Source of the DNA: Flavobacterium sangjuense
GTDB lineage: Bacteria > Bacteroidota > Bacteroidia > Flavobacteriales > Flavobacteriaceae
Direction of reading: 5' to 3'
Assembly: GCF_004797125.1 (NCBI RefSeq)
Contig: NZ_CP038810.1
Span: 3,066,339-3,130,338 of the forward strand
Length of the DNA stretch: 64,000 nucleotides
Shown in pieces: positions 1 to 64,000 of the stretch. The notes under the pieces were generated by a model. It was given only the letters and a program-made list of their open reading frames with translations. It made no database searches and was not told where the DNA came from. Numbering within the stretch: position 1 is the first letter of the stretch; the number at the start of each line of letters is the position of its first letter. The position numbers were made by a program, and so were the translations under genes.

Positions 1-315
1 GATAAAGACAACGCCGAAGAATGCATTCGCAGAGAAACCGAAGAAGAAACCGGCTATAAAATTTCATCAGTTGAAAAAATATTTGAAGTTTATATGTCAC
101 CTGGTTCGGTAACAGAAATTGTCCACTTTTTTACTGCTGAATATACCAAAGACATGAAAATCAATGATGGCGGTGGCGTTGCTGATGAGCAGGAAAATAT
201 TGAAGTGTTAGAACTTGATTTTGATAAAGCTTATGACATGATAGCATCAGGAGAAATCAAGGATGCGAAGACAATTATGTTGTTGCAGCATGCAAAAATT
301 AATTTATGCTGGTAG
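1..315 (+). CDS. nudK: NUDIX hydrolase, NudK-like (5' end missing)
   Basis: The reading frame is open from the first base of the window and ends with TAG at 313-315, so only the last 104 residues are present. The visible start holds the second half of a NUDIX box, RETEEETGY, matching REUxEExGU that binds the catalytic metal. What follows (FEVYMSPGSVTE, then GGGVADEQENIEVLEL) is very like E. coli NudK, a GDP-mannose pyrophosphatase that hydrolyses the sugar nucleotide to mannose 1-phosphate and GMP. Substrates in this NUDIX clade vary, and ADP-ribose is the main alternative. The N-terminal half and the true start lie outside the window. The next gene begins 100 bp downstream, and that gap shows no clear terminator. 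Confidence 0.85.
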   Translation, partial: DKDNAEECIRRETEEETGYKISSVEKIFEVYMSPGSVTEIVHFFTAEYTKDMKINDGGGVADEQENIEVLELDFDKAYDMIASGEIKDAKTIMLLQHAKINLCW

Positions 316-415
316 GGTAAATGTGGTGCAAAAATGTTTTCAGTGTAATTAATCAAGCATTACATATACAATTCAAATTTAACCACTTTTTATTCTGTAT
401 TAATTCATAACTGCC

Positions 416-838
416 ATGAAACGTATTTTAACTCTTTTCCTTTTGTGTGTATCCATTTGCACTTATTCTCAGGAAGCAAACACACTGCAAAATTCATTTT
501 CAAAAGCCAAACAGGAACATAAAAAAGTATTGTTCTTCTTTTCCGGATCCGACTGGTGTTCCCCTTGCGTAAAATTTAAAAGAAGTTACATCGATTCAGA
601 AGCTTTTAAAGATTTCTCAGCTTCAAATCTTATTGTCTTTAATGCTGATTTTCCGAGACAGAAAAAAAATGCCTTATCCAAAGAACAAACTTCAGAAAAC
701 GAAAAATTAGCCGAAAAATATAACCCAAACGGGTTGTTTCCGTTAATCATTTTATTTGACGAAAACGGAAAAATAATCCGTAAATGGGAAGAATTACCAC
801 AAGAAACAGTTGCTGAATTCATCAGTAATTTGAAATAA
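416..838 (+). CDS. secreted thioredoxin-family protein
   Basis: This 140-residue protein has a signal peptide (hydrophobic residues about 4-17) and a thioredoxin fold with the redox motif W47-C48-S49-P50-C51. It resembles the periplasmic thioredoxin_7/DUF255-like group that reduces or shuttles disulphides outside the cytoplasm. The cis-proline region is probably NGLFPLIILFDENG at about residues 104-117. It is the first gene of a run with an ApbE-type transferase (10 bp gap), a Cys-rich DUF4266 lipoprotein and a DUF3570 protein. A plausible job is keeping the cysteines of one of these partners reduced, but that is inference. Confidence 0.85.
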   Translation: MKRILTLFLLCVSICTYSQEANTLQNSFSKAKQEHKKVLFFFSGSDWCSPCVKFKRSYIDSEAFKDFSASNLIVFNADFPRQKKNALSKEQTSENEKLAEKYNPNGLFPLIILFDENGKIIRKWEELPQETVAEFISNLK

Positions 839-848
839 TCAGATAGTT

Positions 849-1769
849 ATGCAACTCAAAAAGCAAACCCGATTAATGGGAAATCAATTTGAATTCACAT
901 TGATAGAGCAAAACGAAATCATTGCTCAGGAACTTTTTGAAATTGCCATTGAAGAAATCAGAAGAATAGAAGCTTTACTGACGACATTTTCAGAAAAAAG
1001 CGTAACATACACTATAAACCAAAATGCCGGAATTCAGCCTGTGGCAGTAACCGAAGAAGTTTTTCAGTTGATAAAAAGAAGCCAGTTTATTTCTAAAATC
1101 ACGCAAGGTGCATTTGATTTGAGTTATGGCAGCATTGATAAACGATTTTGGAATTTTGATTTGAATATGACTTCATTGCCTGATGCTGAAACTGCCAAAA
1201 AATCGGTTGCGCTGATTAATTACGAGAACATCCTATTGGATGAAAATAATCAAACCGTATTTTTAAAAAACAAAGGTATGAGGATAGGTTTTGGTGGAAT
1301 TGGAAAAGGATATGCGGCCGAAATGGCAAAGAAAAAACTATTAGAAAATAACGTTCTAAGCGGAATTGTAAATGCTTCCGGAGATTTATCTGCCTGGGGT
1401 TATCAGGAAAATGGCGAACCTTGGACCATTGGCGTTGCCGATCCAAATCAGAAAAAATCACTTTTTTCTACGTTCAAAATAACCAACAAAGCTGTGGCAA
1501 CTTCAGGTAATTACGAGAAGTTTGTGCTTATTGACAACAAACGATATTCGCATACCATTGACCCCAAAACAGGTTTTCCTGTTTCGGGTATAAAGAGTGT
1601 TACCATTATAGCAGAAAATGCCGAAATCGCAGATGCACTGGCAACTCCTGTAACGGTTATGGGAATTGCTGTTGGAATGGATTTCATCAACCAATTAAAA
1701 ACCATAGGCTGTATCATTATTGATGATAATGACAAAACCTATTTTTCTAAAAACATTACTATTTCCTAA
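849..1769 (+). CDS. apbE: ApbE family FAD:protein FMN transferase
   Basis: The 306-residue protein is an ApbE-family enzyme, which moves FMN from FAD onto a Thr/Ser of a target protein with Mg2+. Family signatures are the N-terminal MGNQFEFTL, GFGGIGKGYAAE at about residues 147-158, NASGDLSAWG, YSHTIDPKTGFPVSG near 232-246 (the conserved H-x-I-D-P-x-T-G), and ADALATP near 263 (metal ligands). Most exported ApbE proteins carry a signal peptide or lipobox. This one starts almost directly at the catalytic domain, and the upstream stop leaves no room for a signal. It sits between the thioredoxin gene and the DUF4266 gene (10 bp gap), suggesting co-transcription and a target encoded nearby. No canonical flavinylation sequence is obvious in the neighbours. 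Confidence 0.92.
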   Translation: MQLKKQTRLMGNQFEFTLIEQNEIIAQELFEIAIEEIRRIEALLTTFSEKSVTYTINQNAGIQPVAVTEEVFQLIKRSQFISKITQGAFDLSYGSIDKRFWNFDLNMTSLPDAETAKKSVALINYENILLDENNQTVFLKNKGMRIGFGGIGKGYAAEMAKKKLLENNVLSGIVNASGDLSAWGYQENGEPWTIGVADPNQKKSLFSTFKITNKAVATSGNYEKFVLIDNKRYSHTIDPKTGFPVSGIKSVTIIAENAEIADALATPVTVMGIAVGMDFINQLKTIGCIIIDDNDKTYFSKNITIS

Positions 1770-1779
1770 ATAAATAATT

Positions 1780-1989
1780 ATGAAGAAGTTTCTTTTAATC
1801 CTTATCCTAACCTATTCTCTTTCTTCCTGCGAATCGGTTAAAGAATACCAGAAAGCAAAAATTAATGATGCCGAAATGGTATTGACTTCCAAAAAAACCG
1901 AAAAATTCGAAAACACTTTTCAACTCTACAGAGAAGGCAGTTCGGGTGCCAATGGTGGCAAAACCGGTGGCGGTTGTGGTTGTAATTAA
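1780..1989 (+). CDS. DUF4266-type small lipoprotein with Cys-rich tail
   Basis: This small protein (69 residues) begins with a lipoprotein signal whose lipobox is LSSC (Cys17). After a short helical stretch it ends in a Gly-rich tail closing with GGGCGCN, so two cysteines lie one residue apart at the C-terminus. The layout matches DUF4266, a family of unknown function. The tail also contains SSGANGG. This is only a partial resemblance to the (S/T)-G-A-(S/T) sequence modified by ApbE, because Asn occupies the acceptor position. It lies 10 bp after apbE and 12 bp before the DUF3570 gene, so the four genes probably form one operon. A metal-binding or redox role for the tail is inference. Confidence 0.85.
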   Translation: MKKFLLILILTYSLSSCESVKEYQKAKINDAEMVLTSKKTEKFENTFQLYREGSSGANGGKTGGGCGCN

Positions 1990-2001
1990 TAATTTGAACG
2001 A

Positions 2002-3204
2002 ATGAAAAAAAGAGTAATTTCAGCAGCAGTTCTTGCACTAATGTTTTCTTTTCAGGCTAAAGCCCAAAATGATACAATCGCAACAAACTATAAAAAACAA
2101 AAACTGAAAATTGAAGAAATCAATTTCATTTCGAGTTACTACACACAAGATGGCGACAATTCGGCCGTAACTGGTGGCGTTGGAACTGAAAAATTGACTG
2201 ATATCGCAACTAACCTTGAAGTCATTTTATCTAAAAAAGATAAAAAGAATAACATTCACAGTTTTGACCTTAATCTTGGTGTTGACAGTTATACTTCGGC
2301 TTCATCAGATAAAATTGACCCAAGTTCCGTTTCATCAGCTTCTTATCAGGACGTTAGGGTTTATCCTTCTGCCGATTATAATTATACCAATGTGGAAAAG
2401 AATTATGGCTTGCATGCCGGTGTTTCTTTCTCTGCCGAGTTTGATTATACTTCAATTGGTGCCAACATCGGATTTACAAAAACTTCTAAAGACAAAAATC
2501 GGGAGTTTTCAGTCAAGGGAATGGCATTTTTTGATACCTGGAAAGTAATCCTGCCCATTGAGCTGAGGGACGATCCATCAGATAACGAAGCCAATCATTT
2601 GGACACAAAGCCGAGGACTTCCTATAATTTAGGATTGACTTTATCTCAGGTTATTAATAAGAAATTCCAAATTGCACTGCTAGCAGATCTTGGCTATCAG
2701 GAAGGATTATTGGCAACCAAATTCAATAGGGTTTACTTTGATGATTTGAGTGTAAATTCGGAAAAATTGCCTTCAACCCGTATTAAAATTCCGGTTGGCT
2801 TAAGAGCAAATTACTTTTTAAATGATCGAATTATTCTGCGTACTTTTTACAGATACTATTATGACAATTGGGGAATTAATTCTCATACAATTAGTTTGGA
2901 ACCAAGCATTAAATTAACCGCTTTTTCTTCCTTGTCATTGCCATATCGTTTTTATGCTCAAAGTGAAGCCAAATATTTTAAGCCAATCAATCAGCATCAG
3001 GCAATTGATGAGTTTTACACCAGCGATTATGATTTGTCTAAATTCAGTAGTAACATGATTGGATTAGGCTATCATTTAACCGATAGTGATAAAGGTATTT
3101 TTAATATAAAACGAATACATAGCCTGGAATTGCGATATGGTTATTACACCCGAAATAATGGTCTGGATTCGCACATCATTACGTTAGCATTGCAGTTTAA
3201 GTAG
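2002..3204 (+). CDS. DUF3570 outer membrane-type protein
   Basis: The protein (400 residues) has a signal peptide ending at about AKA-Q (residue 21). The rest is made of alternating polar/hydrophobic strands, and it ends LALQFK, as outer membrane beta-barrels do. Its sequence and place next to DUF4266 and ApbE genes fit DUF3570, a family without assigned function that usually accompanies them. If it is a barrel, it could hold the small lipoprotein at the outer membrane or carry its substrate. Downstream lies a 15-bp inverted repeat without a clear U-run. Confidence 0.85.
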   Translation: MKKRVISAAVLALMFSFQAKAQNDTIATNYKKQKLKIEEINFISSYYTQDGDNSAVTGGVGTEKLTDIATNLEVILSKKDKKNNIHSFDLNLGVDSYTSASSDKIDPSSVSSASYQDVRVYPSADYNYTNVEKNYGLHAGVSFSAEFDYTSIGANIGFTKTSKDKNREFSVKGMAFFDTWKVILPIELRDDPSDNEANHLDTKPRTSYNLGLTLSQVINKKFQIALLADLGYQEGLLATKFNRVYFDDLSVNSEKLPSTRIKIPVGLRANYFLNDRIILRTFYRYYYDNWGINSHTISLEPSIKLTAFSSLSLPYRFYAQSEAKYFKPINQHQAIDEFYTSDYDLSKFSSNMIGLGYHLTDSDKGIFNIKRIHSLELRYGYYTRNNGLDSHIITLALQFK

Positions 3205-3220
3205 TTAGCTTAAATATAAA

Positions 3221-3264
3221 TTACAAAGTTAAAAGTATACCGATTTCTGCTTTTAACTTTGTAA
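3221..3264. repeat. 15-bp perfect inverted repeat before uvrB
   Basis: TTACAAAGTTAAAAG at 3221-3235 is repeated as its exact reverse complement at 3250-3264, around a 14-base loop. The stem is AT-rich and no T-run follows on the plus strand, so it is a poor intrinsic terminator. It may be a regulatory hairpin or the remains of a mobile repeat. Confidence 0.7.
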
Positions 3265-3290
3265 CTTAGCTACTTTGTTACTCTGCAACT
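3256..3290 (+). repeat. short 8-bp periodic repeat in the uvrB leader
   Basis: Four degenerate 8-bp units, ACTTTGTA, ACTTAGCT, ACTTTGTT and ACTCTGCA, run head to tail and end just before the uvrB start at 3298. The first unit overlaps the right arm of the inverted repeat. Confidence 0.6.
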
Positions 3291-3297
3291 ATAGAAG

Positions 3298-5286
3298 ATG
3301 AAATTCCAAGTCGTATCCGATTATAAACCTACCGGCGATCAACCACAAGCGATTGAGAAGCTTTCCAACGGAATTCTCAATAATGATAAATACCAGACTT
3401 TATTGGGTGTTACCGGTTCCGGAAAAACGTTTACCGTTGCCAATGTGATACAAAACATTGACAAACCAACTTTAGTTTTAGCACACAACAAAACCTTAGC
3501 AGCGCAATTATACTCCGAATTCAAGCAGTTTTTTCCAAACAATTCGGTGCAGTATTTTGTGTCGTATTATGACTATTACCAACCCGAAGCCTTTATTCCG
3601 GTTACGGGAACTTATATCGAAAAAGATTTATCCATCAATGCCGAATTAGAAAAGCTGCGTCTAAGCACTACTTCTGCCCTGCTTTCGGGTCGTCGTGACA
3701 TTATTGTAGTTTCTTCGGTTTCGTGTTTGTATGGAATTGGAAATCCGGTAGAATTTCAGAAGAATGTTGTTTCAATTGCCAAAGGCGAAATTATATCGCG
3801 TACCAAATTATTGCATCGTTTAGTGCAAAGTTTATACTCAAGAACCGAAGCCGATTTTACGCCCGGAACGTTCCGAATTAAAGGCGATACCGTTGATGTT
3901 TTTCCGAGTTATGCTGATGAACCGTATCGTGTGCATTTCTTTGGTGATGAAATTGAAGAAATAGAAGCCTTTGATGCCAAAAGTTCCAAGGTTATAGAAC
4001 GCTATGAAAAACTGAATATTTATCCCGCGAATATGTTTGTGACTTCGCCAGATGTATTGCAGGCTGCTATTTGGGACATCCAACAGGACTTAGTAAAACA
4101 AGTCGATTATTTCAAGGAAATTGGGAAACATCTCGAAGCAAAACGTTTGGAAGAACGCACCAATTTTGATTTGGAAATGATACGCGAATTGGGTTATTGC
4201 TCCGGAATTGAGAACTATTCCCGTTACTTGGACAGACGTTCTCCGGGAACGCGCCCTTTCTGTTTACTGGATTATTTTCCCGATGATTATTTAATGGTTG
4301 TGGACGAAAGCCACGTAACAATTTCACAGGTTCACGCCATGTATGGAGGCGATAGAAGCCGAAAAGAAAATTTGGTCGAATATGGTTTCCGATTGCCTGC
4401 CGCGATGGATAATCGTCCGTTGAAGTTTGAGGAATTTGAAAGCATGCAAAACCAAGTCATTTATGTTTCGGCAACGCCTGCTGATTACGAATTAGAAAAA
4501 TCTGAAGGAATTTATGTTGAGCAGGTTATTCGTCCGACAGGATTATTAGACCCTATTATAGAAGTACGTCCGAGTCTGAATCAGATTGATGATTTAATAG
4601 AAGAAATACAAGTACGTTGCGAAGCTGACGAAAGAGTTTTGGTGACAACTTTAACCAAAAGAATGGCGGAAGAACTTACCAAATATCTAACTAAAGTTTC
4701 GATTCGTTGTCGTTATATTCATTCCGACGTGGATACTTTGGAGCGTGTAGAAATTATGCAGGATTTGCGTAAAGGTTTGTTCGATGTGTTAATTGGAGTG
4801 AACTTATTGCGTGAGGGTTTGGATTTACCCGAAGTTTCACTTGTGGCTATTTTAGATGCTGACAAAGAAGGTTTCCTTAGAAGCCATCGCTCGTTGACAC
4901 AAACCGTTGGTCGTGCCGCGCGAAACGTAAACGGGAAAGCGATTATGTATGCTGATAAAATTACCAACAGTATGCAAAAAACAATAGACGATACCAATTA
5001 CCGCCGCGAAAAACAAATAGCTTACAACACTTTGCACAAATTAGAACCAAAAGCACTGAATAAAAGTTTGGGAAGCGCTTTGGGAAGCAACTCAGTTTCC
5101 ACACAATACTTTGAAGACAAAATTGCCAAAGCTGCCGAACCCGAAAGTTTGTATTTATCCAAACCCGAAATCGAAAAGAAAATCCGTGATGCCCGAAAAG
5201 CGATGGAAAAGGCGGCCAAAGATTTGGATTTTATGCAGGCCGCTAAACTGCGTGATGAGATTAAGAGTTTGCAGGAAAGGATTTAA
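3298..5286 (+). CDS. uvrB: excinuclease ABC subunit B
   Basis: This is full-length UvrB (662 residues), the damage-verifying helicase-like subunit of nucleotide excision repair. It has Walker A GVTGSGKT at residues 37-44, the beta-hairpin region with YYDYYQPEAFIP near 90-105, VVDESH (motif II) near 337, helicase motifs V/VI with LLREGLDLPEV and QTVGRAARN, and a C-terminal UVR motif (KAAKDLDFMQAAKLRDEI, about 640-657) that contacts UvrC. Its partners uvrA and uvrC are not in the window. A GNAT gene starts 12 bp downstream and may share the transcript. Confidence 0.98.
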   Translation: MKFQVVSDYKPTGDQPQAIEKLSNGILNNDKYQTLLGVTGSGKTFTVANVIQNIDKPTLVLAHNKTLAAQLYSEFKQFFPNNSVQYFVSYYDYYQPEAFIPVTGTYIEKDLSINAELEKLRLSTTSALLSGRRDIIVVSSVSCLYGIGNPVEFQKNVVSIAKGEIISRTKLLHRLVQSLYSRTEADFTPGTFRIKGDTVDVFPSYADEPYRVHFFGDEIEEIEAFDAKSSKVIERYEKLNIYPANMFVTSPDVLQAAIWDIQQDLVKQVDYFKEIGKHLEAKRLEERTNFDLEMIRELGYCSGIENYSRYLDRRSPGTRPFCLLDYFPDDYLMVVDESHVTISQVHAMYGGDRSRKENLVEYGFRLPAAMDNRPLKFEEFESMQNQVIYVSATPADYELEKSEGIYVEQVIRPTGLLDPIIEVRPSLNQIDDLIEEIQVRCEADERVLVTTLTKRMAEELTKYLTKVSIRCRYIHSDVDTLERVEIMQDLRKGLFDVLIGVNLLREGLDLPEVSLVAILDADKEGFLRSHRSLTQTVGRAARNVNGKAIMYADKITNSMQKTIDDTNYRREKQIAYNTLHKLEPKALNKSLGSALGSNSVSTQYFEDKIAKAAEPESLYLSKPEIEKKIRDARKAMEKAAKDLDFMQAAKLRDEIKSLQERI

Positions 5287-5298
5287 TTTAAGATTAAA

Positions 5299-5808
5299 AT
5301 GAATTACCATTTCAGAAAGGCGACTTTAGTAGAAATTCCACAAATATGGACTATCATTCAGCAAGCCATAGCCCGCAGAAAGAATGATGGAAGTCAGCAA
5401 TGGCAGGATGGCTATCCAAACGAAACCGTTATTCAGCAGGATATCGAAAAAGGTATTGGTTATGTTTTACTTGATGACAATACCGTTGCAGGTTATGCTG
5501 CTATTCTTTTCAATGACGAACCTGCCTATGAACAGCTAAAAGGAAGCTGGCTGACCAATGGCGATTTTGTTGTAGTGCATAGAGTTGCTATTTCTGATGA
5601 CTATTTAGGGAAAGGCTTAGCGCAGAAAATTTTCCTTTTTACGGAAGATTTGGCAATAGACAACAACTTCTTCAGCATCAAAGTAGATACTAATTTTGAT
5701 AACATCCCTATGCTTAAAATTCTTGAAAAATTAGGATATACCTATTGTGGCGAAGTGACATTCAGAGGTGGTGTTAGAAAAGCTTTTGAGAAAGAATTGT
5801 TTAAATAA
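5299..5808 (+). CDS. GNAT family N-acetyltransferase
   Basis: This 169-residue protein has a GNAT fold, which transfers an acetyl group from acetyl-CoA to an amine. The acetyl-CoA site is in VVVHRVAISDDYLGKGLAQKIF (about residues 93-114, seen in two halves). V-A-I-S-x-x-Y-x-G-K-G-L matches motif A with its pyrophosphate-binding loop. The C-terminal strand-helix (FDNIPMLKILEKLGYTYCGEV) is the usual motif B. The substrate cannot be predicted. It lies 12 bp after uvrB and 7 bp before a KOW protein gene, so the three may be co-transcribed. Confidence 0.88.
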   Translation: MNYHFRKATLVEIPQIWTIIQQAIARRKNDGSQQWQDGYPNETVIQQDIEKGIGYVLLDDNTVAGYAAILFNDEPAYEQLKGSWLTNGDFVVVHRVAISDDYLGKGLAQKIFLFTEDLAIDNNFFSIKVDTNFDNIPMLKILEKLGYTYCGEVTFRGGVRKAFEKELFK

Positions 5809-5815
5809 TACTTTT

Positions 5816-5995
5816 ATGAAACCGGAAAATCTAAAAGACGGAGATCAATGCAATGTGACTAGTGGAACACATAAAGGAAAATCCGGCAAAGTCAGAGACA
5901 TCAATATCAGTAAAACTGGCCACATTACCATTACGGTTGAACAGGAAAATGGTGTCCGATTTAAAACACTTGGTAAAAATGTGGTGAGGGTTTAA
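5816..5995 (+). CDS. small KOW-motif protein
   Basis: I place the start at ATG 5816, just after the GNAT stop, giving a 59-residue protein. A longer frame from 5768 would run inside the GNAT gene. The sequence GDQCNVTSGTHKGKSGKVRDI is a KOW motif (the RNA- or protein-binding strand-loop found in ribosomal proteins L24/L26 and NusG), followed by further beta strands. It is too short to be ribosomal L24, whose gene belongs to the ribosomal protein operon. A stand-alone nucleic-acid-binding role is plausible, but the function is unknown. Confidence 0.75.
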   Translation: MKPENLKDGDQCNVTSGTHKGKSGKVRDINISKTGHITITVEQENGVRFKTLGKNVVRV

Positions 5996-6006
5996 TTTAA
6001 CTTCTC

Positions 6007-6037
6007 TTGAAATACTTCAAATATATTTCTATTTTTG
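6007..6037 (+). promoter_or_regulatory. Bacteroidota-type promoter for the AraC gene
   Basis: TTG at 6007-6009 and TATTTTTG at 6030-6037, spaced by 20 bp, fit the flavobacterial housekeeping consensus TTG-N17-23-TANNTTTG. Transcription should begin near 6043, about 38 bp before the TTG start of the regulator. Confidence 0.7.
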
Positions 6038-6080
6038 CACCGTAAGTTGTTAAAAATCAAAACATAACACACAGCAAGCA

Positions 6081-6884
6081 TTGAGCAGCACTGTCTACAT
6101 ACCGAAAACTAAGTATCTCAAACAAGTGATTCGTTCAATTTGGCAAACTAACTATCAAACTCGTTATCAACATGAAATTATTATACCTAAAGGAATTGTA
6201 GAGATTATTTTTGATTTAGGTGACAGTGCTCCTATTCAAAGCACAATTTATACTAAACATTTTCAACTTCCAAAGTGTTTCATCAATGGCTTCAATACCC
6301 ATCCCATTCAGATTAAACTTCCCGAACATCATTTTTTCTTTGGTGTGCAGTTTCATCCGATTGCCATTAAAGATTTTTTTAAAGTTCCGGCCAGCGAATT
6401 CTCAAATCTGGCTATCGATTTAACGCTGCTTTCTCCATCATTTAACTATTTGTGGCATCAACTTGCTGAAGCAAAAACATTTGACGAAAGAGTGCTTATT
6501 ATTTCCAAATGGTTAGAGACAAAAATCATTGAAACACAACCCCGGGATATCTTGCTAAATTCCTTTTTAGAAAACAACAATCCGCATACTACCATCAAAG
6601 AACTTTCGGATACAGTCTTTTATTCGCCAAGACATGTGTCCAGAAAAATTAGTGAACATACCGGAATGAATTCAGAGCAATTTTTACTCTACAAAAAATA
6701 CCTTCATGCAGTTCATTTGATGCATCATACTGAACTTTCCTTAACCGAAATTGCCCACGACAGTAATTTTACCGACCAATCGCATTTTACCAAAACATTC
6801 AAGACTTTTACTCAAATTACGCCCAAAGAATACAGACAAAATAAAGGTTTTGTTCCGGGACACATCAATAAAGATGTCCGTTAA
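6081..6884 (+). CDS. AraC family transcriptional regulator
   Basis: This 267-residue protein has an N-terminal sensor-like domain of the DUF6597 kind (residues about 8-150) and a C-terminal AraC double helix-turn-helix (about 165-255). The signature region includes LTEIAHDSNFTDQSHFTKTF and ends with TPKEYR. The start is TTG at 6081; no in-frame ATG fits the N-terminus better, and a good promoter lies 44-74 bp upstream. The next gene (a membrane protein, 55 bp downstream, same strand) is a likely target or operon partner. The inducer is unknown. Confidence 0.9.
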   Translation: MSSTVYIPKTKYLKQVIRSIWQTNYQTRYQHEIIIPKGIVEIIFDLGDSAPIQSTIYTKHFQLPKCFINGFNTHPIQIKLPEHHFFFGVQFHPIAIKDFFKVPASEFSNLAIDLTLLSPSFNYLWHQLAEAKTFDERVLIISKWLETKIIETQPRDILLNSFLENNNPHTTIKELSDTVFYSPRHVSRKISEHTGMNSEQFLLYKKYLHAVHLMHHTELSLTEIAHDSNFTDQSHFTKTFKTFTQITPKEYRQNKGFVPGHINKDVR

Positions 6885-6939
6885 ATACAATTTTCAGAGT
6901 TGATTAAATATCATTTTTGCATAAAAAAATAATCAAAAA

Positions 6940-7413
6940 ATGAAAACAACTCTTTTATTTGTTTCAATCAGTCTGGCCAGTGGCTTGTTACTGGTTAATG
7001 TGTACAATTCCCTTATTGACACAAGGTCATGGGGAAGTGACTTACCTAATTCTATTGCTGTAGCAAGAGACTATTTCAAAATGATAAATCCCGGAAATTT
7101 TTACAGGATTTTCTCTCCACTCAATCAACTACTGGCTTTATTGTCACTGATTTTGTTTTGGAAAGTCTCTCCGGCAATCCGGCTATATTTGGGAATTAGC
7201 CTGGTGCTCTATGTTTTAGTAGATGCTCTTACGTTCGCTTATTTCTATCCAAGAAATGACATCATGTTTAAGACAGCGCAACTGACAGACATCCCAACGC
7301 TGAAAAAAGCCTGGTCAGAATGGAATATGATGAATTGGGTGCGCTCCTTACTTTTACTCATAGGAGTAGTCTTTTCGTATTTGTCTTTGCATAAAATCTA
7401 CATGCAAAAATAA
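6940..7413 (+). CDS. DUF1772-like membrane protein
   Basis: The 157-residue protein has four predicted membrane helices (about residues 4-22, 58-76, 80-102 and 130-150). The Asn-Pro-Gly-Asn region near residue 48 and the loop with FYPRNDIMF before the last helices fit the DUF1772 (anthrone oxygenase-like) membrane family. The reaction in bacteria is unknown. Its position directly behind an AraC regulator suggests that the pair responds to one signal. A terminator follows at 7429-7459. Confidence 0.7.
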   Translation: MKTTLLFVSISLASGLLLVNVYNSLIDTRSWGSDLPNSIAVARDYFKMINPGNFYRIFSPLNQLLALLSLILFWKVSPAIRLYLGISLVLYVLVDALTFAYFYPRNDIMFKTAQLTDIPTLKKAWSEWNMMNWVRSLLLLIGVVFSYLSLHKIYMQK

Positions 7414-7428
7414 AACCTTGAGTTTGAC

Positions 7429-7459
7429 AAAAAAAGCGCCTCAAATAAGGGTGCTTTTT
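7429..7459. terminator. bidirectional intrinsic terminator
   Basis: The stem AAAAAGCGCC / GGGTGCTTTTT (one G-T wobble, loop about 8 bases) has A-runs and T-runs on both sides. It lies between the convergent membrane protein and TerB-like genes and can serve both. Confidence 0.75.
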
Positions 7460-7462
7460 ATT

Positions 7463-7864
7463 TTAATTCAACTGCTCCTGGAAAACTTCCAGCAAAAATT
7501 CGGGAGAAATTAATTTGGTTGGCGAATCTTGCATCGCTTTTAAAACACGTTTGATAGCATGTGGATTTAATCCCATATTGATGCCAATTTCGTGGATTTT
7601 GTTTTGTTCGCGTTCGTGTAAAACACCGTCACAATGCATCAGCAAAGCCAAACGGTAAAATTGTTGAATGCGCTCAAACTCCGATTTAATCACAATTGGA
7701 TATTCTTCCTGATGAAAAAGACTTTTGAAATCACCTTTTTCCACCTGAAGTTCTTCGGCAATCATAGCCAAAAAAAGATATTCTCTTTCATGCAATCTTC
7801 CGTCAACGACAGAAAACGCAATCATTTCAGATAAAAGAGCCAATCTTTCTTTGTAATCGTTCAT
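7463..7864 (-). CDS. TerB-like helical protein
   Basis: This all-helical protein (133 residues) contains two copies of a similar motif, VDGRLHEREYLFL (near 20-32) and CDGVLHEREQNKI (near 78-90). Acidic residues follow D/G in each copy. This internal repeat is typical of the TerB / tellurite resistance-like fold, which binds metal at acidic positions. Family membership does not imply tellurite resistance. It has no signal peptide and stands alone between convergent and divergent neighbours. Confidence 0.75.
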   Translation of the reverse strand: MNDYKERLALLSEMIAFSVVDGRLHEREYLFLAMIAEELQVEKGDFKSLFHQEEYPIVIKSEFERIQQFYRLALLMHCDGVLHEREQNKIHEIGINMGLNPHAIKRVLKAMQDSPTKLISPEFLLEVFQEQLN

Positions 7865-7915
7865 GCTTTTTAAAAATTTTTAGCTAAAATATAATTTTTT
7901 CTTTATGTTTCATCA

Positions 7916-7949
7916 TTGGTTTTAAAAAATGGAGAAAGAATTATTTTTG
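7916..7949 (+). promoter_or_regulatory. Bacteroidota-type promoter
   Basis: TTG at 7916-7918 and TATTTTTG at 7942-7949, spaced by 23 bp, fit TTG-N17-23-TANNTTTG. It would drive the secreted protein gene at 7980 and possibly the esterase behind it. Confidence 0.6.
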
Positions 7950-7979
7950 TTACTTTTACCTCTTTAAACATCTAAGCTC

Positions 7980-8507
7980 ATGAATACTTTTAAAATGGCG
8001 ATTATTGGTTTGCTGTTGACTTCTGCAACTGCATTTTCGCAATACAATGATTATTACAATTATAACAGAATGGGGCGATCTAACAGAGATTACTCCACAA
8101 CCTCATCACAACCCTCAGCTGAAGAAATTGAAAAAGCCAAAGCAAAAAAAATTGATCAAATTATTGCAAACTTAAAAACCGAGTTAACATTAGACGAACT
8201 TCAGACTATTGCTATAAAAAATGAAATTGCTTCAAGTATTAAGAATATAGATATTGTTTCCAAAAAAGAAATTTCCGATGAAGAAAAATCAAAAGAAATA
8301 AAAGCACTTACAGATAGAACAGAAGTTACAATCAACTCCTATTTAAACGCAGCACAAAAAGAAAAATATAAAGCTTTAATATCCGAAAGCAAGAGCGGTA
8401 AGAAAGGCAAAAAAGATAAAAAGACTCGAGGTACCCGAGCCAAAGGCGAACAGAGCGAAGCTAAAGACGAACAGAACGAAACTAAAGACAAAACGGTCGA
8501 AGAATAA
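7980..8507 (+). CDS. secreted helical protein, Spy/LTXXQ-like
   Basis: A signal peptide (to about SQ, residue 21) precedes a Tyr/Asn/Ser-rich linker. A helical region follows with TLDELQTIAIKN and LNAAQKEKYKAL, which look like the paired LTxxQ motifs of the Spy/CpxP periplasmic chaperone fold. The last 35 residues are highly charged: a Lys-rich stretch (GKKGKKDKK), then repeating QSEAKDEQNETKD units. The function is not known. Periplasmic or cell-surface location is likely. It is followed 17 bp later by an esterase gene in the same direction. Confidence 0.7.
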   Translation: MNTFKMAIIGLLLTSATAFSQYNDYYNYNRMGRSNRDYSTTSSQPSAEEIEKAKAKKIDQIIANLKTELTLDELQTIAIKNEIASSIKNIDIVSKKEISDEEKSKEIKALTDRTEVTINSYLNAAQKEKYKALISESKSGKKGKKDKKTRGTRAKGEQSEAKDEQNETKDKTVEE

Positions 8508-8524
8508 ATCTAACAATTACCATT

Positions 8525-9325
8525 TTGAAACAGTTTTTATCATTCCTCTTTTTATTTGTTCTTTGCAATGCAAATGCACAACAAAGCACAGCTAGTAAGC
8601 AAGTTTCTTCCTATACAATTGATGCACCTCAATTAAAAACTTCTAAAAAAATTTGGGTGTATTTGCCAAAAAACTACACCGCTTCCACCAAAAAATATCC
8701 CGTCATTTACATGCATGATGGTCAAAATTTGTTTGACACCAGCACTGCTCCGTATGGCGAATGGAATATTGACGAAACCTTAGACAGCATCAATGCTCAG
8801 GTAATTGTCATTGGGATTGAACATGGCGGCGATAAGCGAATAGAGGAATTGACGCCTTATAAAAATGCCAAATATGGTGGCGGTAAGGCCGATGATTATT
8901 TGGATTTTGTTGTCAAAACCCTGAAACCAAAAGTGGACTCCACCTACAGAACCAAGACTAATGCAAAAAGCACAGCGATTTTTGGAAGTTCGCTTGGCGG
9001 ATTGGTTTCGTTTTATGCTGCCATAAAATATCCGGATGTATTCGGAAAAGTAGGTTGCTTCTCACCTTCTTTTTGGTTTGGCAGAAATGAAATGAATGAT
9101 TTATTGGCAAAAACCAAAGACTTTCACACCAAAGTTTATTTCCTATGTGGCGATAACGAAGGCGATGATGATGTTATTCGTGATATGAAAAGGGTAGAAC
9201 ATTGGGTAAACACTAAGCGTTGCGAATGTAAAAAACTAAACAAAGAAGTAATCGTCAAAGGTGGACAGCACAACGAAAAAATGTGGCGTGAGAATTTTAA
9301 AAAGGCGTACCTTTGGCTGTTCTAA
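8525..9325 (+). CDS. secreted alpha/beta hydrolase, putative esterase
   Basis: The start is TTG at 8525, directly giving a signal peptide (MKQFLSFLFLFVLCNANAQ). No in-frame ATG would preserve it. The 266-residue protein belongs to the putative esterase (Esterase D-like, PF00756) group of alpha/beta hydrolases. The nucleophile elbow is GSSLGG (Ser near 158), the oxyanion strand region is YPVIYMHDGQNLFD, and the likely catalytic His is in KGGQHNEKMW near the C-terminus. Relatives cleave feruloyl, enterobactin or acyl esters; the substrate here is unknown. Confidence 0.88.
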   Translation: MKQFLSFLFLFVLCNANAQQSTASKQVSSYTIDAPQLKTSKKIWVYLPKNYTASTKKYPVIYMHDGQNLFDTSTAPYGEWNIDETLDSINAQVIVIGIEHGGDKRIEELTPYKNAKYGGGKADDYLDFVVKTLKPKVDSTYRTKTNAKSTAIFGSSLGGLVSFYAAIKYPDVFGKVGCFSPSFWFGRNEMNDLLAKTKDFHTKVYFLCGDNEGDDDVIRDMKRVEHWVNTKRCECKKLNKEVIVKGGQHNEKMWRENFKKAYLWLF

Positions 9326-9336
9326 AAACTTAAAAA

Positions 9337-9771
9337 ATGAATAACAACGATATCTTTAAAAAACTCCGTGTCGCCTTACAGCTTCGTGATGACCAAATTG
9401 TAGAAATCATGCAATTGGTAGATTTCAGAATTTCCGCTGCTGAATTGGGAGCTTTTTTTAGAAATGCTGATCATCCCAAATATATGGAATGCGGTGATCA
9501 GGTGTTGCGTAATTTCCTTAACGGATTAGTAATTCATTTGCGTGGCACGAAAGAAAGTCCAAAAAATGCTATGGATGTTATCAGACAGAATCAGGATGCC
9601 GTAAAGAAAAACATCACGGAAAAACCGAAAGTTGAATTTAAACCTAAGACAGAATTCAAGCCAAAAACAGATACTAAAAAGAAGCCATTCAATCCAAAGG
9701 ATAAAAAACCTGCACAAAAAATTCAGGTGGTTGAAAAGGTTCAATACAAAAACGGGAAGAACAAAAAATAA
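9337..9771 (+). CDS. DUF1456 family protein (YehS-like)
   Basis: This protein of 144 residues carries two copies of the DUF1456 repeat. The first begins NNDIFKKLRVALQLRDDQI, and the second contains ECGDQVLRNFLNGL. E. coli YehS has the same layout. The C-terminal 45 residues are a Lys/Pro-rich low-complexity tail with KPK-EFKPKTE-like repeats, probably disordered and nucleic-acid or protein binding. The function is unknown. It sits 11 bp after the esterase gene and converges on the NHL protein gene. Confidence 0.85.
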   Translation: MNNNDIFKKLRVALQLRDDQIVEIMQLVDFRISAAELGAFFRNADHPKYMECGDQVLRNFLNGLVIHLRGTKESPKNAMDVIRQNQDAVKKNITEKPKVEFKPKTEFKPKTDTKKKPFNPKDKKPAQKIQVVEKVQYKNGKNKK

Positions 9772-9778
9772 AAAACAC

Positions 9779-11047
9779 TTACTCTTTTACAAACTTACTG
9801 ACATATTTATCTTCTCCTGAATAAGCTTCCATAATATAGATTCCCTTCGCTAAGTTTTCTACATTTATTGTATTGCTATTTTGAGTTTGAAGGATTATTT
9901 TTCCTGAAAGGTCAGTAATGCTAATTTTATCTAAACTGCAATCATTTTCTAGTTGTAATGTAAGTACAGTTGTAACAGGGTTTGGATAGACTGTAATTTT
10001 TGAATCAATATTGTTGTGTGTAACACCAAGTTGTTGTGTGATTTTGCGGATCCTTTCATTGCTCTGATCCCCTATATATATATTCCCCGCGGAATCAATT
10101 GCAACTCCTTCTGGAAAATGAAACTGGGCGGAAACTCCTGCACCATCTGCAAAACCCTGTGTAGAGCCCGCCAGAGTACTAACTACACCTGTCGGAGTAA
10201 TTTTCCGGATTTTATTATTATAAGCATCTGCTACATACAAATTGCCTGCGGGATCAGTCGCTACTCCAAAAGGATAATAAAATTGAGCTGCTGACCCTGT
10301 TCCATCAGCAAAACCTACTGTAGAGCCCGCCAAAGTACTAACCATGCCTGCTGGGGTAATCTTTCGGATTTTATTGTTTTCACTATCTGCTACATATACA
10401 TTGCCTGCGGCATCAATTGTCACTCCTCGAGGAGCATTAAACTTCGCTGCAGTTCCAGAACCATCTGCAAAACCATATGTAGCGCCTCCCGCCAAGGTAC
10501 TCACTACACCCGTTGGGGTAATTTTTCGAATTCTGTGGTTAATCAGATCTGCTACATACACATTACCTGTGGCATCGGTTACCACTCCAGTAGGACTACA
10601 AAACTGAGCGGTAGCGCCCGAACCATTTAAAAAGCCACAAGTTCCCGAACCCGCCAGGGTACTAACCACACCCGCCGGAGTGATTTTTCGGATTTTGTTA
10701 TTTTCAGTATCTGCTACATATACATTACCTGCGGTATCGGTCGCCACTCCAAAAGGATGATAAAACTGAGCGGAACCTCCTGCACCATCTGAAAAGCCTT
10801 GTGTAGAACCTGCCAAAGTACTTACGATACCCGCCGGGGTGATTTTCCGGATTTTGTTGTTCCAGCCATCCGCTACATACAGATTACCTCCAGCATCGAC
10901 TGCCACTCCCAAAGGAGAAAAAAACTGAGCTGTGGCGACCGGGCCATCGGCAAAGCCCTGAGTAGAACCGGCTACAGTCGTTACCTGCTGAGCAGTACTC
11001 ATAAATGTTGTGACAAAGGCACTTAATAAAAAAATGGCTTTTTTCAT
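9779..11047 (-). CDS. NHL-repeat protein with type IX secretion tail
   Basis: The 422-residue protein has a signal peptide and six tandem NHL-type repeats of about 53 residues (about 25-340). Each follows the pattern TLAGS-x-GFADG-x-AQF-x-P-x-GVA-x-D-x-AGN-x-YVAD-x-x-NNKIRKITP. Six repeats would form one six-bladed beta-propeller. The last about 75 residues are a type A Por/T9SS sorting domain (VYPNPVTTVL, then KISITDLSGK and GIYIMEAYSG). The protein should therefore cross the outer membrane by the type IX system and be anchored or released at the surface. The repeats are so similar that the DNA carries a 160-bp tandem repeat array, prone to copy-number change. Confidence 0.9.
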   Translation of the reverse strand: MKKAIFLLSAFVTTFMSTAQQVTTVAGSTQGFADGPVATAQFFSPLGVAVDAGGNLYVADGWNNKIRKITPAGIVSTLAGSTQGFSDGAGGSAQFYHPFGVATDTAGNVYVADTENNKIRKITPAGVVSTLAGSGTCGFLNGSGATAQFCSPTGVVTDATGNVYVADLINHRIRKITPTGVVSTLAGGATYGFADGSGTAAKFNAPRGVTIDAAGNVYVADSENNKIRKITPAGMVSTLAGSTVGFADGTGSAAQFYYPFGVATDPAGNLYVADAYNNKIRKITPTGVVSTLAGSTQGFADGAGVSAQFHFPEGVAIDSAGNIYIGDQSNERIRKITQQLGVTHNNIDSKITVYPNPVTTVLTLQLENDCSLDKISITDLSGKIILQTQNSNTINVENLAKGIYIMEAYSGEDKYVSKFVKE

Positions 11048-11096
11048 ATTTTATTTTGAATGCTAAAAATATAAAAAAGGAAACTAAATCAAAGCA

Positions 11097-11127
11097 AAAA
11101 ATCCTGAACTTTCATTCAGGATTTTTT
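11097..11127 (-). terminator. folD intrinsic terminator
   Basis: On the minus strand the stem AATCCTGAA / TTCAGGATT with a 6-base loop is followed by a T-run. It lies immediately after the folD stop codon. Confidence 0.85.
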
Positions 11128-12015
11128 TTATGCTAGTCTTTGTCTTTTCTGTTCTCTTGCCAATAAAGTATTTTTCAAAAGCATTGCGATTGTCATCGGT
11201 CCAACTCCACCGGGAACAGGTGTTATATAAGATGCTTTTTTGGAAACCGCATCAAAGTCAACATCACCGGTAATTCTATAACCTCTTGCATCATTTTCAT
11301 CAGCAACACGTGTAATCCCAACGTCAATTACGACTGCATCGTCCTTGATCATTTCGGCTTTCAGATAATTGGGAACACCAAGAGCTGTGATAATAATATC
11401 CGCTTGTGTTGTGATTTGGGCAATGTTCTTAGTATAACTGTGCGTAAGTGTTACGGTTGAATTTCCTGGAAAACCTTTTCTTCCCATCAGGATGCTCATT
11501 GGTCTTCCCACTATGTGGCTTCTTCCAATGACAACCGTGTGTTTTCCTTTGGTTTCGACATTGTATCGTTCTAGCAATTCCAGAATTCCAAATGGTGTTG
11601 CCGGAATAAAAGTGGTCATATCCAAAGCCATTTTTCCGAAATTCTCCGGATGAAATCCATCGACATCTTTACTTGGATCGATTGCCATTAATATTTTTTG
11701 GGTGTCAATTTGTTCCGGTAAGGGCAACTGAACAATAAAGCCGTCAATGCTGTCATCGTCATTGAGTTCAGCAATTTTCTTAAGCAATTCCGTTTCCGAA
11801 GTGGTGCTTGGCATTTTGACTAAAGTCGATTCAAATCCAACTAATTCACAGGCTTTGACTTTGCTTCCAACATAGGTTAAACTAGCACCATCATTTCCGA
11901 CAATAACTGCCGCCAAATGTGGCACTTTTTCTCCGTTAGCTTTCATTTTGTTAACCTCAGCCGTGATTTCGGTTTTGATGTCGTTAGAGATTTTTTTTCC
12001 GTCTAATAATTTCAT
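11128..12015 (-). CDS. folD: bifunctional methylene-THF dehydrogenase/cyclohydrolase
   Basis: FolD (295 residues) oxidises 5,10-methylene-THF to methenyl-THF with NADP and hydrolyses it to 10-formyl-THF, for purine and fMet-tRNA synthesis. Visible motifs are YVGSKVKACE (catalytic Tyr and Lys), QLPLPEQID, DVDGFHPENFGKM, the Rossmann loop VIGRSHIVGRP and the C-terminal PVPGGVGPMT. The length is typical. It lies downstream of ffh on the same strand, but a strong terminator separates the two, so it probably has its own promoter in the 54-bp gap or depends on readthrough. Confidence 0.98.
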   Translation of the reverse strand: MKLLDGKKISNDIKTEITAEVNKMKANGEKVPHLAAVIVGNDGASLTYVGSKVKACELVGFESTLVKMPSTTSETELLKKIAELNDDDSIDGFIVQLPLPEQIDTQKILMAIDPSKDVDGFHPENFGKMALDMTTFIPATPFGILELLERYNVETKGKHTVVIGRSHIVGRPMSILMGRKGFPGNSTVTLTHSYTKNIAQITTQADIIITALGVPNYLKAEMIKDDAVVIDVGITRVADENDARGYRITGDVDFDAVSKKASYITPVPGGVGPMTIAMLLKNTLLAREQKRQRLA

Positions 12016-12034
12016 TTGTTGTGTTGTTTATATA

Positions 12035-12064
12035 AATAAAAAAGACGCGAAATATCGCGTCTCT
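12035..12064 (-). terminator. ffh intrinsic terminator
   Basis: On the minus strand AGACGCGA / TCGCGTCT forms a GC-rich stem with a short loop, followed by TTTTTTATTT. It lies between the ffh stop and the folD start. Confidence 0.85.
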
Positions 12065-12069
12065 ACATA

Positions 12070-13398
12070 TTATCTCATTCCACCCATCATCTTCATCAGG
12101 TTCTTACCGCCGCCGCCTTGCATCATCTTCATCATTTTGCTCATTTGGTCGAATTGCTTCATCAGCTGATTAACTTCTTCTATTTTTCTTCCGGAACCTT
12201 TTGCGATTCTGGTTTTTCTTTTCATATCGATGATTGCAGGCTTGCTTCTTTCTTTTGGTGTCATCGAGTGAATAATCGCTTCAATATGCTTGAATGCGTC
12301 ATCTTCAATTTCAACATCTTTCAATGCTTTTCCGGCTCCGGGAATCATTCCGACAAGGTCTTTCATGTTACCCATCTTTTTCACTTGTTGGATTTGGGCT
12401 AGGAAATCATCAAAACCAAATTCGTTTTTGGCTATTTTCTTTTGGATTTTTCTCGCTTCTTCTTCATCATATTGCTCCTGTGCTCTTTCTACCAAAGAAA
12501 CTACGTCACCCATTCCGAGAATTCTCTCCGCCATACGCGATGGATAGAACACATCGATAGCTTCCATTTTTTCTCCGGTTCCAATAAATTTGATTGGTTT
12601 ATCTACAACCGATTTAATAGAAATGGCAGCTCCACCACGAGTATCACCATCTAATTTGGTTAAAATTACTCCGTCAAAATTTAATCTGTCGTTAAAAGCT
12701 TTTGCCGTATTTACCGCATCTTGTCCGGTCATTGCGTCAACAACAAACAAAGTTTCCTGTGGTTTTACAGCAGCATGAACATTGGCAATCTCGGTCATCA
12801 TCTCCTCATCAACTGCCAAACGACCAGCGGTATCGATAATTACAACATTAAAGCCATTCGATTTGGCATACGCAATCGCTTTAAGCGAAATGTCAACCGG
12901 ATTTTTATTTTCCGGTTCAGCGTAAACTTCAACGCCAACCTGACCTCCAACAACCTGTAACTGATTAATCGCCGCAGGACGATAGATATCACAAGCTACT
13001 AAAAGCGGTTTTTTATTCTTTTTGGTCTTAAGATAATTGGCTAATTTTCCTGAGAAAGTTGTTTTCCCTGAACCTTGCAAACCCGACATTAAAATTACGG
13101 TTGGATTTCCGGAAAGGTTGATTCCTGTAGCATCACCACCCATTAATTCGGTTAATTCGTCTTTTACGATTTTAACCAATAATTGTCCCGGTTGCAATGT
13201 CGTTAATACATTTTCACCGATTGCTTTTTCTTTAACTCTTGTGGTAAAATCTTTGGCGATTTTAAAATTAACATCGGCGTCAAGTAAAGCACGACGGACT
13301 TCTTTCAAAGTTTCGGCTACATTGACTTCGGTAATTTTTCCATGTCCTTTTAAGATATGGAAAGCTTTATCTAATTTATCACTTAAATTATTGAACAT
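12070..13398 (-). CDS. ffh: signal recognition particle protein Ffh
   Basis: This is the SRP54 GTPase (442 residues) that binds signal sequences of nascent membrane proteins and 4.5S RNA and docks with FtsY. Order of domains: N-terminal four-helix bundle (1-90), G domain with GLQGSGKTT (P-loop), DTAGR and TKLDGD (G4), then the Met-rich M domain from about 300. The M domain ends in a GGGGKNLMKMMGG tail typical of Bacteroidota. A -7-like element TAAATTTG occurs on the minus strand at 13424-13431, 26 bp upstream of the start. Confidence 0.98.
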   Translation of the reverse strand: MFNNLSDKLDKAFHILKGHGKITEVNVAETLKEVRRALLDADVNFKIAKDFTTRVKEKAIGENVLTTLQPGQLLVKIVKDELTELMGGDATGINLSGNPTVILMSGLQGSGKTTFSGKLANYLKTKKNKKPLLVACDIYRPAAINQLQVVGGQVGVEVYAEPENKNPVDISLKAIAYAKSNGFNVVIIDTAGRLAVDEEMMTEIANVHAAVKPQETLFVVDAMTGQDAVNTAKAFNDRLNFDGVILTKLDGDTRGGAAISIKSVVDKPIKFIGTGEKMEAIDVFYPSRMAERILGMGDVVSLVERAQEQYDEEEARKIQKKIAKNEFGFDDFLAQIQQVKKMGNMKDLVGMIPGAGKALKDVEIEDDAFKHIEAIIHSMTPKERSKPAIIDMKRKTRIAKGSGRKIEEVNQLMKQFDQMSKMMKMMQGGGGKNLMKMMGGMR

Positions 13399-13423
13399 AG
13401 ATGACTTTGCTTTTAATGAAGTG

Positions 13424-13431
13424 CAAATTTA
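13424..13431 (-). promoter_or_regulatory. probable -7 element of the ffh promoter
   Basis: TAAATTTG on the minus strand fits TANNTTTG. I do not see a TTG at the proper distance, so this is a partial match. Confidence 0.4.
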
Positions 13432-13464
13432 AGGATTTGATTTAGAAATTCTATGATAGAATAA

Positions 13465-13502
13465 ATAAAAAAACCATCTCGTTTTAGATTGAGATGGTTT
13501 TC
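13465..13502 (-). terminator. terminator of the 154-residue lipoprotein gene
   Basis: AAAACCATCTC and its complement GAGATGGTTTT form an 11-bp stem around a 10-base loop. A T-run follows on the minus strand. Confidence 0.85.
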
Positions 13503-13532
13503 AAATACTATTAATTCTTTTTCATGTTTACA

Positions 13533-13997
13533 TTAGTTCTTGGTAAAGACCAAAATATCTGTCCCACCATTTCCACCGCTTACATCTATTAGAGATATTG
13601 TAGTAGCAGTATGGCTAACTACATCCCAATCATCAGTCAAATCTGCAAAGTCAACCGGAGTTGTAAACCCAATATTAAAATCTAAATCACTGCTTGGATT
13701 ATCATCATTGCTATCGTCTGAAGTTACAGACCAAGTTCCGGTATAAGTGTTGGTTCCGTTTGTGGCAGTCAAAACACCTCCTGAAGCAAACGTGAAATTA
13801 TATCCTGTAAAATGATTGGTTTCATCATTTCCTGAATCTACATAACTGGTAACTCTCCAGGTACCGCTTGTAGCAGTATTGATTACCGGTGTTGGATCTC
13901 CTCCAGAAGATGAATTATCGTCATCTGAGCTACACATCGAAGCAACGTTTAGCATAAATAGGGAAAAAAGGGCTGGGATTAAAATTAACTTTTTCAT
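13533..13997 (-). CDS. surface lipoprotein with calycin-like domain (short paralogue)
   Basis: This 154-residue protein has a signal peptide ending at MC (Cys21), followed by SSDDDN. The C-S-S-D-D-D pattern is the export signal that sends Bacteroidota lipoproteins to the cell surface. The mature part is one beta-rich domain: SGTWRVTSYVDSGNDETNHFTGYNF, a GTW strand, DDWDVVSHTATTISL and a final LVFTKN. The same domain forms the C-terminal third of the neighbouring lipoprotein at 14190-15218 (for example TGSWYVSYY, NYYNGYNFNF, EEGWKVLEFTATSMRL, LNFTKN). The fold resembles lipocalin-like heat-shock/META folds; this is inference. Met at position -1 of the lipobox is unusual. No function is known. 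Confidence 0.75.
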   Translation of the reverse strand: MKKLILIPALFSLFMLNVASMCSSDDDNSSSGGDPTPVINTATSGTWRVTSYVDSGNDETNHFTGYNFTFASGGVLTATNGTNTYTGTWSVTSDDSNDDNPSSDLDFNIGFTTPVDFADLTDDWDVVSHTATTISLIDVSGGNGGTDILVFTKN

Positions 13998-14062
13998 GTT
14001 TTTTTTGTTATAGGTTTATAAAATTTTGTTTTGAGTGCGCCTCTTTTATTGAAACAAAAAGC

Positions 14063-14080
14063 AAAAAAAATACCCTACTT
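14063..14080 (-). promoter_or_regulatory. AAGTAGGGT-T-run motif, copy A
   Basis: The minus strand reads CTAAGTAGGGTATTTTTTTT, about 65 bp upstream of the short lipoprotein gene. Matching copies occur at 15262-15275 and 15839-15852. Its role is unknown; it may be a binding site or promoter part. Confidence 0.5.
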
Positions 14081-14123
14081 AGAAATGCAAAATTTCTGTC
14101 TTAGGTTTGATAAAAAGTGAAAT

Positions 14124-14148
14124 GAAAAAACCAGCACTATGGCTGGTT
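14124..14148 (-). terminator. terminator of the 342-residue lipoprotein gene
   Basis: AACCAGC and GCTGGTT pair around a 6-base loop and are followed on the minus strand by a T-run. It lies 41 bp after the stop codon. Confidence 0.75.
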
Positions 14149-14189
14149 CTAAGTATTTGCAAAAAGTTATTTCTAGCTTACAGTTTAAT

Positions 14190-15218
14190 TTAGTTCTTAG
14201 TAAAATTCAAATAATGATTGTCACTTCCTCCACCGCTTTCCTCTCTTAATCTCATAGAAGTAGCCGTAAACTCAAGTACTTTCCAGCCTTCTTCCATTTC
14301 CTCTAAAGCTGAGCCATCATAATGTAAATCAAGTCTTTGATATCCATTTTCATCATTTATATCCCAATCTCCATTAATAGTAATGCTGTTTTTTATCGCA
14401 GTACAAGTTCCGTTTGGATTAAAGTTAAAATTATAGCCGTTGTAATAATTCGTTTGGTCATGACCATCTCCGTAGTAATAGGAAACATACCACGAACCAG
14501 TTGTCAAAACATCTGATAAGACAAGAGTTCCTGAACTCGTAGTATCACAATCATTAATAACATTTTCTATGGCGGACTCAAGTTGTGAATTAGTCGTAAT
14601 GGCAATATTATCACCGCTTGAATTGGTTAACGTTATCGGAAACACAAATCCAACTATTTCGCCATCAGTCAAATTATTTACAAAAGTATATAGCTGATTA
14701 TCGTTTTGCAAAGTGACTGAACTTGCTACCTGATCGTTAGAATTGTAAATATTGATAGAAATAGGATAATTAAAATTGATACAGAAAATGTCACGATAAG
14801 GGCTATCATCTCCATATCCTGCGATGATACTTTCAAATTCTGCTTCTGTCGCTACATCATGCTCGTAATAATTTGGATAAACCATGGTAATAGGAAAACC
14901 AAAGTGAACTATATCATCATCCGTAGCGCTTTGGTTTTTTATATCCTGAACCGCTTGGAAATCGGACTCAGAAACTACATAAACGTATTGACTGTTAACT
15001 GTAACGTGTGCCGGCAATTTTATACTACAATTGCTTGTCCCATCTAAAACATTATCGGCAGTAGTTTCATATTGAGACACTCTACTTATAAGCGAAGATA
15101 TTGGTGATGATTTGGCAAAACTGTTTTGAGTGTTAAGCGTTATCGTTTCTGATTCGTCCTGACACGAAAAAAACGTTAACACAAAAAAATATAGCAACAA
15201 TAAATAACTCTTTTTCAT
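14190..15218 (-). CDS. surface lipoprotein, two-part, with calycin-like C-terminal domain
   Basis: I start the protein at ATG 15218 (342 residues) because this directly gives a lipoprotein signal, MKKSYLLLLYFFVLTFFSC-QDESE, with Cys19 as the lipidated residue. A longer frame to 15260 would bury it. Residues about 45-250 hold two beta-rich stretches with similar FGFPITMVYP and FVFPITLTN sequences, each followed by an acidic ATEAEFESII / TTNSQLESAI segment, so this part looks like an internal duplication. Residues about 255-342 are the domain shared with the 154-residue neighbour. It is divergent from the sigma factor gene (104 bp between starts). The arrangement suggests that it belongs to the same signalling or uptake system. 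Confidence 0.75.
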   Translation of the reverse strand: MKKSYLLLLYFFVLTFFSCQDESETITLNTQNSFAKSSPISSLISRVSQYETTADNVLDGTSNCSIKLPAHVTVNSQYVYVVSESDFQAVQDIKNQSATDDDIVHFGFPITMVYPNYYEHDVATEAEFESIIAGYGDDSPYRDIFCINFNYPISINIYNSNDQVASSVTLQNDNQLYTFVNNLTDGEIVGFVFPITLTNSSGDNIAITTNSQLESAIENVINDCDTTSSGTLVLSDVLTTGSWYVSYYYGDGHDQTNYYNGYNFNFNPNGTCTAIKNSITINGDWDINDENGYQRLDLHYDGSALEEMEEGWKVLEFTATSMRLREESGGGSDNHYLNFTKN

Positions 15219-15261
15219 GGTATCATAAGCACTTTTGACGTAATTAAAACAAAGTTGCAAT

Positions 15262-15275
15262 AAAAAACCCTACTT
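15262..15275 (-). promoter_or_regulatory. AAGTAGGGT-T-run motif, copy B
   Basis: The minus strand reads CCTAAGTAGGGTTTTTTATT, 44-57 bp upstream of the 342-residue lipoprotein start and in the divergent region facing the sigma factor gene. The core AAGTAGGGTTTTTT is identical to copy C. CCTA-AG-TAGG is a small inverted repeat. Confidence 0.5.
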
Positions 15276-15322
15276 AGGAAAAAAAAATTAAATTTAAACT
15301 CTCGAAAAATTCAAAAAAGTAA

Positions 15323-15844
15323 ATGGAAGAAAACAATTCTGATGGCATCTGTGAAGAATTAATTTTTTCAGGTTTTTTTAAAGCTAACGTAAAATCATTA
15401 CGGAATTACTTGTATTTCAAATTTGGAAACGAGGAAAAAGCTAATGATGTTACGCAAGATTCCTTTATAAAGCTATGGGAAAACTGCAAAAAAGTACCTT
15501 TAGAAAAAGCCAAATCTTATTTATATACTATTGCCAATAATGCTTCATTAAATGAAATAGCACATCAAAAAGTAGTTTTAAAATATGCCCAAAATAATGC
15601 AGGCAATGATAAAACTAATCTGAATCCGGAGTTTTTGATAGAAGAAGAACAATTCAAACAAAAACTGGAAAAAGCAATAGAAAAACTAACCGAAGGGCAA
15701 AGAACTGCTTTTCTTTTACACCGAATAGAAGGGAAAAAATATCACGAAATTGCAATTATGCTTGACATCAGCGTTAAAGCAGTTGAAAAAAGAATTCATG
15801 GCGCATTAGTTTCTCTACGAGCAGAAATCGAACAGATCAAGTAG
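15323..15844 (+). CDS. ECF RNA polymerase sigma factor (FecI-like)
   Basis: A 173-residue sigma-70 family factor of the extracytoplasmic function group. Region 2 (about 20-90) has YLYFKFGNEEKANDVTQDSFIKLWE with the -10-binding helix. Region 4 (about 115-170) has LTEGQRTAFLLHRIEGKKYHEIAIML-type sequence and the HTH SVKAVEKRIHGAL. The downstream FecR-type anti-sigma factor and STN-type receptor make it the output of a cell-surface signalling relay. Ligand binding at the receptor would release the factor at the inner membrane. The stop codon TAG is itself part of motif copy C. Confidence 0.95.
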   Translation: MEENNSDGICEELIFSGFFKANVKSLRNYLYFKFGNEEKANDVTQDSFIKLWENCKKVPLEKAKSYLYTIANNASLNEIAHQKVVLKYAQNNAGNDKTNLNPEFLIEEEQFKQKLEKAIEKLTEGQRTAFLLHRIEGKKYHEIAIMLDISVKAVEKRIHGALVSLRAEIEQIK

Positions 15845-15852
15845 GGTTTTTT
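15839..15852 (+). promoter_or_regulatory. AAGTAGGGT-T-run motif, copy C
   Basis: AAGTAGGGTTTTTT spans the sigma factor stop codon and lies 24 bp before the FecR start. The 14-mer is identical to copy B on the other strand. Confidence 0.5.
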
Positions 15853-15875
15853 AAAATTAAAATGTTTTTAAACAA

Positions 15876-16784
15876 ATGAATGCAATGGAAGAAAAATACG
15901 AATTAGCAAAGTGGTTAGCCGGAGAGATGACTGAAAAGGAACTACAAGCTTTTCAAGAAACTCCTGAATATCAAACTTACGCCAAAATTGCGGTCTATTC
16001 GAGTCAATTGAAAGCTCCTGATTTTGATGCGGATTTGTTATATCAAAATACCATCAGACATAAAAAAGCAGCTCCAAAAGTTATTCCGTTCTATAAATCA
16101 AAATGGATGCGAATTGCTGCTATTTTTGTTGTATTTCTTGGTTTGTCTTTATTCTTTAGAACTACAATAACTTCCACAGAAATTGCTAAAAACGGTCAAA
16201 AAACAACTTTTTCTTTACCTGATAATTCCGAAATTGTTTTAAATAGCGGTTCCCAAATTCAATATAAAAAATGGAATTGGGACAACAACCGTAAACTGGA
16301 TTTAGATGGAGAAGCTTATTTTAAAGTCGCACACGGAAAAAAATTTCAGGTCAATACAACTCTCGGAACTGTAACTGTTTTAGGAACACAATTCAACGTT
16401 AAAGCCAGAAAAAACCGCTTTGATGTGACTTGTTACGAAGGAAAAGTTAAAGTAAGTTACAACAGTAAAGACATAATTATAACGAAAGGAACAGCAGTAA
16501 CTTTTGAAAACGACTATTTCGACAGAAAAAATATTACTGTCCAAAAACCAGAATGGACAGCCAATGAAATAGTTTTCAAAAAAGAAAATCTTCAAAGTAT
16601 CGTTGATGAATTGGAAAGACAATACAGTTGTGAAATTGTTTTAAACAGTAGAGAAAACGCGCAACTTTTCACCGGAACATTACCGACTAATGATATTAAA
16701 ACAGCTTTAGATGTTGTCTGCTCCATATTTCATTTAAAAATTTCTAAATTTGATAACACGAAAATTATTCTAGTGGATATTTAA
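15876..16784 (+). CDS. FecR family anti-sigma factor
   Basis: The 302-residue protein has a short cytoplasmic N-terminal helical part that binds sigma (residues 1-75), one membrane helix (WMRIAAIFVVFLGLSLFF, about 79-96), a FecR periplasmic domain (about 105-205, with GEAYFKVAHGKKFQVNT and VLGTQFNV) and a DUF4974 C-terminal domain (about 225-302). The latter meets the receptor's STN domain. It follows the sigma gene by 31 bp and overlaps the receptor gene by one base (TAATG), implying translational coupling. ATG at 15885 is an alternative start. Confidence 0.95.
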   Translation: MNAMEEKYELAKWLAGEMTEKELQAFQETPEYQTYAKIAVYSSQLKAPDFDADLLYQNTIRHKKAAPKVIPFYKSKWMRIAAIFVVFLGLSLFFRTTITSTEIAKNGQKTTFSLPDNSEIVLNSGSQIQYKKWNWDNNRKLDLDGEAYFKVAHGKKFQVNTTLGTVTVLGTQFNVKARKNRFDVTCYEGKVKVSYNSKDIIITKGTAVTFENDYFDRKNITVQKPEWTANEIVFKKENLQSIVDELERQYSCEIVLNSRENAQLFTGTLPTNDIKTALDVVCSIFHLKISKFDNTKIILVDI

Positions 16785-19306
16785 TGTTTGTCAAAAAAAA
16801 ACTCTTTTCATTACTGCTTTTTTTTCTTTTTTTGTTTGCTCAAGCGCAACAAGAGAAGGAGCTTTTTTCTTTAAAAGTAATTTTAGATGAAATTAGTGCA
16901 AAGCACCATATCAAATTCAACTATATTGATGAAGAGTTAATCGTCTACCGAATAGCTCATCCAAAGGAAGACTTATCACTTTCTGAAAAAATTATCTATA
17001 TCGAATCCAAAACCGGATTGAGAATCAAAAAAATCAGCGAAAATTATTATTCCGTTTACAATAATCAAAAGTTAGACAAACCGCTTTGTGGTTATTTGCT
17101 CGACGCCGAAATGGGACTTCCTATTGAAAATGCCATCATTAAAATTCTAAACAATAATATCAGTGTGTTTTCAGATGAAAAAGGCTATTTCGAATTACCG
17201 CTTATTTCTGCCAATGCAATTGAAATATCGCATTTAAGCTTTGAAAAAAAAATAATTACTCCAACAGAATTATATGTTTTGGGCTGTCCCAAAATAAAAC
17301 TTGTTCCTATAGTTCAAAAATTAGATGAAGTAATTACGCAACGTTATTTGACAACGGGAATTTCTATAAAACAAGACGGGACACTTGAAATAAAACCACG
17401 CAAATTTGGAATCTTACCCGGATTAATTGAACCCGATGTTTTACAAACCATGCAACAAGTTCCCGGTATTATCAGTGTTGACGAAACCATTTCCAATATT
17501 AATGTTCGAGGCGGAACACATGATCAAAATCTTTTCCTATGGAATGGTATTCGAATGTTTCAAACAGGACATTTTTTTGGATTGATATCGGCTTTCAATC
17601 CTTCATTGGCGCAAACTATTACGATAGCCAAAAACGGAAGCTCGGCTTTTTTTGGCGAAAGCGTTTCAAGTATGGTTGATATTTCTTCCCGAACCAATAC
17701 GATTGAAAAAACCAACAGCAGTTTTAGTACCAATCTTATCAGTGCTGAGATTTACACTAAATTAAAAGTTTCCAAAAATGCGAATCTTACGTTGTCCGTG
17801 AGGCGTTCGGTTACCGATTTTTTCAAAACTCCAACCTATCGAAATTACAGTAACAGAATCTTTCAAAACACCATTATCACTGATTTGAATACCAATGAAA
17901 TTGTTGATTACAAAAGCAATGTCGAATTTTATTTTTACGATGTTACGACACAATTTCAGCAAAAAATCGGTCTCAAAAACGAATTGAATATAGATGTCAT
18001 TGCTATAGAAAACACACTGCATTTTAATCAATCTACATCAGATTTGAACAAAAACAGCAATCTGGAACAGGAAAATTATGGTGGCACAATCCGATGGAAA
18101 ACCAATTGGAATACAAAACACAGCACCGAATTTAAAGGCTATTTTTCGAACTATGATTTGAATTCGATTAACGAAACACTTGAAAGCAATCAGATTTTGG
18201 CCCAAAAAAATCTGGTTCTTGACATCGGATTTCAAGTTAGAAATTCGAATCTGATTTCAAATAAAATTACGCTTAATTCCGGTTATCAATTCAATGAAAT
18301 AGGTGTTACCAATTTTGATGAAATTAATCTGCCATTATTCTCAAGAAAGATTAAAAATGTATTGTTGACGCACGTTGGTGTTGCAGAAGCTGTTTTTGAA
18401 ACCGAAAGCAAAAAGACATTCCTGAAAGGCGGTTTGCGTGCTAATTATTTTGATAAATTCAGTTTCTTTCTTGTGGAACCGAGAATACAATTCAATCAGG
18501 CATTGACTTCTGCACTGCATTTGGAAATTTTAGGTGAGCAAAAAAGTCAAACCCTTTCTCAAATTATAGACTTACAACAGGACTTTTTGGGTGTAGAAAA
18601 ACGAAGATGGACTTTGGCTAACAATTCTACAATTCCGATTCAGAAGAGCAATCAGATTTCTTTGGGTTTTAATTTTAAAAAAAATAATTGGCTAATAACT
18701 TTGGATAATTTTTACAAAAAAATCACCGGAATTACCAGTGGAAGTCAGGGTTTTCAGAACCAGTTTGAATTGGAAAAAGCAGCTGGCGATTATCAGGTCA
18801 TCGGTTCAGAATTTTTGATACAAAAATCTTTTAATCAATTTTATACCTGGTTGAGTTATAGTTACAATGACAACAAATATAATTTTGACCAATTATCAAA
18901 TACTTCTTTTCCTAACAATTATGATATTACACATGCCTTTTCCTGGGCAGGAATTTATGAATGGGAAAAATTGAAATTGGCTTTGGGAGCCAAATGGCAT
19001 AGCGGAAAACCTATTACAACACCAACATCATTTACAGTATCAGATGCCAATCCGGAAATTATTTATAATGCACCTAATAATTCCAGATTGAAGGATTATT
19101 TCCAAGTTAATTTTTCGGCTTCAAGAGAATGGAAACTGAAAGACAATATGAGTTTGCAAACGGCTGTATCGGTACTGAATTTGCTCAATACCAAAAATAG
19201 CCTGAATCGTTTTTACAGAGTAAACACAACAGACAATTCGGTAGAAAGTGTTGATACTTATTCGCTTGAAATGACACCAAACTTTAATGTAAAGTTCAGT
19301 TTTTAA
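16784..19306 (+). CDS. TonB-dependent receptor with STN signalling domain
   Basis: The outer membrane receptor (840 residues) has a signal peptide (to AQAQ, about 22) and an STN domain (about 25-90) that talks to the FecR protein. A carboxypeptidase-regulatory-like beta-sandwich follows (about 95-165: GYLLDAEMGLPIENAII, FSDEKGYFEL), then the plug (about 205-310: VPGIISVDETISNINVRGG) and the 22-strand barrel to the terminal FNVKFSF. The system resembles FecA-type transducers, which sense the ligand they import. The substrate (siderophore, glycan or peptide) cannot be read from sequence. No SusD gene follows; instead two lipoproteins stand on the divergent side. Confidence 0.93.
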   Translation: MFVKKKLFSLLLFFLFLFAQAQQEKELFSLKVILDEISAKHHIKFNYIDEELIVYRIAHPKEDLSLSEKIIYIESKTGLRIKKISENYYSVYNNQKLDKPLCGYLLDAEMGLPIENAIIKILNNNISVFSDEKGYFELPLISANAIEISHLSFEKKIITPTELYVLGCPKIKLVPIVQKLDEVITQRYLTTGISIKQDGTLEIKPRKFGILPGLIEPDVLQTMQQVPGIISVDETISNINVRGGTHDQNLFLWNGIRMFQTGHFFGLISAFNPSLAQTITIAKNGSSAFFGESVSSMVDISSRTNTIEKTNSSFSTNLISAEIYTKLKVSKNANLTLSVRRSVTDFFKTPTYRNYSNRIFQNTIITDLNTNEIVDYKSNVEFYFYDVTTQFQQKIGLKNELNIDVIAIENTLHFNQSTSDLNKNSNLEQENYGGTIRWKTNWNTKHSTEFKGYFSNYDLNSINETLESNQILAQKNLVLDIGFQVRNSNLISNKITLNSGYQFNEIGVTNFDEINLPLFSRKIKNVLLTHVGVAEAVFETESKKTFLKGGLRANYFDKFSFFLVEPRIQFNQALTSALHLEILGEQKSQTLSQIIDLQQDFLGVEKRRWTLANNSTIPIQKSNQISLGFNFKKNNWLITLDNFYKKITGITSGSQGFQNQFELEKAAGDYQVIGSEFLIQKSFNQFYTWLSYSYNDNKYNFDQLSNTSFPNNYDITHAFSWAGIYEWEKLKLALGAKWHSGKPITTPTSFTVSDANPEIIYNAPNNSRLKDYFQVNFSASREWKLKDNMSLQTAVSVLNLLNTKNSLNRFYRVNTTDNSVESVDTYSLEMTPNFNVKFSF

Positions 19307-19310
19307 CATA

Positions 19311-19340
19311 AAAAAAGGCTGGAAAATTCCAACCTTACTT
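19311..19340. terminator. bidirectional terminator between receptor and argS
   Basis: AAGGCTGGAA and TTCCAACCTT form a 10-bp stem with one mismatch, with A- and T-runs on both sides. The two genes converge here. Confidence 0.7.
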
Positions 19341-19341
19341 T

Positions 19342-21120
19342 TTACATTCTTTCCGGAACTTCTATTCCGAGTAGCTTGAAAGCTGATTTTATCGTTTCAG
19401 CCACTTTTTGGGAAAGCTGCACTCTGAAAACTTTATTTGTCATATTTTCTTCTCCCAAAATAGAAACCGATTGATAAAACGAATTGTATTCTTTCACCAA
19501 TTCATAAGTATAGTTGGCAACCAAAGCCGGCGAATGATTATTGGCTGCGTTTTGAATTACATCGGGAAAAAGTTCTATTTGTTTCAGCAATTCTTTTTCT
19601 TTTGGATGCAATTCCAATTCGGTAACTGCAAGACTCAAATCAAAATCTGCTTTTCTCAAAATGGACTGAATTCGGGCGTAAGTATATTGAATAAACGGAC
19701 CAGTATTTCCGGCAAAATCAACTGATTCTTCAGGATTAAAAAGGATTTGTTTCTTAGGATCAACCTTCAAAATGTAATATTTCAAAGCACCAAGACCAAT
19801 TGTTTTGAAAAGTTTCGCCTTTTCTTCTTCTGAATAACCTTCTAATTTTCCTAATTCCGTTGAAATTCTTCCGGCGGTTTCTGTCATTTCTATCATCAAA
19901 TCATCGGCATCAACAACAGTTCCTTCACGGGATTTCATTTTCCCTGATGGCAATTCCACCATTCCGTATGACAAATGAAATAAGCTTTCAGCCCAGTCAA
20001 ATCCGAGTTTTTTCAGAATTAGAAACAACACTTTAAAGTGATAATCCTGCTCATTTCCAACGGTGTAAACCATTCCGCCAACATCCGGAAAATCTTTTAC
20101 TCGTTGAATTGCGGTTCCAATATCCTGAGTCATATAAACCGCTGTTCCATCAGAACGCAACACAATTTTTCGGTCTAAACCATCAGGTGTCAAATCAATC
20201 CAAACCGAACCATCAGCATCTTTTTCGAAAATGCCTTTTTCCAATCCGAATTGCACGACTTCTTTTCCTAATAGATATGTATTGCTTTCATAATAATAAC
20301 TATCGAAATCGACTCCAAGATTTTTATAAGTTTGAGCAAAACCGTCGTAAACCCATTGGTTCATGGTTTTCCAAAGTTGGATAACTTCTGGTTTTCCTGC
20401 TTCCCAATCGAGTAGCATTTGTTGTGCTTCCTGAATAATTGGCGCTTGTTTTTTTGCTTCGTCTTCTGTTTTTCCCTGAGAAATTAATTCTGCGATTTGG
20501 GCTTTATATTCCTGGTCAAACTTCACATAAAAATTCCCAACCAGCTTGTCACCTTTCAAACCGACACTTTCAGGTGTTTGTCCGTTGCCAAATTTTTGCC
20601 AGGCCAACATCGATTTGCAGATATGAATTCCACGGTCATTGATAATTTGAGTTTTATAGACTTTTTTTCCTGAAGCCTTTATGATTTCAGAAACAGCATA
20701 TCCTAAAAGATTATTTCGAACGTGACCAAGATGTAAAGGTTTGTTTGTATTTGGTGATGAATATTCGACCATAACTGCCTTGTCATTTGGCGAAACTGGA
20801 ACAAAACCAAAGCTTTCATTATCTTTTATTTCCTTAAAAAAATTAAGATAATAATCGTCTGAAACCACTATGTTTAAGAATCCGGACACTACATTAAAAC
20901 GGATAACTTCATCAACATTTTCAACTAAATAGGTTCCGATTTTGGTTCCGATTTCAATTGGATTGCCTTTGATAACCTTTAATAGTGGAAAAATAACCAT
21001 AGTAATATCACCTTCAAATTCCTTGCGGGTAATTTGAAATTCAACTCTATCAATAGAAACATCAAATAATTGTTGTACTGCTTTTTGAATCGGTAAAGTA
21101 AGAATTTGCGAAAGCTTCAT
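19342..21120 (-). CDS. argS: arginyl-tRNA synthetase
   Basis: The class I synthetase (592 residues) attaches arginine to tRNA-Arg. I choose ATG 21120 (MKLSQILTLP) over an upstream in-frame extension, since the conserved N-terminal Add-1 domain begins there. Visible are the HIGH-like motif SSPNTNKPLHLGHVRNN near residues 120-136, the ND(R)GIHICKSM loop, the KMSKS-equivalent SGKMKSREG, and the C-terminal DALR anticodon-binding domain (about 470-592). The length is typical. It stands alone with a terminator shared with the convergent receptor gene. Confidence 0.97.
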   Translation of the reverse strand: MKLSQILTLPIQKAVQQLFDVSIDRVEFQITRKEFEGDITMVIFPLLKVIKGNPIEIGTKIGTYLVENVDEVIRFNVVSGFLNIVVSDDYYLNFFKEIKDNESFGFVPVSPNDKAVMVEYSSPNTNKPLHLGHVRNNLLGYAVSEIIKASGKKVYKTQIINDRGIHICKSMLAWQKFGNGQTPESVGLKGDKLVGNFYVKFDQEYKAQIAELISQGKTEDEAKKQAPIIQEAQQMLLDWEAGKPEVIQLWKTMNQWVYDGFAQTYKNLGVDFDSYYYESNTYLLGKEVVQFGLEKGIFEKDADGSVWIDLTPDGLDRKIVLRSDGTAVYMTQDIGTAIQRVKDFPDVGGMVYTVGNEQDYHFKVLFLILKKLGFDWAESLFHLSYGMVELPSGKMKSREGTVVDADDLMIEMTETAGRISTELGKLEGYSEEEKAKLFKTIGLGALKYYILKVDPKKQILFNPEESVDFAGNTGPFIQYTYARIQSILRKADFDLSLAVTELELHPKEKELLKQIELFPDVIQNAANNHSPALVANYTYELVKEYNSFYQSVSILGEENMTNKVFRVQLSQKVAETIKSAFKLLGIEVPERM

Positions 21121-21330
21121 GGTAATTTCTTTTAAGTTGGCAAAGATAAACATTACAAGATAATTTTAATAGTAAGAACAATTTATAAAAAAACATAGGT
21201 AATAATTCTGTAAGAAATAAATTTTGTAAGTTTTTTATTTGTTAAAATATAAATATTATGCATTTCATCGATATTATTTGCTTTTAAACGATATTAGTAT
21301 CAATATTTGCTTTGTCAAAATCCCCAGATT

Positions 21331-24300
21331 ATGAAAAAGTTATTACTCTTAACCTCAATCATGCTATTTACCATTGGCTTTTCTCAGCCAATTTCGGTTA
21401 GTACAACCAGTTACACAGTACCACAATTGGTAAACAATGTGCTAATTAATTCACCCTGTGTCAATGCCACGAATATAACGTGGAGCACGGGATCCAATTT
21501 TGGTTCTTCGAATGGAATTGGTTTTTTCCAAAATACAAATCCAGGTTTTCCAATGCAAAGTGGCGTTGTATTAAGTACCGGTAACGCATTAAATGCTGCT
21601 GGTCCAAATACTTCATTACTAAACGACGGTTCAACAGCTTGGTCCGGAGATACTGATTTAGAAGCGACATTGGCGGCGGCTGGAATTTCTATGGTGTCTA
21701 AAAATGCTTCTGTCTTGGAATTTGATTTTACGCCTATTTCCTCAAATTTCAGTTTTGATTTTATTTTTGCTTCTGAAGAGTATGGAAATTTTCAGTGTTT
21801 ATATTCTGATGCTTTTGCCTTTTTGTTGACTAATATGACAACCGGAGTCACAACTAACTTGGCTGTTGTACCTAGCACAAATACGCCTATATCAGTTGTG
21901 ACTATTAGAGATTTTTCATACAACTCTTCTTGTCCATCAGTAAATGCCGGATATTTTGGTAGTTTTAATGGTGGTTCTGGTGCTGCAAATTCAGCTACTA
22001 ATTTTAACGGTCAAACTAAAGTTTTAACAGCGGCTTCTTCATTAACTGTTGGTGTTCCATACCATATTAAATTGGTAATTGCAGATAGATCAGATCCACA
22101 GTCAGATTCGTCAATATTTATTTCTTCTGACAGTTTTAATATTGGTCAGGATGTATTAGGTTTAGATTTAACCGTTGCTGGTGGTAATGCATTATGTTAT
22201 GGAACAAATCACACTCTCGACACCGGGTTAAGTACTTCTAATCATACATTTGTTTGGAAAAAAGATGGTGCCGTTTTGCCTGGAGAAGTTGGTTCAACTT
22301 TAACAGTTAATCAGGCTGGCACTTATGAAGTAACGTATACTAATATTTTTAGTACTTGTTTACCAATAACGGATTCGGTTACTATAGAATATTATCCTGA
22401 AATAACCTCTCCGAATCCAAATAATCTTTATAAATGTGATTCTGGTGCTGCTTCATATACTTACAATTTGGATTTAAATACATCAAGAGTAAAACAAGGT
22501 TTAGATCCAGCAACCAGTGTTTCTTATTTTATATCTCAAAGTGGCGCGGATAATAATATAAATCCGCTCCCATTGCTGTATAATAGCCCGAGTGGACAGA
22601 CAATATATGTTAGAATTCAGTTGCCAAATAGCAGTTGTTATACTGTTAAAACATTTCAATTACTGGTTTCTCCTGGACCAGTTGCTAATACTCCTCCAGA
22701 TTTAACATTATGTGCAATCACACAAGGTCAAGTTAGCGCTCGTTTTAATCTTAATTTACAAAGAACTCTGATTTTAAATGGTCAGTCATCTACAATAAAT
22801 ATTGTTAGTTATTATACCTCACTAAATGATGCCAATAACGGAATTAATCCTATAGCTAATTTATCTTCATTCAGCTCCTTTGGACAAACAATCTATGTTA
22901 GGGTTCAAAATGTTGGTGATTCGGCATGCTTCAGTATTACAAGTTTTAATCTTATCGTTAATCCGTTGCCAATTGTTGATGTCCTTGAAGATGTAATAGT
23001 GTGTACCAGTTATACTTTACTTCCCTTAACAAATGGAAATTATTTTACGGCAATAAATGGTGGTGGAACCCCATTAAATGCTGGGGATGTAATTACAGAA
23101 ACACAAACTGTTTACATATTTAATCAACCCGGAGGACCAGGCGCTTGTGGGTCTAATAGTTCATTTAGAGTTACTATTATTGATGAGCCTTCACTAACAC
23201 CTCAAAATGTAACAAGTTGTGGTAATTATACTTTGCCAAGTTTAGAGTTTGGAAAGTATTATACCGGACCTGGAGCAACTGGTACAGAAATTCCTTCAGG
23301 AACTGTAATAGCTGCATCTCAACTAATATATTATTATTTTACGACCACGACTCCGCCGATTTGTATTGTGGATTCTAGTTTTACAGTTACTATTGTTCCT
23401 AATATTGAAGTTGGTACCAGACCTGATGCCTTTGAATGTACTTCTTACACTTTACCAGCATTATCATTAGGGAATTATTTTACCGCTCCTGGTGGAACAG
23501 GAACTCAATTAGCAGTAGGAACTGCCATAACAACCAGCCAAACTATATATGTCTATGCAACTACAACCGGAACAACACCATGTAGTGATGAAGATGCTTT
23601 TGATGTTTTTATTGGAATGCCACAACCAGCAGATATTTCACAATGTAATGGCTATACTTTACCCGTACTTCCTATAGGAAACTATTATACCGGTCCAAGT
23701 GGAACCGGAACACAAATTCCTGCTGGTACAGAAATAAATGATAATTCAACCATTTATATATATGCACAAACAGCAAGTGGATCAAACAATTGCACTGACA
23801 ATTTACATTTTACACTAACTTTTGCTCAACCTCCAATTGATGTAATTGCTGATGTTTCTGTTTGTGAAACTTATACGCTACCGTCATTAACAAATGGTGA
23901 ATACTTTACAGATATTGAAGGAAATGGAACAATGCTTTATCCTGGTGATGTTATCCTTTCAACTCAAACAATCTATATCTTTAAAAGGTTAAATGCAACT
24001 TGTTTTAATCAAAATAGTTTTACTGTTACGATTAATCCATTACCGGCTATTGACTCTCGTTCTGATATTGATATTTGCGACCAATATGTATTGACGCCTT
24101 TAACTGTAGGAGATTATTACACCGGACCGAATGCAACCGGGACATTAATTGCACCGAATACCGTTATAACTTCTTCTCAATTAATTTATATTTATGCTAT
24201 TTCAAATACTACTCCTGCATGTAGTATCCAAAATACTTTTCAAATAAATGTCTTTTCAACAACAGCAGATTCGACACCAAACGTTACCGCTTGTGATAGT

Positions 24301-25944
24301 TATACTTTACCTGCTTTAACACCTAATAATCGCTATTACACTGCATCTGGTGGACCAACCGGCACCGGAACAGAGATTCCTGTTGGCACTGTAATCACTT
24401 CAAGTCAGACAATATATATATTCAAAGAATCTTTAATTAGAACCTCTTTTTCATGTCTTGATGAAACCTCATTCACAGTAACTATTAATAACACTCCAGT
24501 AATTGCTCCTATTGCAAATGTCAAAGTTTGTAATTCCTATACTTTGCCTCCATTGGCTATCGGGGATTATTATACGGATGTAAATGCATCCGGAACTTTA
24601 TTACACGCAGGTGATGTTTTGACTTCTTCACAGATACTATATATTTATGCACATACTGCAACATCACCAGATTGCTCAACTGAAAGACGTCTTACAGTTA
24701 CCATTTTTAATGTTGATACTTTACCAAATGTTACTATTTGTGAAAACTATACGCTACCAACTTTAACCGTAGGCAGATTTTTCACTGGTCCAGGTGGGAC
24801 GGGAATAGAGCTTTCTTCAGGCACCGTTATCAATACCTCAATGATTGTTTATGTCTATGGCTCATCTCCATTTGATCCTAAATGTAGTGATGAAACCTCA
24901 TTTACCGTGACTATTATTGATACACCCGTTGCGAATTCAGTTCCTGTAAGTTTGAGAACTACCTGTGATACAGATGGCACTAATGATGGAATAACAAATT
25001 TCAACTTGTCAACCTTATCAGCTGCAGTTCTGGGAACTCAGACAGGTAGTGAATTTAGTGTCACTTACTATGAAAGTTTGGCAAACGCAACGACCGCATC
25101 AAACCCAATAACATCTACTACTCAAACCGTTGTTTATGTTAGAGTTAGTAATTCATTGGCACCAAATTGTTATGATGTAAAACCGATAACTATTATTGTA
25201 AATAAACTTCCGGAACCAACACCTGTTGATGGAATAATTTGTATAGATAGTGAAACCGGAGCATTACTAAATCCTTATACTATGTATAGTGGATTAAGTA
25301 CTGGGACACATAGATTTGTCTGGACGAATGAAACCGGGAATACCGTTGGAACCGCAAGTAATTATCAGGCGACTGTACCAGGAGTATTTACTTTAGTTGC
25401 AACCATTAATGCTACAGGTTGTGCTTCTGAACCGGTAAATGTTACTGTTTCCCCATCTGAACCTGCTATCGTAACCTACGAAGTAAGCCAAGATTTTGCA
25501 GATAATCAATCAATTACCGTAACAGCAACCGGTCAGGGAAATAATTTTGAATACCAATTAGATAATGGCCCGTTTCAGGACAGTAATGTTTTTGAACATG
25601 TTTCATCCGGAATTCATACTGTAACCGTTAGAGATAAATATGGTTGTGGAAGCACCTCTATTCAAGCTTTGGTTGTAAACTATCCTAAATACTTTACGCC
25701 AAATGGTGACGGCTACAACGACTCATGGAATATCCAGGATTTATCAGGTCAATCAAGTGCCAGCATTGTAATTTATGACCGTTATGGCAAAATACTTACC
25801 CAAATAAAACCAAGTAATAGCGGTTGGGACGGAACCTATAATGGTCGCTTAATGCCTTCTGATGACTATTGGTTTAGTGTTTCCTATATCGATGAAAATC
25901 AAGTCAGCCAGGAATTTAGAGCCCATTTCGCCATGAAGCGATAA
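21331..25944 (+). CDS. large T9SS type B cargo protein with choice-of-anchor L domain and nine repeats
   Basis: I start at ATG 21331, which gives a clean signal peptide (MKKLLLLTSIMLFTIGFSQ); the protein is 1537 residues. An N-terminal choice-of-anchor L domain (about 45-260, with VLSTGNALNAAGPNT and FIFASEEYGNF) is followed by Ig-like and Pro/Asn-rich sections. Nine repeats of about 75-80 residues follow (about 555-1196), each of the form C-x-x-YTLP-x-L-x-x-G-x-YYTGP-x-GTGT-x-IP-x-GT-x-I-x-x-SQTIYIYA...FTVTI with one Cys at each end. The protein ends in a gliding-motility type B sorting domain (YFTPNGDGYNDSWNI, VIYDRYGKIL, FRAHFAMKR). It is a surface or secreted adhesin-like protein; the binding partner is unknown. 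Confidence 0.92.
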   Translation: MKKLLLLTSIMLFTIGFSQPISVSTTSYTVPQLVNNVLINSPCVNATNITWSTGSNFGSSNGIGFFQNTNPGFPMQSGVVLSTGNALNAAGPNTSLLNDGSTAWSGDTDLEATLAAAGISMVSKNASVLEFDFTPISSNFSFDFIFASEEYGNFQCLYSDAFAFLLTNMTTGVTTNLAVVPSTNTPISVVTIRDFSYNSSCPSVNAGYFGSFNGGSGAANSATNFNGQTKVLTAASSLTVGVPYHIKLVIADRSDPQSDSSIFISSDSFNIGQDVLGLDLTVAGGNALCYGTNHTLDTGLSTSNHTFVWKKDGAVLPGEVGSTLTVNQAGTYEVTYTNIFSTCLPITDSVTIEYYPEITSPNPNNLYKCDSGAASYTYNLDLNTSRVKQGLDPATSVSYFISQSGADNNINPLPLLYNSPSGQTIYVRIQLPNSSCYTVKTFQLLVSPGPVANTPPDLTLCAITQGQVSARFNLNLQRTLILNGQSSTINIVSYYTSLNDANNGINPIANLSSFSSFGQTIYVRVQNVGDSACFSITSFNLIVNPLPIVDVLEDVIVCTSYTLLPLTNGNYFTAINGGGTPLNAGDVITETQTVYIFNQPGGPGACGSNSSFRVTIIDEPSLTPQNVTSCGNYTLPSLEFGKYYTGPGATGTEIPSGTVIAASQLIYYYFTTTTPPICIVDSSFTVTIVPNIEVGTRPDAFECTSYTLPALSLGNYFTAPGGTGTQLAVGTAITTSQTIYVYATTTGTTPCSDEDAFDVFIGMPQPADISQCNGYTLPVLPIGNYYTGPSGTGTQIPAGTEINDNSTIYIYAQTASGSNNCTDNLHFTLTFAQPPIDVIADVSVCETYTLPSLTNGEYFTDIEGNGTMLYPGDVILSTQTIYIFKRLNATCFNQNSFTVTINPLPAIDSRSDIDICDQYVLTPLTVGDYYTGPNATGTLIAPNTVITSSQLIYIYAISNTTPACSIQNTFQINVFSTTADSTPNVTACDSYTLPALTPNNRYYTASGGPTGTGTEIPVGTVITSSQTIYIFKESLIRTSFSCLDETSFTVTINNTPVIAPIANVKVCNSYTLPPLAIGDYYTDVNASGTLLHAGDVLTSSQILYIYAHTATSPDCSTERRLTVTIFNVDTLPNVTICENYTLPTLTVGRFFTGPGGTGIELSSGTVINTSMIVYVYGSSPFDPKCSDETSFTVTIIDTPVANSVPVSLRTTCDTDGTNDGITNFNLSTLSAAVLGTQTGSEFSVTYYESLANATTASNPITSTTQTVVYVRVSNSLAPNCYDVKPITIIVNKLPEPTPVDGIICIDSETGALLNPYTMYSGLSTGTHRFVWTNETGNTVGTASNYQATVPGVFTLVATINATGCASEPVNVTVSPSEPAIVTYEVSQDFADNQSITVTATGQGNNFEYQLDNGPFQDSNVFEHVSSGIHTVTVRDKYGCGSTSIQALVVNYPKYFTPNGDGYNDSWNIQDLSGQSSASIVIYDRYGKILTQIKPSNSGWDGTYNGRLMPSDDYWFSVSYIDENQVSQEFRAHFAMKR

Positions 25945-25966
25945 CCTACATAATACCTACTTTATG

Positions 25967-25998
25967 AAAACTCCCGAAAATATTGGGAGTTTTTTTTG
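25967..25998 (+). terminator. intrinsic terminator after the large T9SS gene
   Basis: AAAACTCCC and GGGAGTTTT pair around a 9-base loop and are followed by a run of eight T. Confidence 0.9.
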
Positions 25999-26066
25999 TT
26001 AAAATTTGTAACAAGTTAACCCTTTTAAAGTCTACTTAGGCATCAAATAAATAACCATCAAACATC

Positions 26067-28529
26067 ATGAAGTTTAAAATTTTACTACTTAGCTTATTAA
26101 GTACCATTTCTTTTCTGCAAGCCCAAAATTCAAATCAAGGAGCATTTGCATTGGGAAGCATATCCGGAAAAGTAATCGACAAGAGTTCAAGTCAACCGAT
26201 TCCTTACGTTAATGTTAGTGTTAAATTGGATGGAAAAGTTGTCACCGGTGGAATTACACAAGACAATGGAAGCTTTTCAATAAAGAACCTTGAACTAAAA
26301 CAATATGTTGTCGAGTTCCAGTTTATGGGTTACAAAACACAAACAGTCTCTGTAAATTTAAATGACGCTACCAAAAATGTCAATCTAAATACTATTTCAC
26401 TCGAAGAGGAAGCTGTTCAACTGGAAGGTGTTGAGATTGTTAGTGAACGTTCCACTGTTGTTCAAAAAATAGACCGAAAAGTAATCAATATTGGAAAAGA
26501 TTTGATTGCTTCTGGAAATACCGCATCTGAAATCATGAATAATATTCCAACTGTTAGTGTCGATCCACAAACAAAGGAACTTAGCTTAAGAGGAAACTCT
26601 AATGTAAGAGTCTTGATTGACGGGAAACCATCGAACATTGATTCAGCACAATTGTTACAACAAATTCCGTCATCTTCTATCAAACAAATCGAATTGATTA
26701 CTAATCCTTCAGCCAAGTACAATCCGGAAGGAATGAGCGGAATTATCAATATCATTTTGCATAAAAACTCACAGCAAGGCTTTAACGGAAGTATCAACTC
26801 AGGTGTAACTTTCGGAGTTACGCCAAAAGTAAATTCGGCTTTAAACCTTAACTACAAAGTTGGGAAAGTGAATTTCTATACTAATTACGGCTTCAATCAC
26901 GGTAAAAATGAAAACCATGGTTATATTGATAGTTTCAGACCAACATTAGAAAATCATCAGGATTTTGGAGGTTCTAATCTGAACACTTCACACCTAATTA
27001 AATTAGGAATGGATTATTACATCAATGAAAAAAACACCATTTCCTTTTATACCAGCCAAAACATTGTAAATGGTGGCGGTATTGGTTTTACCAATGTTAA
27101 TTACAGTGATTTGCTGTTGAGAGATTCCAGACAAACTTCTGATTCAGAAACTGATAACCATACCCAAACTTATGATTTGGCGTATAAGCATGATTTCACC
27201 AAAAAAGGGGAAACCTTAGATTTTCAGGCCAATTTTTCGAATACAGACAGCCCGGAAAACAGCGATTATGAATACACGCAAACCAATCCAACTTCAACAA
27301 GATTCACCAATAACGATATTGCACGTGATACGGATTACTTACAAATCAACGTGGATTATGTAAATCCGTTGTCTGAATCCGTTAAATTGGAAATTGGTGC
27401 TGAAACGCGTCTTCAAAAAATCACTAACGATTTTGTTGAAACCGTAAGCGAGCCATCACTATCATACAACAGACTTGGACATTCAAATTTCGAATTCACC
27501 AGAAATATCCATTCGTTTTATACAAACATTGGAAAGCAATGGAAAAAATGGAGCGTTCAGGCCGGAGTAAGATTAGAGCAATATGAAATTGATGGTGATT
27601 TTTCCAATGTTGTAACCTCATCTAATCCAACTGAAAACATCAATGATCAAAGTACTATAAAAGACGATATCTTCTCAATTTACCCATCATTGTTTTTCAA
27701 TTACAAAGCAAGTGACAAAGACTCTTTTAATTTTAACTTTTCAAGACGTGTTGACCGCCCAAGCATTGGCCAAATTAGCCCAATAAGAGAATGGACAACA
27801 CCATTAGTAGAATCAAGAGGAAATCCTTCATTAGAACCACAATTCACCAATTCATTTGAAACAAATTACACCAGAACAACCAAAATAGGTTCAATCACTG
27901 CAGGTGTATTCTTCAGACAAATCAATGATGAAATCAGTAGAGTCATTTACAAAAACCCGGATAATAACAATCAGGACATTATCTCATATGACAATTTTGA
28001 CGACAACCATGCTATAGGTGCGGAAGTCTCTGCGAATTTAAAATTGACCAAATGGTGGTCTGTAAATGCCAGCTCTGATGCTTACTTTAAAACGGTTCGA
28101 GGAACTGTCCAAAATGCTAACTCGGGTTTACAAGAAAGAGCCGAAGCAGATGTAGTTATTTTTAATGCCAGAATGAACAATAACTTTGTAGCAACAAAAA
28201 AATTGAGATTCAATTTATTTGGTATGTACAGAGGAAAAGATTTAGGCTTACAATTCGAAAGAAAACCAATGTACAAAATGGATATTGGTTCAACTTATAC
28301 CATCCTAAAAGGAAAAGGAAGCATTACGGCCAGACTAAATGATGTTTTTCAAACCATGCACTTCGGATTTGACGGAAGCATTCCTTATCGTCAGGCCGGA
28401 GCATTTTACTGGGAAAGTAGAACTTTCTACTTAGGATTCAATTATATGTTTGGTGGTGGAAAAAACAGCGCAATGCAACGCAAGCAAAGAGATCAAAATG
28501 AAACACAAAGTGGTGGAGGCCTTTTATAA
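26067..28529 (+). CDS. outer membrane beta-barrel receptor-like protein
   Basis: The 820-residue protein has a signal peptide, a carboxypeptidase-regulatory-like domain (about 32-110: SGKVIDKSSSQPIPYVNVSV), a TonB plug domain (about 140-235: IGKDLIASGNTASEIMNNIP, LRGNSNVRVLIDGKP, NPSAKYNPEGMSGIINIIL) and a long barrel. It matches the outer membrane beta-barrel family (OMP_b-brl_3) of TonB-linked proteins. The C-terminus is Gln/Gly-rich and does not end in the usual aromatic residue, which is common in this subgroup. The substrate is unknown. It is bounded by terminators on both sides, so it is a single-gene unit. Confidence 0.88.
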   Translation: MKFKILLLSLLSTISFLQAQNSNQGAFALGSISGKVIDKSSSQPIPYVNVSVKLDGKVVTGGITQDNGSFSIKNLELKQYVVEFQFMGYKTQTVSVNLNDATKNVNLNTISLEEEAVQLEGVEIVSERSTVVQKIDRKVINIGKDLIASGNTASEIMNNIPTVSVDPQTKELSLRGNSNVRVLIDGKPSNIDSAQLLQQIPSSSIKQIELITNPSAKYNPEGMSGIINIILHKNSQQGFNGSINSGVTFGVTPKVNSALNLNYKVGKVNFYTNYGFNHGKNENHGYIDSFRPTLENHQDFGGSNLNTSHLIKLGMDYYINEKNTISFYTSQNIVNGGGIGFTNVNYSDLLLRDSRQTSDSETDNHTQTYDLAYKHDFTKKGETLDFQANFSNTDSPENSDYEYTQTNPTSTRFTNNDIARDTDYLQINVDYVNPLSESVKLEIGAETRLQKITNDFVETVSEPSLSYNRLGHSNFEFTRNIHSFYTNIGKQWKKWSVQAGVRLEQYEIDGDFSNVVTSSNPTENINDQSTIKDDIFSIYPSLFFNYKASDKDSFNFNFSRRVDRPSIGQISPIREWTTPLVESRGNPSLEPQFTNSFETNYTRTTKIGSITAGVFFRQINDEISRVIYKNPDNNNQDIISYDNFDDNHAIGAEVSANLKLTKWWSVNASSDAYFKTVRGTVQNANSGLQERAEADVVIFNARMNNNFVATKKLRFNLFGMYRGKDLGLQFERKPMYKMDIGSTYTILKGKGSITARLNDVFQTMHFGFDGSIPYRQAGAFYWESRTFYLGFNYMFGGGKNSAMQRKQRDQNETQSGGGLL

Positions 28530-28560
28530 TCATCACAAATTATTTGAATAGTTATTAATG

Positions 28561-28592
28561 AAAAAGCCATCCGTGAAAAGATGGCTTTTTTT
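28561..28592 (+). terminator. intrinsic terminator after the barrel protein gene
   Basis: AAAGCCATC and GATGGCTTT form the stem, followed by T7. Confidence 0.85.
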
Positions 28593-28601
28593 ATTTTTAT
28601 G

Positions 28602-28722
28602 TTTTAGGAGCACAGTATCTCGCTATTTAAGGACACTTTCTCCCGCTGTCCGCTCTATCTGTCATTGCGAGCTTGCGAGGCAATCTCACAATAACAGGAT
28701 GCCGCTCCCATCGGGGCTAAAG
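28602..28722 (-). repeat. dispersed repeat element, copy 1 (long form)
   Basis: Read on the minus strand, the element begins TTAGCCCCGATGG and ends GTGCTCCTAAAA. Its right part contains GCGGACAGCGGGA. Copy 2 at 40040-40121 has the same ends and the same GAACAGCGGGA block. Between the ends lies an imperfect palindrome with ATTGCCTCGCAAGCTCGCAAT, which resembles another short repeat (TGTCATTGCGAG...) common in Bacteroidota genomes. The element stops 6 bp from the stop codon of the KAS III gene and is GC-richer than its surroundings. Confidence 0.7.
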
Positions 28723-28727
28723 ACAGC

Positions 28728-29732
28728 CTACCACTTTATTATAGCACTTGCCCAGGTAAATCCACTACCAAAAGCAGCTAGGACAACCGTATCACCTTTC
28801 TTTATTTTTCCTTGTTCCCATGCTTCGGTTAAAGCAATCGGAATAGAAGCTGCTGTCGTATTTCCGTATTTTTGAATGTTATTGAAAACCTTGTCATCAC
28901 TCAAACCAAATTTCTTTTGGATAAATTGTGAAATTCTCAAATTTGCCTGATGCGGAATCAACATATCAATATCAGACACGGCTAAATTATTAGCCTGCAA
29001 TCCTTCGTTAATCACTTCACTAAAACGAACCACTGCATTTTTGAAAACAAATTGTCCGTTCATATAAGGAAAATAACTCTCATCTTCCGGATTGTTATCT
29101 GCCAAAATATCAGTAACCCATCTTCCTCCCATTCCCGGAGCTAAAACCGCCAATTCCTTAGCATGCTCTCCTTCTGAATGCAAATGTGTGGAAAGAATTC
29201 CGCTATCATCATCGCTTCTGCTCAAAACCGCAGCTCCTGCTCCATCTCCAAAAATCACCGAAACAGCTCTACCGCGATCAGTCATATCCAATCCTAGTGA
29301 CTGCACTTCGGAAGCAACTACCAAAATGTTTTTATACATTCCGGTTTTGATAAATTGATCCGCAACAGAAAGTGCGTATACAAAACCCGAACATTGATTC
29401 CGAATATCCAAAGCGCCAATGGTTTTCAAGCCTAATTCCTTTTGCAAAGCAACGCCCGGACCGGGAAAATAATAATCGGGAGAAATGGTGGCAAAAACGA
29501 TAAAGTCTATATCGTCATAGGATATTTTGGAACGCTCAATAGCAATTTTCGATGCTTTTACACCCATTGAGGTTGTCGTATCCTGACCACGAACTATGTG
29601 CCTTCTTTCCTGAATTCCGGTTCTTTCCTGAATCCATTCATCATTCGTATCCATTATTTTAGATAAATCATCATTGGTAACTACATTATCGGGAACATAA
29701 AATCCTAAACCTGATATTTTGGAATGAAACAT
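28728..29732 (-). CDS. 3-oxoacyl-ACP synthase III family protein
   Basis: This beta-ketoacyl-ACP synthase III (334 residues) is the condensing enzyme type that joins an acyl-CoA to malonyl-ACP. The N-terminus ISGLGFYVPDNVVTN and TNDEWIQERTGI are FabH signatures. The active-site Cys is in IRNQCSGF (near 113), His is in IPHQANLRI (near 250) and Asn is in YGNTTAASIPIAL (near 280). This forms the full Cys-His-Asn triad. It may be the housekeeping fabH or a paralogue making odd or branched acyl chains. No plsX, fabD or rpmF gene adjoins it; an ABC ATPase gene lies 46 bp upstream. Confidence 0.9.
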   Translation of the reverse strand: MFHSKISGLGFYVPDNVVTNDDLSKIMDTNDEWIQERTGIQERRHIVRGQDTTTSMGVKASKIAIERSKISYDDIDFIVFATISPDYYFPGPGVALQKELGLKTIGALDIRNQCSGFVYALSVADQFIKTGMYKNILVVASEVQSLGLDMTDRGRAVSVIFGDGAGAAVLSRSDDDSGILSTHLHSEGEHAKELAVLAPGMGGRWVTDILADNNPEDESYFPYMNGQFVFKNAVVRFSEVINEGLQANNLAVSDIDMLIPHQANLRISQFIQKKFGLSDDKVFNNIQKYGNTTAASIPIALTEAWEQGKIKKGDTVVLAAFGSGFTWASAIIKW

Positions 29733-29778
29733 AATTTCTATTTAATTGTTAAAAAACACCATGCTAAATTAAACATTT

Positions 29779-30702
29779 TTAAGGCTTCTTTTTCAAGTAA
29801 ATTTCACTGCCTATTGAAACCTCAACCTCACTTTCAAAAAAAATAGTTTTATTGTTATGAATAGCTTCAACCAGGCAATGATTTCCTAAAAAATAAGATT
29901 TTACAACTTCAGCTTTTAAATCTGATTTTTCTACTATCATCAATTGACTTGGATAAATAAGCTCAGTTTTTCCATCAATTTCAATTTCATTTACATCGCC
30001 AAAAAGTGATGCTATGTATTTGTTTTTTGGATTGTCATAAATGCTTTTTGGATTTCCTTCTTCGATGCTTTTTCCATCTCTCAGAACCAAAACGTCAGCT
30101 GCAAAAGAAAGCACATCTGAACTGTCATGCGTAGCAAAAATAGTGGTGATTTGTTTCTCTTTTAAATACCCAAAGAGTTTTCGGCGTAGGCTGTTTTTTC
30201 TGAAATTATCGATATGACTAAAAGGTTCATCCAATAATAAAACCTCGGGCTCAAGTGCCAAAACTCTTGCTAATGCTACGCGCTGCATTTGTCCACCACT
30301 TAAATTTTTTGCTTTTATATTGGCATAATCCGTCATTTCGACGATTTCTAATAGTTCGGCAATGCGCTCTTTTTTTTGTTCCGGATAAAAGTTCGAAAGG
30401 TATTTTCCAACATTTTCGGCTACGGTAATAAATGGCATCAAATCAAAATCCTGTGCCAGATATTTCATGAAATCCATTCCCGGAATAAGATTGTATTTTG
30501 GGCCTAAAACTTCGACATCATTCCAAAATAATTGCCCATCATCTAAGTCATACAATCCATAAATAAGCTTAAGCAAAGTGCTCTTCCCGCAACCACTTTC
30601 TCCAATAATTGCTAGATTCTTTCCTTTTTCTAGTTCAAAAGAAATGGAGTTGATGGTTGGCTTTTCCTGATAAGAAAATGAAATGTTTCTGACTTTTAGC
30701 AT
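29779..30702 (-). CDS. ABC transporter ATP-binding protein
   Basis: The 307-residue ATPase shows Walker A GESGCGKST (near 33-41), a Q-loop (YLAQDFDLMPF), the signature LSGGQMQR, Walker B VLLLDEPFSHID and the H-loop ATHDSSD. The roughly 80-residue C-terminal extension (ELIYPSQLMIV, KSYFLGNHCLVEA) resembles the TOBE-like regulatory domain of importers for iron, sulphate or polyamines. No permease or binding protein gene adjoins it, so its partner is elsewhere. The KAS III gene follows 46 bp later on the same strand. Confidence 0.88.
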   Translation of the reverse strand: MLKVRNISFSYQEKPTINSISFELEKGKNLAIIGESGCGKSTLLKLIYGLYDLDDGQLFWNDVEVLGPKYNLIPGMDFMKYLAQDFDLMPFITVAENVGKYLSNFYPEQKKERIAELLEIVEMTDYANIKAKNLSGGQMQRVALARVLALEPEVLLLDEPFSHIDNFRKNSLRRKLFGYLKEKQITTIFATHDSSDVLSFAADVLVLRDGKSIEEGNPKSIYDNPKNKYIASLFGDVNEIEIDGKTELIYPSQLMIVEKSDLKAEVVKSYFLGNHCLVEAIHNNKTIFFESEVEVSIGSEIYLKKKP

Positions 30703-30842
30703 AGCTTAGCTTAATTTACAAAATTGAGCAATCTAAAATGAAATTAAAAATATATTTGAGAAACTATTTATAACTATAACGTTGTAGGTCTATAACTAAC
30801 AGATTTTGAGCTATGTTTTTTAGGAATTTGTGAAATTAGGCA

Positions 30843-30850
30843 TACATTTG
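30843..30850 (+). promoter_or_regulatory. possible -7 element
   Basis: TACATTTG fits TANNTTTG and lies 21 bp before the start of the C1q-like gene. No TTG is found at the usual distance. Confidence 0.35.
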
Positions 30851-30871
30851 CCTTGAATATCCGGACGATTT

Positions 30872-32638
30872 ATGAAATTGAAAATCTACATAACTATACT
30901 TTTACTTTTAGCAATAAATGCTTCTTATGCACAAGTTGGCATTGGAACCACTTCTCCTAATGCATCATCTATGCTGGACATTACCTCAACCAATAGTGGT
31001 CTGCTAATTCCCAGAGTTTCTTTAGTCAGCACAAGTGATGTAACAACAATCGCTTCTCCAATAACTTCATTGTTAGTTTACAATTCTGGTTTTGCTCCAA
31101 ATGGTTATTATTACTGGAATGGTTCGCTTTGGGTTCAATTAGCTGTTGGCTCCAATGCAGATTGGTCACTAACCGGAAACACAGGAACAAGCAGTGCTAC
31201 AAATTTCTTAGGAACAACGGATAATGTGGATATTGTTTTTAAAAGGTTTAACATAAGGGCTGGTTATATTGGAGACCCAACGTATAATCTTTCTACGTTT
31301 GATTCCAATAACGGGAATACCTCTTTTGGTGGTAATTCACTCGTCAATCCTACAGTAAATGTCGGTTCACAAACTGGTGTGCGTAATACAGCTTTTGGTG
31401 TAAATGTTATGCCAGGGCTTACAACTGGCCAGCGAAACTCGGGAGTTGGCGATTTTGCCTTATTCTCAACCACTACAGGGAATGAAAATACCGCTGTAGG
31501 AGTTGGTGCATTATTTTCAAATACCATTTCGAGCGGGCAAACTGCTTTCGGGAGGAATGCATTGACTTCTTTTAATGGCCCCAATACAGCTAATATTGGT
31601 AATACTGCGGTTGGTTTTTCTGCTCTTAGGAATACCGTTAGCGGAATATCGAATACTGCTATTGGTTATGAAGCGTTACGGAATACAACGGGTAGCGGAA
31701 ATGTAGGTGTAGGATTCCAGGCGGGAAGATTGGAAACAGGAAGCAACAAACTTTATATAGAAAACACCAATGCCGATGCGAATAACGCATTAATTTATGG
31801 TGAGTTTGATAACAATATTGTGAGGGTAAATGGAACTTTACAAATAAGTAATCCGGCTTCTGCTCCGGGATATTCACTCCCAATCGTAAGAGGAACGAGC
31901 GGTTATGTTTTACAGACTAATGGTGCAGGAGCAACTTCTTGGGCAGACCCAACAACTTTATCTATTACTGAAACCGACCCACAGGTTTCATCGGTAACAA
32001 CAAACGTTGTCCCAAAATGGAACGGAACTACTTTAGTTGATGGTGTGATGACTGACGACGGAACTAATGTTGGCGTTGGAGTTACTCCAAGCACAGGGAA
32101 TAAACTGGAGGTAAACGGAAAAACAAAAACCACCAATTTTCAAATGACAACCGGAGCTGCAACCAACTATATTTTACAAAGTGATGCCGCAGGAAATGCT
32201 TCCTGGGCAATACCAAACAATACACTTTCGGTTGTTCGTACCACAATGAGTGGCGCTATTGACCAGGCGCTAACAACTGGTGGTTGGCAAAAAGTAACTT
32301 TTAACAATGTTGTTTTTGATACAAATGCGGAATTTAATACCGGCACTAATCGATTTGTTGCAGCTAAAGCAGGGTACTATGAAGTGAATGCAGGATTTCA
32401 TATTAAAACAAATACCAGCACTAACCTCTTTTCAATTGGAGTTCGTGTCAATAATGGTTTGTATCAGGAAACCGGAGGTAATCATACCGGAAGCGGGATT
32501 GCCTCAAGAAATATAAATTGTATTGTAAACTTAGCCGTTGGTGATTATGTAGAAATTTTTGTTGAAAACACCTTATCAGGTGCATTAATCGATGGCTATT
32601 CAGGGAAAACATTTTTTGAAGTAAAACAAATAAAATAA
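30872..32638 (+). CDS. secreted protein with YadA-head-like repeats and C1q-like C-terminus
   Basis: A signal peptide (to YAQ) is followed by VGIGTTSPNASSMLDITS, a start common to many flavobacterial surface proteins. The middle (about 170-300) has repeated NTAFG/NTAVG-x-x-AL units of the kind that make left-handed beta-roll heads in trimeric adhesins. The last about 135 residues (ALTTGGWQKVTFNNVVFDT, FVAAKAGYYEVNAGFH, GDYVEIFVEN, KTFFEVKQI) look like a C1q/TNF-type jelly roll, also usually trimeric. No type IX tail is visible. The total is 588 residues. A trimeric adhesin or fibre is inferred; the binding partner is unknown. Confidence 0.8.
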   Translation: MKLKIYITILLLLAINASYAQVGIGTTSPNASSMLDITSTNSGLLIPRVSLVSTSDVTTIASPITSLLVYNSGFAPNGYYYWNGSLWVQLAVGSNADWSLTGNTGTSSATNFLGTTDNVDIVFKRFNIRAGYIGDPTYNLSTFDSNNGNTSFGGNSLVNPTVNVGSQTGVRNTAFGVNVMPGLTTGQRNSGVGDFALFSTTTGNENTAVGVGALFSNTISSGQTAFGRNALTSFNGPNTANIGNTAVGFSALRNTVSGISNTAIGYEALRNTTGSGNVGVGFQAGRLETGSNKLYIENTNADANNALIYGEFDNNIVRVNGTLQISNPASAPGYSLPIVRGTSGYVLQTNGAGATSWADPTTLSITETDPQVSSVTTNVVPKWNGTTLVDGVMTDDGTNVGVGVTPSTGNKLEVNGKTKTTNFQMTTGAATNYILQSDAAGNASWAIPNNTLSVVRTTMSGAIDQALTTGGWQKVTFNNVVFDTNAEFNTGTNRFVAAKAGYYEVNAGFHIKTNTSTNLFSIGVRVNNGLYQETGGNHTGSGIASRNINCIVNLAVGDYVEIFVENTLSGALIDGYSGKTFFEVKQIK

Positions 32639-32675
32639 AAAAAAGCCGTCTCTTTCAAGACAGCTTTTCTTTTTA
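32637..32675. terminator. bidirectional terminator
   Basis: AAAAGCCGTCT and AGACAGCTTTT pair with one mismatch around a 6-base loop. A- and T-runs flank it on either side between convergent genes. Confidence 0.75.
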
Positions 32676-32688
32676 TAAACTTCAGAAA

Positions 32689-33384
32689 TTATTTTCCTGC
32701 TTCTTTTTGAGCATCCTGAACCATTTTTTCGTTGGCTGTGATAGCAAATTCAACACGACGGTTTTGACTTCTTCCTTCAGCAGTATCATTTGTTGCAATC
32801 GGATCAGCAATTCCTAAACCAGTTGTAGTGAAACGTGAAGAACTAATTCCTTTTCCAGCTAAATAACTTTTAACCGAAGCCGCTCTTTGTCCTGAAAGTG
32901 TTAGGTTATATTCAGGCGTTCCAGTGCTGTCAGTATAGCCATAAATTTGAATGTTGGTATCAGGATATTGATTAAAAACAGGAACCAATTTATCCAAATT
33001 AGCTTTAGCAGTTGTAGTCAAAGTTGATTTATTTGTATCAAAACGAACTGCATTCTCTCCCAATACTAATTTAATTCCTTCTCCTACTCTTTCTACTTGT
33101 GCACCAGGCAAAGCTGTTTCAATCTCTCGAGCTTGTTTATCCATTTTGTTACCAATTACACCACCGGCAACTCCACCAATTACACCACCAAGAACAGCAC
33201 CAAGTGCGCCATTTCCTCCTTTACCAATATTATTACCTAAAATCCCACCGATAACGGCTCCACCAGCAGCTCCAATTACGGCTCCACGTTGCGTTTTATT
33301 TGAGTTTTTTACAGCTTCACAACCTGTGAAGAAACTTCCTAAAAGGAAAAGACTTGCCAAAGCAACTATTTTTATATTTTTCAT
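32689..33384 (-). CDS. OmpA family lipoprotein
   Basis: The 231-residue protein has a lipoprotein signal (FFTGC-E, Cys22). A glycine-zipper region follows (GAVIGAAGGAVIGGILGNNIGKG, about 33-80; given as its family pattern), which may pack in a membrane. A C-terminal OmpA peptidoglycan-binding domain (about 105-215) has GYTDSTGTPEYN, LSGQRAASVKSYL and RSQNRRVEF. It probably ties the outer membrane to the cell wall. It is the second gene after a lipocalin-like lipoprotein gene, 13 bp apart. Confidence 0.93.
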   Translation of the reverse strand: MKNIKIVALASLFLLGSFFTGCEAVKNSNKTQRGAVIGAAGGAVIGGILGNNIGKGGNGALGAVLGGVIGGVAGGVIGNKMDKQAREIETALPGAQVERVGEGIKLVLGENAVRFDTNKSTLTTTAKANLDKLVPVFNQYPDTNIQIYGYTDSTGTPEYNLTLSGQRAASVKSYLAGKGISSSRFTTTGLGIADPIATNDTAEGRSQNRRVEFAITANEKMVQDAQKEAGK

Positions 33385-33397
33385 AATGATTTTATAT

Positions 33398-33868
33398 TTA
33401 ATTTCTATTGAATTGGTAAACTACAGCTGTTGCTGTTCCAACAACATCAATCTGGTCAATAAGCTGGAAGGAATTGTCTGTTATGTTGGCAACTTTTAAA
33501 ACATAACCATCTTTTACTTTTCTTGCTTTAGATTCATCTAAAATTTTCAGAATAAATTGCCCATCTTTATTGACAAACCAAGTAATTGGTGTACTGTAAG
33601 ATGTACATTTTGGGCTGTTAAGTGAGAAGTTTCCCTTGTTGTTGTTTGAAACAAATTTCCATTTACTTCCAACAAAACATTGTGAATCAGCCAACTCAAA
33701 GGAGTTCACTTTTATCATACTTGAATTAGGATAAGTAACAGAGGTAATAGTCCAGTTTCCTTTCATCGCAACCTGTGTTTTAGAATCCAATTTGGTTTCG
33801 GTAGCCGATTTTGATTTACAAGATAAAATCAAAACTGACAATACACTTATTAAAATAATTTTTTTCAT
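33398..33868 (-). CDS. lipocalin-family lipoprotein
   Basis: This protein (156 residues) has the lipoprotein signal LILSC-KSKS (Cys17) and a lipocalin-like beta domain starting KGNWTITSVTYP and ending VVYQFNRN. The pairing with a downstream OmpA lipoprotein is common in flavobacteria. The ligand is unknown. A -7-like TATATTTG on the minus strand at 33897-33904 is a candidate promoter, 29 bp upstream of the start. Confidence 0.85.
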   Translation of the reverse strand: MKKIILISVLSVLILSCKSKSATETKLDSKTQVAMKGNWTITSVTYPNSSMIKVNSFELADSQCFVGSKWKFVSNNNKGNFSLNSPKCTSYSTPITWFVNKDGQFILKILDESKARKVKDGYVLKVANITDNSFQLIDQIDVVGTATAVVYQFNRN

Positions 33869-33936
33869 TCTTATTAAAATTTATAATTAATTACTACAAA
33901 TATACGCCGATTTTTAATTTGGAATTTACATTATAC

Positions 33937-33972
33937 TGTAGAATTGTTACAGAATTATTGTAGAATTGTTAC
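33937..33972. repeat. two 14-bp direct repeats in the htpG upstream region
   Basis: TGTAGAATTGTTAC occurs at 33937-33950 and again, identical, at 33959-33972. The start-to-start distance is 22 bp, two helical turns, so two protein copies could bind the same face. The site lies 85-120 bp before htpG and 69-104 bp before the divergent lipocalin gene. Confidence 0.6.
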
Positions 33973-34056
33973 TACGTCAATTTGTCATAACTTGTACAAT
34001 TGGTATTAGTTTTGACTAGTCAGAATTCAAAATCGTTTAATCTAAAAAATATAAAT

Positions 34057-35958
34057 ATGACAACAGGAAAAATTAATGTATCCGTAGAAAACATCTTTCC
34101 ACTGATTAAGAAGTTTTTATACAATGACCACGAAATTTTCTTGCGTGAATTAGTATCAAATGCAACCGACGCCACACTAAAATTAAAGCATTTAACCAGT
34201 ATTGGTGAAGCCAAAGTCGAATATGGCAACCCAATCATAGAAGTTAAAATTGACAAAGAAGGCAAAAAACTCCACCTCATCGATCAAGGTTTGGGAATGA
34301 CTGCCGAAGAAGTTGAGAAATACATCAACCAAATCGCTTTCTCCGGAGCTGAAGAATTCCTTGAAAAATATAAAGACTCTGCCAAAGATTCAGGAATCAT
34401 TGGTCACTTCGGACTTGGATTTTATTCTGCCTTTATGGTCGCTTCCAAAGTGGAAATTATCACCAAATCATACAAAGACGAACCGGCAGCACATTGGACG
34501 TGTGACGGAAGTCCGGAATTTACTTTAGTTCCATCTGACAAAACGGAAAGAGGAACAGAAATCATTCTTCACATTGCGGAAGATTCCTTAGAATTTTTAG
34601 AAGATTTTAAAATCCGTGAATTGTTGACCAAATACAACAAGTTCATGCCGATTCCAATCAAATTCGGAACAAGAACTGAAAAAATTGAGCAAAAAAAAGG
34701 CGAATCTGTTGCTGAAGAAGACAAGGACAATATTTTCACTGAAGTGGAAGTCGATAACATCATCAACAATCCAAATCCGGCATGGACAAAACAACCGGTT
34801 GATCTGACTGATGAAGATTATAAAGATTTCTATCGCGAATTGTATCCAATGCAGTTTGAAGATCCATTATTCAACATTCATTTGAATGTGGATTATCCGT
34901 TCAACCTTACCGGAATTTTATATTTCCCAAAAATGTCTGCCGATTTGCAATTGCAAAAAGACAAAATCCAGATGTACCAAAACCAGGTTTTTGTTACTGA
35001 TAACGTAGAAGGAATTGTTCCTGAGTTTTTAGGCATGCTGAAAGGTGTGATTGATTCTCCGGATATTCCATTGAACGTTTCGCGTTCGGGTTTACAGGCA
35101 GATAGTAATGTGAAAAAAATCTCGAATTATATCACACGAAAAGTAGCTGATAAACTGAAATCATTATTCACTGAAAACCGTGAAGACTTCGAGCAAAAAT
35201 GGAATGATATAAAAATCGTATTGGAATACGGAATGCTTTCGGAGCCAAAATTCTATGAAAAATCAGCAGACTTTATTTTATATCCAACAGTTGATGACAA
35301 ATATTACACCTTAGCCGAATTGAAAGAAGCTTTGACAGCAAACCAAACCGACAAAAAAGGAAAATTGGTTGTCTTATATGCTTCCAATAAAGATGCACAA
35401 CACGGTTATATTGACATTGCCAAAGAAAAAGGATATGAAGTGTTGTTATTGGATTCACCTATCGTTTCTCACTTAATCCAGAAACTGGAAAGCGATAATG
35501 AGAACCTGACTTTTGTTCGTGTCGATTCTGACCATATAGACAAACTAATTCAGAAAGAGGAAACTCAGATTTCTAAATTATCGGAAGATGAGTCAACACA
35601 ATTGAAAACGGTTTTAGAAGAAATTGTACCAAAAACAAATTACTCTGTTCAGTTGGAAGCAATGGACAGCACAGCGGCGCCATTCATCATCACACAACCG
35701 GAATTCATGCGAAGAATGAAAGAAATGAGTCAAACCGGTGGCGGCGGAATGTTCGGCATGGGCAATTTCCCGGAAATGTATAATTTGGTTGTAAACACCA
35801 ATTCAGAATTGGCTTCAACAATCCTAAACACTTCTGACAAATCAGCTCAGGAAGGTTTGGTAAAACAAGCTTTAGATTTGGCCAAAATCTCTCAGGGATT
35901 ATTGAAAGGTGAAGAGTTAACCGCATTTGTGAAGAGGAGTTTTGAACTAATCAAATAA
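34057..35958 (+). CDS. htpG: molecular chaperone HtpG (Hsp90)
   Basis: I start at ATG 34057 (633 residues) because the conserved N-terminus MTTGKINVSVENIFPL begins there. An upstream TTG extension adds nothing conserved. The ATP-binding GHKL domain (1-230) shows the Bergerat motifs ELVSNATDA (E and N of motif I), DQGLGMT (motif II) and GHFGLGFYSAFMV (motif III lid). The middle domain has the catalytic Arg region SRSGLQAD, and the C-terminal dimerisation domain follows from about 500. It folds or remodels client proteins in the cytoplasm. Two 14-bp direct repeats upstream may be stress operators. Confidence 0.97.
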   Translation: MTTGKINVSVENIFPLIKKFLYNDHEIFLRELVSNATDATLKLKHLTSIGEAKVEYGNPIIEVKIDKEGKKLHLIDQGLGMTAEEVEKYINQIAFSGAEEFLEKYKDSAKDSGIIGHFGLGFYSAFMVASKVEIITKSYKDEPAAHWTCDGSPEFTLVPSDKTERGTEIILHIAEDSLEFLEDFKIRELLTKYNKFMPIPIKFGTRTEKIEQKKGESVAEEDKDNIFTEVEVDNIINNPNPAWTKQPVDLTDEDYKDFYRELYPMQFEDPLFNIHLNVDYPFNLTGILYFPKMSADLQLQKDKIQMYQNQVFVTDNVEGIVPEFLGMLKGVIDSPDIPLNVSRSGLQADSNVKKISNYITRKVADKLKSLFTENREDFEQKWNDIKIVLEYGMLSEPKFYEKSADFILYPTVDDKYYTLAELKEALTANQTDKKGKLVVLYASNKDAQHGYIDIAKEKGYEVLLLDSPIVSHLIQKLESDNENLTFVRVDSDHIDKLIQKEETQISKLSEDESTQLKTVLEEIVPKTNYSVQLEAMDSTAAPFIITQPEFMRRMKEMSQTGGGGMFGMGNFPEMYNLVVNTNSELASTILNTSDKSAQEGLVKQALDLAKISQGLLKGEELTAFVKRSFELIK

Positions 35959-35983
35959 GAGAAAAGAAAATAGAACAAAGAAG

Positions 35984-36018
35984 AAAGACCTGTGAGTGAA
36001 AGCTTGCAGGTTTTTTTA
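35984..36018 (+). terminator. htpG terminator
   Basis: ACCTG and CAGGT pair with further weak pairing inside, followed by T7. Confidence 0.6.
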
Positions 36019-36063
36019 TTGGATTTAATTTCCGTAATTCGTAATTAATAATTCGTAATTAAT

Positions 36064-36468
36064 ATGACACTACACATCGAAACTCCAGCCCTATTATTCT
36101 CAGCAACATCATTGATATTGTTGGCATATACCAATCGCTTTTTGACCATTGCCCAAATCGTGCGCAGTTTGAAAAAGCATTATGATGAAGTACATACAAA
36201 AAGCATTTTGCTGCAAATCAAAAATCTAAATCTGAGACTTTCGCTCATTCGCTATATGCAACTTTTTGGGGTTTTGTGTTTGTTTCTTTCCGTATTTGCG
36301 ATGTTATCATTATTTCTCGAACAACAAACAATGGGCATTTATCTTTTTGGTGCCAGCTTATTGACTTTACTTATTTCTCTTGGAATATCTTTTTGGGAAA
36401 TTAGTATTTCGGTTACCGCATTACGGCTTCATTTAAGTGATTTGATGGAAGCTGAAGAAGAAAAATAA
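36064..36468 (+). CDS. DUF2721 membrane protein
   Basis: The 134-residue protein has membrane helices at about 5-22, 62-82 and 92-112. Its sequence (TPALLFSATSLILLAYTNRFL, then IRSLK-like amphipathic stretch, and VTALRLHLSDL) fits DUF2721, a family of small membrane proteins of unknown function. It lies 30 bp before a TMEM175-like channel gene on the same strand, so the two may be co-expressed. Short direct repeats (TCGTAATTAAT, 36042-36063) precede the start. Confidence 0.8.
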   Translation: MTLHIETPALLFSATSLILLAYTNRFLTIAQIVRSLKKHYDEVHTKSILLQIKNLNLRLSLIRYMQLFGVLCLFLSVFAMLSLFLEQQTMGIYLFGASLLTLLISLGISFWEISISVTALRLHLSDLMEAEEEK

Positions 36469-36498
36469 TTTTACTATTTTTGAACAAAACCAAAAAAC

Positions 36499-37086
36499 AT
36501 GAAGTTCCAATTAGAAAGAATACTGCTCTTTAGCGATGCCGTTTTTGCCATCGCCATTACTTTGATGATTATTGAAATAAAGCCACCTCATTTAGAACAT
36601 GGAAGTTCTTTTTGGCAAGGCTTTAGTGCCTTCCTAAAACTAAGTCCCATCATAATGGGAACAGTCCTTAGTTTTTACCTCGTTGGTTTGTTTTGGTACC
36701 GTCATCATGACCTGATGAAGCATTTGGTAAACTGTGATGGTAAATTTTTAGCACTCAATTTAAGTTTATTGCTAGCTGTTGCTTTCATTCCTTTTTCTAC
36801 TGCTTTTGTGTTCGAAAACGAACCCTCACCTTTTCCCCTATTGATTTATAATATGAATTATGCGATAGCCTCGCTGCTTTATTACAAACTCTGCAGCTAT
36901 GCTTTCAATCCTAGCCACAATCTTGCCAGCTCCGATGTTTCTGTAGAAGTTAGCAAAATGAAAAGGGAAACCATTTATTCATTGGGAGTTTATACCTTAA
37001 CTACCGTACTTGCCTTTTTTACACCATTCGCTCCCATTGGATATGTTGCTTTTGCCTTTCAGCATAAGGTGGTGAATCGAAAATAA
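36499..37086 (+). CDS. TMEM175-family (DUF1211) channel-like protein
   Basis: The 195-residue protein contains RILLFSDAVFAIAITLMII at the start, the R-x(3)-F-S-D-x-V-F-A-I-A-I-T-L signature of TMEM175, a potassium-selective channel family whose filter is built from this first helix. Six membrane segments are visible. Bacterial members form tetramers with one such domain per chain. The conserved FSD is intact. A strong terminator follows. Confidence 0.88.
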   Translation: MKFQLERILLFSDAVFAIAITLMIIEIKPPHLEHGSSFWQGFSAFLKLSPIIMGTVLSFYLVGLFWYRHHDLMKHLVNCDGKFLALNLSLLLAVAFIPFSTAFVFENEPSPFPLLIYNMNYAIASLLYYKLCSYAFNPSHNLASSDVSVEVSKMKRETIYSLGVYTLTTVLAFFTPFAPIGYVAFAFQHKVVNRK

Positions 37087-37124
37087 AAAAACCGTCTCGT
37101 TAAATAAACGAGACGGTTTTTTAT
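37085..37124. terminator. bidirectional terminator before carB
   Basis: AAAACCGTCTCGTT and its perfect complement form a 14-bp stem around a 4-base loop, with A- and T-runs on both sides. Confidence 0.92.
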
Positions 37125-37138
37125 TTATTCCTAAGCAA

Positions 37139-39991
37139 TTACTTGCTCAAATACATCTTACGTCTCGAATACAATTCGTAGAACTGGTCATCTTTCAAAT
37201 CATCAATAAACAAAATACTTTCACCCGTTGATTTCATTTCAGGTCCGAGTGCTTTATTGACATCTTTGAATTTGCTAAAAGAGAAAACCGGCTGCTTAAT
37301 CGCGAAACCTTTTAACTTTGGATTAAAAGTAAAATCATTTACTTTGTTTACACCAAGCATCACTTTCGTGGCATAATTTACATAAGGTTCGCCATACGCT
37401 TTCGCAATAAAAGGCACCGTTCTCGAAGCTCTCGGATTTGCTTCTATAATATAAACCGTATCGTCTTTTATCGCAAACTGAATATTGATTAAACCAACGG
37501 TTCTCAATGCCAGTGCTATTTTCTTCGTATGATCTTTGATTTGCTGCATTACAAATTCACCCAAATTAAACGGTGGTAAAGTAGCATTACTGTCTCCTGA
37601 ATGGATTCCGCAAGGTTCGATGTGTTCCATGATTCCGATGATGTAGACATTTTCACCATCACAAATCGCATCTGCTTCAGCTTCAATTGCGCCATCAAGA
37701 TAATGGTCTAATAGCAATTTGTTTCCCGGAATATTTTTAAGCAAATCGATAACGTGTTCTTCCAGTTCCTGTTTGTTGATGACAATCTTCATCCCTTGTC
37801 CACCCAAAACATAAGAAGGGCGAACCAATAACGGAAAGTCTAAAACATCTGCCAATGCAGAAGCCTGGTCAGCATTCTCAGCAATTCCGAATTGTGGAAA
37901 CGGAATTTTTAAATCGGTCAGTAATTCTGAAAATCTTCCTCTGTCTTCGGCTAAATCCAAAGCATCAAATGAAGTTCCTAGAATTTTTATTCCGTATTTT
38001 GATAATTTTTCAGCTAATTTCAATGCAGTTTGCCCGCCAAGTTGCACGATTACACCTTCTGGCTTTTCATGTCGGATGATATCATAAATATGCTCCCAAA
38101 AGACAGGCTCGAAATACAATTTATCAGCTGTATCAAAATCGGTAGAAACCGTTTCCGGATTACAGTTAATCATGATGGTTTCGTAACCACATTCTTTGGC
38201 TGCCAAAACTCCGTGAACACAAGAGTAATCAAACTCAATTCCCTGCCCAATTCTGTTTGGTCCTGAACCTAAAACCACCACTTTCTTTTTATCAGTAACG
38301 ATGCTTTCGTTATGCACATATCGTTCTCCCGTTGCTGTTTCAATTTCAGCTTCGAAGGTTGAATAATAATACGGAGTTAACGCTTTAAATTCGGCCGCAC
38401 AAGTATCAACCAGTTTGTAAACACGCTTGATGTTCATCTCATCGCGTAATTTATTCACTTGGCTTTCTAAGCATTTTAGCATGTGAGCAATTTGTCTGTC
38501 GCCGTACCCTTTTTGTTTGGCTTCCAGTAATAATTCTTTTGGCAAAGTATCTACTTTGTATTGTGAAATTTCTCTCTCTAAGAAATACAGTTCTTCGTAT
38601 TGTTTCAAAAACCACATATCAATCTTAGTGATTTCGTGGATTCTGCTTAACGGAATTCCCATTGCTATCGCATCATAAATCACGAATACTCTGTCCCAAC
38701 TTGCAAACGTCAGTTTCTCGATAATTTGCTCGTAGTTTTTGTATCCTTTCCCGTCAGCTCCTAAACCATTTCTCTTGATTTCTAGTGATTGCGTTGCTTT
38801 GTGTAATGCTTCCTGAAACGAACGCCCAATTCCCATAACTTCACCAACCGATTTCATCTGCAAGCCCAACGTTCTGTCTGCACCTTCAAACTTGTCAAAG
38901 TTCCAACGCGGAATTTTTACGATTACGTAATCTAATGTTGGTTCAAATAAGGCTGATGTAGATTTTGTGATTTGGTTTGGCAATTCGTCTAAGTGATATC
39001 CTAAAGCCAATTTAGAAGCGACTTTTGCAATTGGATAACCTGTCGCTTTTGATGCTAAGGCTGATGAACGCGATACACGTGGATTGATTTCAATTGCAAC
39101 GATATCTTCTTTTTCATCCGGTGAAACGGCAAACTGCACGTTACATCCTCCGGCAAAATTCCCGATGGAACGCATCATCAAAATTGCCATATCACGCATC
39201 TTTTGGAACGTGGTGTCCGATAACGTCATTGCTGGTGCAACCGTAATCGAATCTCCGGTGTGGATTCCCATTGGATCCATATTTTCGATAGAACAGATGA
39301 TAACTACATTGTCGTTTTTATCGCGGAGCAATTCTAATTCGTATTCTTTCCAACCAAGCAAAGCTTTGTCAATTAAGACTTCGTGGATTGGTGACATTTC
39401 TAAACCATAGGTTAGCTTTTCGTCAAATTCTTCTTTGCTGTGTACAAAAGCTGCGCCGGTTCCACCAAGCGTAAACGATGGACGGATTACTAACGGAAAA
39501 CCAAATTCCTGTGCAATTTCTTTTCCTTTTAGAAATGATGTTGCGGTTTTGGCTGGAGCTGTAGGCACTCCGATTCTTTCTAATAGTTGCTTGAATTGCT
39601 CGCGATCTTCGGTAATGTTTATAGCGTTGATATCGACACCTATTAATTTTACTCCGAAGTCTTCCCAAATTCCTTTTTCGTCAGCTTCAAGACACAAGTT
39701 CAAGGCTGTTTGTCCACCCATTGTTGGCAAAACGGCATCAATCTGTGGGTGCTCTTTTAGGATTTGGATGATTGATTTTGTAGTTAATGGCAATAAATAA
39801 ACATGATCGGCCATACTTGGATCAGTCATTATCGTTGCCGGATTGGAATTGATAAGGATTACTTCAATTCCTTCTTCGCGGATTGAACGTGCTGACTGAG
39901 AACCGGCATAATCAAATTCGCATGCTTGTCCAATTACGATTGGACCTGAACCTATGATTAAAACCGATTTGATTGAATTGTCTTTGGGCAT
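37139..39991 (-). CDS. carB: carbamoyl-phosphate synthase large subunit (no allosteric domain)
   Basis: CarB makes carbamoyl phosphate from bicarbonate, ammonia and two ATP for arginine and pyrimidine synthesis. The two homologous halves are present, each with a pre-ATP-grasp (LIIGSGPIVIGQACEFDYAG and VLGSGPNRIGQGIEFDY) and an ATP-grasp fold. The oligomerisation region lies between them. The protein is 950 residues, whereas E. coli CarB has 1073. It stops where the C-terminal MGS-like domain that binds UMP, IMP and ornithine would begin (STGESILFIDD...YLSK). The stop is clean with a terminator after it, so this is not damage. carA is not adjacent. Confidence 0.96.
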   Translation of the reverse strand: MPKDNSIKSVLIIGSGPIVIGQACEFDYAGSQSARSIREEGIEVILINSNPATIMTDPSMADHVYLLPLTTKSIIQILKEHPQIDAVLPTMGGQTALNLCLEADEKGIWEDFGVKLIGVDINAINITEDREQFKQLLERIGVPTAPAKTATSFLKGKEIAQEFGFPLVIRPSFTLGGTGAAFVHSKEEFDEKLTYGLEMSPIHEVLIDKALLGWKEYELELLRDKNDNVVIICSIENMDPMGIHTGDSITVAPAMTLSDTTFQKMRDMAILMMRSIGNFAGGCNVQFAVSPDEKEDIVAIEINPRVSRSSALASKATGYPIAKVASKLALGYHLDELPNQITKSTSALFEPTLDYVIVKIPRWNFDKFEGADRTLGLQMKSVGEVMGIGRSFQEALHKATQSLEIKRNGLGADGKGYKNYEQIIEKLTFASWDRVFVIYDAIAMGIPLSRIHEITKIDMWFLKQYEELYFLEREISQYKVDTLPKELLLEAKQKGYGDRQIAHMLKCLESQVNKLRDEMNIKRVYKLVDTCAAEFKALTPYYYSTFEAEIETATGERYVHNESIVTDKKKVVVLGSGPNRIGQGIEFDYSCVHGVLAAKECGYETIMINCNPETVSTDFDTADKLYFEPVFWEHIYDIIRHEKPEGVIVQLGGQTALKLAEKLSKYGIKILGTSFDALDLAEDRGRFSELLTDLKIPFPQFGIAENADQASALADVLDFPLLVRPSYVLGGQGMKIVINKQELEEHVIDLLKNIPGNKLLLDHYLDGAIEAEADAICDGENVYIIGIMEHIEPCGIHSGDSNATLPPFNLGEFVMQQIKDHTKKIALALRTVGLINIQFAIKDDTVYIIEANPRASRTVPFIAKAYGEPYVNYATKVMLGVNKVNDFTFNPKLKGFAIKQPVFSFSKFKDVNKALGPEMKSTGESILFIDDLKDDQFYELYSRRKMYLSK

Positions 39992-40039
39992 TGTTGTGTG
40001 TTGTTTTGTAGTTTAGTTGTTGTATGCTTTTGTTTTTTC

Positions 40040-40121
40040 TAGCCCCGATGGCAGTGAAAATCCTTTTTATTTTTCTAAAAATAAAAAGATTGTAACGAAC
40101 AGCGGGAAATAGCTCCTAAAA
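40040..40121 (+). repeat. dispersed repeat element, copy 2 (short form)
   Basis: It begins TAGCCCCGATGGCAGTG, ends AGCTCCTAAAA and contains GAACAGCGGGA. These blocks match copy 1 at 28602-28722 in opposite orientation. The core between the blocks is a perfect hairpin, CTTTTTATTTTT / AAAATAAAAAG. It lies 48 bp upstream of the carB start and after rpmH. Confidence 0.7.
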
Positions 40122-40148
40122 ATTATCAATATTTATAAACAAAATATA

Positions 40149-40182
40149 AAAAAAGCCGCTACTAATAAAAGTAACGGCTTGA
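40149..40182 (-). terminator. rpmH terminator
   Basis: On the minus strand AAGCCGTTACT and AGTAGCGGCTT pair with one mismatch and are followed by T7. Confidence 0.85.
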
Positions 40183-40202
40183 TATTGATTAATTGCTAAT
40201 CA

Positions 40203-40364
40203 TTATTTTTTGTGTCTTGGTTCAGAAGATACAGTCAATTTATGTCTTCCTTTTGCTCTACGACGCGCAAGGACTTTTCTTCCATTTGCAGAAGCCATTC
40301 TGTCCATAAATCCGTGTTTATTTCTTCTCTTTCTTTTCGATGGTTGAAACGTTCTTTTGCTCAT
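40203..40364 (-). CDS. rpmH: 50S ribosomal protein L34
   Basis: Reading the minus strand from ATG 40364 gives a 53-residue basic protein, [20 protein letters not shown] and onwards, ending EPRHKK. It includes the L34 signature [22 protein letters not shown] (given here as motif). The gene has a near-ideal promoter upstream and a terminator downstream, so it is transcribed alone. The usual neighbours rnpA and dnaA are absent, which is normal in flavobacteria. Confidence 0.97.
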
Positions 40365-40426
40365 TGCTTTATATCTTTAAAATCGTGTATTATTCTGTTT
40401 TGAAATGGTTCCTTTAAAACCGAGTG

Positions 40427-40456
40427 CAAATATACAAACCTTTTTTTTTCTGGCAA
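40427..40456 (-). promoter_or_regulatory. rpmH promoter (TTG-N19-TATATTTG)
   Basis: On the minus strand TTG lies at 40456-40454 and TATATTTG at 40434-40427, with exactly 19 bp between, the flavobacterial ideal. The start site should be near 40420, leaving a 5' leader of about 55 bases. Confidence 0.85.
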
Positions 40457-40490
40457 GTAGTTTTATAAAAAAAATTACAATTCATTTTAT

Positions 40491-40498
40491 TACCTTTG
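40491..40498 (+). promoter_or_regulatory. -7 element of the TPR membrane protein gene
   Basis: TACCTTTG fits TANNTTTG and lies 21 bp before the ATG. The upstream TTG is not clear. Confidence 0.4.
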
Positions 40499-40519
40499 AC
40501 GCACTAAAAAATATAGAAC

Positions 40520-41035
40520 ATGTTTCACAGATTTATTAAATTAATTATAGCGGCTTTATTAGTGCTAACAGCCGTTTGGCAATTCACAGAAGGAAATATT
40601 GGAAACGGAATTTTTCTAATTCTATTGACAGCAATTCCGATTTTTCTTTATTACAAAAACGAATTTATTCTTTTGGCCTTTTTAAAATTGAGAAAACAGG
40701 ACTTTGCCGGTGCAAAAGTTTGGTTGGATAAAATTAAAAACCCTGAAACAGCTTTGGTTAGAAAGCAACAAGGTTATTACAATTACCTTCACGGATTGAT
40801 GATGTCGCAGACGAACATACACCAATCGGAGAAATTCTTTAAAAAAGCGGTTGAGCTTGGTTTGAGTATGGATATGGATTTGGCTGTAGCCAAATTAAAT
40901 TTGGCCGGAATCGCGATGTCAAAAAGACGTAAAATGGAAGCCACTACTTTGTTAAACGAAGCCAAAAAGCTTGACAAACAAGGAATGTTGAAAGATCAAA
41001 TCAGCATGATGAAAGAACAGATGAAGAAAATCTAA
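40520..41035 (+). CDS. membrane protein with TPR-like C-terminus
   Basis: The 171-residue protein has two membrane helices at residues about 5-22 and 27-45, then a helical part with the look of tetratricopeptide repeats (FAGAKVWLDKIKNPETA, GYYNYLHGLMMSQTNIHQSEKFFKKAVELG, LNLAGIAMSKRRKMEATTLLNEAKKL; shown in pieces). TPR-like arrays bind other proteins. The function is unknown. It stands alone between rpmH and the ilv operon, with its own -7 element and a shared terminator. Confidence 0.75.
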   Translation: MFHRFIKLIIAALLVLTAVWQFTEGNIGNGIFLILLTAIPIFLYYKNEFILLAFLKLRKQDFAGAKVWLDKIKNPETALVRKQQGYYNYLHGLMMSQTNIHQSEKFFKKAVELGLSMDMDLAVAKLNLAGIAMSKRRKMEATTLLNEAKKLDKQGMLKDQISMMKEQMKKI

Positions 41036-41062
41036 ACACAGATTCCACAGATTTACACAAAT

Positions 41063-41099
41063 AAAAAAACGTCCTGAAATTCTCGGGACGTTTTTTTTT
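41063..41099. terminator. bidirectional terminator at the end of the ilv operon
   Basis: AAAACGTCCTGA and TCGGGACGTTTT pair with a G-T wobble, followed by T9 on the plus strand and T7 on the minus strand. It closes both the TPR gene and the ilv operon. Confidence 0.88.
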
Positions 41100-41104
41100 A
41101 TGGG

Positions 41105-42349
41105 TTAACCAATCAGTTGTGCGTATAAATCTTCTTTTTCGTTTAGATAGCGGTATTCAAAACCGTGATCTTTCATTCTTTCCTTTATAGCGTGAACATC
41201 TTCCTTGTTTTTGAGTTCTAAACCTACCAAAGCCGGGGCGATTTCTCTGTTGTTCTTTTTGGTAAATTGAAAAAAAGTAATGTCGTCGTCTTTACCCAAT
41301 ATCTTACTTACAAATTCTTTCAAAGCGCCAGGCCGTTGCGGAAATTGTATCATGAAATAATGTTTCAGTCCTTCGTATAAAAGTGAACGCTCTTTTATTT
41401 CTTCTGTTCTTTCGATGTCATTATTGCTTCCGCTAACGATACAAACTACATTTTTCCCTTTTATTTCTTCTTTATAAAAATCTAATGCTGCGATTGAAAG
41501 TGCACCAGCCGGCTCAACAACCATAGCTTCTTCGTTATATAATCGCAAAATGGTAGTACAGACTTTACCTTCAGGAACAAGTACAACATCATCAAGATTC
41601 GCTTTGCAAATTTCAAAATTTAACTGCCCAACCTGCTTTACGGCAGCGCCATCAACAAATTTATCGATAGTTTCTAAATACGTGTTTTCGGCATTAGCGA
41701 TAGACGTTTTCATGGCTGGTGCGCCAAGTGGTTCTACACCAATAATTTTAGTTTTGGGACTTAATTCGGCAAAAACAGTAGAAAGTCCGGCTGATAATCC
41801 GCCGCCGCCAATAGGAACAAAAACATAATCGATTTGTTTTTTTGTCGCTTCTAAAATTTCCAAACCAACAGTTCCTTGTCCCGCAATAACTTTGATATCA
41901 TCAAAAGGATGAATGAAAACTTTGTTGTTCTCGTTGGCATTTTTTATCGCTTTCGCGTAAGCATCATCATACGTATTTCCGGTCAAAACAATTTCTACAA
42001 ATGATTTTCCGAACAATTGCACCTGCTTTATTTTTTGTTTCGGAGTAGTTTTTGGCATATAAATCACACCATGTATTTGGAGCAAATGGCAGGAATAAGC
42101 AACGCCCTGCGCATGATTTCCGGCACTGGCACATACTATACCTGCTCCTTTTTCTGCCTCCGAAAGCGAACTCATTTTGTTATAAGCACCACGAATTTTA
42201 TAAGAACGAACCACTTGCAAATCTTCTCTTTTTAGAAGAATTGTGGCAGCAAATTCATCCGATAAATTTAAGTTCTCAGTCAATGGTGTAACCTGAACTA
42301 CTCCACTTAACTGATTTTTTGCTTGTGCTATTTCCTGAAATAAATTCAT
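41105..42349 (-). CDS. ilvA: threonine deaminase (biosynthetic)
   Basis: IlvA turns threonine into 2-oxobutanoate with PLP, the first step of isoleucine synthesis. The PLP lysine is in VVRSYKIRGAYN (near 51), the phosphate-binding Gly-loop is GGGGLSAG, and an Asn-bearing SAGNHAQG is present. At 414 residues it has one ACT-like regulatory domain (about 330-414: YFMIQFPQRPGALKEF). E. coli IlvA is about 514 residues with two. It is the last gene of the ilv operon, 21 bp after ilvC, and should still respond to isoleucine. Confidence 0.96.
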   Translation of the reverse strand: MNLFQEIAQAKNQLSGVVQVTPLTENLNLSDEFAATILLKREDLQVVRSYKIRGAYNKMSSLSEAEKGAGIVCASAGNHAQGVAYSCHLLQIHGVIYMPKTTPKQKIKQVQLFGKSFVEIVLTGNTYDDAYAKAIKNANENNKVFIHPFDDIKVIAGQGTVGLEILEATKKQIDYVFVPIGGGGLSAGLSTVFAELSPKTKIIGVEPLGAPAMKTSIANAENTYLETIDKFVDGAAVKQVGQLNFEICKANLDDVVLVPEGKVCTTILRLYNEEAMVVEPAGALSIAALDFYKEEIKGKNVVCIVSGSNNDIERTEEIKERSLLYEGLKHYFMIQFPQRPGALKEFVSKILGKDDDITFFQFTKKNNREIAPALVGLELKNKEDVHAIKERMKDHGFEYRYLNEKEDLYAQLIG

Positions 42350-42370
42350 GTTTTCTCCTATTTGGATTTC

Positions 42371-43843
42371 TTATTCTACAATTTTCTTCATTGCTGTCAT
42401 GGCGTTGCGAAGTTCGGCACCACAAATTTCAATAGAATGATTTCTAATCGCTGCATTAATTTTTACCAATTCGAAATTATCAGTTGCAACATTAGTGCTA
42501 AAGCTTTTCCCAATTAAGTTGGTGTCCACTTTTTTCATAAAATCAGCCAAAAGCGGTTTGCAGGCGTGATCAAATAAATAGCAACCATATTCAGCTGTAT
42601 CAGATATTACACGGTTCATTTCAAATAATTTTTTTCTGGCAATTGTATTCGCGATAAGCGGTGCTTCGTGCAATGATTCATAATAGGCCGATTCATTTTT
42701 AATTCCCGCAGAAGTCATCGTTTCATAAGCCAATTCCACACCCGATTTTACAAAAGCAACCATCAAAGTGGCATTGTCAAAATATTCCTGTTCCGGAATT
42801 TCCATTGTTCCCGCTGCTGTTTTCTCGAAATGGGTTTCTCCCGTTGCTTCTCTCCAAGTCAGTAGATTTTTATCGCCATTTGCCCAATCTTCCATCATTG
42901 TTTTAGAAAATTCACCAGACAAAATATCATCCATATGCTTCTTGAACAAAGGAGTCATAATGATTTTCAATTCGTCAGCCAATTTAAAAGCTTCAATTTT
43001 TGCCGGATTTGAAAGACGGTCCATCATATTGGTAATTCCACCTATTTTCAATGCTTCTGTAATTACTTCCCAACCGTATTGCACTAATTTTGAAGCATAG
43101 GAAGCATCAATTCCTTTTTCTATCATTTTGTTAAAACTCAAAATCGAACCTGTTTGCAACAAACCACAAAGAATGGTTTGTTCTCCCATCAAATCCGATT
43201 TTACTTCAGCCACAAACGACGATAATAAAACTCCCGCTTTATGTCCACCCGTTCCAACACAATACGCTTTTGCGATTTCCAAACCATCACCATTTGGATC
43301 GTTATCCGAATGCACTGCAATTAATGTTGGCACACCAAAACCGCGTAAATATTCGGCACGAACTTCTGACGCCGGCGATTTTGGCGCAATCATAATAACT
43401 GTTAAATCTTTACGGATTTGCATTCCTTCTTCCACAATATTAAATCCATGCGAATAAGATAAAGTGGCGCCTTGCTTCATCAAAGGCACAATTTTATTGA
43501 TAACCGGAGTATGCTGTTTATCCGGAGCCAAATTGGAAACTAAATCAGCAGTTGGAATAATATCTTCGAAAGTTCCCACTTCAAATCCGTTTTCGGTAGC
43601 GTTTACATACGAAGCTCTTTTGTTGTCAATAGCTTCTTGACGCAAGGCATAAGCGACGTGAAGTCCGCTATCTCTAAGATTTTGACCTTGAGCCAAACCC
43701 TGAGCGCCACAACCAATTATGACTATTTTTTTACCTTTTAATTTTGAAACTCCATTTGCAAATTCGCTGCTTTGCATAAAATCACATTTTCCTAATTCCT
43801 GAACTTTTAAACGGTGAGGAAGTGAATTGAAATAATTTGACAT
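42371..43843 (-). CDS. ilvC: ketol-acid reductoisomerase, class II
   Basis: The 490-residue enzyme isomerises and reduces acetolactate or acetohydroxybutyrate with NADPH. The Rossmann loop [19 protein letters not shown] lies near residues 37-55. The length and the doubled C-terminal knotted domain place it in the long (class II) form, as in E. coli and plants. It lies 41 bp after ilvN and 21 bp before ilvA in the operon. Confidence 0.97.
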
Positions 43844-43884
43844 TGTATCTTTTATATTATTGTTATTAGTATTTGTTGCTAAAA

Positions 43885-44472
43885 CTACATTTCGAAAATC
43901 ATACTCTTATGATTCAAAAATTCGTTGTTTATTGGTTTGTTGGTTGGATCATTTTTCTCCATATCCAAGACTTTCTTGTGAACACCTTCACTTGATTTTA
44001 TAATGGCAATTCGAGAGCTTTTTACAAATTCAATCAAACTGTATTTTGATAATTCCTTTAGTAAATTATCTACTTCATCATCTTGACCTGTAGTTTCAAA
44101 AACGGTATAATCATCACGAATAACTACTGCTCTTGCTCCAAATTCTCTAAGTAAACGCTCTACTTTTACGTCTTTCATTATAACGGATGTTGGAACTTTA
44201 TAAAGTGCTATTTGTTGCCAGATAATTTCATCATTGGTATTGTAAAAAACCTTAAAAACTTCAACATTTTTTTCCAATTGACGAACAATATTTTTAACTA
44301 CGGTTTCTGTTTCCCTAATTACAATTGTAAACCGGTAGATGTTCTCAATTTCGCTTGGCGAAGAATTAAAACTGTCTAAACTTATTTTCCTTCTTGAAAA
44401 AATAATGGCTATTTTATTGAGCAAGCCAACCTGATTTTCGGTATAAACGGTTAATGTGAATTCCTGTTTCAT
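43885..44472 (-). CDS. ilvN: acetolactate synthase small subunit
   Basis: A regulatory subunit of 195 residues that confers valine feedback on the large subunit. The ACT domain is at residues 1-80 ([21 protein letters not shown], the valine-binding G-L-L-N-K-I loop; [15 protein letters not shown]), followed by the C-terminal ALS_ss_C domain (about 90-170). The gene follows ilvB by 10 bp, as expected for partners made in equal amounts. Either ilvN or ilvH would be an acceptable name. Confidence 0.94.
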
Positions 44473-44482
44473 AATACAATTT

Positions 44483-46231
44483 TTAAATTTCTTCTTTGCT
44501 CAAAACGATTTCGGCAACTCCTTTTCCTTGCGGAACCATTGGGAAAACATTGTCTTCATGAAGTACGGCAACTTCTAAAAGAAACGAACTCGGATTATCC
44601 AGCATTTGTTTCAAACCTTCCCGAAGTTCTTCCCTTTGCGAAATTTGCCTTCCGTCAATATTGTAGGCTTTCGCTACCTGCACAAAATTTGGGCTTTGAA
44701 TATCGGTAAACGAATAGCGTTTTTCATGAAATAGTTCCTGCCATTGGCGGACCATTCCAAGATAGCTGTTATTTAAAATTAAGATTTTTACGTTTGGTTG
44801 AAACTGCATTATTGTTCCCAATTCCTGAATATTCATTTGCGCTCCACCATCTCCCATAATGGCTATAACTTCACGTTCCGGCGCTCCAAGTTTTGCCCCA
44901 ATTGCAGCTGGCAGTGCATAGCCCATCGTTCCTAAACCACCGCTGGTAATATTACTTCGGGTTTTATTTTGCTTTGCATAACGGCACGCTACCATTTGAT
45001 GCTGACCCACATCAGTTACGATTACGGCATCGCCATTGGTCAGTTCGTTTAAAACCTGAATCACTTCACCCATTGTCAAACCACCTTCGGTTGGATTCAG
45101 TTCTTTTTCTATTACCGTTGTGGTTTCTTTTTCCTTTTTAATTTCAAATTCTTTGAACCATTCAGGACGTGATTTATTTTCAATCAAATTAGTAAGCAAC
45201 GGCAAGGTTTCTTTACAATCGCCCCAAACAGAAACTGCAGTTTGCACATTTTTATCAATTTCTGCCGGGTCAATATCCAAATGAATGACTTTTGCCTGTT
45301 TGGCATATTTATCTAATCTCCCAGTTACACGGTCGTCAAATCGCATTCCTACAGCAATTAAAACATCACATTCATTTGTTAAAAAATTAGGGCCATAATT
45401 TCCATGCATACCCAACATTCCAACGCCTAGCGGATGATCCGTTGGAATTGCACTCATTCCCATAATTGTCCAGGCTGAAGGTAAATTCCCTTTTTCAATA
45501 AAACTTTGAAACTCCTTTTCAGCATTTCCTAAAATGATTCCCTGACCAAATACTACAAATGGTTTTTTAGCCTCATTGATTAATTTTGCCGCTTGTTCTA
45601 TATATTCAGGTCTGACAATAGGATTTGGTCTATAACTTCTAACATGGATACATGGTCTATAGCCAATATAATCGAATAGCTGTAATTGTGCATTCTTCGT
45701 GATGTCTATTAAAACCGGTCCGGGACGACCACTTTTAGCAATGTAGAATGCTTTAGCAAGTACTTCAGGAATTTCAGTAGCATCCGTAATTTGATAATTC
45801 CATTTTGTAATTGGAGTAGTAATGTTAATTATATCTGTTTCCTGAAAGGCATCTGTTCCCAATAAATGAGCAAAAACCTGACCTGTAATACAAACCAACG
45901 GTGTGGAATCTATCAAAGCATCTGCCAAACCTGTAACCAGATTTGTTGCTCCCGGACCGCTCGTCGCAAATACAACGCCTGTTTTTCCGCTAACTCTTGC
46001 ATAACCTTGTGCAGCATGAATGGCACCTTGCTCGTGACGAACCAAAATGTGATTTAGCTTGTCTCTAAAGCCAAAAAGTGAATCATAAATTGGCATGATT
46101 GCTCCTCCGGGATAACCAAAAATAGTAGTTACGCTTTCAGATAATAAAGCATCAATTACCGCCAAACTTCCTGTGGTAGAAATAGGTTGTCTTCCTGCTT
46201 TTTCGATTTTATCTAATTCTAATGTTTTCAT
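44483..46231 (-). CDS. ilvB: acetolactate synthase large subunit
   Basis: I choose ATG 46231 (MKTLELDKIEKAG; 582 residues). It lies 11 bp after the ilvD stop, and a longer frame would overlap ilvD. The ThDP enzyme joins pyruvate with pyruvate or 2-oxobutanoate. Seen are the N-terminal GYPGGAIMPIYD and RHEQGAIHAAQGYAR (catalytic Glu), the FAD-binding middle domain, and the ThDP motif GDGGAQMNIQELGTIMQF-x-NVKILILNN. It is the common committed step for Ile, Val and Leu. Confidence 0.97.
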   Translation of the reverse strand: MKTLELDKIEKAGRQPISTTGSLAVIDALLSESVTTIFGYPGGAIMPIYDSLFGFRDKLNHILVRHEQGAIHAAQGYARVSGKTGVVFATSGPGATNLVTGLADALIDSTPLVCITGQVFAHLLGTDAFQETDIINITTPITKWNYQITDATEIPEVLAKAFYIAKSGRPGPVLIDITKNAQLQLFDYIGYRPCIHVRSYRPNPIVRPEYIEQAAKLINEAKKPFVVFGQGIILGNAEKEFQSFIEKGNLPSAWTIMGMSAIPTDHPLGVGMLGMHGNYGPNFLTNECDVLIAVGMRFDDRVTGRLDKYAKQAKVIHLDIDPAEIDKNVQTAVSVWGDCKETLPLLTNLIENKSRPEWFKEFEIKKEKETTTVIEKELNPTEGGLTMGEVIQVLNELTNGDAVIVTDVGQHQMVACRYAKQNKTRSNITSGGLGTMGYALPAAIGAKLGAPEREVIAIMGDGGAQMNIQELGTIMQFQPNVKILILNNSYLGMVRQWQELFHEKRYSFTDIQSPNFVQVAKAYNIDGRQISQREELREGLKQMLDNPSSFLLEVAVLHEDNVFPMVPQGKGVAEIVLSKEEI

Positions 46232-46242
46232 AGTTTTATTTT

Positions 46243-47922
46243 TTAGTCTTCGTCGGTTACACAACCTTCTGAAGCGTCTTTTACCAATTTCACATATTTA
46301 TAAAGCACTCCGTTTGTCACCTTGAGTGGCGGAATTACTAATTTTTTTCTTCTTTCTGCCAACTCAGCATCGGAAACTTTTAAATTAATAGCGTTAGTAA
46401 CTGCATCAAGTTCGATAATATCGCCATCATTAACGAGAGCAATATTTCCACCATCAAAAGCTTCCGGTGTGATATGACCGACGACAAATCCGTGGGTTCC
46501 ACCGCTAAATCTTCCGTCAGTAATCAAGGCAACACTTTTTCCTAAACCTGCACCAATAATTGCCGATGTTGGTTTAAGCATTTCGGGCATTCCCGGACCA
46601 CCTTTTGGACCAACATATCGAATGACAATTACATCACCCGCTTGTATTTTTTTATCTTCAATCCCTTGAATAAGTTCTTTTTCACCATCAAAAACTTTGG
46701 CCGGTCCGATGAATTTTTCTCCTTCTTTCCCTGTAATTTTTGCTACAGAACCTTTGGTTGCCAAGTTTCCGTATAAGATTTGAAGATGTCCTGTTTCTTT
46801 AATTGGATTTTCGACAGGACGAATTATATTTTGATCTTCAAAATCAATATCTACAACATTTTCTAAATTTTCAGCCAATGTTTTTCCGGTAACGGTTATG
46901 CAATTTCCGTGAAGCATTCCTTTGCTCAACAAATATTTTAAAACCATTGGGACACCTCCTTTTTCGTGGAGATTTTGCATTAAATAATTTCCGCCTGGTT
47001 TGAAATCAGCTATCAATGGCGTTTTATTGCTGATTCTCTGAAAATCATCCTGCGTAATTTTAACCCCTACACTTTTTGCCATCGCGATAACGTGCAAAAC
47101 TGCATTTGTACTTCCGCCAAGTGCAATTAATGTCGTGACTGCGTTTTCAAAAGCTTCAAATGTCATAATGTCTTTTGGACAAATATCTTTTTCTAATAAT
47201 AGTTTTATATAATGAGCAGCCTGCTTACATTCTTCAATTTTTTCATGACTTACTGCAGGATTAGAGCTCGAATAAGGCAAACTCATTCCGAGCGCTTCAA
47301 TAGCGATTGCCATTGTATTTGCAGTATACATTCCGCCACAAGCACCAGCTCCCGGACAGGAATTTTTAATAATTCCTTTGAATTCTTCTTCGGATATTTT
47401 TCCGGCTATTTTTTCGCCTAAAGCTTCAAAGGCCGAAACGATATTCAAATCTTTTCCTTGGTATTTTCCGGGAGCTATGGTTCCGCCATACACCATTATT
47501 GAAGGGCGATTTAATCTTCCCATAGCAATTATAGAACCCGGCATATTCTTGTCACAACCCGGAATGGCAATTACACCGTCATAATAATGTCCGGCAACTA
47601 CACTTTCAATACTATCAGCAATGATTTCACGGCTTACTAAGGAAAAACGCATTCCGTCTGTTCCGTTAGTAATACCGTCGCTAATTCCTATTGTGTTAAA
47701 AATCAATCCGACCATTTCATTTTCATTTACTTCAACTTTAATGTAAGAAGCCAAATGATTGAGATGCATGTTACACGTATTTCCATCGTAGCCCATTGAG
47801 GCAATTCCGATGAATGGTTGAGCCAATTGCTTATCATTCAATCCTATTCCGTACAACATCGCCTGAGCTGCAGGTTGTGTTGGATCTTGAGTTACCGTTT
47901 TGCTGTATTTATTTAATTCCAT
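46243..47922 (-). CDS. ilvD: dihydroxy-acid dehydratase
   Basis: The Fe-S dehydratase (559 residues) removes water from dihydroxy acids to give 2-oxo acids for Ile and Val. Cluster cysteines are visible in [10 protein letters not shown] (near 50), [10 protein letters not shown] (near 118) and [16 protein letters not shown] (near 190). The Ser base lies in [12 protein letters not shown] near the C-terminus. The presence of all three cysteines suggests a [2Fe-2S]-type enzyme. It lies 3 bp after ilvE and 11 bp before ilvB. Confidence 0.97.
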
Positions 47923-47925
47923 TAA

Positions 47926-48810
47926 TTAGTTTGTTTCTTGTAATTCTTTTTCCAGAACTAAATTTTTATAAGCGGTTTGCAATTTTTTGCCTAGTGTTTC
48001 ATTCCAGTTTTTAGGAAAACTTTTCTTTTCAAATGATTGCAATCCTATAATTTCAGCAGCAGTTCCGCATAAAAAAGCAGCATCGGCATTTGCTAAATCT
48101 TCTGGTAAAAACGCTCCTTCTGTTAATTCAATTTCTAAATCTTGGCACAATTTGATTACGGTTGCCCTTGTAATTCCGGGTAAAATATTTCCGGTTTTTG
48201 GCGTAAACAGTTTTCCGCCTTTCTCAAAAAACAAATTGGAACCAGGACCTTCAGCCAGAAAACCATCGGTATCAAGAAGAATCGCTTCGTCAAAACCTTT
48301 TTCTTTAGCTTCGGTAGTCGCCAGAATTGAGTTGATATAATGTCCGCAAACTTTCGCTTCGATTTTTGTCGATTTAGGATGTGGACGGCAGAATGAAGAA
48401 ATAGTAACATTTAGTAAATTATCACCAAGATAAGCGCCCCATTCCCAAGCGCAAATAAGTATTGAAACGCCATTAGGTTTTGTCAAACCCATATTTGGAC
48501 TGCAAAAAATTAATGGTCGAACGTAAGCATCTTTGAAATTGTTTACTTCAAGAACTTTATAAGTTTGCTCAATTAAATCATCAATATCGTAGTCAAATGG
48601 AATATTTATCATTTGACACGAGTTTTTCAATCGCTCGTAATGTTCTGTTGCTTTAAAAACACGAACACCGTTTTCAGTATTATAAGCCCGTATGCCTTCG
48701 AACACTCCGTAGCCATAATGAAGTGTCTGCCCATATAAATCTGTTGTTGCTTTTGTGGCTTTTACAAATTCTCCGTTTAAATAAATTGTTGTTTGCTCGT
48801 TGAAATACAT
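47926..48810 (-). CDS. ilvE: branched-chain amino acid aminotransferase
   Basis: A fold-type IV PLP aminotransferase of 294 residues, first structural gene of the operon. Signatures are GYGVFEGIRAY (near 32-42), the PLP lysine in SKIEAKVCGHYINSI-like sequence near 150, and GFDEAILLDTDGFLAEGPGSNLFF (seen in pieces). It makes Ile, Val and Leu from their 2-oxo acids. The 18 bp between the leader terminator and its ATG leave no room for another promoter, so expression depends on readthrough of the attenuator. Confidence 0.97.
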   Translation of the reverse strand: MYFNEQTTIYLNGEFVKATKATTDLYGQTLHYGYGVFEGIRAYNTENGVRVFKATEHYERLKNSCQMINIPFDYDIDDLIEQTYKVLEVNNFKDAYVRPLIFCSPNMGLTKPNGVSILICAWEWGAYLGDNLLNVTISSFCRPHPKSTKIEAKVCGHYINSILATTEAKEKGFDEAILLDTDGFLAEGPGSNLFFEKGGKLFTPKTGNILPGITRATVIKLCQDLEIELTEGAFLPEDLANADAAFLCGTAAEIIGLQSFEKKSFPKNWNETLGKKLQTAYKNLVLEKELQETN

Positions 48811-48828
48811 TTTCTTAATTTTTAATTT

Positions 48829-48864
48829 AAAAAAGCCTTTCTCACTTATGACTGAGAAAGGCTT
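48829..48864 (-). terminator. ilv attenuator terminator 2
   Basis: On the minus strand AAGCCTTTCTCA (48864-48853) pairs perfectly with TGAGAAAGGCTT (48844-48833) around an 8-base loop, followed by six T. It stands between leader peptide 2 and ilvE. Confidence 0.9.
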
Positions 48865-48891
48865 ACTATAAGTTACTATAATCCTGACTCG

Positions 48892-48942
48892 TCACATAAA
48901 ACGAATAATAATGACTATAATGATTACTACTAAATTCTTCAT
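48892..48942 (-). CDS. ilv leader peptide 2
   Basis: Reading the minus strand from ATG 48942 gives 16 residues, MKNLVVIIIVIIIRFM, ending in TGA. Ten consecutive codons are Leu, Val or Ile (6 Ile, 3 Val, 1 Leu), the three products of the downstream operon. A strong intrinsic terminator begins 28 bp after the stop. This is the textbook arrangement of an amino-acid attenuator, as in enterobacterial ilvL. The stop codon and next bases, TGACGAG, can pair with CTCAGTCA in the terminator's first arm and loop (one bulged A), a candidate antiterminator. Translation has not been shown. Confidence 0.8.
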   Translation of the reverse strand: MKNLVVIIIVIIIRFM

Positions 48943-48952
48943 CTTACTTTTT

Positions 48953-48985
48953 AAAAACAAAAAACCTTCTCAATTGGAAGGTTTT
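48953..48985 (-). terminator. ilv attenuator terminator 1
   Basis: On the minus strand AAAACCTTC (48985-48977) pairs perfectly with GAAGGTTTT (48969-48961) around the 7-base loop CAATTGA, followed by TTGTTTTT. It lies between leader peptides 1 and 2. Confidence 0.85.
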
Positions 48986-48994
48986 GAATATTTA

Positions 48995-49069
48995 TTATAC
49001 AAACAACTTCCTCTGAAATTTTAAAATTTCAATGACAATAACGTTGAAGATGTTTGAATTTGAATACAT
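48995..49069 (-). CDS. ilv leader peptide 1
   Basis: From ATG 49069 on the minus strand a 24-residue frame begins MYSNSNIF, runs through NVIVIEIL (residues 9-16) and ends KLFV before TAA. Nine of 24 residues are Ile, Val or Leu, clustered at codons 10-16. Terminator 1 begins 9 bp after the stop. Codons 19-23 (AGG AAG TTG TTT) contain GGAAG and GTTT, which can pair with AAACCTTCC of the terminator's first arm with two bulged T. The gap upstream has a -7-like TAAATTTG whose start site would fall just before this frame. Confidence 0.72.
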   Translation of the reverse strand: MYSNSNIFNVIVIEILKFQRKLFV

Positions 49070-49089
49070 TTTTACTGATTTTTATATTA

Positions 49090-49097
49090 CAAATTTA
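49090..49097 (-). promoter_or_regulatory. probable -7 element of the ilv operon promoter
   Basis: TAAATTTG on the minus strand fits TANNTTTG and lies 20 bp before leader ATG 1. I find no TTG at the normal spacing. Between here and 49233 the DNA is very AT-rich, with a small hairpin AAAAACG-CAT-CGTTTTT near 49141-49157 and nothing else recognisable. Confidence 0.5.
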
Positions 49098-49233
49098 TTA
49101 GCTTATCTGGAAAAACTACTATAATAATTCAAATAAAATTTAAAAACGATGCGTTTTTATTAATATTTTAATAAAAAGCCGTTATAATAATCAAATTAAT
49201 ATTTATAGCTCCAAATAATACTATATCTGCAAA

Positions 49234-50127
49234 TTAATATCCTGATAACGGAATTTCTATTTCGTATTTCTTTTTGGATGGATTAAGCAATTTTTTATCG
49301 CGTAACCAAGGATTGTGAATTTTTAGAATTTTATAGTTTATTCCTTGTGTTTTGGCGAAATCAGCTAAATCGGTAATGGTGCTGTCTACTTCTATTTTTT
49401 TAGAAGGAATTCTGGAATACAAATCACTTTCATAAATACTAAACCCATAAAGAGCAGGCTGTTTCATTATCTCTTTAAGAGCCAAAATTCTAAAAACATA
49501 ACGTGCTGTTTCTTCGGTCAAGCCTAAATCGTAGTAATTGGAAACTTTTTGTTCCTCAATTCTTTTACCAACGCCTGACATTCCTCCGTTATAAGATGCT
49601 GCTGCCAATGTCCACGAACCAAATTTTTCTTTGGCGGCCAACAAATATTTACAAGCTGCTTCGGTAGATTTTTCCAAATGATAGCGCTCATCTACAAGTT
49701 CGTTAACTTCCATTCCTTTTTCTTTGGCAGTATCAGGCATAAATTGCCAAACTCCTTTTGCTCCCGAAGGAGAAGTAGCATTTACAAGACCACTTTCGAT
49801 TACGGCAAGATATTTAAAATCATCCGGCACGCCATACTTTTGCAGGATTGGCTCAATAACAGGGAAAGCTCTGTTAGCTCTTCGTATTATTAATACAGTG
49901 GTTGCGTCTAAATTAGCATTGATAAGTAATTCTCTGTCTAATCGTTCTCTAACGTCACTTATTTGTAGTGGAGCACTTTCTCCAGCAAAATCAACAGCTG
50001 TTGGAAAAAACATTGGAGTGCCTTCACGTAATAATTTGTCTTTGTTGTCTCCTGCTATTCCAAAAATCATCATTCCTGAAATCAAAATTACTACGAATGT
50101 CGATAATAGGGCTTTATTCGTTTTCAT
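49234..50127 (-). CDS. lytic transglycosylase, membrane-anchored
   Basis: The 297-residue protein has an N-terminal membrane anchor or signal (about 8-25) and a GH23 Slt-type domain (about 95-235). This domain cleaves the MurNAc-GlcNAc bond of peptidoglycan to anhydro sugars. The catalytic Glu is in VIESGL (near 110), followed by SPSGAKGVWQFMPDTA, and AAASYNGGMSGV carries the conserved Tyr-Asn-Gly. The last 50 residues (ITDLADFAKTQGINYKILKIHNPWL) resemble a LysM-like binding part. It resembles MltD without its multiple LysM repeats. It lies immediately upstream of the ilv leader but is probably a separate unit. Confidence 0.92.
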   Translation of the reverse strand: MKTNKALLSTFVVILISGMMIFGIAGDNKDKLLREGTPMFFPTAVDFAGESAPLQISDVRERLDRELLINANLDATTVLIIRRANRAFPVIEPILQKYGVPDDFKYLAVIESGLVNATSPSGAKGVWQFMPDTAKEKGMEVNELVDERYHLEKSTEAACKYLLAAKEKFGSWTLAAASYNGGMSGVGKRIEEQKVSNYYDLGLTEETARYVFRILALKEIMKQPALYGFSIYESDLYSRIPSKKIEVDSTITDLADFAKTQGINYKILKIHNPWLRDKKLLNPSKKKYEIEIPLSGY

Positions 50128-50189
50128 AACTGTAGGATTTAATTTTTTTATTCATTTATATTGGTAAAACTACAAAAATCAACAGAACA

Positions 50190-50855
50190 TCACTTACTAT
50201 CTAACATAATTTTAGGCAAATTTTCGTTAAGCCATTTGTATTTTGTTATAATCATAATATGTGTTCCTCCCTTAACACTGATGCATTCCTTAATATGTTT
50301 TATCGGAAAAACTTCGTCTGCTTCGCCATGAATATGAATGATTTCATTGTCTGTTTCTGTTCGATCCCAATTGATTATTTGCTCAATTGCCCAATCTAAA
50401 TAAACCTTATCCCGAACCGAAAGAAACTTTTCATACAGTTTTATTCGTTGCTTTATGATAGAGGAACCAAAAGTATATTTCGCCAAAAGCTCAATGTTTT
50501 CGAATAGTTTCGTTGGAATAAGTTTGTAGGCTTTGGTAGTTTTGGCAATTTTCATTCGCCTTGGTAATTCTGCATTTGATTTTACGCTTGAAATAATAAT
50601 TACTTTTTGGGCATTTACAAATGGTTTCATTTCCTGGACCAAAATACCGCCAAAGGAAACACCAACTAAAATAACATTTTCATGTTTTATGTTTATCGCC
50701 ATTCGCTTCGCATATTCTCTAAGCGATTCATTTTTATTGGGTAAAACCCATTCTAACAAATGCATTTCAAAAATATCTGTTGGTAAATGAATTCGCTCAA
50801 AAATACTTGGACTTGCAGCCATTCCTGGCATAAAATAAACATGAATTTTAGTCAT
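50190..50855 (-). CDS. alpha/beta hydrolase
   Basis: The cytoplasmic alpha/beta hydrolase (221 residues) has the nucleophile elbow GVSFGG (Ser near 67), an acid in HIHGEADEVFP (near 180) and a His in KGGTHIMIITKY (near 197). It starts KIHVYFMPGMAASPSIFERI, a typical oxyanion-loop strand. The substrate is unknown. It is divergent from the acetyltransferase-like gene at 50925. Confidence 0.85.
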   Translation of the reverse strand: MTKIHVYFMPGMAASPSIFERIHLPTDIFEMHLLEWVLPNKNESLREYAKRMAINIKHENVILVGVSFGGILVQEMKPFVNAQKVIIISSVKSNAELPRRMKIAKTTKAYKLIPTKLFENIELLAKYTFGSSIIKQRIKLYEKFLSVRDKVYLDWAIEQIINWDRTETDNEIIHIHGEADEVFPIKHIKECISVKGGTHIMIITKYKWLNENLPKIMLDSK

Positions 50856-50884
50856 TTTTTAACTCGAAACTGGTTAATTATTAG

Positions 50885-50892
50885 TAACTTTG
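50885..50892 (+). promoter_or_regulatory. -7 element upstream of the GNAT-like gene
   Basis: TAACTTTG fits TANNTTTG, 32 bp before the ATG; the TTG half is not evident. Confidence 0.4.
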
Positions 50893-50924
50893 CATAAAAA
50901 TAATCCTTTTTATTTACTTGATTT

Positions 50925-51236
50925 ATGGAAGCGACAGTAATTTTAGAAAAAATTGAAATTAAGGATAACACCTTTGCACGACAATTTGAGACTTTGGTAG
51001 ATGGAAAATTAATTTCTGTAGAATATTCATTTCAGGAGAAGAAGATTTTCTTAACGAGAATAAACGTTTTTGATGGTTTCGACAATGAAGAATTCATCAA
51101 TGATTTGCTGAAGAACATTATGGAAATTGCTTATGAACGCAAGTTAAAAGTGGTTCCTATTTTACCAAAAATTGCACTTTTCTTTAGAAAGAATTCTTGT
51201 TACAGAGATTTACTTCCTCCTGGAATTAAAATATAA
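50925..51236 (+). CDS. small GNAT-like acetyltransferase (NATD1/YjdJ type)
   Basis: This 103-residue protein fits the short GNAT-like (NATD1) group: two strands with FETLVDGKLISVEYSFQEKKIFLTRI, a helix (INDLLKNIMEIAYERKLKVVPILP) and a last helix with FFRKNSCYRDLLPPG. Members lack the N-terminal part of normal GNAT enzymes; their substrate is not known. A bidirectional terminator follows. Confidence 0.8.
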   Translation: MEATVILEKIEIKDNTFARQFETLVDGKLISVEYSFQEKKIFLTRINVFDGFDNEEFINDLLKNIMEIAYERKLKVVPILPKIALFFRKNSCYRDLLPPGIKI

Positions 51237-51242
51237 TGAAAA

Positions 51243-51274
51243 AGAAAAACGTCCCAAAATCGGGACGTTTTTTT
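51243..51274. terminator. bidirectional terminator
   Basis: AAAACGTCCC and GGGACGTTTT pair perfectly with a 6-base loop, followed by further T. It lies between the GNAT-like gene and mtaB, touching the mtaB stop. Confidence 0.9.
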
Positions 51275-52601
51275 ATACTTCAACGTTTACAAATTCCAAC
51301 CTTACACTTCCATCTTCGTCTATTCTGGACAGATTGATTTCGTGTAGTGTGTTTACCAATTCCGGATTCCATGGTGTTTTTACTTTTACATAATTTTCGG
51401 TAAAGCCGTGAATGTAACCTTCTTTATTTTCGCCTTCAAATAAAACTGTTCTGTTTGTTCCAATCTGGCTTTCATAAAAAGCACGACGTTTCTTAACCGA
51501 TAATCCACGAAGCATTTTACTTCTTTTGTTACGAACATTCATCGGAACAACGCCATCCATTTCAGCAGCTTCGGTATTATCTCTTTCCGAATAAGTGAAA
51601 ACGTGCAAATAAGAAATGTCCATTTCATTTAAGAAATTATACGTTTCCAGGAAATTTTCATCAGTTTCACCAGGAAAACCAACAATGACATCAACACCAA
51701 TACACGCATGCGGCATTACTTCACGAATTTTATTTACGCGCTCCGTATATACTTCACGTAAGTAACGACGCTTCATTTTCTTCAAAATCTCATTGCTTCC
51801 GGATTGCAATGGAATATGGAAATGCGGAACGAAAGTTCTACTATTTGATACAAATTCGATAGTTTCGTTTTTCAAAAGATTTGGTTCAATAGATGAGATT
51901 CGGAGTCTTTCAATGCCTTCCACTTCATCCAAAGCCTGGACTAAATCAAGGAAAGTATGCTCGTGTTTTTTATTTCCGAATTCACCTTTTCCGTAATCAC
52001 CAATGTTTACACCTGTCAAAACGATTTCTTTTATTCCCTGCTTCGAAATATCGGAAGCATTGTTCAACACATTTTCCAAAGCATCACTTCTCGAAATTCC
52101 ACGTGCCAACGGAATCGTGCAATACGTACATTTATAATCACAGCCATCCTGAACTTTCAAAAACGCACGCGTTCTGTCGCCAATGGAATAACTTCCAACA
52201 TAAAAATCGGCTTCTTCAATTTCGCAGGAATGCACTTCGCCCATATCGTTTTTGGACAAATCATTAATATAATCGGTGATTTTGAATTTTTCTGTAGCTC
52301 CCAAAACCAAGTCAACACCATCAACAGCAGCTAATTCTTCTGGTTTTAATTGCGCATAACAACCAACTGCTGCAACGAATGCTTTATCGTTGAGCTTCAT
52401 AGCTTTTTTTACTACTTGTTTGAATTGTTTGTCGGCATTTTCGGTAACCGAACATGTATTGATTACATAAATATCGGCAACTTCTTCAAAATCGACGCGG
52501 TCAAAACCTTCGTCCTGAAAATTTCTCGCAATGGTAGAAGTTTCGGAGAAATTCAATTTGCAGCCTAAAGTATAAAAGGCGACTTTCTTTTTTTGTTCCA
52601 T
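51273..52601 (-). CDS. mtaB: tRNA t6A37 methylthiotransferase MtaB
   Basis: The protein (442 residues) is started at ATG 52601 (MEQKKKVAFYTLGCKLN); a TTG four codons upstream is less likely. It is a radical SAM methylthiotransferase that turns t6A at position 37 of some tRNAs into ms2t6A. The N-terminal UPF0004 domain has the second cluster's cysteines in TLGCKLN, NTCSVTENADKQ and VGCYAQLKPEE. The radical SAM motif is CDYKCTYCTIP (near 155), and a C-terminal TRAM domain follows. The t6A-specific spelling NTCSVT and the GCKLN start favour MtaB over MiaB or RimO. Confidence 0.93.
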   Translation of the reverse strand: MEQKKKVAFYTLGCKLNFSETSTIARNFQDEGFDRVDFEEVADIYVINTCSVTENADKQFKQVVKKAMKLNDKAFVAAVGCYAQLKPEELAAVDGVDLVLGATEKFKITDYINDLSKNDMGEVHSCEIEEADFYVGSYSIGDRTRAFLKVQDGCDYKCTYCTIPLARGISRSDALENVLNNASDISKQGIKEIVLTGVNIGDYGKGEFGNKKHEHTFLDLVQALDEVEGIERLRISSIEPNLLKNETIEFVSNSRTFVPHFHIPLQSGSNEILKKMKRRYLREVYTERVNKIREVMPHACIGVDVIVGFPGETDENFLETYNFLNEMDISYLHVFTYSERDNTEAAEMDGVVPMNVRNKRSKMLRGLSVKKRRAFYESQIGTNRTVLFEGENKEGYIHGFTENYVKVKTPWNPELVNTLHEINLSRIDEDGSVRLEFVNVEV

Positions 52602-52744
52602 AAATAGTCTCAATTGATGAAATCGTTGTCAAAAATTGAGTGCGCAAATTTACACACAATAATTCAATTATAAAATAGTCTTAAAGTGATTGTCTAAGAT
52701 TCTTATATGTAGTATATTAGTAACCCTCTAAAAAGTAGTTAATC

Positions 52745-53173
52745 ATGAAAACAAAAGACATTATTCCTGTTTTGTTGCTTTTCATAGCGATGACAGTAAG
52801 CGCACAAAAGAAAATTACCGTTTCTGAATTACCGCCGGGAGCTGAAGATTTTATCAAACAATATTTCCCAAATACAACCATTGACATTGCCAAGAAAGAT
52901 TGGGAACACGGAGAGAAAGGTTATGAAGTCATTTTATCTGACGGAACTGAAGTTGAATTTTGGAAAGATGGGAAATGGCGAGAAGTAGATGGTAGAAAAA
53001 AGCCAATTCCAACAGGGTTTATCGACAAATCAATAGTTGATTATGTGACAAAAAATTACCCAAACAACAAGATTACGCATATCGATTATGGACATAAAGA
53101 TGTTGATGTCGATTTGACCGAAAAAATAGATCTTGAATTTAGTAAAGAAGGCAAATTTCTGGAAGAAGATTAA
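52745..53173 (+). CDS. secreted PepSY-like protein
   Basis: The 142-residue protein has a signal peptide (to VSAQ) and two copies of a PepSY-like (DUF2874) unit. The first is LPPGAEDFIKQYFPNTTIDIAKKD with YEVILSDGTEVEFWKDGKW. The second is FIDKSIVDYVTKNYPNNKITHID with VDLTEKIDLEFSKEGKF. Such periplasmic proteins are thought to bind or inhibit other exported proteins; the role here is unknown. It ends 3 bp before the convergent GlmU-like gene. Confidence 0.85.
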   Translation: MKTKDIIPVLLLFIAMTVSAQKKITVSELPPGAEDFIKQYFPNTTIDIAKKDWEHGEKGYEVILSDGTEVEFWKDGKWREVDGRKKPIPTGFIDKSIVDYVTKNYPNNKITHIDYGHKDVDVDLTEKIDLEFSKEGKFLEED

Positions 53174-53176
53174 TGC

Positions 53177-54352
53177 TTATTCTTTTCTGTATTTTTTAGT
53201 GATTTCAAAAACGTGTTCCAGGATTTTAGCATCTTCTTCGGTGAATGCTACCTGACGGCGTGCCATAACAATTTTTGCGGTTTGAAACGCTTTTGAAGTT
53301 AAATAAGTTGTAAATCCGGCAGCTCCTCCCCAGGAATAACTCGGCACAAAATTACGTGGGAAACCGGATCCAAAAATATTAGCGGAAACACCAACAACAG
53401 TTCCGGTATTGAACATCGTATTGATACCACATTTGCTGTGATCACCCATCATCAATCCGCAGAATTGCAAGCCAGTTCTGGCAAAACCTTCGGTTTCATA
53501 ACTCCACAAACGCACTTCTTCATAGTTGTTTTTCAAATTTGAATTATTACTGTCGGCACCAATATTACACCATTCGCCAAGAACAGAGTTTCCTAAAAAT
53601 CCATCGTGTCCTTTATTGGAATAGCCCATCAAAACAGAGTTACTCACTTCTCCACCAATCACCGAATGTGGCCCAACAGTTGTTGCTCCGTATACTTTAG
53701 CTGCAAGTTTAACTCTTCCCGATTCGCACAAAGCAAATGGTCCGCGAATAACAGAACCTTCCATGATTTCGGCATTTTTACCAATATAGATTGGTCCCGT
53801 TGAAGCATTCAGTGTCACAAACTCAAGCTTTGCTCCTTCTTCGATAAAAATATTTTCAGGCGAAATTACGTTTACACTTTTCGGTATCGGCTGTGAATGC
53901 CTGCCTTCGGTAATTAACTCAAAATCTTCACGAAGTGCAGCGTCATTTTTGGCAAAAATATCCCAAGTATTTACTACAGTTAAACATTCTTCATTAAATT
54001 CTATTATCTCATAAGCATCAAAATCAACTTCTTCCTGTGTATCATTTGTATAAAAGGCAATGACTTCATCACCTTGGAAAATAGCCTGGTTTTTTTCTAA
54101 ACTTTTAACCATTTCAGAAAGAATGTCATTTGGCAAAAAAGAAGCATTAATCATAACGTTTTCTTCCATTTCAACCATCGGAAACTTTTCGGAAAGATAT
54201 TCTTCGGTCAAGGTTGTGGTCGTATATCCTAAATATTTCTCCCATTTTTCACGAATGGTCAAAATTCCGATGCGGATATCGGCAACCGGTCTTGTGAATG
54301 TAAAGGGTAAAAGTGCGTTCCGAACTGTTCCGTCAAAAAGTATGTAGTTCAT
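53177..54352 (-). CDS. GlmU-like sugar nucleotidyltransferase family protein
   Basis: I use ATG 54352 (MNYILFDGTVRNALLPFTFTRP; 391 residues) because the strand that starts the nucleotide-binding fold begins there. The first about 150 residues are an unusual nucleotidyltransferase-like part without a clear G-x-G-T-R-M loop. Residues about 170-340 are a left-handed beta-helix (GPIYIGKNAEIMEGSVIRG, AKVYGATTVGPHSVIGGEVSNSV in pieces), the hexapeptide acyltransferase fold. This is the GlmU-like family of flavobacteria, which lies next to the L31 gene. The activity is unproven, and the degenerate N-terminus suggests that it is not the true GlmU. Confidence 0.8.
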   Translation of the reverse strand: MNYILFDGTVRNALLPFTFTRPVADIRIGILTIREKWEKYLGYTTTTLTEEYLSEKFPMVEMEENVMINASFLPNDILSEMVKSLEKNQAIFQGDEVIAFYTNDTQEEVDFDAYEIIEFNEECLTVVNTWDIFAKNDAALREDFELITEGRHSQPIPKSVNVISPENIFIEEGAKLEFVTLNASTGPIYIGKNAEIMEGSVIRGPFALCESGRVKLAAKVYGATTVGPHSVIGGEVSNSVLMGYSNKGHDGFLGNSVLGEWCNIGADSNNSNLKNNYEEVRLWSYETEGFARTGLQFCGLMMGDHSKCGINTMFNTGTVVGVSANIFGSGFPRNFVPSYSWGGAAGFTTYLTSKAFQTAKIVMARRQVAFTEEDAKILEHVFEITKKYRKE

Positions 54353-54395
54353 TTTGTTTGTTATGAGTTGTGAGCCAAAGTTACAAAGTTTATTC

Positions 54396-54429
54396 CATAA
54401 AAAAACCACTCACTTTCGTGAATGGTTTT
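54396..54429 (-). terminator. rpmE2 terminator
   Basis: AAAACCACTCAC and GTGAATGGTTTT pair with one mismatch and a 4-base loop, followed on the minus strand by TTTTTATGG. Confidence 0.75.
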
Positions 54430-54453
54430 GATAATATTGAAACACTTAAATTA

Positions 54454-54705
54454 TTATTTTGAGTGCTTAGCGTATTTAGTTTTGAATTTATCAATACGTC
54501 CTGCAGTATCGATAAGTTTAGATTTACCTGTGTAAAAAGGATGAGAAGTTCTAGAAATCTCCATTTTGAAAACTGGATATTCAACACCTTCGTGAGTGAT
54601 TGTTTCTTTTGTTTCTACTGTTGATTTAGTTATAAAAACGTCATCGTTTGACATGTCTTTAAAAGCAACTAATCTGTAATTTTCTGGGTGAATTCCTTGT
54701 TTCAT
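54454..54705 (-). CDS. rpmE2: 50S ribosomal protein L31 type B
   Basis: A protein of 83 residues ([20 protein letters not shown] onward) with L31 type B features: an extended N-terminal half, [21 protein letters not shown] and no zinc-binding cysteines. Type B replaces the zinc-bearing form when zinc is short in some bacteria, but flavobacteria often have only this form. It has its own promoter at 54812-54840 and a leader of about 100 bases. Confidence 0.96.
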
Positions 54706-54811
54706 TTTGTAAATCTTTTTATTGTTATGAAGTAGTTTCGTTTTGAAGCTTTCTTTTTGAAAGGTATAAACTGGCTACAGCTTTTATTATTCTTTTTTTA
54801 ATTAGAGTGTG

Positions 54812-54840
54812 CAAAAATACAACTATTTTTTAAAAATCAA
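54812..54840 (-). promoter_or_regulatory. rpmE2 promoter (TTG-N18-TATTTTTG)
   Basis: On the minus strand TTG at 54840-54838 and TATTTTTG at 54819-54812, with 18 bp between, fit the flavobacterial consensus. It leaves a 5' leader of roughly 100 bases in which I see no obvious structure. Confidence 0.7.
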
Positions 54841-54931
54841 ACCAATATGTAACTTTTTTTAATTGTTTTGTACTTACCCAAAAGTAATTACGGAATTACT
54901 ATATTTGTTAACTAATCAAAACCTAAACATT

Positions 54932-55468
54932 ATGAATGAAATTATTAAGAAAAACGGTGTAACCTATGGTGCCATTTTAGGCCTAGTCTCTATTGCAACG
55001 ACAACCCTTGTTTATGTCACAGACGTTAAGCTGTTTATGAACTGGTGGGTTGGAGGAATTAGCATTATTTTAAACATTGTGATTGGTGTTATTTTAGTTT
55101 CAAAAACAAAAAAACAACTAAATGACGTAATCACATTCAAAGAAGGATTTTCAGTTTATTTTATAGCCGGAGCACTTGGAAGCACAATTGCATCTTTATA
55201 CAATTATGTTTTGTTTAATTTCATTGATCCTCAAGCTAAAGAAACCCTTAAAGAAATGACCATCAAATATACTGTTGAAATGATGGAAAAATTTGGAACA
55301 CCAAAAGAAGCATTAAACCAAGCCATAGCCGAAATGCAAAAAGCCGATAATTATTCTTTAGGGAATATATTTATGGGATTAATATTTATGTTTGTAATTG
55401 TTGCTCTTTTTGGATTAATTTTGGCCGCTATTTTCAAATCTAAATCACCTTCATCACAAGGATTATAA
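54932..55468 (+). CDS. DUF4199 membrane protein
   Basis: I choose ATG 54932 (178 residues), since the part before it is not conserved-looking and the first membrane helix follows. There are four membrane segments (about 10-28, 38-56, 70-92 and 148-168) and a charged central helix, YTVEMMEKFGTPKEALNQ. This fits DUF4199, of unknown function, usually found beside a group 2 glycosyltransferase gene in Bacteroidota. Here the next gene's ATG follows its TAA directly. A -7-like TATATTTG is at 54900-54907. Confidence 0.85.
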   Translation: MNEIIKKNGVTYGAILGLVSIATTTLVYVTDVKLFMNWWVGGISIILNIVIGVILVSKTKKQLNDVITFKEGFSVYFIAGALGSTIASLYNYVLFNFIDPQAKETLKEMTIKYTVEMMEKFGTPKEALNQAIAEMQKADNYSLGNIFMGLIFMFVIVALFGLILAAIFKSKSPSSQGL

Positions 55469-56428
55469 ATGAATTTATCTATAATAATTCCACTTCTTAA
55501 CGAACAGGAATCTCTACCCGAATTGCACCAATGGATTGTCAAAGTAATGACAACCCACAATTATTCCTATGAAGTAATTTTTATAGATGATGGTAGTACG
55601 GATGAGTCGTGGCAAATTATTGAACAACTTTCAAAAGAAAATCCACACGTAAAAGGAATTCGTTTCCTTACAAATTTTGGCAAATCACAAGCATTACATG
55701 CCGGTTTTGCCAAAGCTAAAGGTGATGTAATCATCACCATGGATGCGGATTTGCAAGATAGTCCGGAAGAAATTCCGGATTTATACAATATGGTTTTGAA
55801 CCAAAACTATGATTTGGTTTCGGGCTGGAAAAAGAAACGCTACGATTCGGTTGTTAGCAAAAATTTACCTTCGAAATTATTCAATTGGGCAGCGCGAAAA
55901 ACCTCTGGTGTACAGCTAAACGATTTCAACTGTGGCTTAAAAGCCTATAAAAATATCGTTATTAAAAACATAGAAGTTTCGGGCGAAATGCATCGCTACA
56001 TTCCGGTTTTAGCCAAAAATGCCGGCTTTTCAAAAATCGGAGAAAAAGTAGTCATCCATCAGGCTCGAAAATATGGTGAATCAAAATTTGGCATGAACCG
56101 ATTCATCAATGGTTTCCTGGATTTAATTACCATTTGGTTTTTATCCAAATATGGCAAACGACCGATGCATCTTTTTGGCGCACTTGGCGTGATTATGTTT
56201 ATCATTGGGTCAATTTCAACCTTTTTAATAATTGCTGTCAAATTATTGAAGCTATTTGTATTTGACGCACCAACTATTTTAGTAACCGAAAATCCCCTTT
56301 TCTACATCGCTTTAACGGCAATGATTATTGGTTCTCAACTATTCTTAGCCGGATTTTTGGGTGAAATAATTTTGAGGACAAAGAACAACGAAGAGCGCTA
56401 TAAAATTTCTAAAGAAGTGAATTTGTAA
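55469..56428 (+). CDS. family 2 glycosyltransferase, DPM/GtrB-like
   Basis: The 319-residue inner membrane enzyme has a GT-A catalytic part (1-215) with IIPLLNEQESLPEL, IDDGSTDES, DADLQDSPEEI (the D-x-D-like metal site) and DFNCGLKAYK. Two C-terminal membrane helices follow (about 230-255 and 270-300). Such proteins load a sugar from UDP or GDP onto undecaprenyl or dolichyl phosphate, for later transfer outside. The donor is unknown. Zero-base spacing to DUF4199 and 32 bp to the phosphosugar mutase gene suggest one operon for a surface polysaccharide or glycolipid step. Confidence 0.92.
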   Translation: MNLSIIIPLLNEQESLPELHQWIVKVMTTHNYSYEVIFIDDGSTDESWQIIEQLSKENPHVKGIRFLTNFGKSQALHAGFAKAKGDVIITMDADLQDSPEEIPDLYNMVLNQNYDLVSGWKKKRYDSVVSKNLPSKLFNWAARKTSGVQLNDFNCGLKAYKNIVIKNIEVSGEMHRYIPVLAKNAGFSKIGEKVVIHQARKYGESKFGMNRFINGFLDLITIWFLSKYGKRPMHLFGALGVIMFIIGSISTFLIIAVKLLKLFVFDAPTILVTENPLFYIALTAMIIGSQLFLAGFLGEIILRTKNNEERYKISKEVNL

Positions 56429-56460
56429 TTCCGCTTCAGACTACAATTAAAATTAAGATC

Positions 56461-58188
56461 ATGCATATCGAAAAAAACATATTAGACAAAGTAAACGAAT
56501 GGCTTACGCCGACATTTGACCAAAAAACACAAGACGAAATCACAGAAATGATGACTTCTTCTCCCAAAAACTTAGAAGAAAGCTTCTATAAAAATTTGGA
56601 GTTCGGAACTGGCGGAATGCGTGGAATAATGGGCGTTGGAACCAATCGTATCAACAAATACACGCTTGGAAAAAACACTCAGGGTTTATCCGATTATTTA
56701 AAAAGATCGTTTCTTGGTGAACAACTGAAAGTCGCTATTGCTTATGATTGTCGCCATAACAGCGATACTTTGGCTAAAGTCGTTGCTGATGTTTTTTCGG
56801 CTAACGGAATTCAGGTGTATTTGTTTTCAGAAATGCGTCCGACACCGGAATTATCTTTTGCTGTCAGACATTTAAATTGCCATGCGGGAATTGTTTTAAC
56901 AGCTTCTCACAATCCACCGGAATACAACGGATACAAAGTATATTGGCAGGATGGAGGACAAATTGTACCACCAAATGATGCTGAAATTGTTCAGGTAATT
57001 GAGAACTTAAAATACAGTGAAATCAAATTTGACGCAAACGAAAATCTGATTGAATATATTGACGTTGCCGTAGATGAGGCTTTCGCAAAATCGACTGTTG
57101 ATAATGCAAGTTTCAATACTTCGGCGCAAGCCAGACAAAATCTAAAGATTGCTTACACTTCGTTACACGGAACTTCTATCAAAATGGTTCCGAAAGTATT
57201 AGAAAAAGCTGGTTATACCGATGTAAATATTGTTCCGGAACAGGCAGAACCAAACGGAAATTTCCCAACAGTAATTTCTCCAAATCCAGAAGAACCGGAA
57301 GCATTGACCATGGCTTTGGCTTTGGCAGATAAAATAAATGCTGATATCGTTTTTGGAACTGATCCGGATAGTGACCGACTTGGCGTTGCCGTTAGAAATA
57401 ACAAAGGCGAAATGCAGTTGTTAAACGGAAACCAAACGATGGTCGTTATGACACATTATCTTTTGGATCAATGGAAAAAATCAGGGAAAATTGACGGAAA
57501 GCAATTCATCGGTTCAACCATAGTTTCAACACCAATGATGCTGGAATTGGCTTCGGCTTATGGAGTTGAATGCAAAGTTGGTTTAACCGGTTTCAAATGG
57601 ATTGCTAAATTTATCAGAGACTTTTCCGATCTGAAATTTATTGGCGGTGGCGAAGAAAGTTTCGGCTATATGGTTGGCGATGCTGTTCGCGATAAAGATG
57701 CTGTTGGTGCTATTTTGCTGATGTGTGAAATTGCGGCGCAGGCCAAAGAAAAAGGAAGTTCGGTTTACAAAGAGTTAGAACAGATGTATGTTGACTTTGG
57801 TTTTTATAAAGAACATTTAATTTCGATTACCAAAAAGGGAATTGAAGGTGCTAACCAAATCAAGCAAATGATGGTTGACATGCGTGAAAAACCAGTTTCT
57901 GAAATAAACGGTCAGCGTGTGATTATGGTTGAAGATTACCAAAACTCAACAGCGAAAAATCTTTTAACCAATGAAACCGAAACCCTATTCATTCCAAAAT
58001 CGGATGTGTTGATTTATTATTTGGAAGACGGTTCTAAAATTTGCGCACGTCCAAGTGGAACCGAGCCAAAAATAAAATTCTATTTTAGTGTAAATACTGC
58101 TATTGAAAATGTGGCTGAAATTCCGGCTGCTGAAGCATTTTTGGATACTAAAATTGCAAATATAATTTCAGAAATGCAACTGAACTAA
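56461..58188 (+). CDS. phosphosugar mutase (PGM2-like)
   Basis: The 575-residue phosphohexomutase moves phosphate between C1 and C6 (or C1 and C5) of a sugar. The active Ser is in TASHNPPEYNGYKVYW (near 143), metal Asp residues are in GTDPDSDRLG (near 302-308), the sugar-binding loop is GGGEESFG (near 397), and the phosphate-binding RPSGTEPKIKFY is near 540. The length and the PGM2-like spelling allow phosphoglucomutase or phosphopentomutase activity. Its stop shares a base with the next gene's start (TAATG), so the two are translationally coupled. Confidence 0.93.
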   Translation: MHIEKNILDKVNEWLTPTFDQKTQDEITEMMTSSPKNLEESFYKNLEFGTGGMRGIMGVGTNRINKYTLGKNTQGLSDYLKRSFLGEQLKVAIAYDCRHNSDTLAKVVADVFSANGIQVYLFSEMRPTPELSFAVRHLNCHAGIVLTASHNPPEYNGYKVYWQDGGQIVPPNDAEIVQVIENLKYSEIKFDANENLIEYIDVAVDEAFAKSTVDNASFNTSAQARQNLKIAYTSLHGTSIKMVPKVLEKAGYTDVNIVPEQAEPNGNFPTVISPNPEEPEALTMALALADKINADIVFGTDPDSDRLGVAVRNNKGEMQLLNGNQTMVVMTHYLLDQWKKSGKIDGKQFIGSTIVSTPMMLELASAYGVECKVGLTGFKWIAKFIRDFSDLKFIGGGEESFGYMVGDAVRDKDAVGAILLMCEIAAQAKEKGSSVYKELEQMYVDFGFYKEHLISITKKGIEGANQIKQMMVDMREKPVSEINGQRVIMVEDYQNSTAKNLLTNETETLFIPKSDVLIYYLEDGSKICARPSGTEPKIKFYFSVNTAIENVAEIPAAEAFLDTKIANIISEMQLN

Positions 58189-60017
58189 TGGATAATAATC
58201 TCAAAAAATTAATTCCTTTTGCACTGAAATATAAGAAACACATTGTTATGAATGTTTTCTTCAATATTTTCTATGCCTTATTCTCTACTTTATTGATGGT
58301 GTCGATGATACCAACATTGAATGTGTTGTTTGGACTGAATGAAAAAGTAACCACAGCACCGGTTTTTACAGGAATTGGAGATATTAAACAATACGCCGAA
58401 TCATTTTTAAATTATAAAATAACCACTTTAACAGCCAATTACGATTTTAAAATTGCCTTGTTATTTGTTATTTCCATCATTATTACAACCGCTTTTTTAA
58501 AGAATGCGACCAACTATTTTGCATCTTATCATGTCACCCGACTCAGAACCGGCGTTTTAAAAGATATTCGTGAAAAGTTATACAAAAAGATCATTAATTT
58601 GCCTATCTCCTATTATTCTGAAAAAAGAAAAGGTGATGTTATGGCGAGAATGTTAGGCGATGTAAACGAAGTGCAAAATTCCTTTTTTCAAGTATTGGAA
58701 TTGGTAGTCAGAGAACCTTTGACGATTCTTTTTTCGATTGTCACGATGTTTATCATCAGTCCGAAACTAACCTTGTTTGTGTTTCTTTTTATACCGATAT
58801 CCGGAATTTTAATTTCGAGAGTTGGTAAAAACTTAAAAGCAAAATCAACGCGTGCCCAACAGGAAAATGGTATTTACATTTCTGTTTTGGATGAAACTTT
58901 AAGCGGCATGAAAGTCGTAAAAGGTTACAACGCTGAGGGAACTTTTATTGAAAAATTCAACGCTTCCATCAACCGCTTGTTGAGATTATCAAACAGCATT
59001 GGCAACAAAAACAACTTGGCTTCACCATTGAGCGAATTTCTTGGAATCTTGACAATCGCAACATTGTTATGGTATGGCGGACAAATGGTTATTGTGGAAA
59101 AATCATTGACATCAACTACTTTCATTACTTATATTGCTTTAGCTTATACGATTTTAACACCCGCAAAAGCCATATCCAAAGCGTCATATCAGGTAAAAAG
59201 TGGTTTGGCTGCGGCCGAAAGAGTCTTCACGTTGATGGAGCAGAAAAATGAAATCACCAGCAAAGAAAATGCAGTTCAGAAGACCACATTCGAAAGTGGC
59301 ATTTCATTGGAAAACATCAATTTCAGATACCAGGAAGAAAATGTATTGAAAAACTTCTCTTTACATATTCCTAAGGGAAAAACCGTTGCCTTGGTTGGAC
59401 AATCGGGTTCCGGAAAAAGTACGATTGCCAACTTACTAACGCGTTTTTATGACGTAAACGAAGGGAAGATTACCATTGACAACATTGATATCAAAGACAT
59501 GAATCTGCAATCACTGCGCGGATTGATGGGATTGGTGACACAGGATTCTATTTTATTCAACGATACCATTAAATCGAATATTTCATTAGGAAAACCTGAT
59601 GCCACAGACGAAGAAATCATAGAAGCTTTGAAAATTGCCAACGCTTACGAATTTGTAAAAGAGTTGCCGGAAGGAATCTATACGAACATTGGCGATAGCG
59701 GAAACAAACTTTCGGGTGGACAAAAACAACGCTTATCAATCGCACGGGCGGTTTTGAAAAATCCACCGATAATGATTTTGGATGAAGCTACTTCGGCTTT
59801 GGATACTGAAAGCGAAAGATTGGTACAAATTGCTTTGGAAAACATGATGCAAAACAGAACATCGATTGTTATTGCGCACCGACTTTCGACCATTCAAAAA
59901 GCAGACTTCATTGTAGTAATGCAAAAAGGAAAAATTGTAGAACAAGGAAATCACGACGAACTTTTAGCCAAAAATGGAACCTATTCTAAATTAGTTACGA
60001 TGCAGTCATTTGATTAA
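58188..60017 (+). CDS. ABC exporter, MsbA/MdlB-like
   Basis: A half-transporter of 609 residues with six membrane helices (about 20-340) fused to an ATPase domain (about 365-609). Walker A is GQSGSGKST, the Q-loop is TQDSIL, the signature is LSGGQKQR, Walker B is MILDEATSALD, and H-loop IAHRLSTI. Homodimers of this kind flip lipids, lipid A precursors or peptides outward. The neighbouring glycosyltransferase and mutase make a lipid-linked sugar a possible cargo, by inference. The stop codon overlaps the stop of the convergent lipoprotein gene in TTAA. Confidence 0.93.
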   Translation: MDNNLKKLIPFALKYKKHIVMNVFFNIFYALFSTLLMVSMIPTLNVLFGLNEKVTTAPVFTGIGDIKQYAESFLNYKITTLTANYDFKIALLFVISIIITTAFLKNATNYFASYHVTRLRTGVLKDIREKLYKKIINLPISYYSEKRKGDVMARMLGDVNEVQNSFFQVLELVVREPLTILFSIVTMFIISPKLTLFVFLFIPISGILISRVGKNLKAKSTRAQQENGIYISVLDETLSGMKVVKGYNAEGTFIEKFNASINRLLRLSNSIGNKNNLASPLSEFLGILTIATLLWYGGQMVIVEKSLTSTTFITYIALAYTILTPAKAISKASYQVKSGLAAAERVFTLMEQKNEITSKENAVQKTTFESGISLENINFRYQEENVLKNFSLHIPKGKTVALVGQSGSGKSTIANLLTRFYDVNEGKITIDNIDIKDMNLQSLRGLMGLVTQDSILFNDTIKSNISLGKPDATDEEIIEALKIANAYEFVKELPEGIYTNIGDSGNKLSGGQKQRLSIARAVLKNPPIMILDEATSALDTESERLVQIALENMMQNRTSIVIAHRLSTIQKADFIVVMQKGKIVEQGNHDELLAKNGTYSKLVTMQSFD

Positions 60018-60727
60018 ATTGGCTTATAACTAATTACTTTCCACTCTTTATCCAATAAATTTACATATTGATACTTAAGGCTGTCTTCTGCATCAAGTTC
60101 ACCGTTTTTATTGGTATCTTCGATAGTTCTGAAATAAAGAATGCTTTTTGATTCGATGATTTTCCAATCAACTAATTCTTGAAAATCAACAGAAAGCTTG
60201 GTAAATTTTTGACCTGAAATCGCACTTATGTACAACGATTTTATGTCGCTGCCGTCCAACTTTCCGTCTTTGTTAGTATCCATATCAGCCAAAGAATAGA
60301 CTAATAATTGTTGCTTGCTTTTATCGGCAAAAGTCTTTAAATACGTTGCTGTTTCAATTAAAATCGGTTTGTCTGTCAAGGCATAAATTGTGTCCTTCCC
60401 TATTTCCTGAAACTTCAAATTCTTCAAATAGCCTGTAATTTGGTATTCACCATAATTGGAAACTGTAAAACTTACTTCCGAATCTGATGACGATTTAATT
60501 CCTTTTCCTTTGCCTGATATTACACCAATTGGGTGAATCAAAAAGTTAGTTCCTTCCATATTGATAGGCAAATCGGCCACTTCAATTTGATTGGTATCCA
60601 CCACAACTTCAGGTTTTACTTTTGAAGTTGTTTCGTAAGTTACTTTGGGCTTTTCGGCTTCTTCTTTTTTGCAACTAACAAAACCAGCTACAATTATCAG
60701 GGAAATATATAAAGCGTATTTTTTCAT
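60014..60727 (-). CDS. lipoprotein with EF-hand-like loops
   Basis: I start at ATG 60727 (237 residues), which gives the lipoprotein signal GFVSC-KKEE (Cys19). Two Ca2+-loop-like stretches stand out: DTNKDGKLDGSD (near 150-161) and DTNKNGELDAED (near 205-216). Both follow D-x-N-x-(D/N)-G-x-x-D as in EF-hand or dockerin loops. The rest is beta-like. K-K-E-E after the Cys could be a surface-sorting signal. The protein is not recognised. It lies after the 225-residue membrane protein gene (overlap or near-overlap of signals) on the same strand. Confidence 0.7.
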   Translation of the reverse strand: MKKYALYISLIIVAGFVSCKKEEAEKPKVTYETTSKVKPEVVVDTNQIEVADLPINMEGTNFLIHPIGVISGKGKGIKSSSDSEVSFTVSNYGEYQITGYLKNLKFQEIGKDTIYALTDKPILIETATYLKTFADKSKQQLLVYSLADMDTNKDGKLDGSDIKSLYISAISGQKFTKLSVDFQELVDWKIIESKSILYFRTIEDTNKNGELDAEDSLKYQYVNLLDKEWKVISYKPI

Positions 60728-60750
60728 TTTGGGAACTAATTTAGCAACTA

Positions 60751-61428
60751 TCAAATATAGGATTTTTGATTGTAAATTCTATTCTTGTTGAATTTTATTA
60801 ACATGAAAATATTAAGTGATATGATTCCAAAGAGCGCTACAGGAATTTGCCAAAAATGTTTGATGTTTTTTATGAAAAGTTCTCGTGCATTTTTTCGGTC
60901 TTGTTCAGCCCAATACTCTTTATTTGCAGATCCATAACCACAACCTAAAGGATGCATCGATTTAATTTTTTTGTATTTGTGTTCGGGTGGAAAATAAACC
61001 ACAAAAAAATAATTATCGTTTACGACATAAGTAGGAACGTAATCTTGCGCAAGAGCATCCAGAATATCTACAAAAAATTTATACTTAGTCTTTTTGCCTA
61101 AAATGATTTTTACTGCATTGATGCTATCATTTTCTGCAAATAGTTGTTTTATTCTTTTTCTGGCGTTACTTAGTTGTATTTCATTATTCACTTCATCGCC
61201 ATTTAAGATAAAGTTTTCAATTTTTCTTTTTGGATAAATTTTGATTGGTTTTGAAGGGTTTGAACTATTAAACTTGTAAAAACCATCGGATAAAGCAACA
61301 TTGACGGCTGTATATACTTTTAAATAATCCCTTGAATATAAAAACCACATACACAAAACAGGAATCAACAGCAATGAAATCATTCCGGGAACATAAAATA
61401 GTTTTCTATGTTTTACCCTGAATTTCAT
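60751..61428 (-). CDS. uncharacterised membrane protein, possibly ExbD-like
   Basis: A 225-residue protein with membrane helices near residues 12-30 and 195-213 and a periplasmic part between them. Part of that region (KFFVDILDALAQDYVPTYVV) has a faint similarity to the periplasmic fold of ExbD/TolR-like proteins. The second helix is unusual for them, so this is weak. It starts exactly after the TonB receptor gene's stop (zero gap) and precedes the EF-hand lipoprotein gene. The three could form one unit. Confidence 0.6.
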   Translation of the reverse strand: MKFRVKHRKLFYVPGMISLLLIPVLCMWFLYSRDYLKVYTAVNVALSDGFYKFNSSNPSKPIKIYPKRKIENFILNGDEVNNEIQLSNARKRIKQLFAENDSINAVKIILGKKTKYKFFVDILDALAQDYVPTYVVNDNYFFVVYFPPEHKYKKIKSMHPLGCGYGSANKEYWAEQDRKNARELFIKNIKHFWQIPVALFGIISLNIFMLIKFNKNRIYNQKSYI

Positions 61429-63906
61429 CTACAATCTGGCTGTCAGTTTCACATTGAAAACCCGTGTTGTCATATAGTTTGGAATTCCGTATTGATTTTT
61501 GGTATACACATCGCGAACCCAAGTGTTGGTTATCGCATTCTGATTGTTGAACAAGTTGTAAATTTCAAATCCAACCGATAAATCTTTCCATTTTTTTAGC
61601 CAATGTCCTTCTGGTCTTTCGTTGTTTCTTTCGGTTAAAACATATGAAAACCCAACATCAGCACGGCGATAATCACGCAAACGACTTTGGTATTGATACG
61701 AATCGGCATAAGAAGGAGAACCACCAGGCAAACCAGTATTGTAAACCAAATTCAGATATAATTTCATGTTCGGAATATTAGGCATGTAATCCTGGAAAAG
61801 AATTCCGACCTTCAATCGCTGATCTGTTGGACGCGCGATATATCCTTTATCACTAATATTTTCTTCGGTTTTCATATAGCCAAAACTCAACCATGATTCC
61901 GTTCCTGGAACGAATTCACCATTCAATCTCATATCCAAACCATAGGCATACGCCACAGCATCATTATCGGCACGATAACGAATCCTAACATTTTCCAAAG
62001 TATAAGTGTTCACATCACTCATCGTTTTATAATAAGCTTCAGTAACCAATTTGAACGGACGATTATTCATTTTGAAATTATAATCATTGCTCAATACAAA
62101 ATGAATGGATTGTTGTGCTTTCACATTTGGTCTAACAGTTCCTAATGAATCTCTCAACTCACGATAAAATGGTGGCTGGTGATAATATCCAACAGACAAT
62201 CTGAATAACATATCTTTTTCCCAATCCGGTTTTAATGCGAATTGCGCTCTTGGACTAAAAACAGTTTGCCTTTTTGCGCCAGTAATGCCATCACCGGAAA
62301 CTAACCAGCTGTGAAAACGAGAACCAGCGGTAATCCAGAATTGGCTTTCTCCGAGTTTAGTTTTGGTGTTCCATTGTGCGAATCCCGAAAATCTATCAAT
62401 ATCAACAAAATTAGTAGCTCTAACATTCTGATACGGGACCAACGGACCAACATAAGGATTGTAAGGCTGTTCATTTGGAAGGTCGATTATTGGTGGATTA
62501 ATATGAAAACCGGCTGAGTCAATTACTTCCCACTCCACTATTCTGTCGCGAATGTTTTCACGAGTATATTTTAAACCCCAATCTATTTGATGTTTTTTGT
62601 TGTTGATAAAATGCGTTCCTTTGATTTCTGTGTTAACAATCAAAGCATCCAAATCGTTTCGGGCGTGATTTAATTGAGTTCCTATGCCACGATTGAAAGT
62701 TACTTCGCCTAAAGTTTCTGAACCAATATTCGTATCAACTTCGCCTAAAAAATAGGCTGCATAAATATCAAAATATTCTTGTTCCTGTGTATGATAAACC
62801 GAACCTATAAGTCTGAAAGTATTATTTTCATTGGCAACAAAGTTGGTTTTCAATGCTCCAAAAAGGGTTTTGTATTTATCTTTTTCCTGGCCTTCATAAA
62901 AAACCTGTAACGCAATTGGTTCATCGATAGTTCCAAAATTAGTCTGACGCGTCAAAGGCTGGTAGTTATATCTGTTTTGGGAAATATTACCAAGAAAACT
63001 GAACTGCCATTTTTTATTTGGATTGAAATTCACATTCGCCTGCACATCGGCATACGTTGGTCTGTAGTTGGTTTGGGTTTCCTGGCTGTTTACCAAAAGT
63101 GAATTATCGCGGTAACGAATTCCGGTAATGGCTGACCATTTTTTGTTTTTGGAAATACCTTCACCCGTTATGCTTCCGCCAAGAAAACTTGCTTCAGCGG
63201 CCAAGCCGAATTTGGTTGGTTTTCTATACGTAATATCCAAAACAGAGGATAATTTATCGCCAAACTTTGCCTGAAATCCTCCTGCTGAAAAGTCAACATT
63301 CTGAACCATATCGGTATTGGTAAAACTCAATCCTTCCTGTTGCCCGGAGCGAATTAAGAACGGGCGATAGACTTCAATTTCGTTTACATAGACCAAATTT
63401 TCATCATAATTCCCACCACGAACAGAATAAGTTGTACTCAATTCACTATTGGAATTTACACCGGCAAACGTTTTTAAAACGCTTTCAATTCCGGCATTCG
63501 CACTCGGATTTCTTCTAATGGTTTCCGGTTCAATTGAAGTAATTCCCTGTACTCGTCTCCTGCTGCTCGTAATAACAACATCATTCAATTGCTCTGCTTT
63601 ATCAGTCATTACAACATGAAACTCGAAATTTTCACCCGGCTTTAATTGTAATGTAGCGGTAATGTTTTTCAGCGCTTTGTGTGTAAATACTAAAACTATT
63701 TTTTGATTGGCAGGAACCGTTAATTCATAAAACCCACTTTCATTAGTTGTTGCTGTTTTAGTTTGATAACTCACGTTAACACCCTCAACAGGTTTACTGT
63801 TTTCATCGAGAACAACTCCGGCAACTTTAGCGGTTTGATTTTGCGCAAATGCAATGATACTTATTGTAAAAAATAGGAGCGTAAAAAGGAATCTATTTGT
63901 TTTCAA
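61429..63906 (-). CDS. TonB-dependent receptor
   Basis: An outer membrane receptor of 825 residues with a TTG start (63906) that directly gives the signal peptide MKTNRFLFTLLFFTISIIAF. A carboxypeptidase-regulatory-like domain (about 25-110: GVVLDENSKPVEGVNV), the plug (about 115-240: TSIEPETIRRNPSANAGIESVL, YSVRGGNYDENLVYVNE) and a barrel to VFNVKLTARL follow. It has no STN domain, so it does not signal to a FecR. The ligand is unknown. Downstream partners are the membrane protein (zero gap) and the lipoprotein. Confidence 0.92.
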   Translation of the reverse strand: MKTNRFLFTLLFFTISIIAFAQNQTAKVAGVVLDENSKPVEGVNVSYQTKTATTNESGFYELTVPANQKIVLVFTHKALKNITATLQLKPGENFEFHVVMTDKAEQLNDVVITSSRRRVQGITSIEPETIRRNPSANAGIESVLKTFAGVNSNSELSTTYSVRGGNYDENLVYVNEIEVYRPFLIRSGQQEGLSFTNTDMVQNVDFSAGGFQAKFGDKLSSVLDITYRKPTKFGLAAEASFLGGSITGEGISKNKKWSAITGIRYRDNSLLVNSQETQTNYRPTYADVQANVNFNPNKKWQFSFLGNISQNRYNYQPLTRQTNFGTIDEPIALQVFYEGQEKDKYKTLFGALKTNFVANENNTFRLIGSVYHTQEQEYFDIYAAYFLGEVDTNIGSETLGEVTFNRGIGTQLNHARNDLDALIVNTEIKGTHFINNKKHQIDWGLKYTRENIRDRIVEWEVIDSAGFHINPPIIDLPNEQPYNPYVGPLVPYQNVRATNFVDIDRFSGFAQWNTKTKLGESQFWITAGSRFHSWLVSGDGITGAKRQTVFSPRAQFALKPDWEKDMLFRLSVGYYHQPPFYRELRDSLGTVRPNVKAQQSIHFVLSNDYNFKMNNRPFKLVTEAYYKTMSDVNTYTLENVRIRYRADNDAVAYAYGLDMRLNGEFVPGTESWLSFGYMKTEENISDKGYIARPTDQRLKVGILFQDYMPNIPNMKLYLNLVYNTGLPGGSPSYADSYQYQSRLRDYRRADVGFSYVLTERNNERPEGHWLKKWKDLSVGFEIYNLFNNQNAITNTWVRDVYTKNQYGIPNYMTTRVFNVKLTARL

Positions 63907-63915
63907 ATTATAACG

Positions 63916-64000
63916 TTAAGGTTTTTGACTTCTAAAAAATTGTGTTTCAAAGATAGTAGAATTTCCAACATTATCAGTAATGACTACTTTTAAATCGTTT
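63916..64000 (-). CDS. 3' end of an unidentified gene
   Basis: The minus strand is open from the window edge to TAA at 63918-63916, 27 codons: NDLKVVITDNVGNSTIFET and then QFFRSQKP. This looks like the last strand of a beta-sandwich domain (LKVVITDNVGNS), as found at the end of some secreted peptidases and Ig-like proteins. Its stop lies 9 bp before the TonB receptor start, so the two genes are probably co-transcribed. Too little is present to name it. Confidence 0.55.
   Translation of the reverse strand, partial: NDLKVVITDNVGNSTIFETQFFRSQKP

Follow-up and report, generated by a model that had tools for sequence, protein, structure and literature searches.

The ilvEDBNCA operon of Flavobacterium sangjuense is very probably (at a probability of roughly 0.85) controlled by two ribosome-mediated transcription attenuators that stand in series ahead of its first gene, each with a short leader frame of its own and a terminator of its own. 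This attenuator reading is based on the frames, the terminators, the competing pairings and the recurrence of the arrangement, all of them taken from sequence. The features are collected in the table below; the window denotes the whole stretch of DNA that was analysed, 64,000 nucleotides in length. On re-reading, the coordinates and peptides that an earlier, sequence-only reading had given for both frames, both T-run hairpins and the -7-like box turned out to be correct, and the two perfect terminator hairpins that it had claimed were found as perfect stems of 9 and 12 bp. The -7 consensus was taken from the part of PMC9723704 at hand; no clear -33 element could be recognized by eye for the box. 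Judging from the letters, an intrinsic terminator lies between leader frame and first gene. Both frames contain isoleucine and valine codons, and frame 2 has one leucine only. Within the operon, the listed TTG start of ilvB (44483-46264) overlaps ilvD, and an internal ATG is the probable start.

Table. Features of the leader and operon of ilvEDBNCA in Flavobacterium sangjuense (positions in the window)
Feature	Position	Strand	Basis
-7-like promoter box TAAATTTG	49097-49090	-	sequence reading against consensus TAnnTTTG
Leader frame 1, MYSNSNIFNVIVIEILKFQRKLFV, 24 codons plus stop	49069-48995	-	sequence reading
Unit 1 segment 1, predicted protector strand, CAAACATCTTC	49046..49056	-	pairs with 49010-49000, minimum-energy fold
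Unit 1 segment 2, predicted antiterminator strand, within the final part of frame 1	49000..49013	-	duplex test
Intrinsic terminator 1, perfect 9-bp stem	48985-48961, T-rich tail to 48953	-	
Leader frame 2, MKNLVVIIIVIIIRFM, 16 codons plus stop	48942-48892	-	sequence reading
Unit 2 segment 1, predicted protector strand, ATTATAGTC, in the Ile/Val codons	48913..48921	-	
Unit 2 segment 2, predicted antiterminator strand, spanning the frame 2 stop codon	48883..48896	-	
Unit 2 protector partner GATTATAGT	48875..48883	-	fold
Intrinsic terminator 2, perfect 12-bp stem	48864-48833, tail to 48829	-	
ilvE, branched-chain aminotransferase, first gene of the operon	47926..48810	-	NCBIfam NF005146 and TIGR01122 above cut-off
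ilvD, ilvB, ilvN, ilvC, ilvA	41105..47922	-	NCBIfam

When considering such an arrangement, its chance expectation is important. When the 287-base leader was shuffled 2000 times with its dinucleotides preserved, no shuffle contained two terminators and none combined two terminators with two frames; two non-overlapping I/L/V-rich frames (at least 6 I/L/V within 9 residues) appeared in 17 and at least one such frame in 356. A simple scan of positions 48700-49300 detected 3 terminator-like sites vs 0.2 expected, namely, the two ilv terminators and hairpin 1 read on the opposite strand. Both strands of the window contain 30 terminator-like sites, 3 of which have an I/L/V-rich frame upstream, two of these being the ilv units; a Leu-rich short frame (MMNWVRSLLLLIGVVFSYLSLHKIYMQK) is found upstream of a terminator-like site at 7430 (+). 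When the 50 ATG starts of window ORFs of at least 100 aa were tested, ilvE alone was preceded by any unit. The folding energies of the two terminators are -8.5 kcal/mol (terminator 1) and -17.7 kcal/mol (terminator 2), and terminator 1 is the weaker point of the array. Elsewhere in the window, Flavo-1 RNA motifs score above the Rfam gathering score at 40037-40113 (+) and 28635-28722 (-).

Classical attenuators follow a scheme of alternative 1:2, 2:3 and 3:4 pairings. In unit 1 of the window, the antiterminator duplex with the 5' arm of terminator 1 has a predicted energy of -8.7 kcal/mol (z -2.2 vs shuffles), which does not improve on the -9.1 calculated for the same segment 2 against the unit 2 arm; in unit 2, the duplex with the own 5' arm reaches -14.0 (z -2.7), and the unit 1 arm gives -3.4. 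Folded alone, unit 2 yields a 9-bp protector stem (48921-48913 with 48883-48875), in which the Ile/Val codons pair with bases 3' of the stop codon, together with the terminator, at -30.4 kcal/mol and z -4.6; unit 1 yields a like structure at -21.5 and z -2.0. The 1:2 duplex test alone gives a weak signal against shuffles, with z -1.2 for each window unit and a mean z of -1.56 for 35 first or single units and of -0.86 for 50 later units. In a survey of 37 loci that were picked for scanner-detected units, and with only units having both frame and terminator counted, the antiterminator duplex fell below z -1.65 in 79 of 87 units, both window units included, at a mean z of -4.0. Roughly every second first unit has its antiterminator just 5' of the stop codon (about -14 to -4), and the commonest later units have it across the stop codon (about -8 to +8). 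When the arms were swapped between units, 29 of 31 loci showed stronger pairing of the last unit with its own arm than with the first unit's arm; for the first unit, a preference for its own arm was seen in 25 of 31, the first unit of the window being among the failures; loci L022 and L013 were excluded from this test. Thus, each of the two units appears to be anatomically complete as a ribosome-mediated attenuator, with a frame, a predicted protector stem and an antiterminator located at the stop codon or shortly ahead of it.

The comparative signal was followed in alignments of 44 of the 50 later units and 26 of the 32 first units, the too divergent ones being left out. In the terminator stem of the 44 later units, 4 pairs have changed on both sides vs 0.7 in shuffles, which is above every shuffle; for the combined 1:2 and 3:4 structure, which was predicted from the same alignment, 28 cells have changed on both sides vs 6.2. 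The antiterminator cells of these units are paired in 91.4% of cases, with no excess of covariation among the 44. Codon positions were compared in 32 later and 16 first units selected for their similarity to the consensus. When all 13 codons of the later units are taken, 29, 50 and 47 changes fell on positions 1, 2 and 3, showing no clear coding mark; the mark is seen only in the nine codons before segment 2, where the counts are 2, 14 and 23. The 16 first units (36, 44 and 34 changes) have no third-position excess. The third unit of L022, which has lost its stop codon, and the first unit of L013, the frame of which was misassigned, were excluded from the alignments, from the 1:2 duplex test and from the count of valine and leucine given below.

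The tandem units are not a peculiarity of F. sangjuense, as is shown by their recurrence in other ilvE loci, in matches to a covariance model and in a survey of the family. The ilvE comparison covered the best 80 of 174 ilvE loci at strict and lenient scanner settings. In the 36 best loci, at least two units were found in 25 at strict settings (14 with three, 10 with two, 1 with four), 7 having one and 4 none; at lenient settings there were 28 (16 with three, 11 with two, 1 with four), with one unit in 4 and none in 4. Two of the counts are probably too high by one, since the upstream of the two units in L004 and the farthest of the four in L022 appear to be spurious. In the remaining 44 of the best 80 loci, mostly from Pedobacter and Chitinophaga, 42 have one unit, 1 has two and 1 none under strict settings, and 39 have one, 4 two and 1 none under lenient settings. 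The nearest ilvE among these 80 (L001, 94%) has both units, Flavobacterium sp. SUN046 (L002) scores two, and the F. psychrophilum locus (L024) has three. The ilvE contigs of L001, L004 and L008, which are assigned to metagenome bins of Candidatus Nitrotoga, Rhizobium and Limnohabitans, look flavobacterial and are therefore probably mis-binned.

For the family survey, ilvD served as the query against 159 genomes that represent almost one per genus; a match was obtained in 118, and the upstream DNA was usable in 115, the genome G260 and the loci L303 (60 bases, no upstream DNA) and L224 (too little) being left out. At strict settings, two units precede the operon in six of the seven ilvE-first loci and none in one, L202 having three at lenient settings; the 108 ilvD-first loci comprise 53 with no unit, 48 with one and 7 with two. 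Tandem arrays are thus found in 6/7 ilvE-first vs 7/108 ilvD-first loci (Fisher p 4e-6, uncorrected for phylogeny). The background count of this survey held one terminator and is useless as a control. A covariance model of the later unit, R1, matched 74 of 299 genomes at E 1e-3, only 6 of them below 1e-8. On inspection of 30 R1 loci, 22 lay before ilvE or ilvD, 15 of these with at least two units at lenient settings; at the other 8 no ilv gene was found downstream, so that the weak tail of R1 includes false matches. In sum, two or three of these predicted units are common before the ilvE-first operons of Flavobacteriales.

Within the genus, a close ilvE occurs in seven of 81 genomes, F. sangjuense included. 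The seven ilvE-first genomes hold two units (the window), none (G043), three (G009), two (G061 and G011) and one (G067 and G012), and another genome of the genus, G142 (L144), has two. In G043, the ilvD of which is 92% identical, there is an I/V-rich frame, MAIKQFVNVVIIVT, with no terminator after it and no complete unit; the same frame is seen upstream of ilvE in L085 and L005, with a terminator-like hairpin before and none after. From the 46 genus genomes with ilvD, the 30 loci most like the window ilvD were taken, 29 of which were usable: 19 ilvD-first loci have one unit and 5 none, and the ilvE-first loci have two units in 2, one in 2 and none in 1. At least two units thus recur in 25-28 of the 36 best loci; the close relatives are mixed, with zero to three units. 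The ilvD gene of the window (46243-47922) is 83-92% identical to that of seven genomes, one of them from another genus, and 65-69% identical to that of the other 40 genus genomes listed, a pattern that may reflect exchange of the ilvE-first operon between lineages.

The proposed mechanism can be envisaged as follows. Behind the RNA polymerase, a leading ribosome would translate the short Ile/Val-rich frame. With charged tRNA in ample supply, the ribosome would reach the stop codon and cover the antiterminator, so that the terminator would form and transcription would end. Upon shortage of isoleucine (or valine) tRNA, the ribosome would stall on the control codons and mask the protector strand, and the freed segment 2 would pair with the 5' arm of the terminator, allowing transcription to continue. 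Having passed unit 1, the polymerase would meet unit 2, where another ribosome would have to translate frame 2. Provided that each unit acts independently of the other, their read-throughs would multiply and their logarithmic gains would add, and an array in series would be expected to give lower basal expression, a wider range and a steeper response. In a toy race model with parameters of our choosing, read-through at the same codon rate is 0.064 with one unit and 0.0041 with two, and the gain is 5.5 and 11.0, respectively; the squared read-through and the doubled gain follow by construction and are arithmetic, not evidence. What the anatomy supports is two leader-terminator units in series that recur in relatives, each with the antiterminator and the predicted protector stem that classical attenuation calls for; that both terminators act as checkpoints in the cell is a prediction.

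The first and the later units are different types. Valine is present in 32 of 32 first units and absent from 31 of 49 later units, and leucine is absent from 35 of these 49, which are not independent of one another. The signal would be mainly isoleucine with some valine; that of leucine is not clear, because frame 2 has one leucine and the 35 later units none. A possibility that we consider rather unlikely is that the units sense different amino acids and make up an AND gate, with isoleucine and valine read by the first unit and mainly isoleucine by the later ones, and not a multiplier of gain. The distribution of valine just described is what such a gate would call for, but both frames of the window hold isoleucine and valine; a general Val/Ile split between units is ruled out by the family survey, where the last unit contains valine in 11 of 13 tandem loci, which makes the split clade-specific. 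Still less probable is that regulation is left to unit 2 alone, with unit 1 either a relic in decay or just the terminator of the transglycosylase gene that lies upstream. Terminator 1 is weak and the antiterminator of unit 1 is not arm-specific in the window; the upstream gene ends at 49234, with no other minus-strand terminator-like site from 49300 to unit 1; and L004 has, about 150-175 bases upstream of ilvE, a hairpin that lacks both T-run and leader frame and looks like a first unit in decay. Against this, first units with frame, antiterminator and terminator recur before ilvE under different upstream genes; among the 36 ilvE loci, for which up to 2.5 kb of upstream DNA was covered, one (L001) shares the upstream gene of the window. 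In addition, the -7-like box lies between the transglycosylase gene and frame 1.

The length of the array might also be neutral, with units gained and lost by slippage or recombination to little regulatory effect, which appears unlikely. The copy number does vary from 0 to 3, the third unit of L022 lacks a stop codon, and units 2 and 3 within a locus are on average 0.86 identical vs 0.78-0.80 between loci, being mutual nearest relatives in 3 of 16 three-unit loci (L015, L024, L035). In the other 13, however, each of the two later units has its nearest relative at another locus and hence predates the split of the respective species; these patterns point to duplication or conversion both early and more recently. 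In addition, the competing antiterminator is kept in the 79 of 87 units, counted among those with frame and terminator, and tandem arrays track ilvE-first operons. A T-box or metabolite riboswitch is extremely improbable, although T-boxes account for other arrays of tandem terminators ahead of ilv genes (PMC12452182, in the part consulted). The Ile/Val frames have their stop codons at the antiterminator. The leader has no Rfam match at the gathering score, a T-box or riboswitch being rejected on this ground, and the six weak matches in it (up to E 1) include no T-box, the best having 24.2 bits vs a gathering score of 54. Taken together, the arrangement is real and recurrent, and the proposed attenuation mechanism is well supported by the anatomy of the units.

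F. sangjuense seems to use leader-peptide attenuation elsewhere in its genome, in single copy, since trpE and hisG carry single leader units. The check covered four gene starts, namely, two trpE-like genes, hisG and leuA. The best trpE match (L313, below the curated family cut-off) is preceded by a single Trp leader (MNILNNTWWWNSLRQSS, WWW) with a terminator, and another terminator, at -277, lacks a Trp frame; hisG (L316) has a single His leader (MNTIISQLHHHHSCKQAS, HHHH) with one terminator; upstream of the second trpE-like gene and of the best leuA match (below cut-off), no terminator was found. In F. psychrophilum, of the same family, 'strong clues' have been described for leader-peptide attenuation upstream of amino-acid operons (PMC9723704); neither ilv nor isoleucine nor valine occurs in the main text of that paper, and tandem units are unnamed in the parts of it examined.

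Ribosome-mediated attenuators are known in enteric bacteria for trp, his, ilvGMEDA, ilvBN, leu, thr and pheA (PMC1183508, in part). The units described here share with them the leader frame rich in end-product codons, the antiterminator and the terminator; whereas the enteric ones normally occur once per operon (PMC3641672, in part), here two or three complete units stand in series. The closest parallels differ in several respects, as far as the consulted parts of the sources go. The Salmonella mgtCBR leader, called a singular example by its authors, likewise has two short frames, each with alternative structures, but these respond to two signals (ATP and proline-tRNA) and their stem-loops are unlike intrinsic terminators (PMC3641672); in the ilv leader, both frames contain the same amino-acid codons and both stops are intrinsic-terminator-like. 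The presence of isoleucine and valine in both window frames would speak for one signal, unlike in mgtCBR. Tandem T-boxes of Bacillota (ilv, leu, trp, thrS) also string two or three sensor-terminator modules for one amino-acid pathway, but they bind tRNA directly, with no translating ribosome, and belong to another phylum (PMC12452182). The rimP leader of some Gammaproteobacteria has tandem terminators, the upstream one with a potential antiterminator, but no leader-peptide frame is named for either in the part consulted (PMC2965389). In Corynebacterium (Actinobacteria), ilvBNC has an Ile/Leu/Val-rich uORF, a terminator and an antiterminator, but only one uORF (PMC11109978, PMC10272879, both in part). 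A search of the open literature, the subscription literature being mostly beyond its scope, returned no leader-peptide array that repeats one amino-acid sensor and none for ilv of Bacteroidota. Thus, tandem attenuators as such are already known (mgtCBR, T-boxes), and a leader-peptide array with the same sensor repeated is apparently new, although an earlier mention is possible.

In the theory of attenuation, sensitivity depends on the number of control codons and on the race between ribosome and polymerase in one unit (PMC1183508, in part). Units in series would be another route to higher sensitivity. We tentatively suggest, at somewhat less than even odds, that the number of units, from one to three, serves Flavobacteriales as a kind of digital gain that sets how steep their Ile/Val control is and how low its floor lies, and that in one clade a first unit for isoleucine and valine, followed by later units for isoleucine alone, would form a serial gate. 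The natural arrays of 0, 1, 2 and 3 units before ilv operons allow a direct measurement of what such stacking does.
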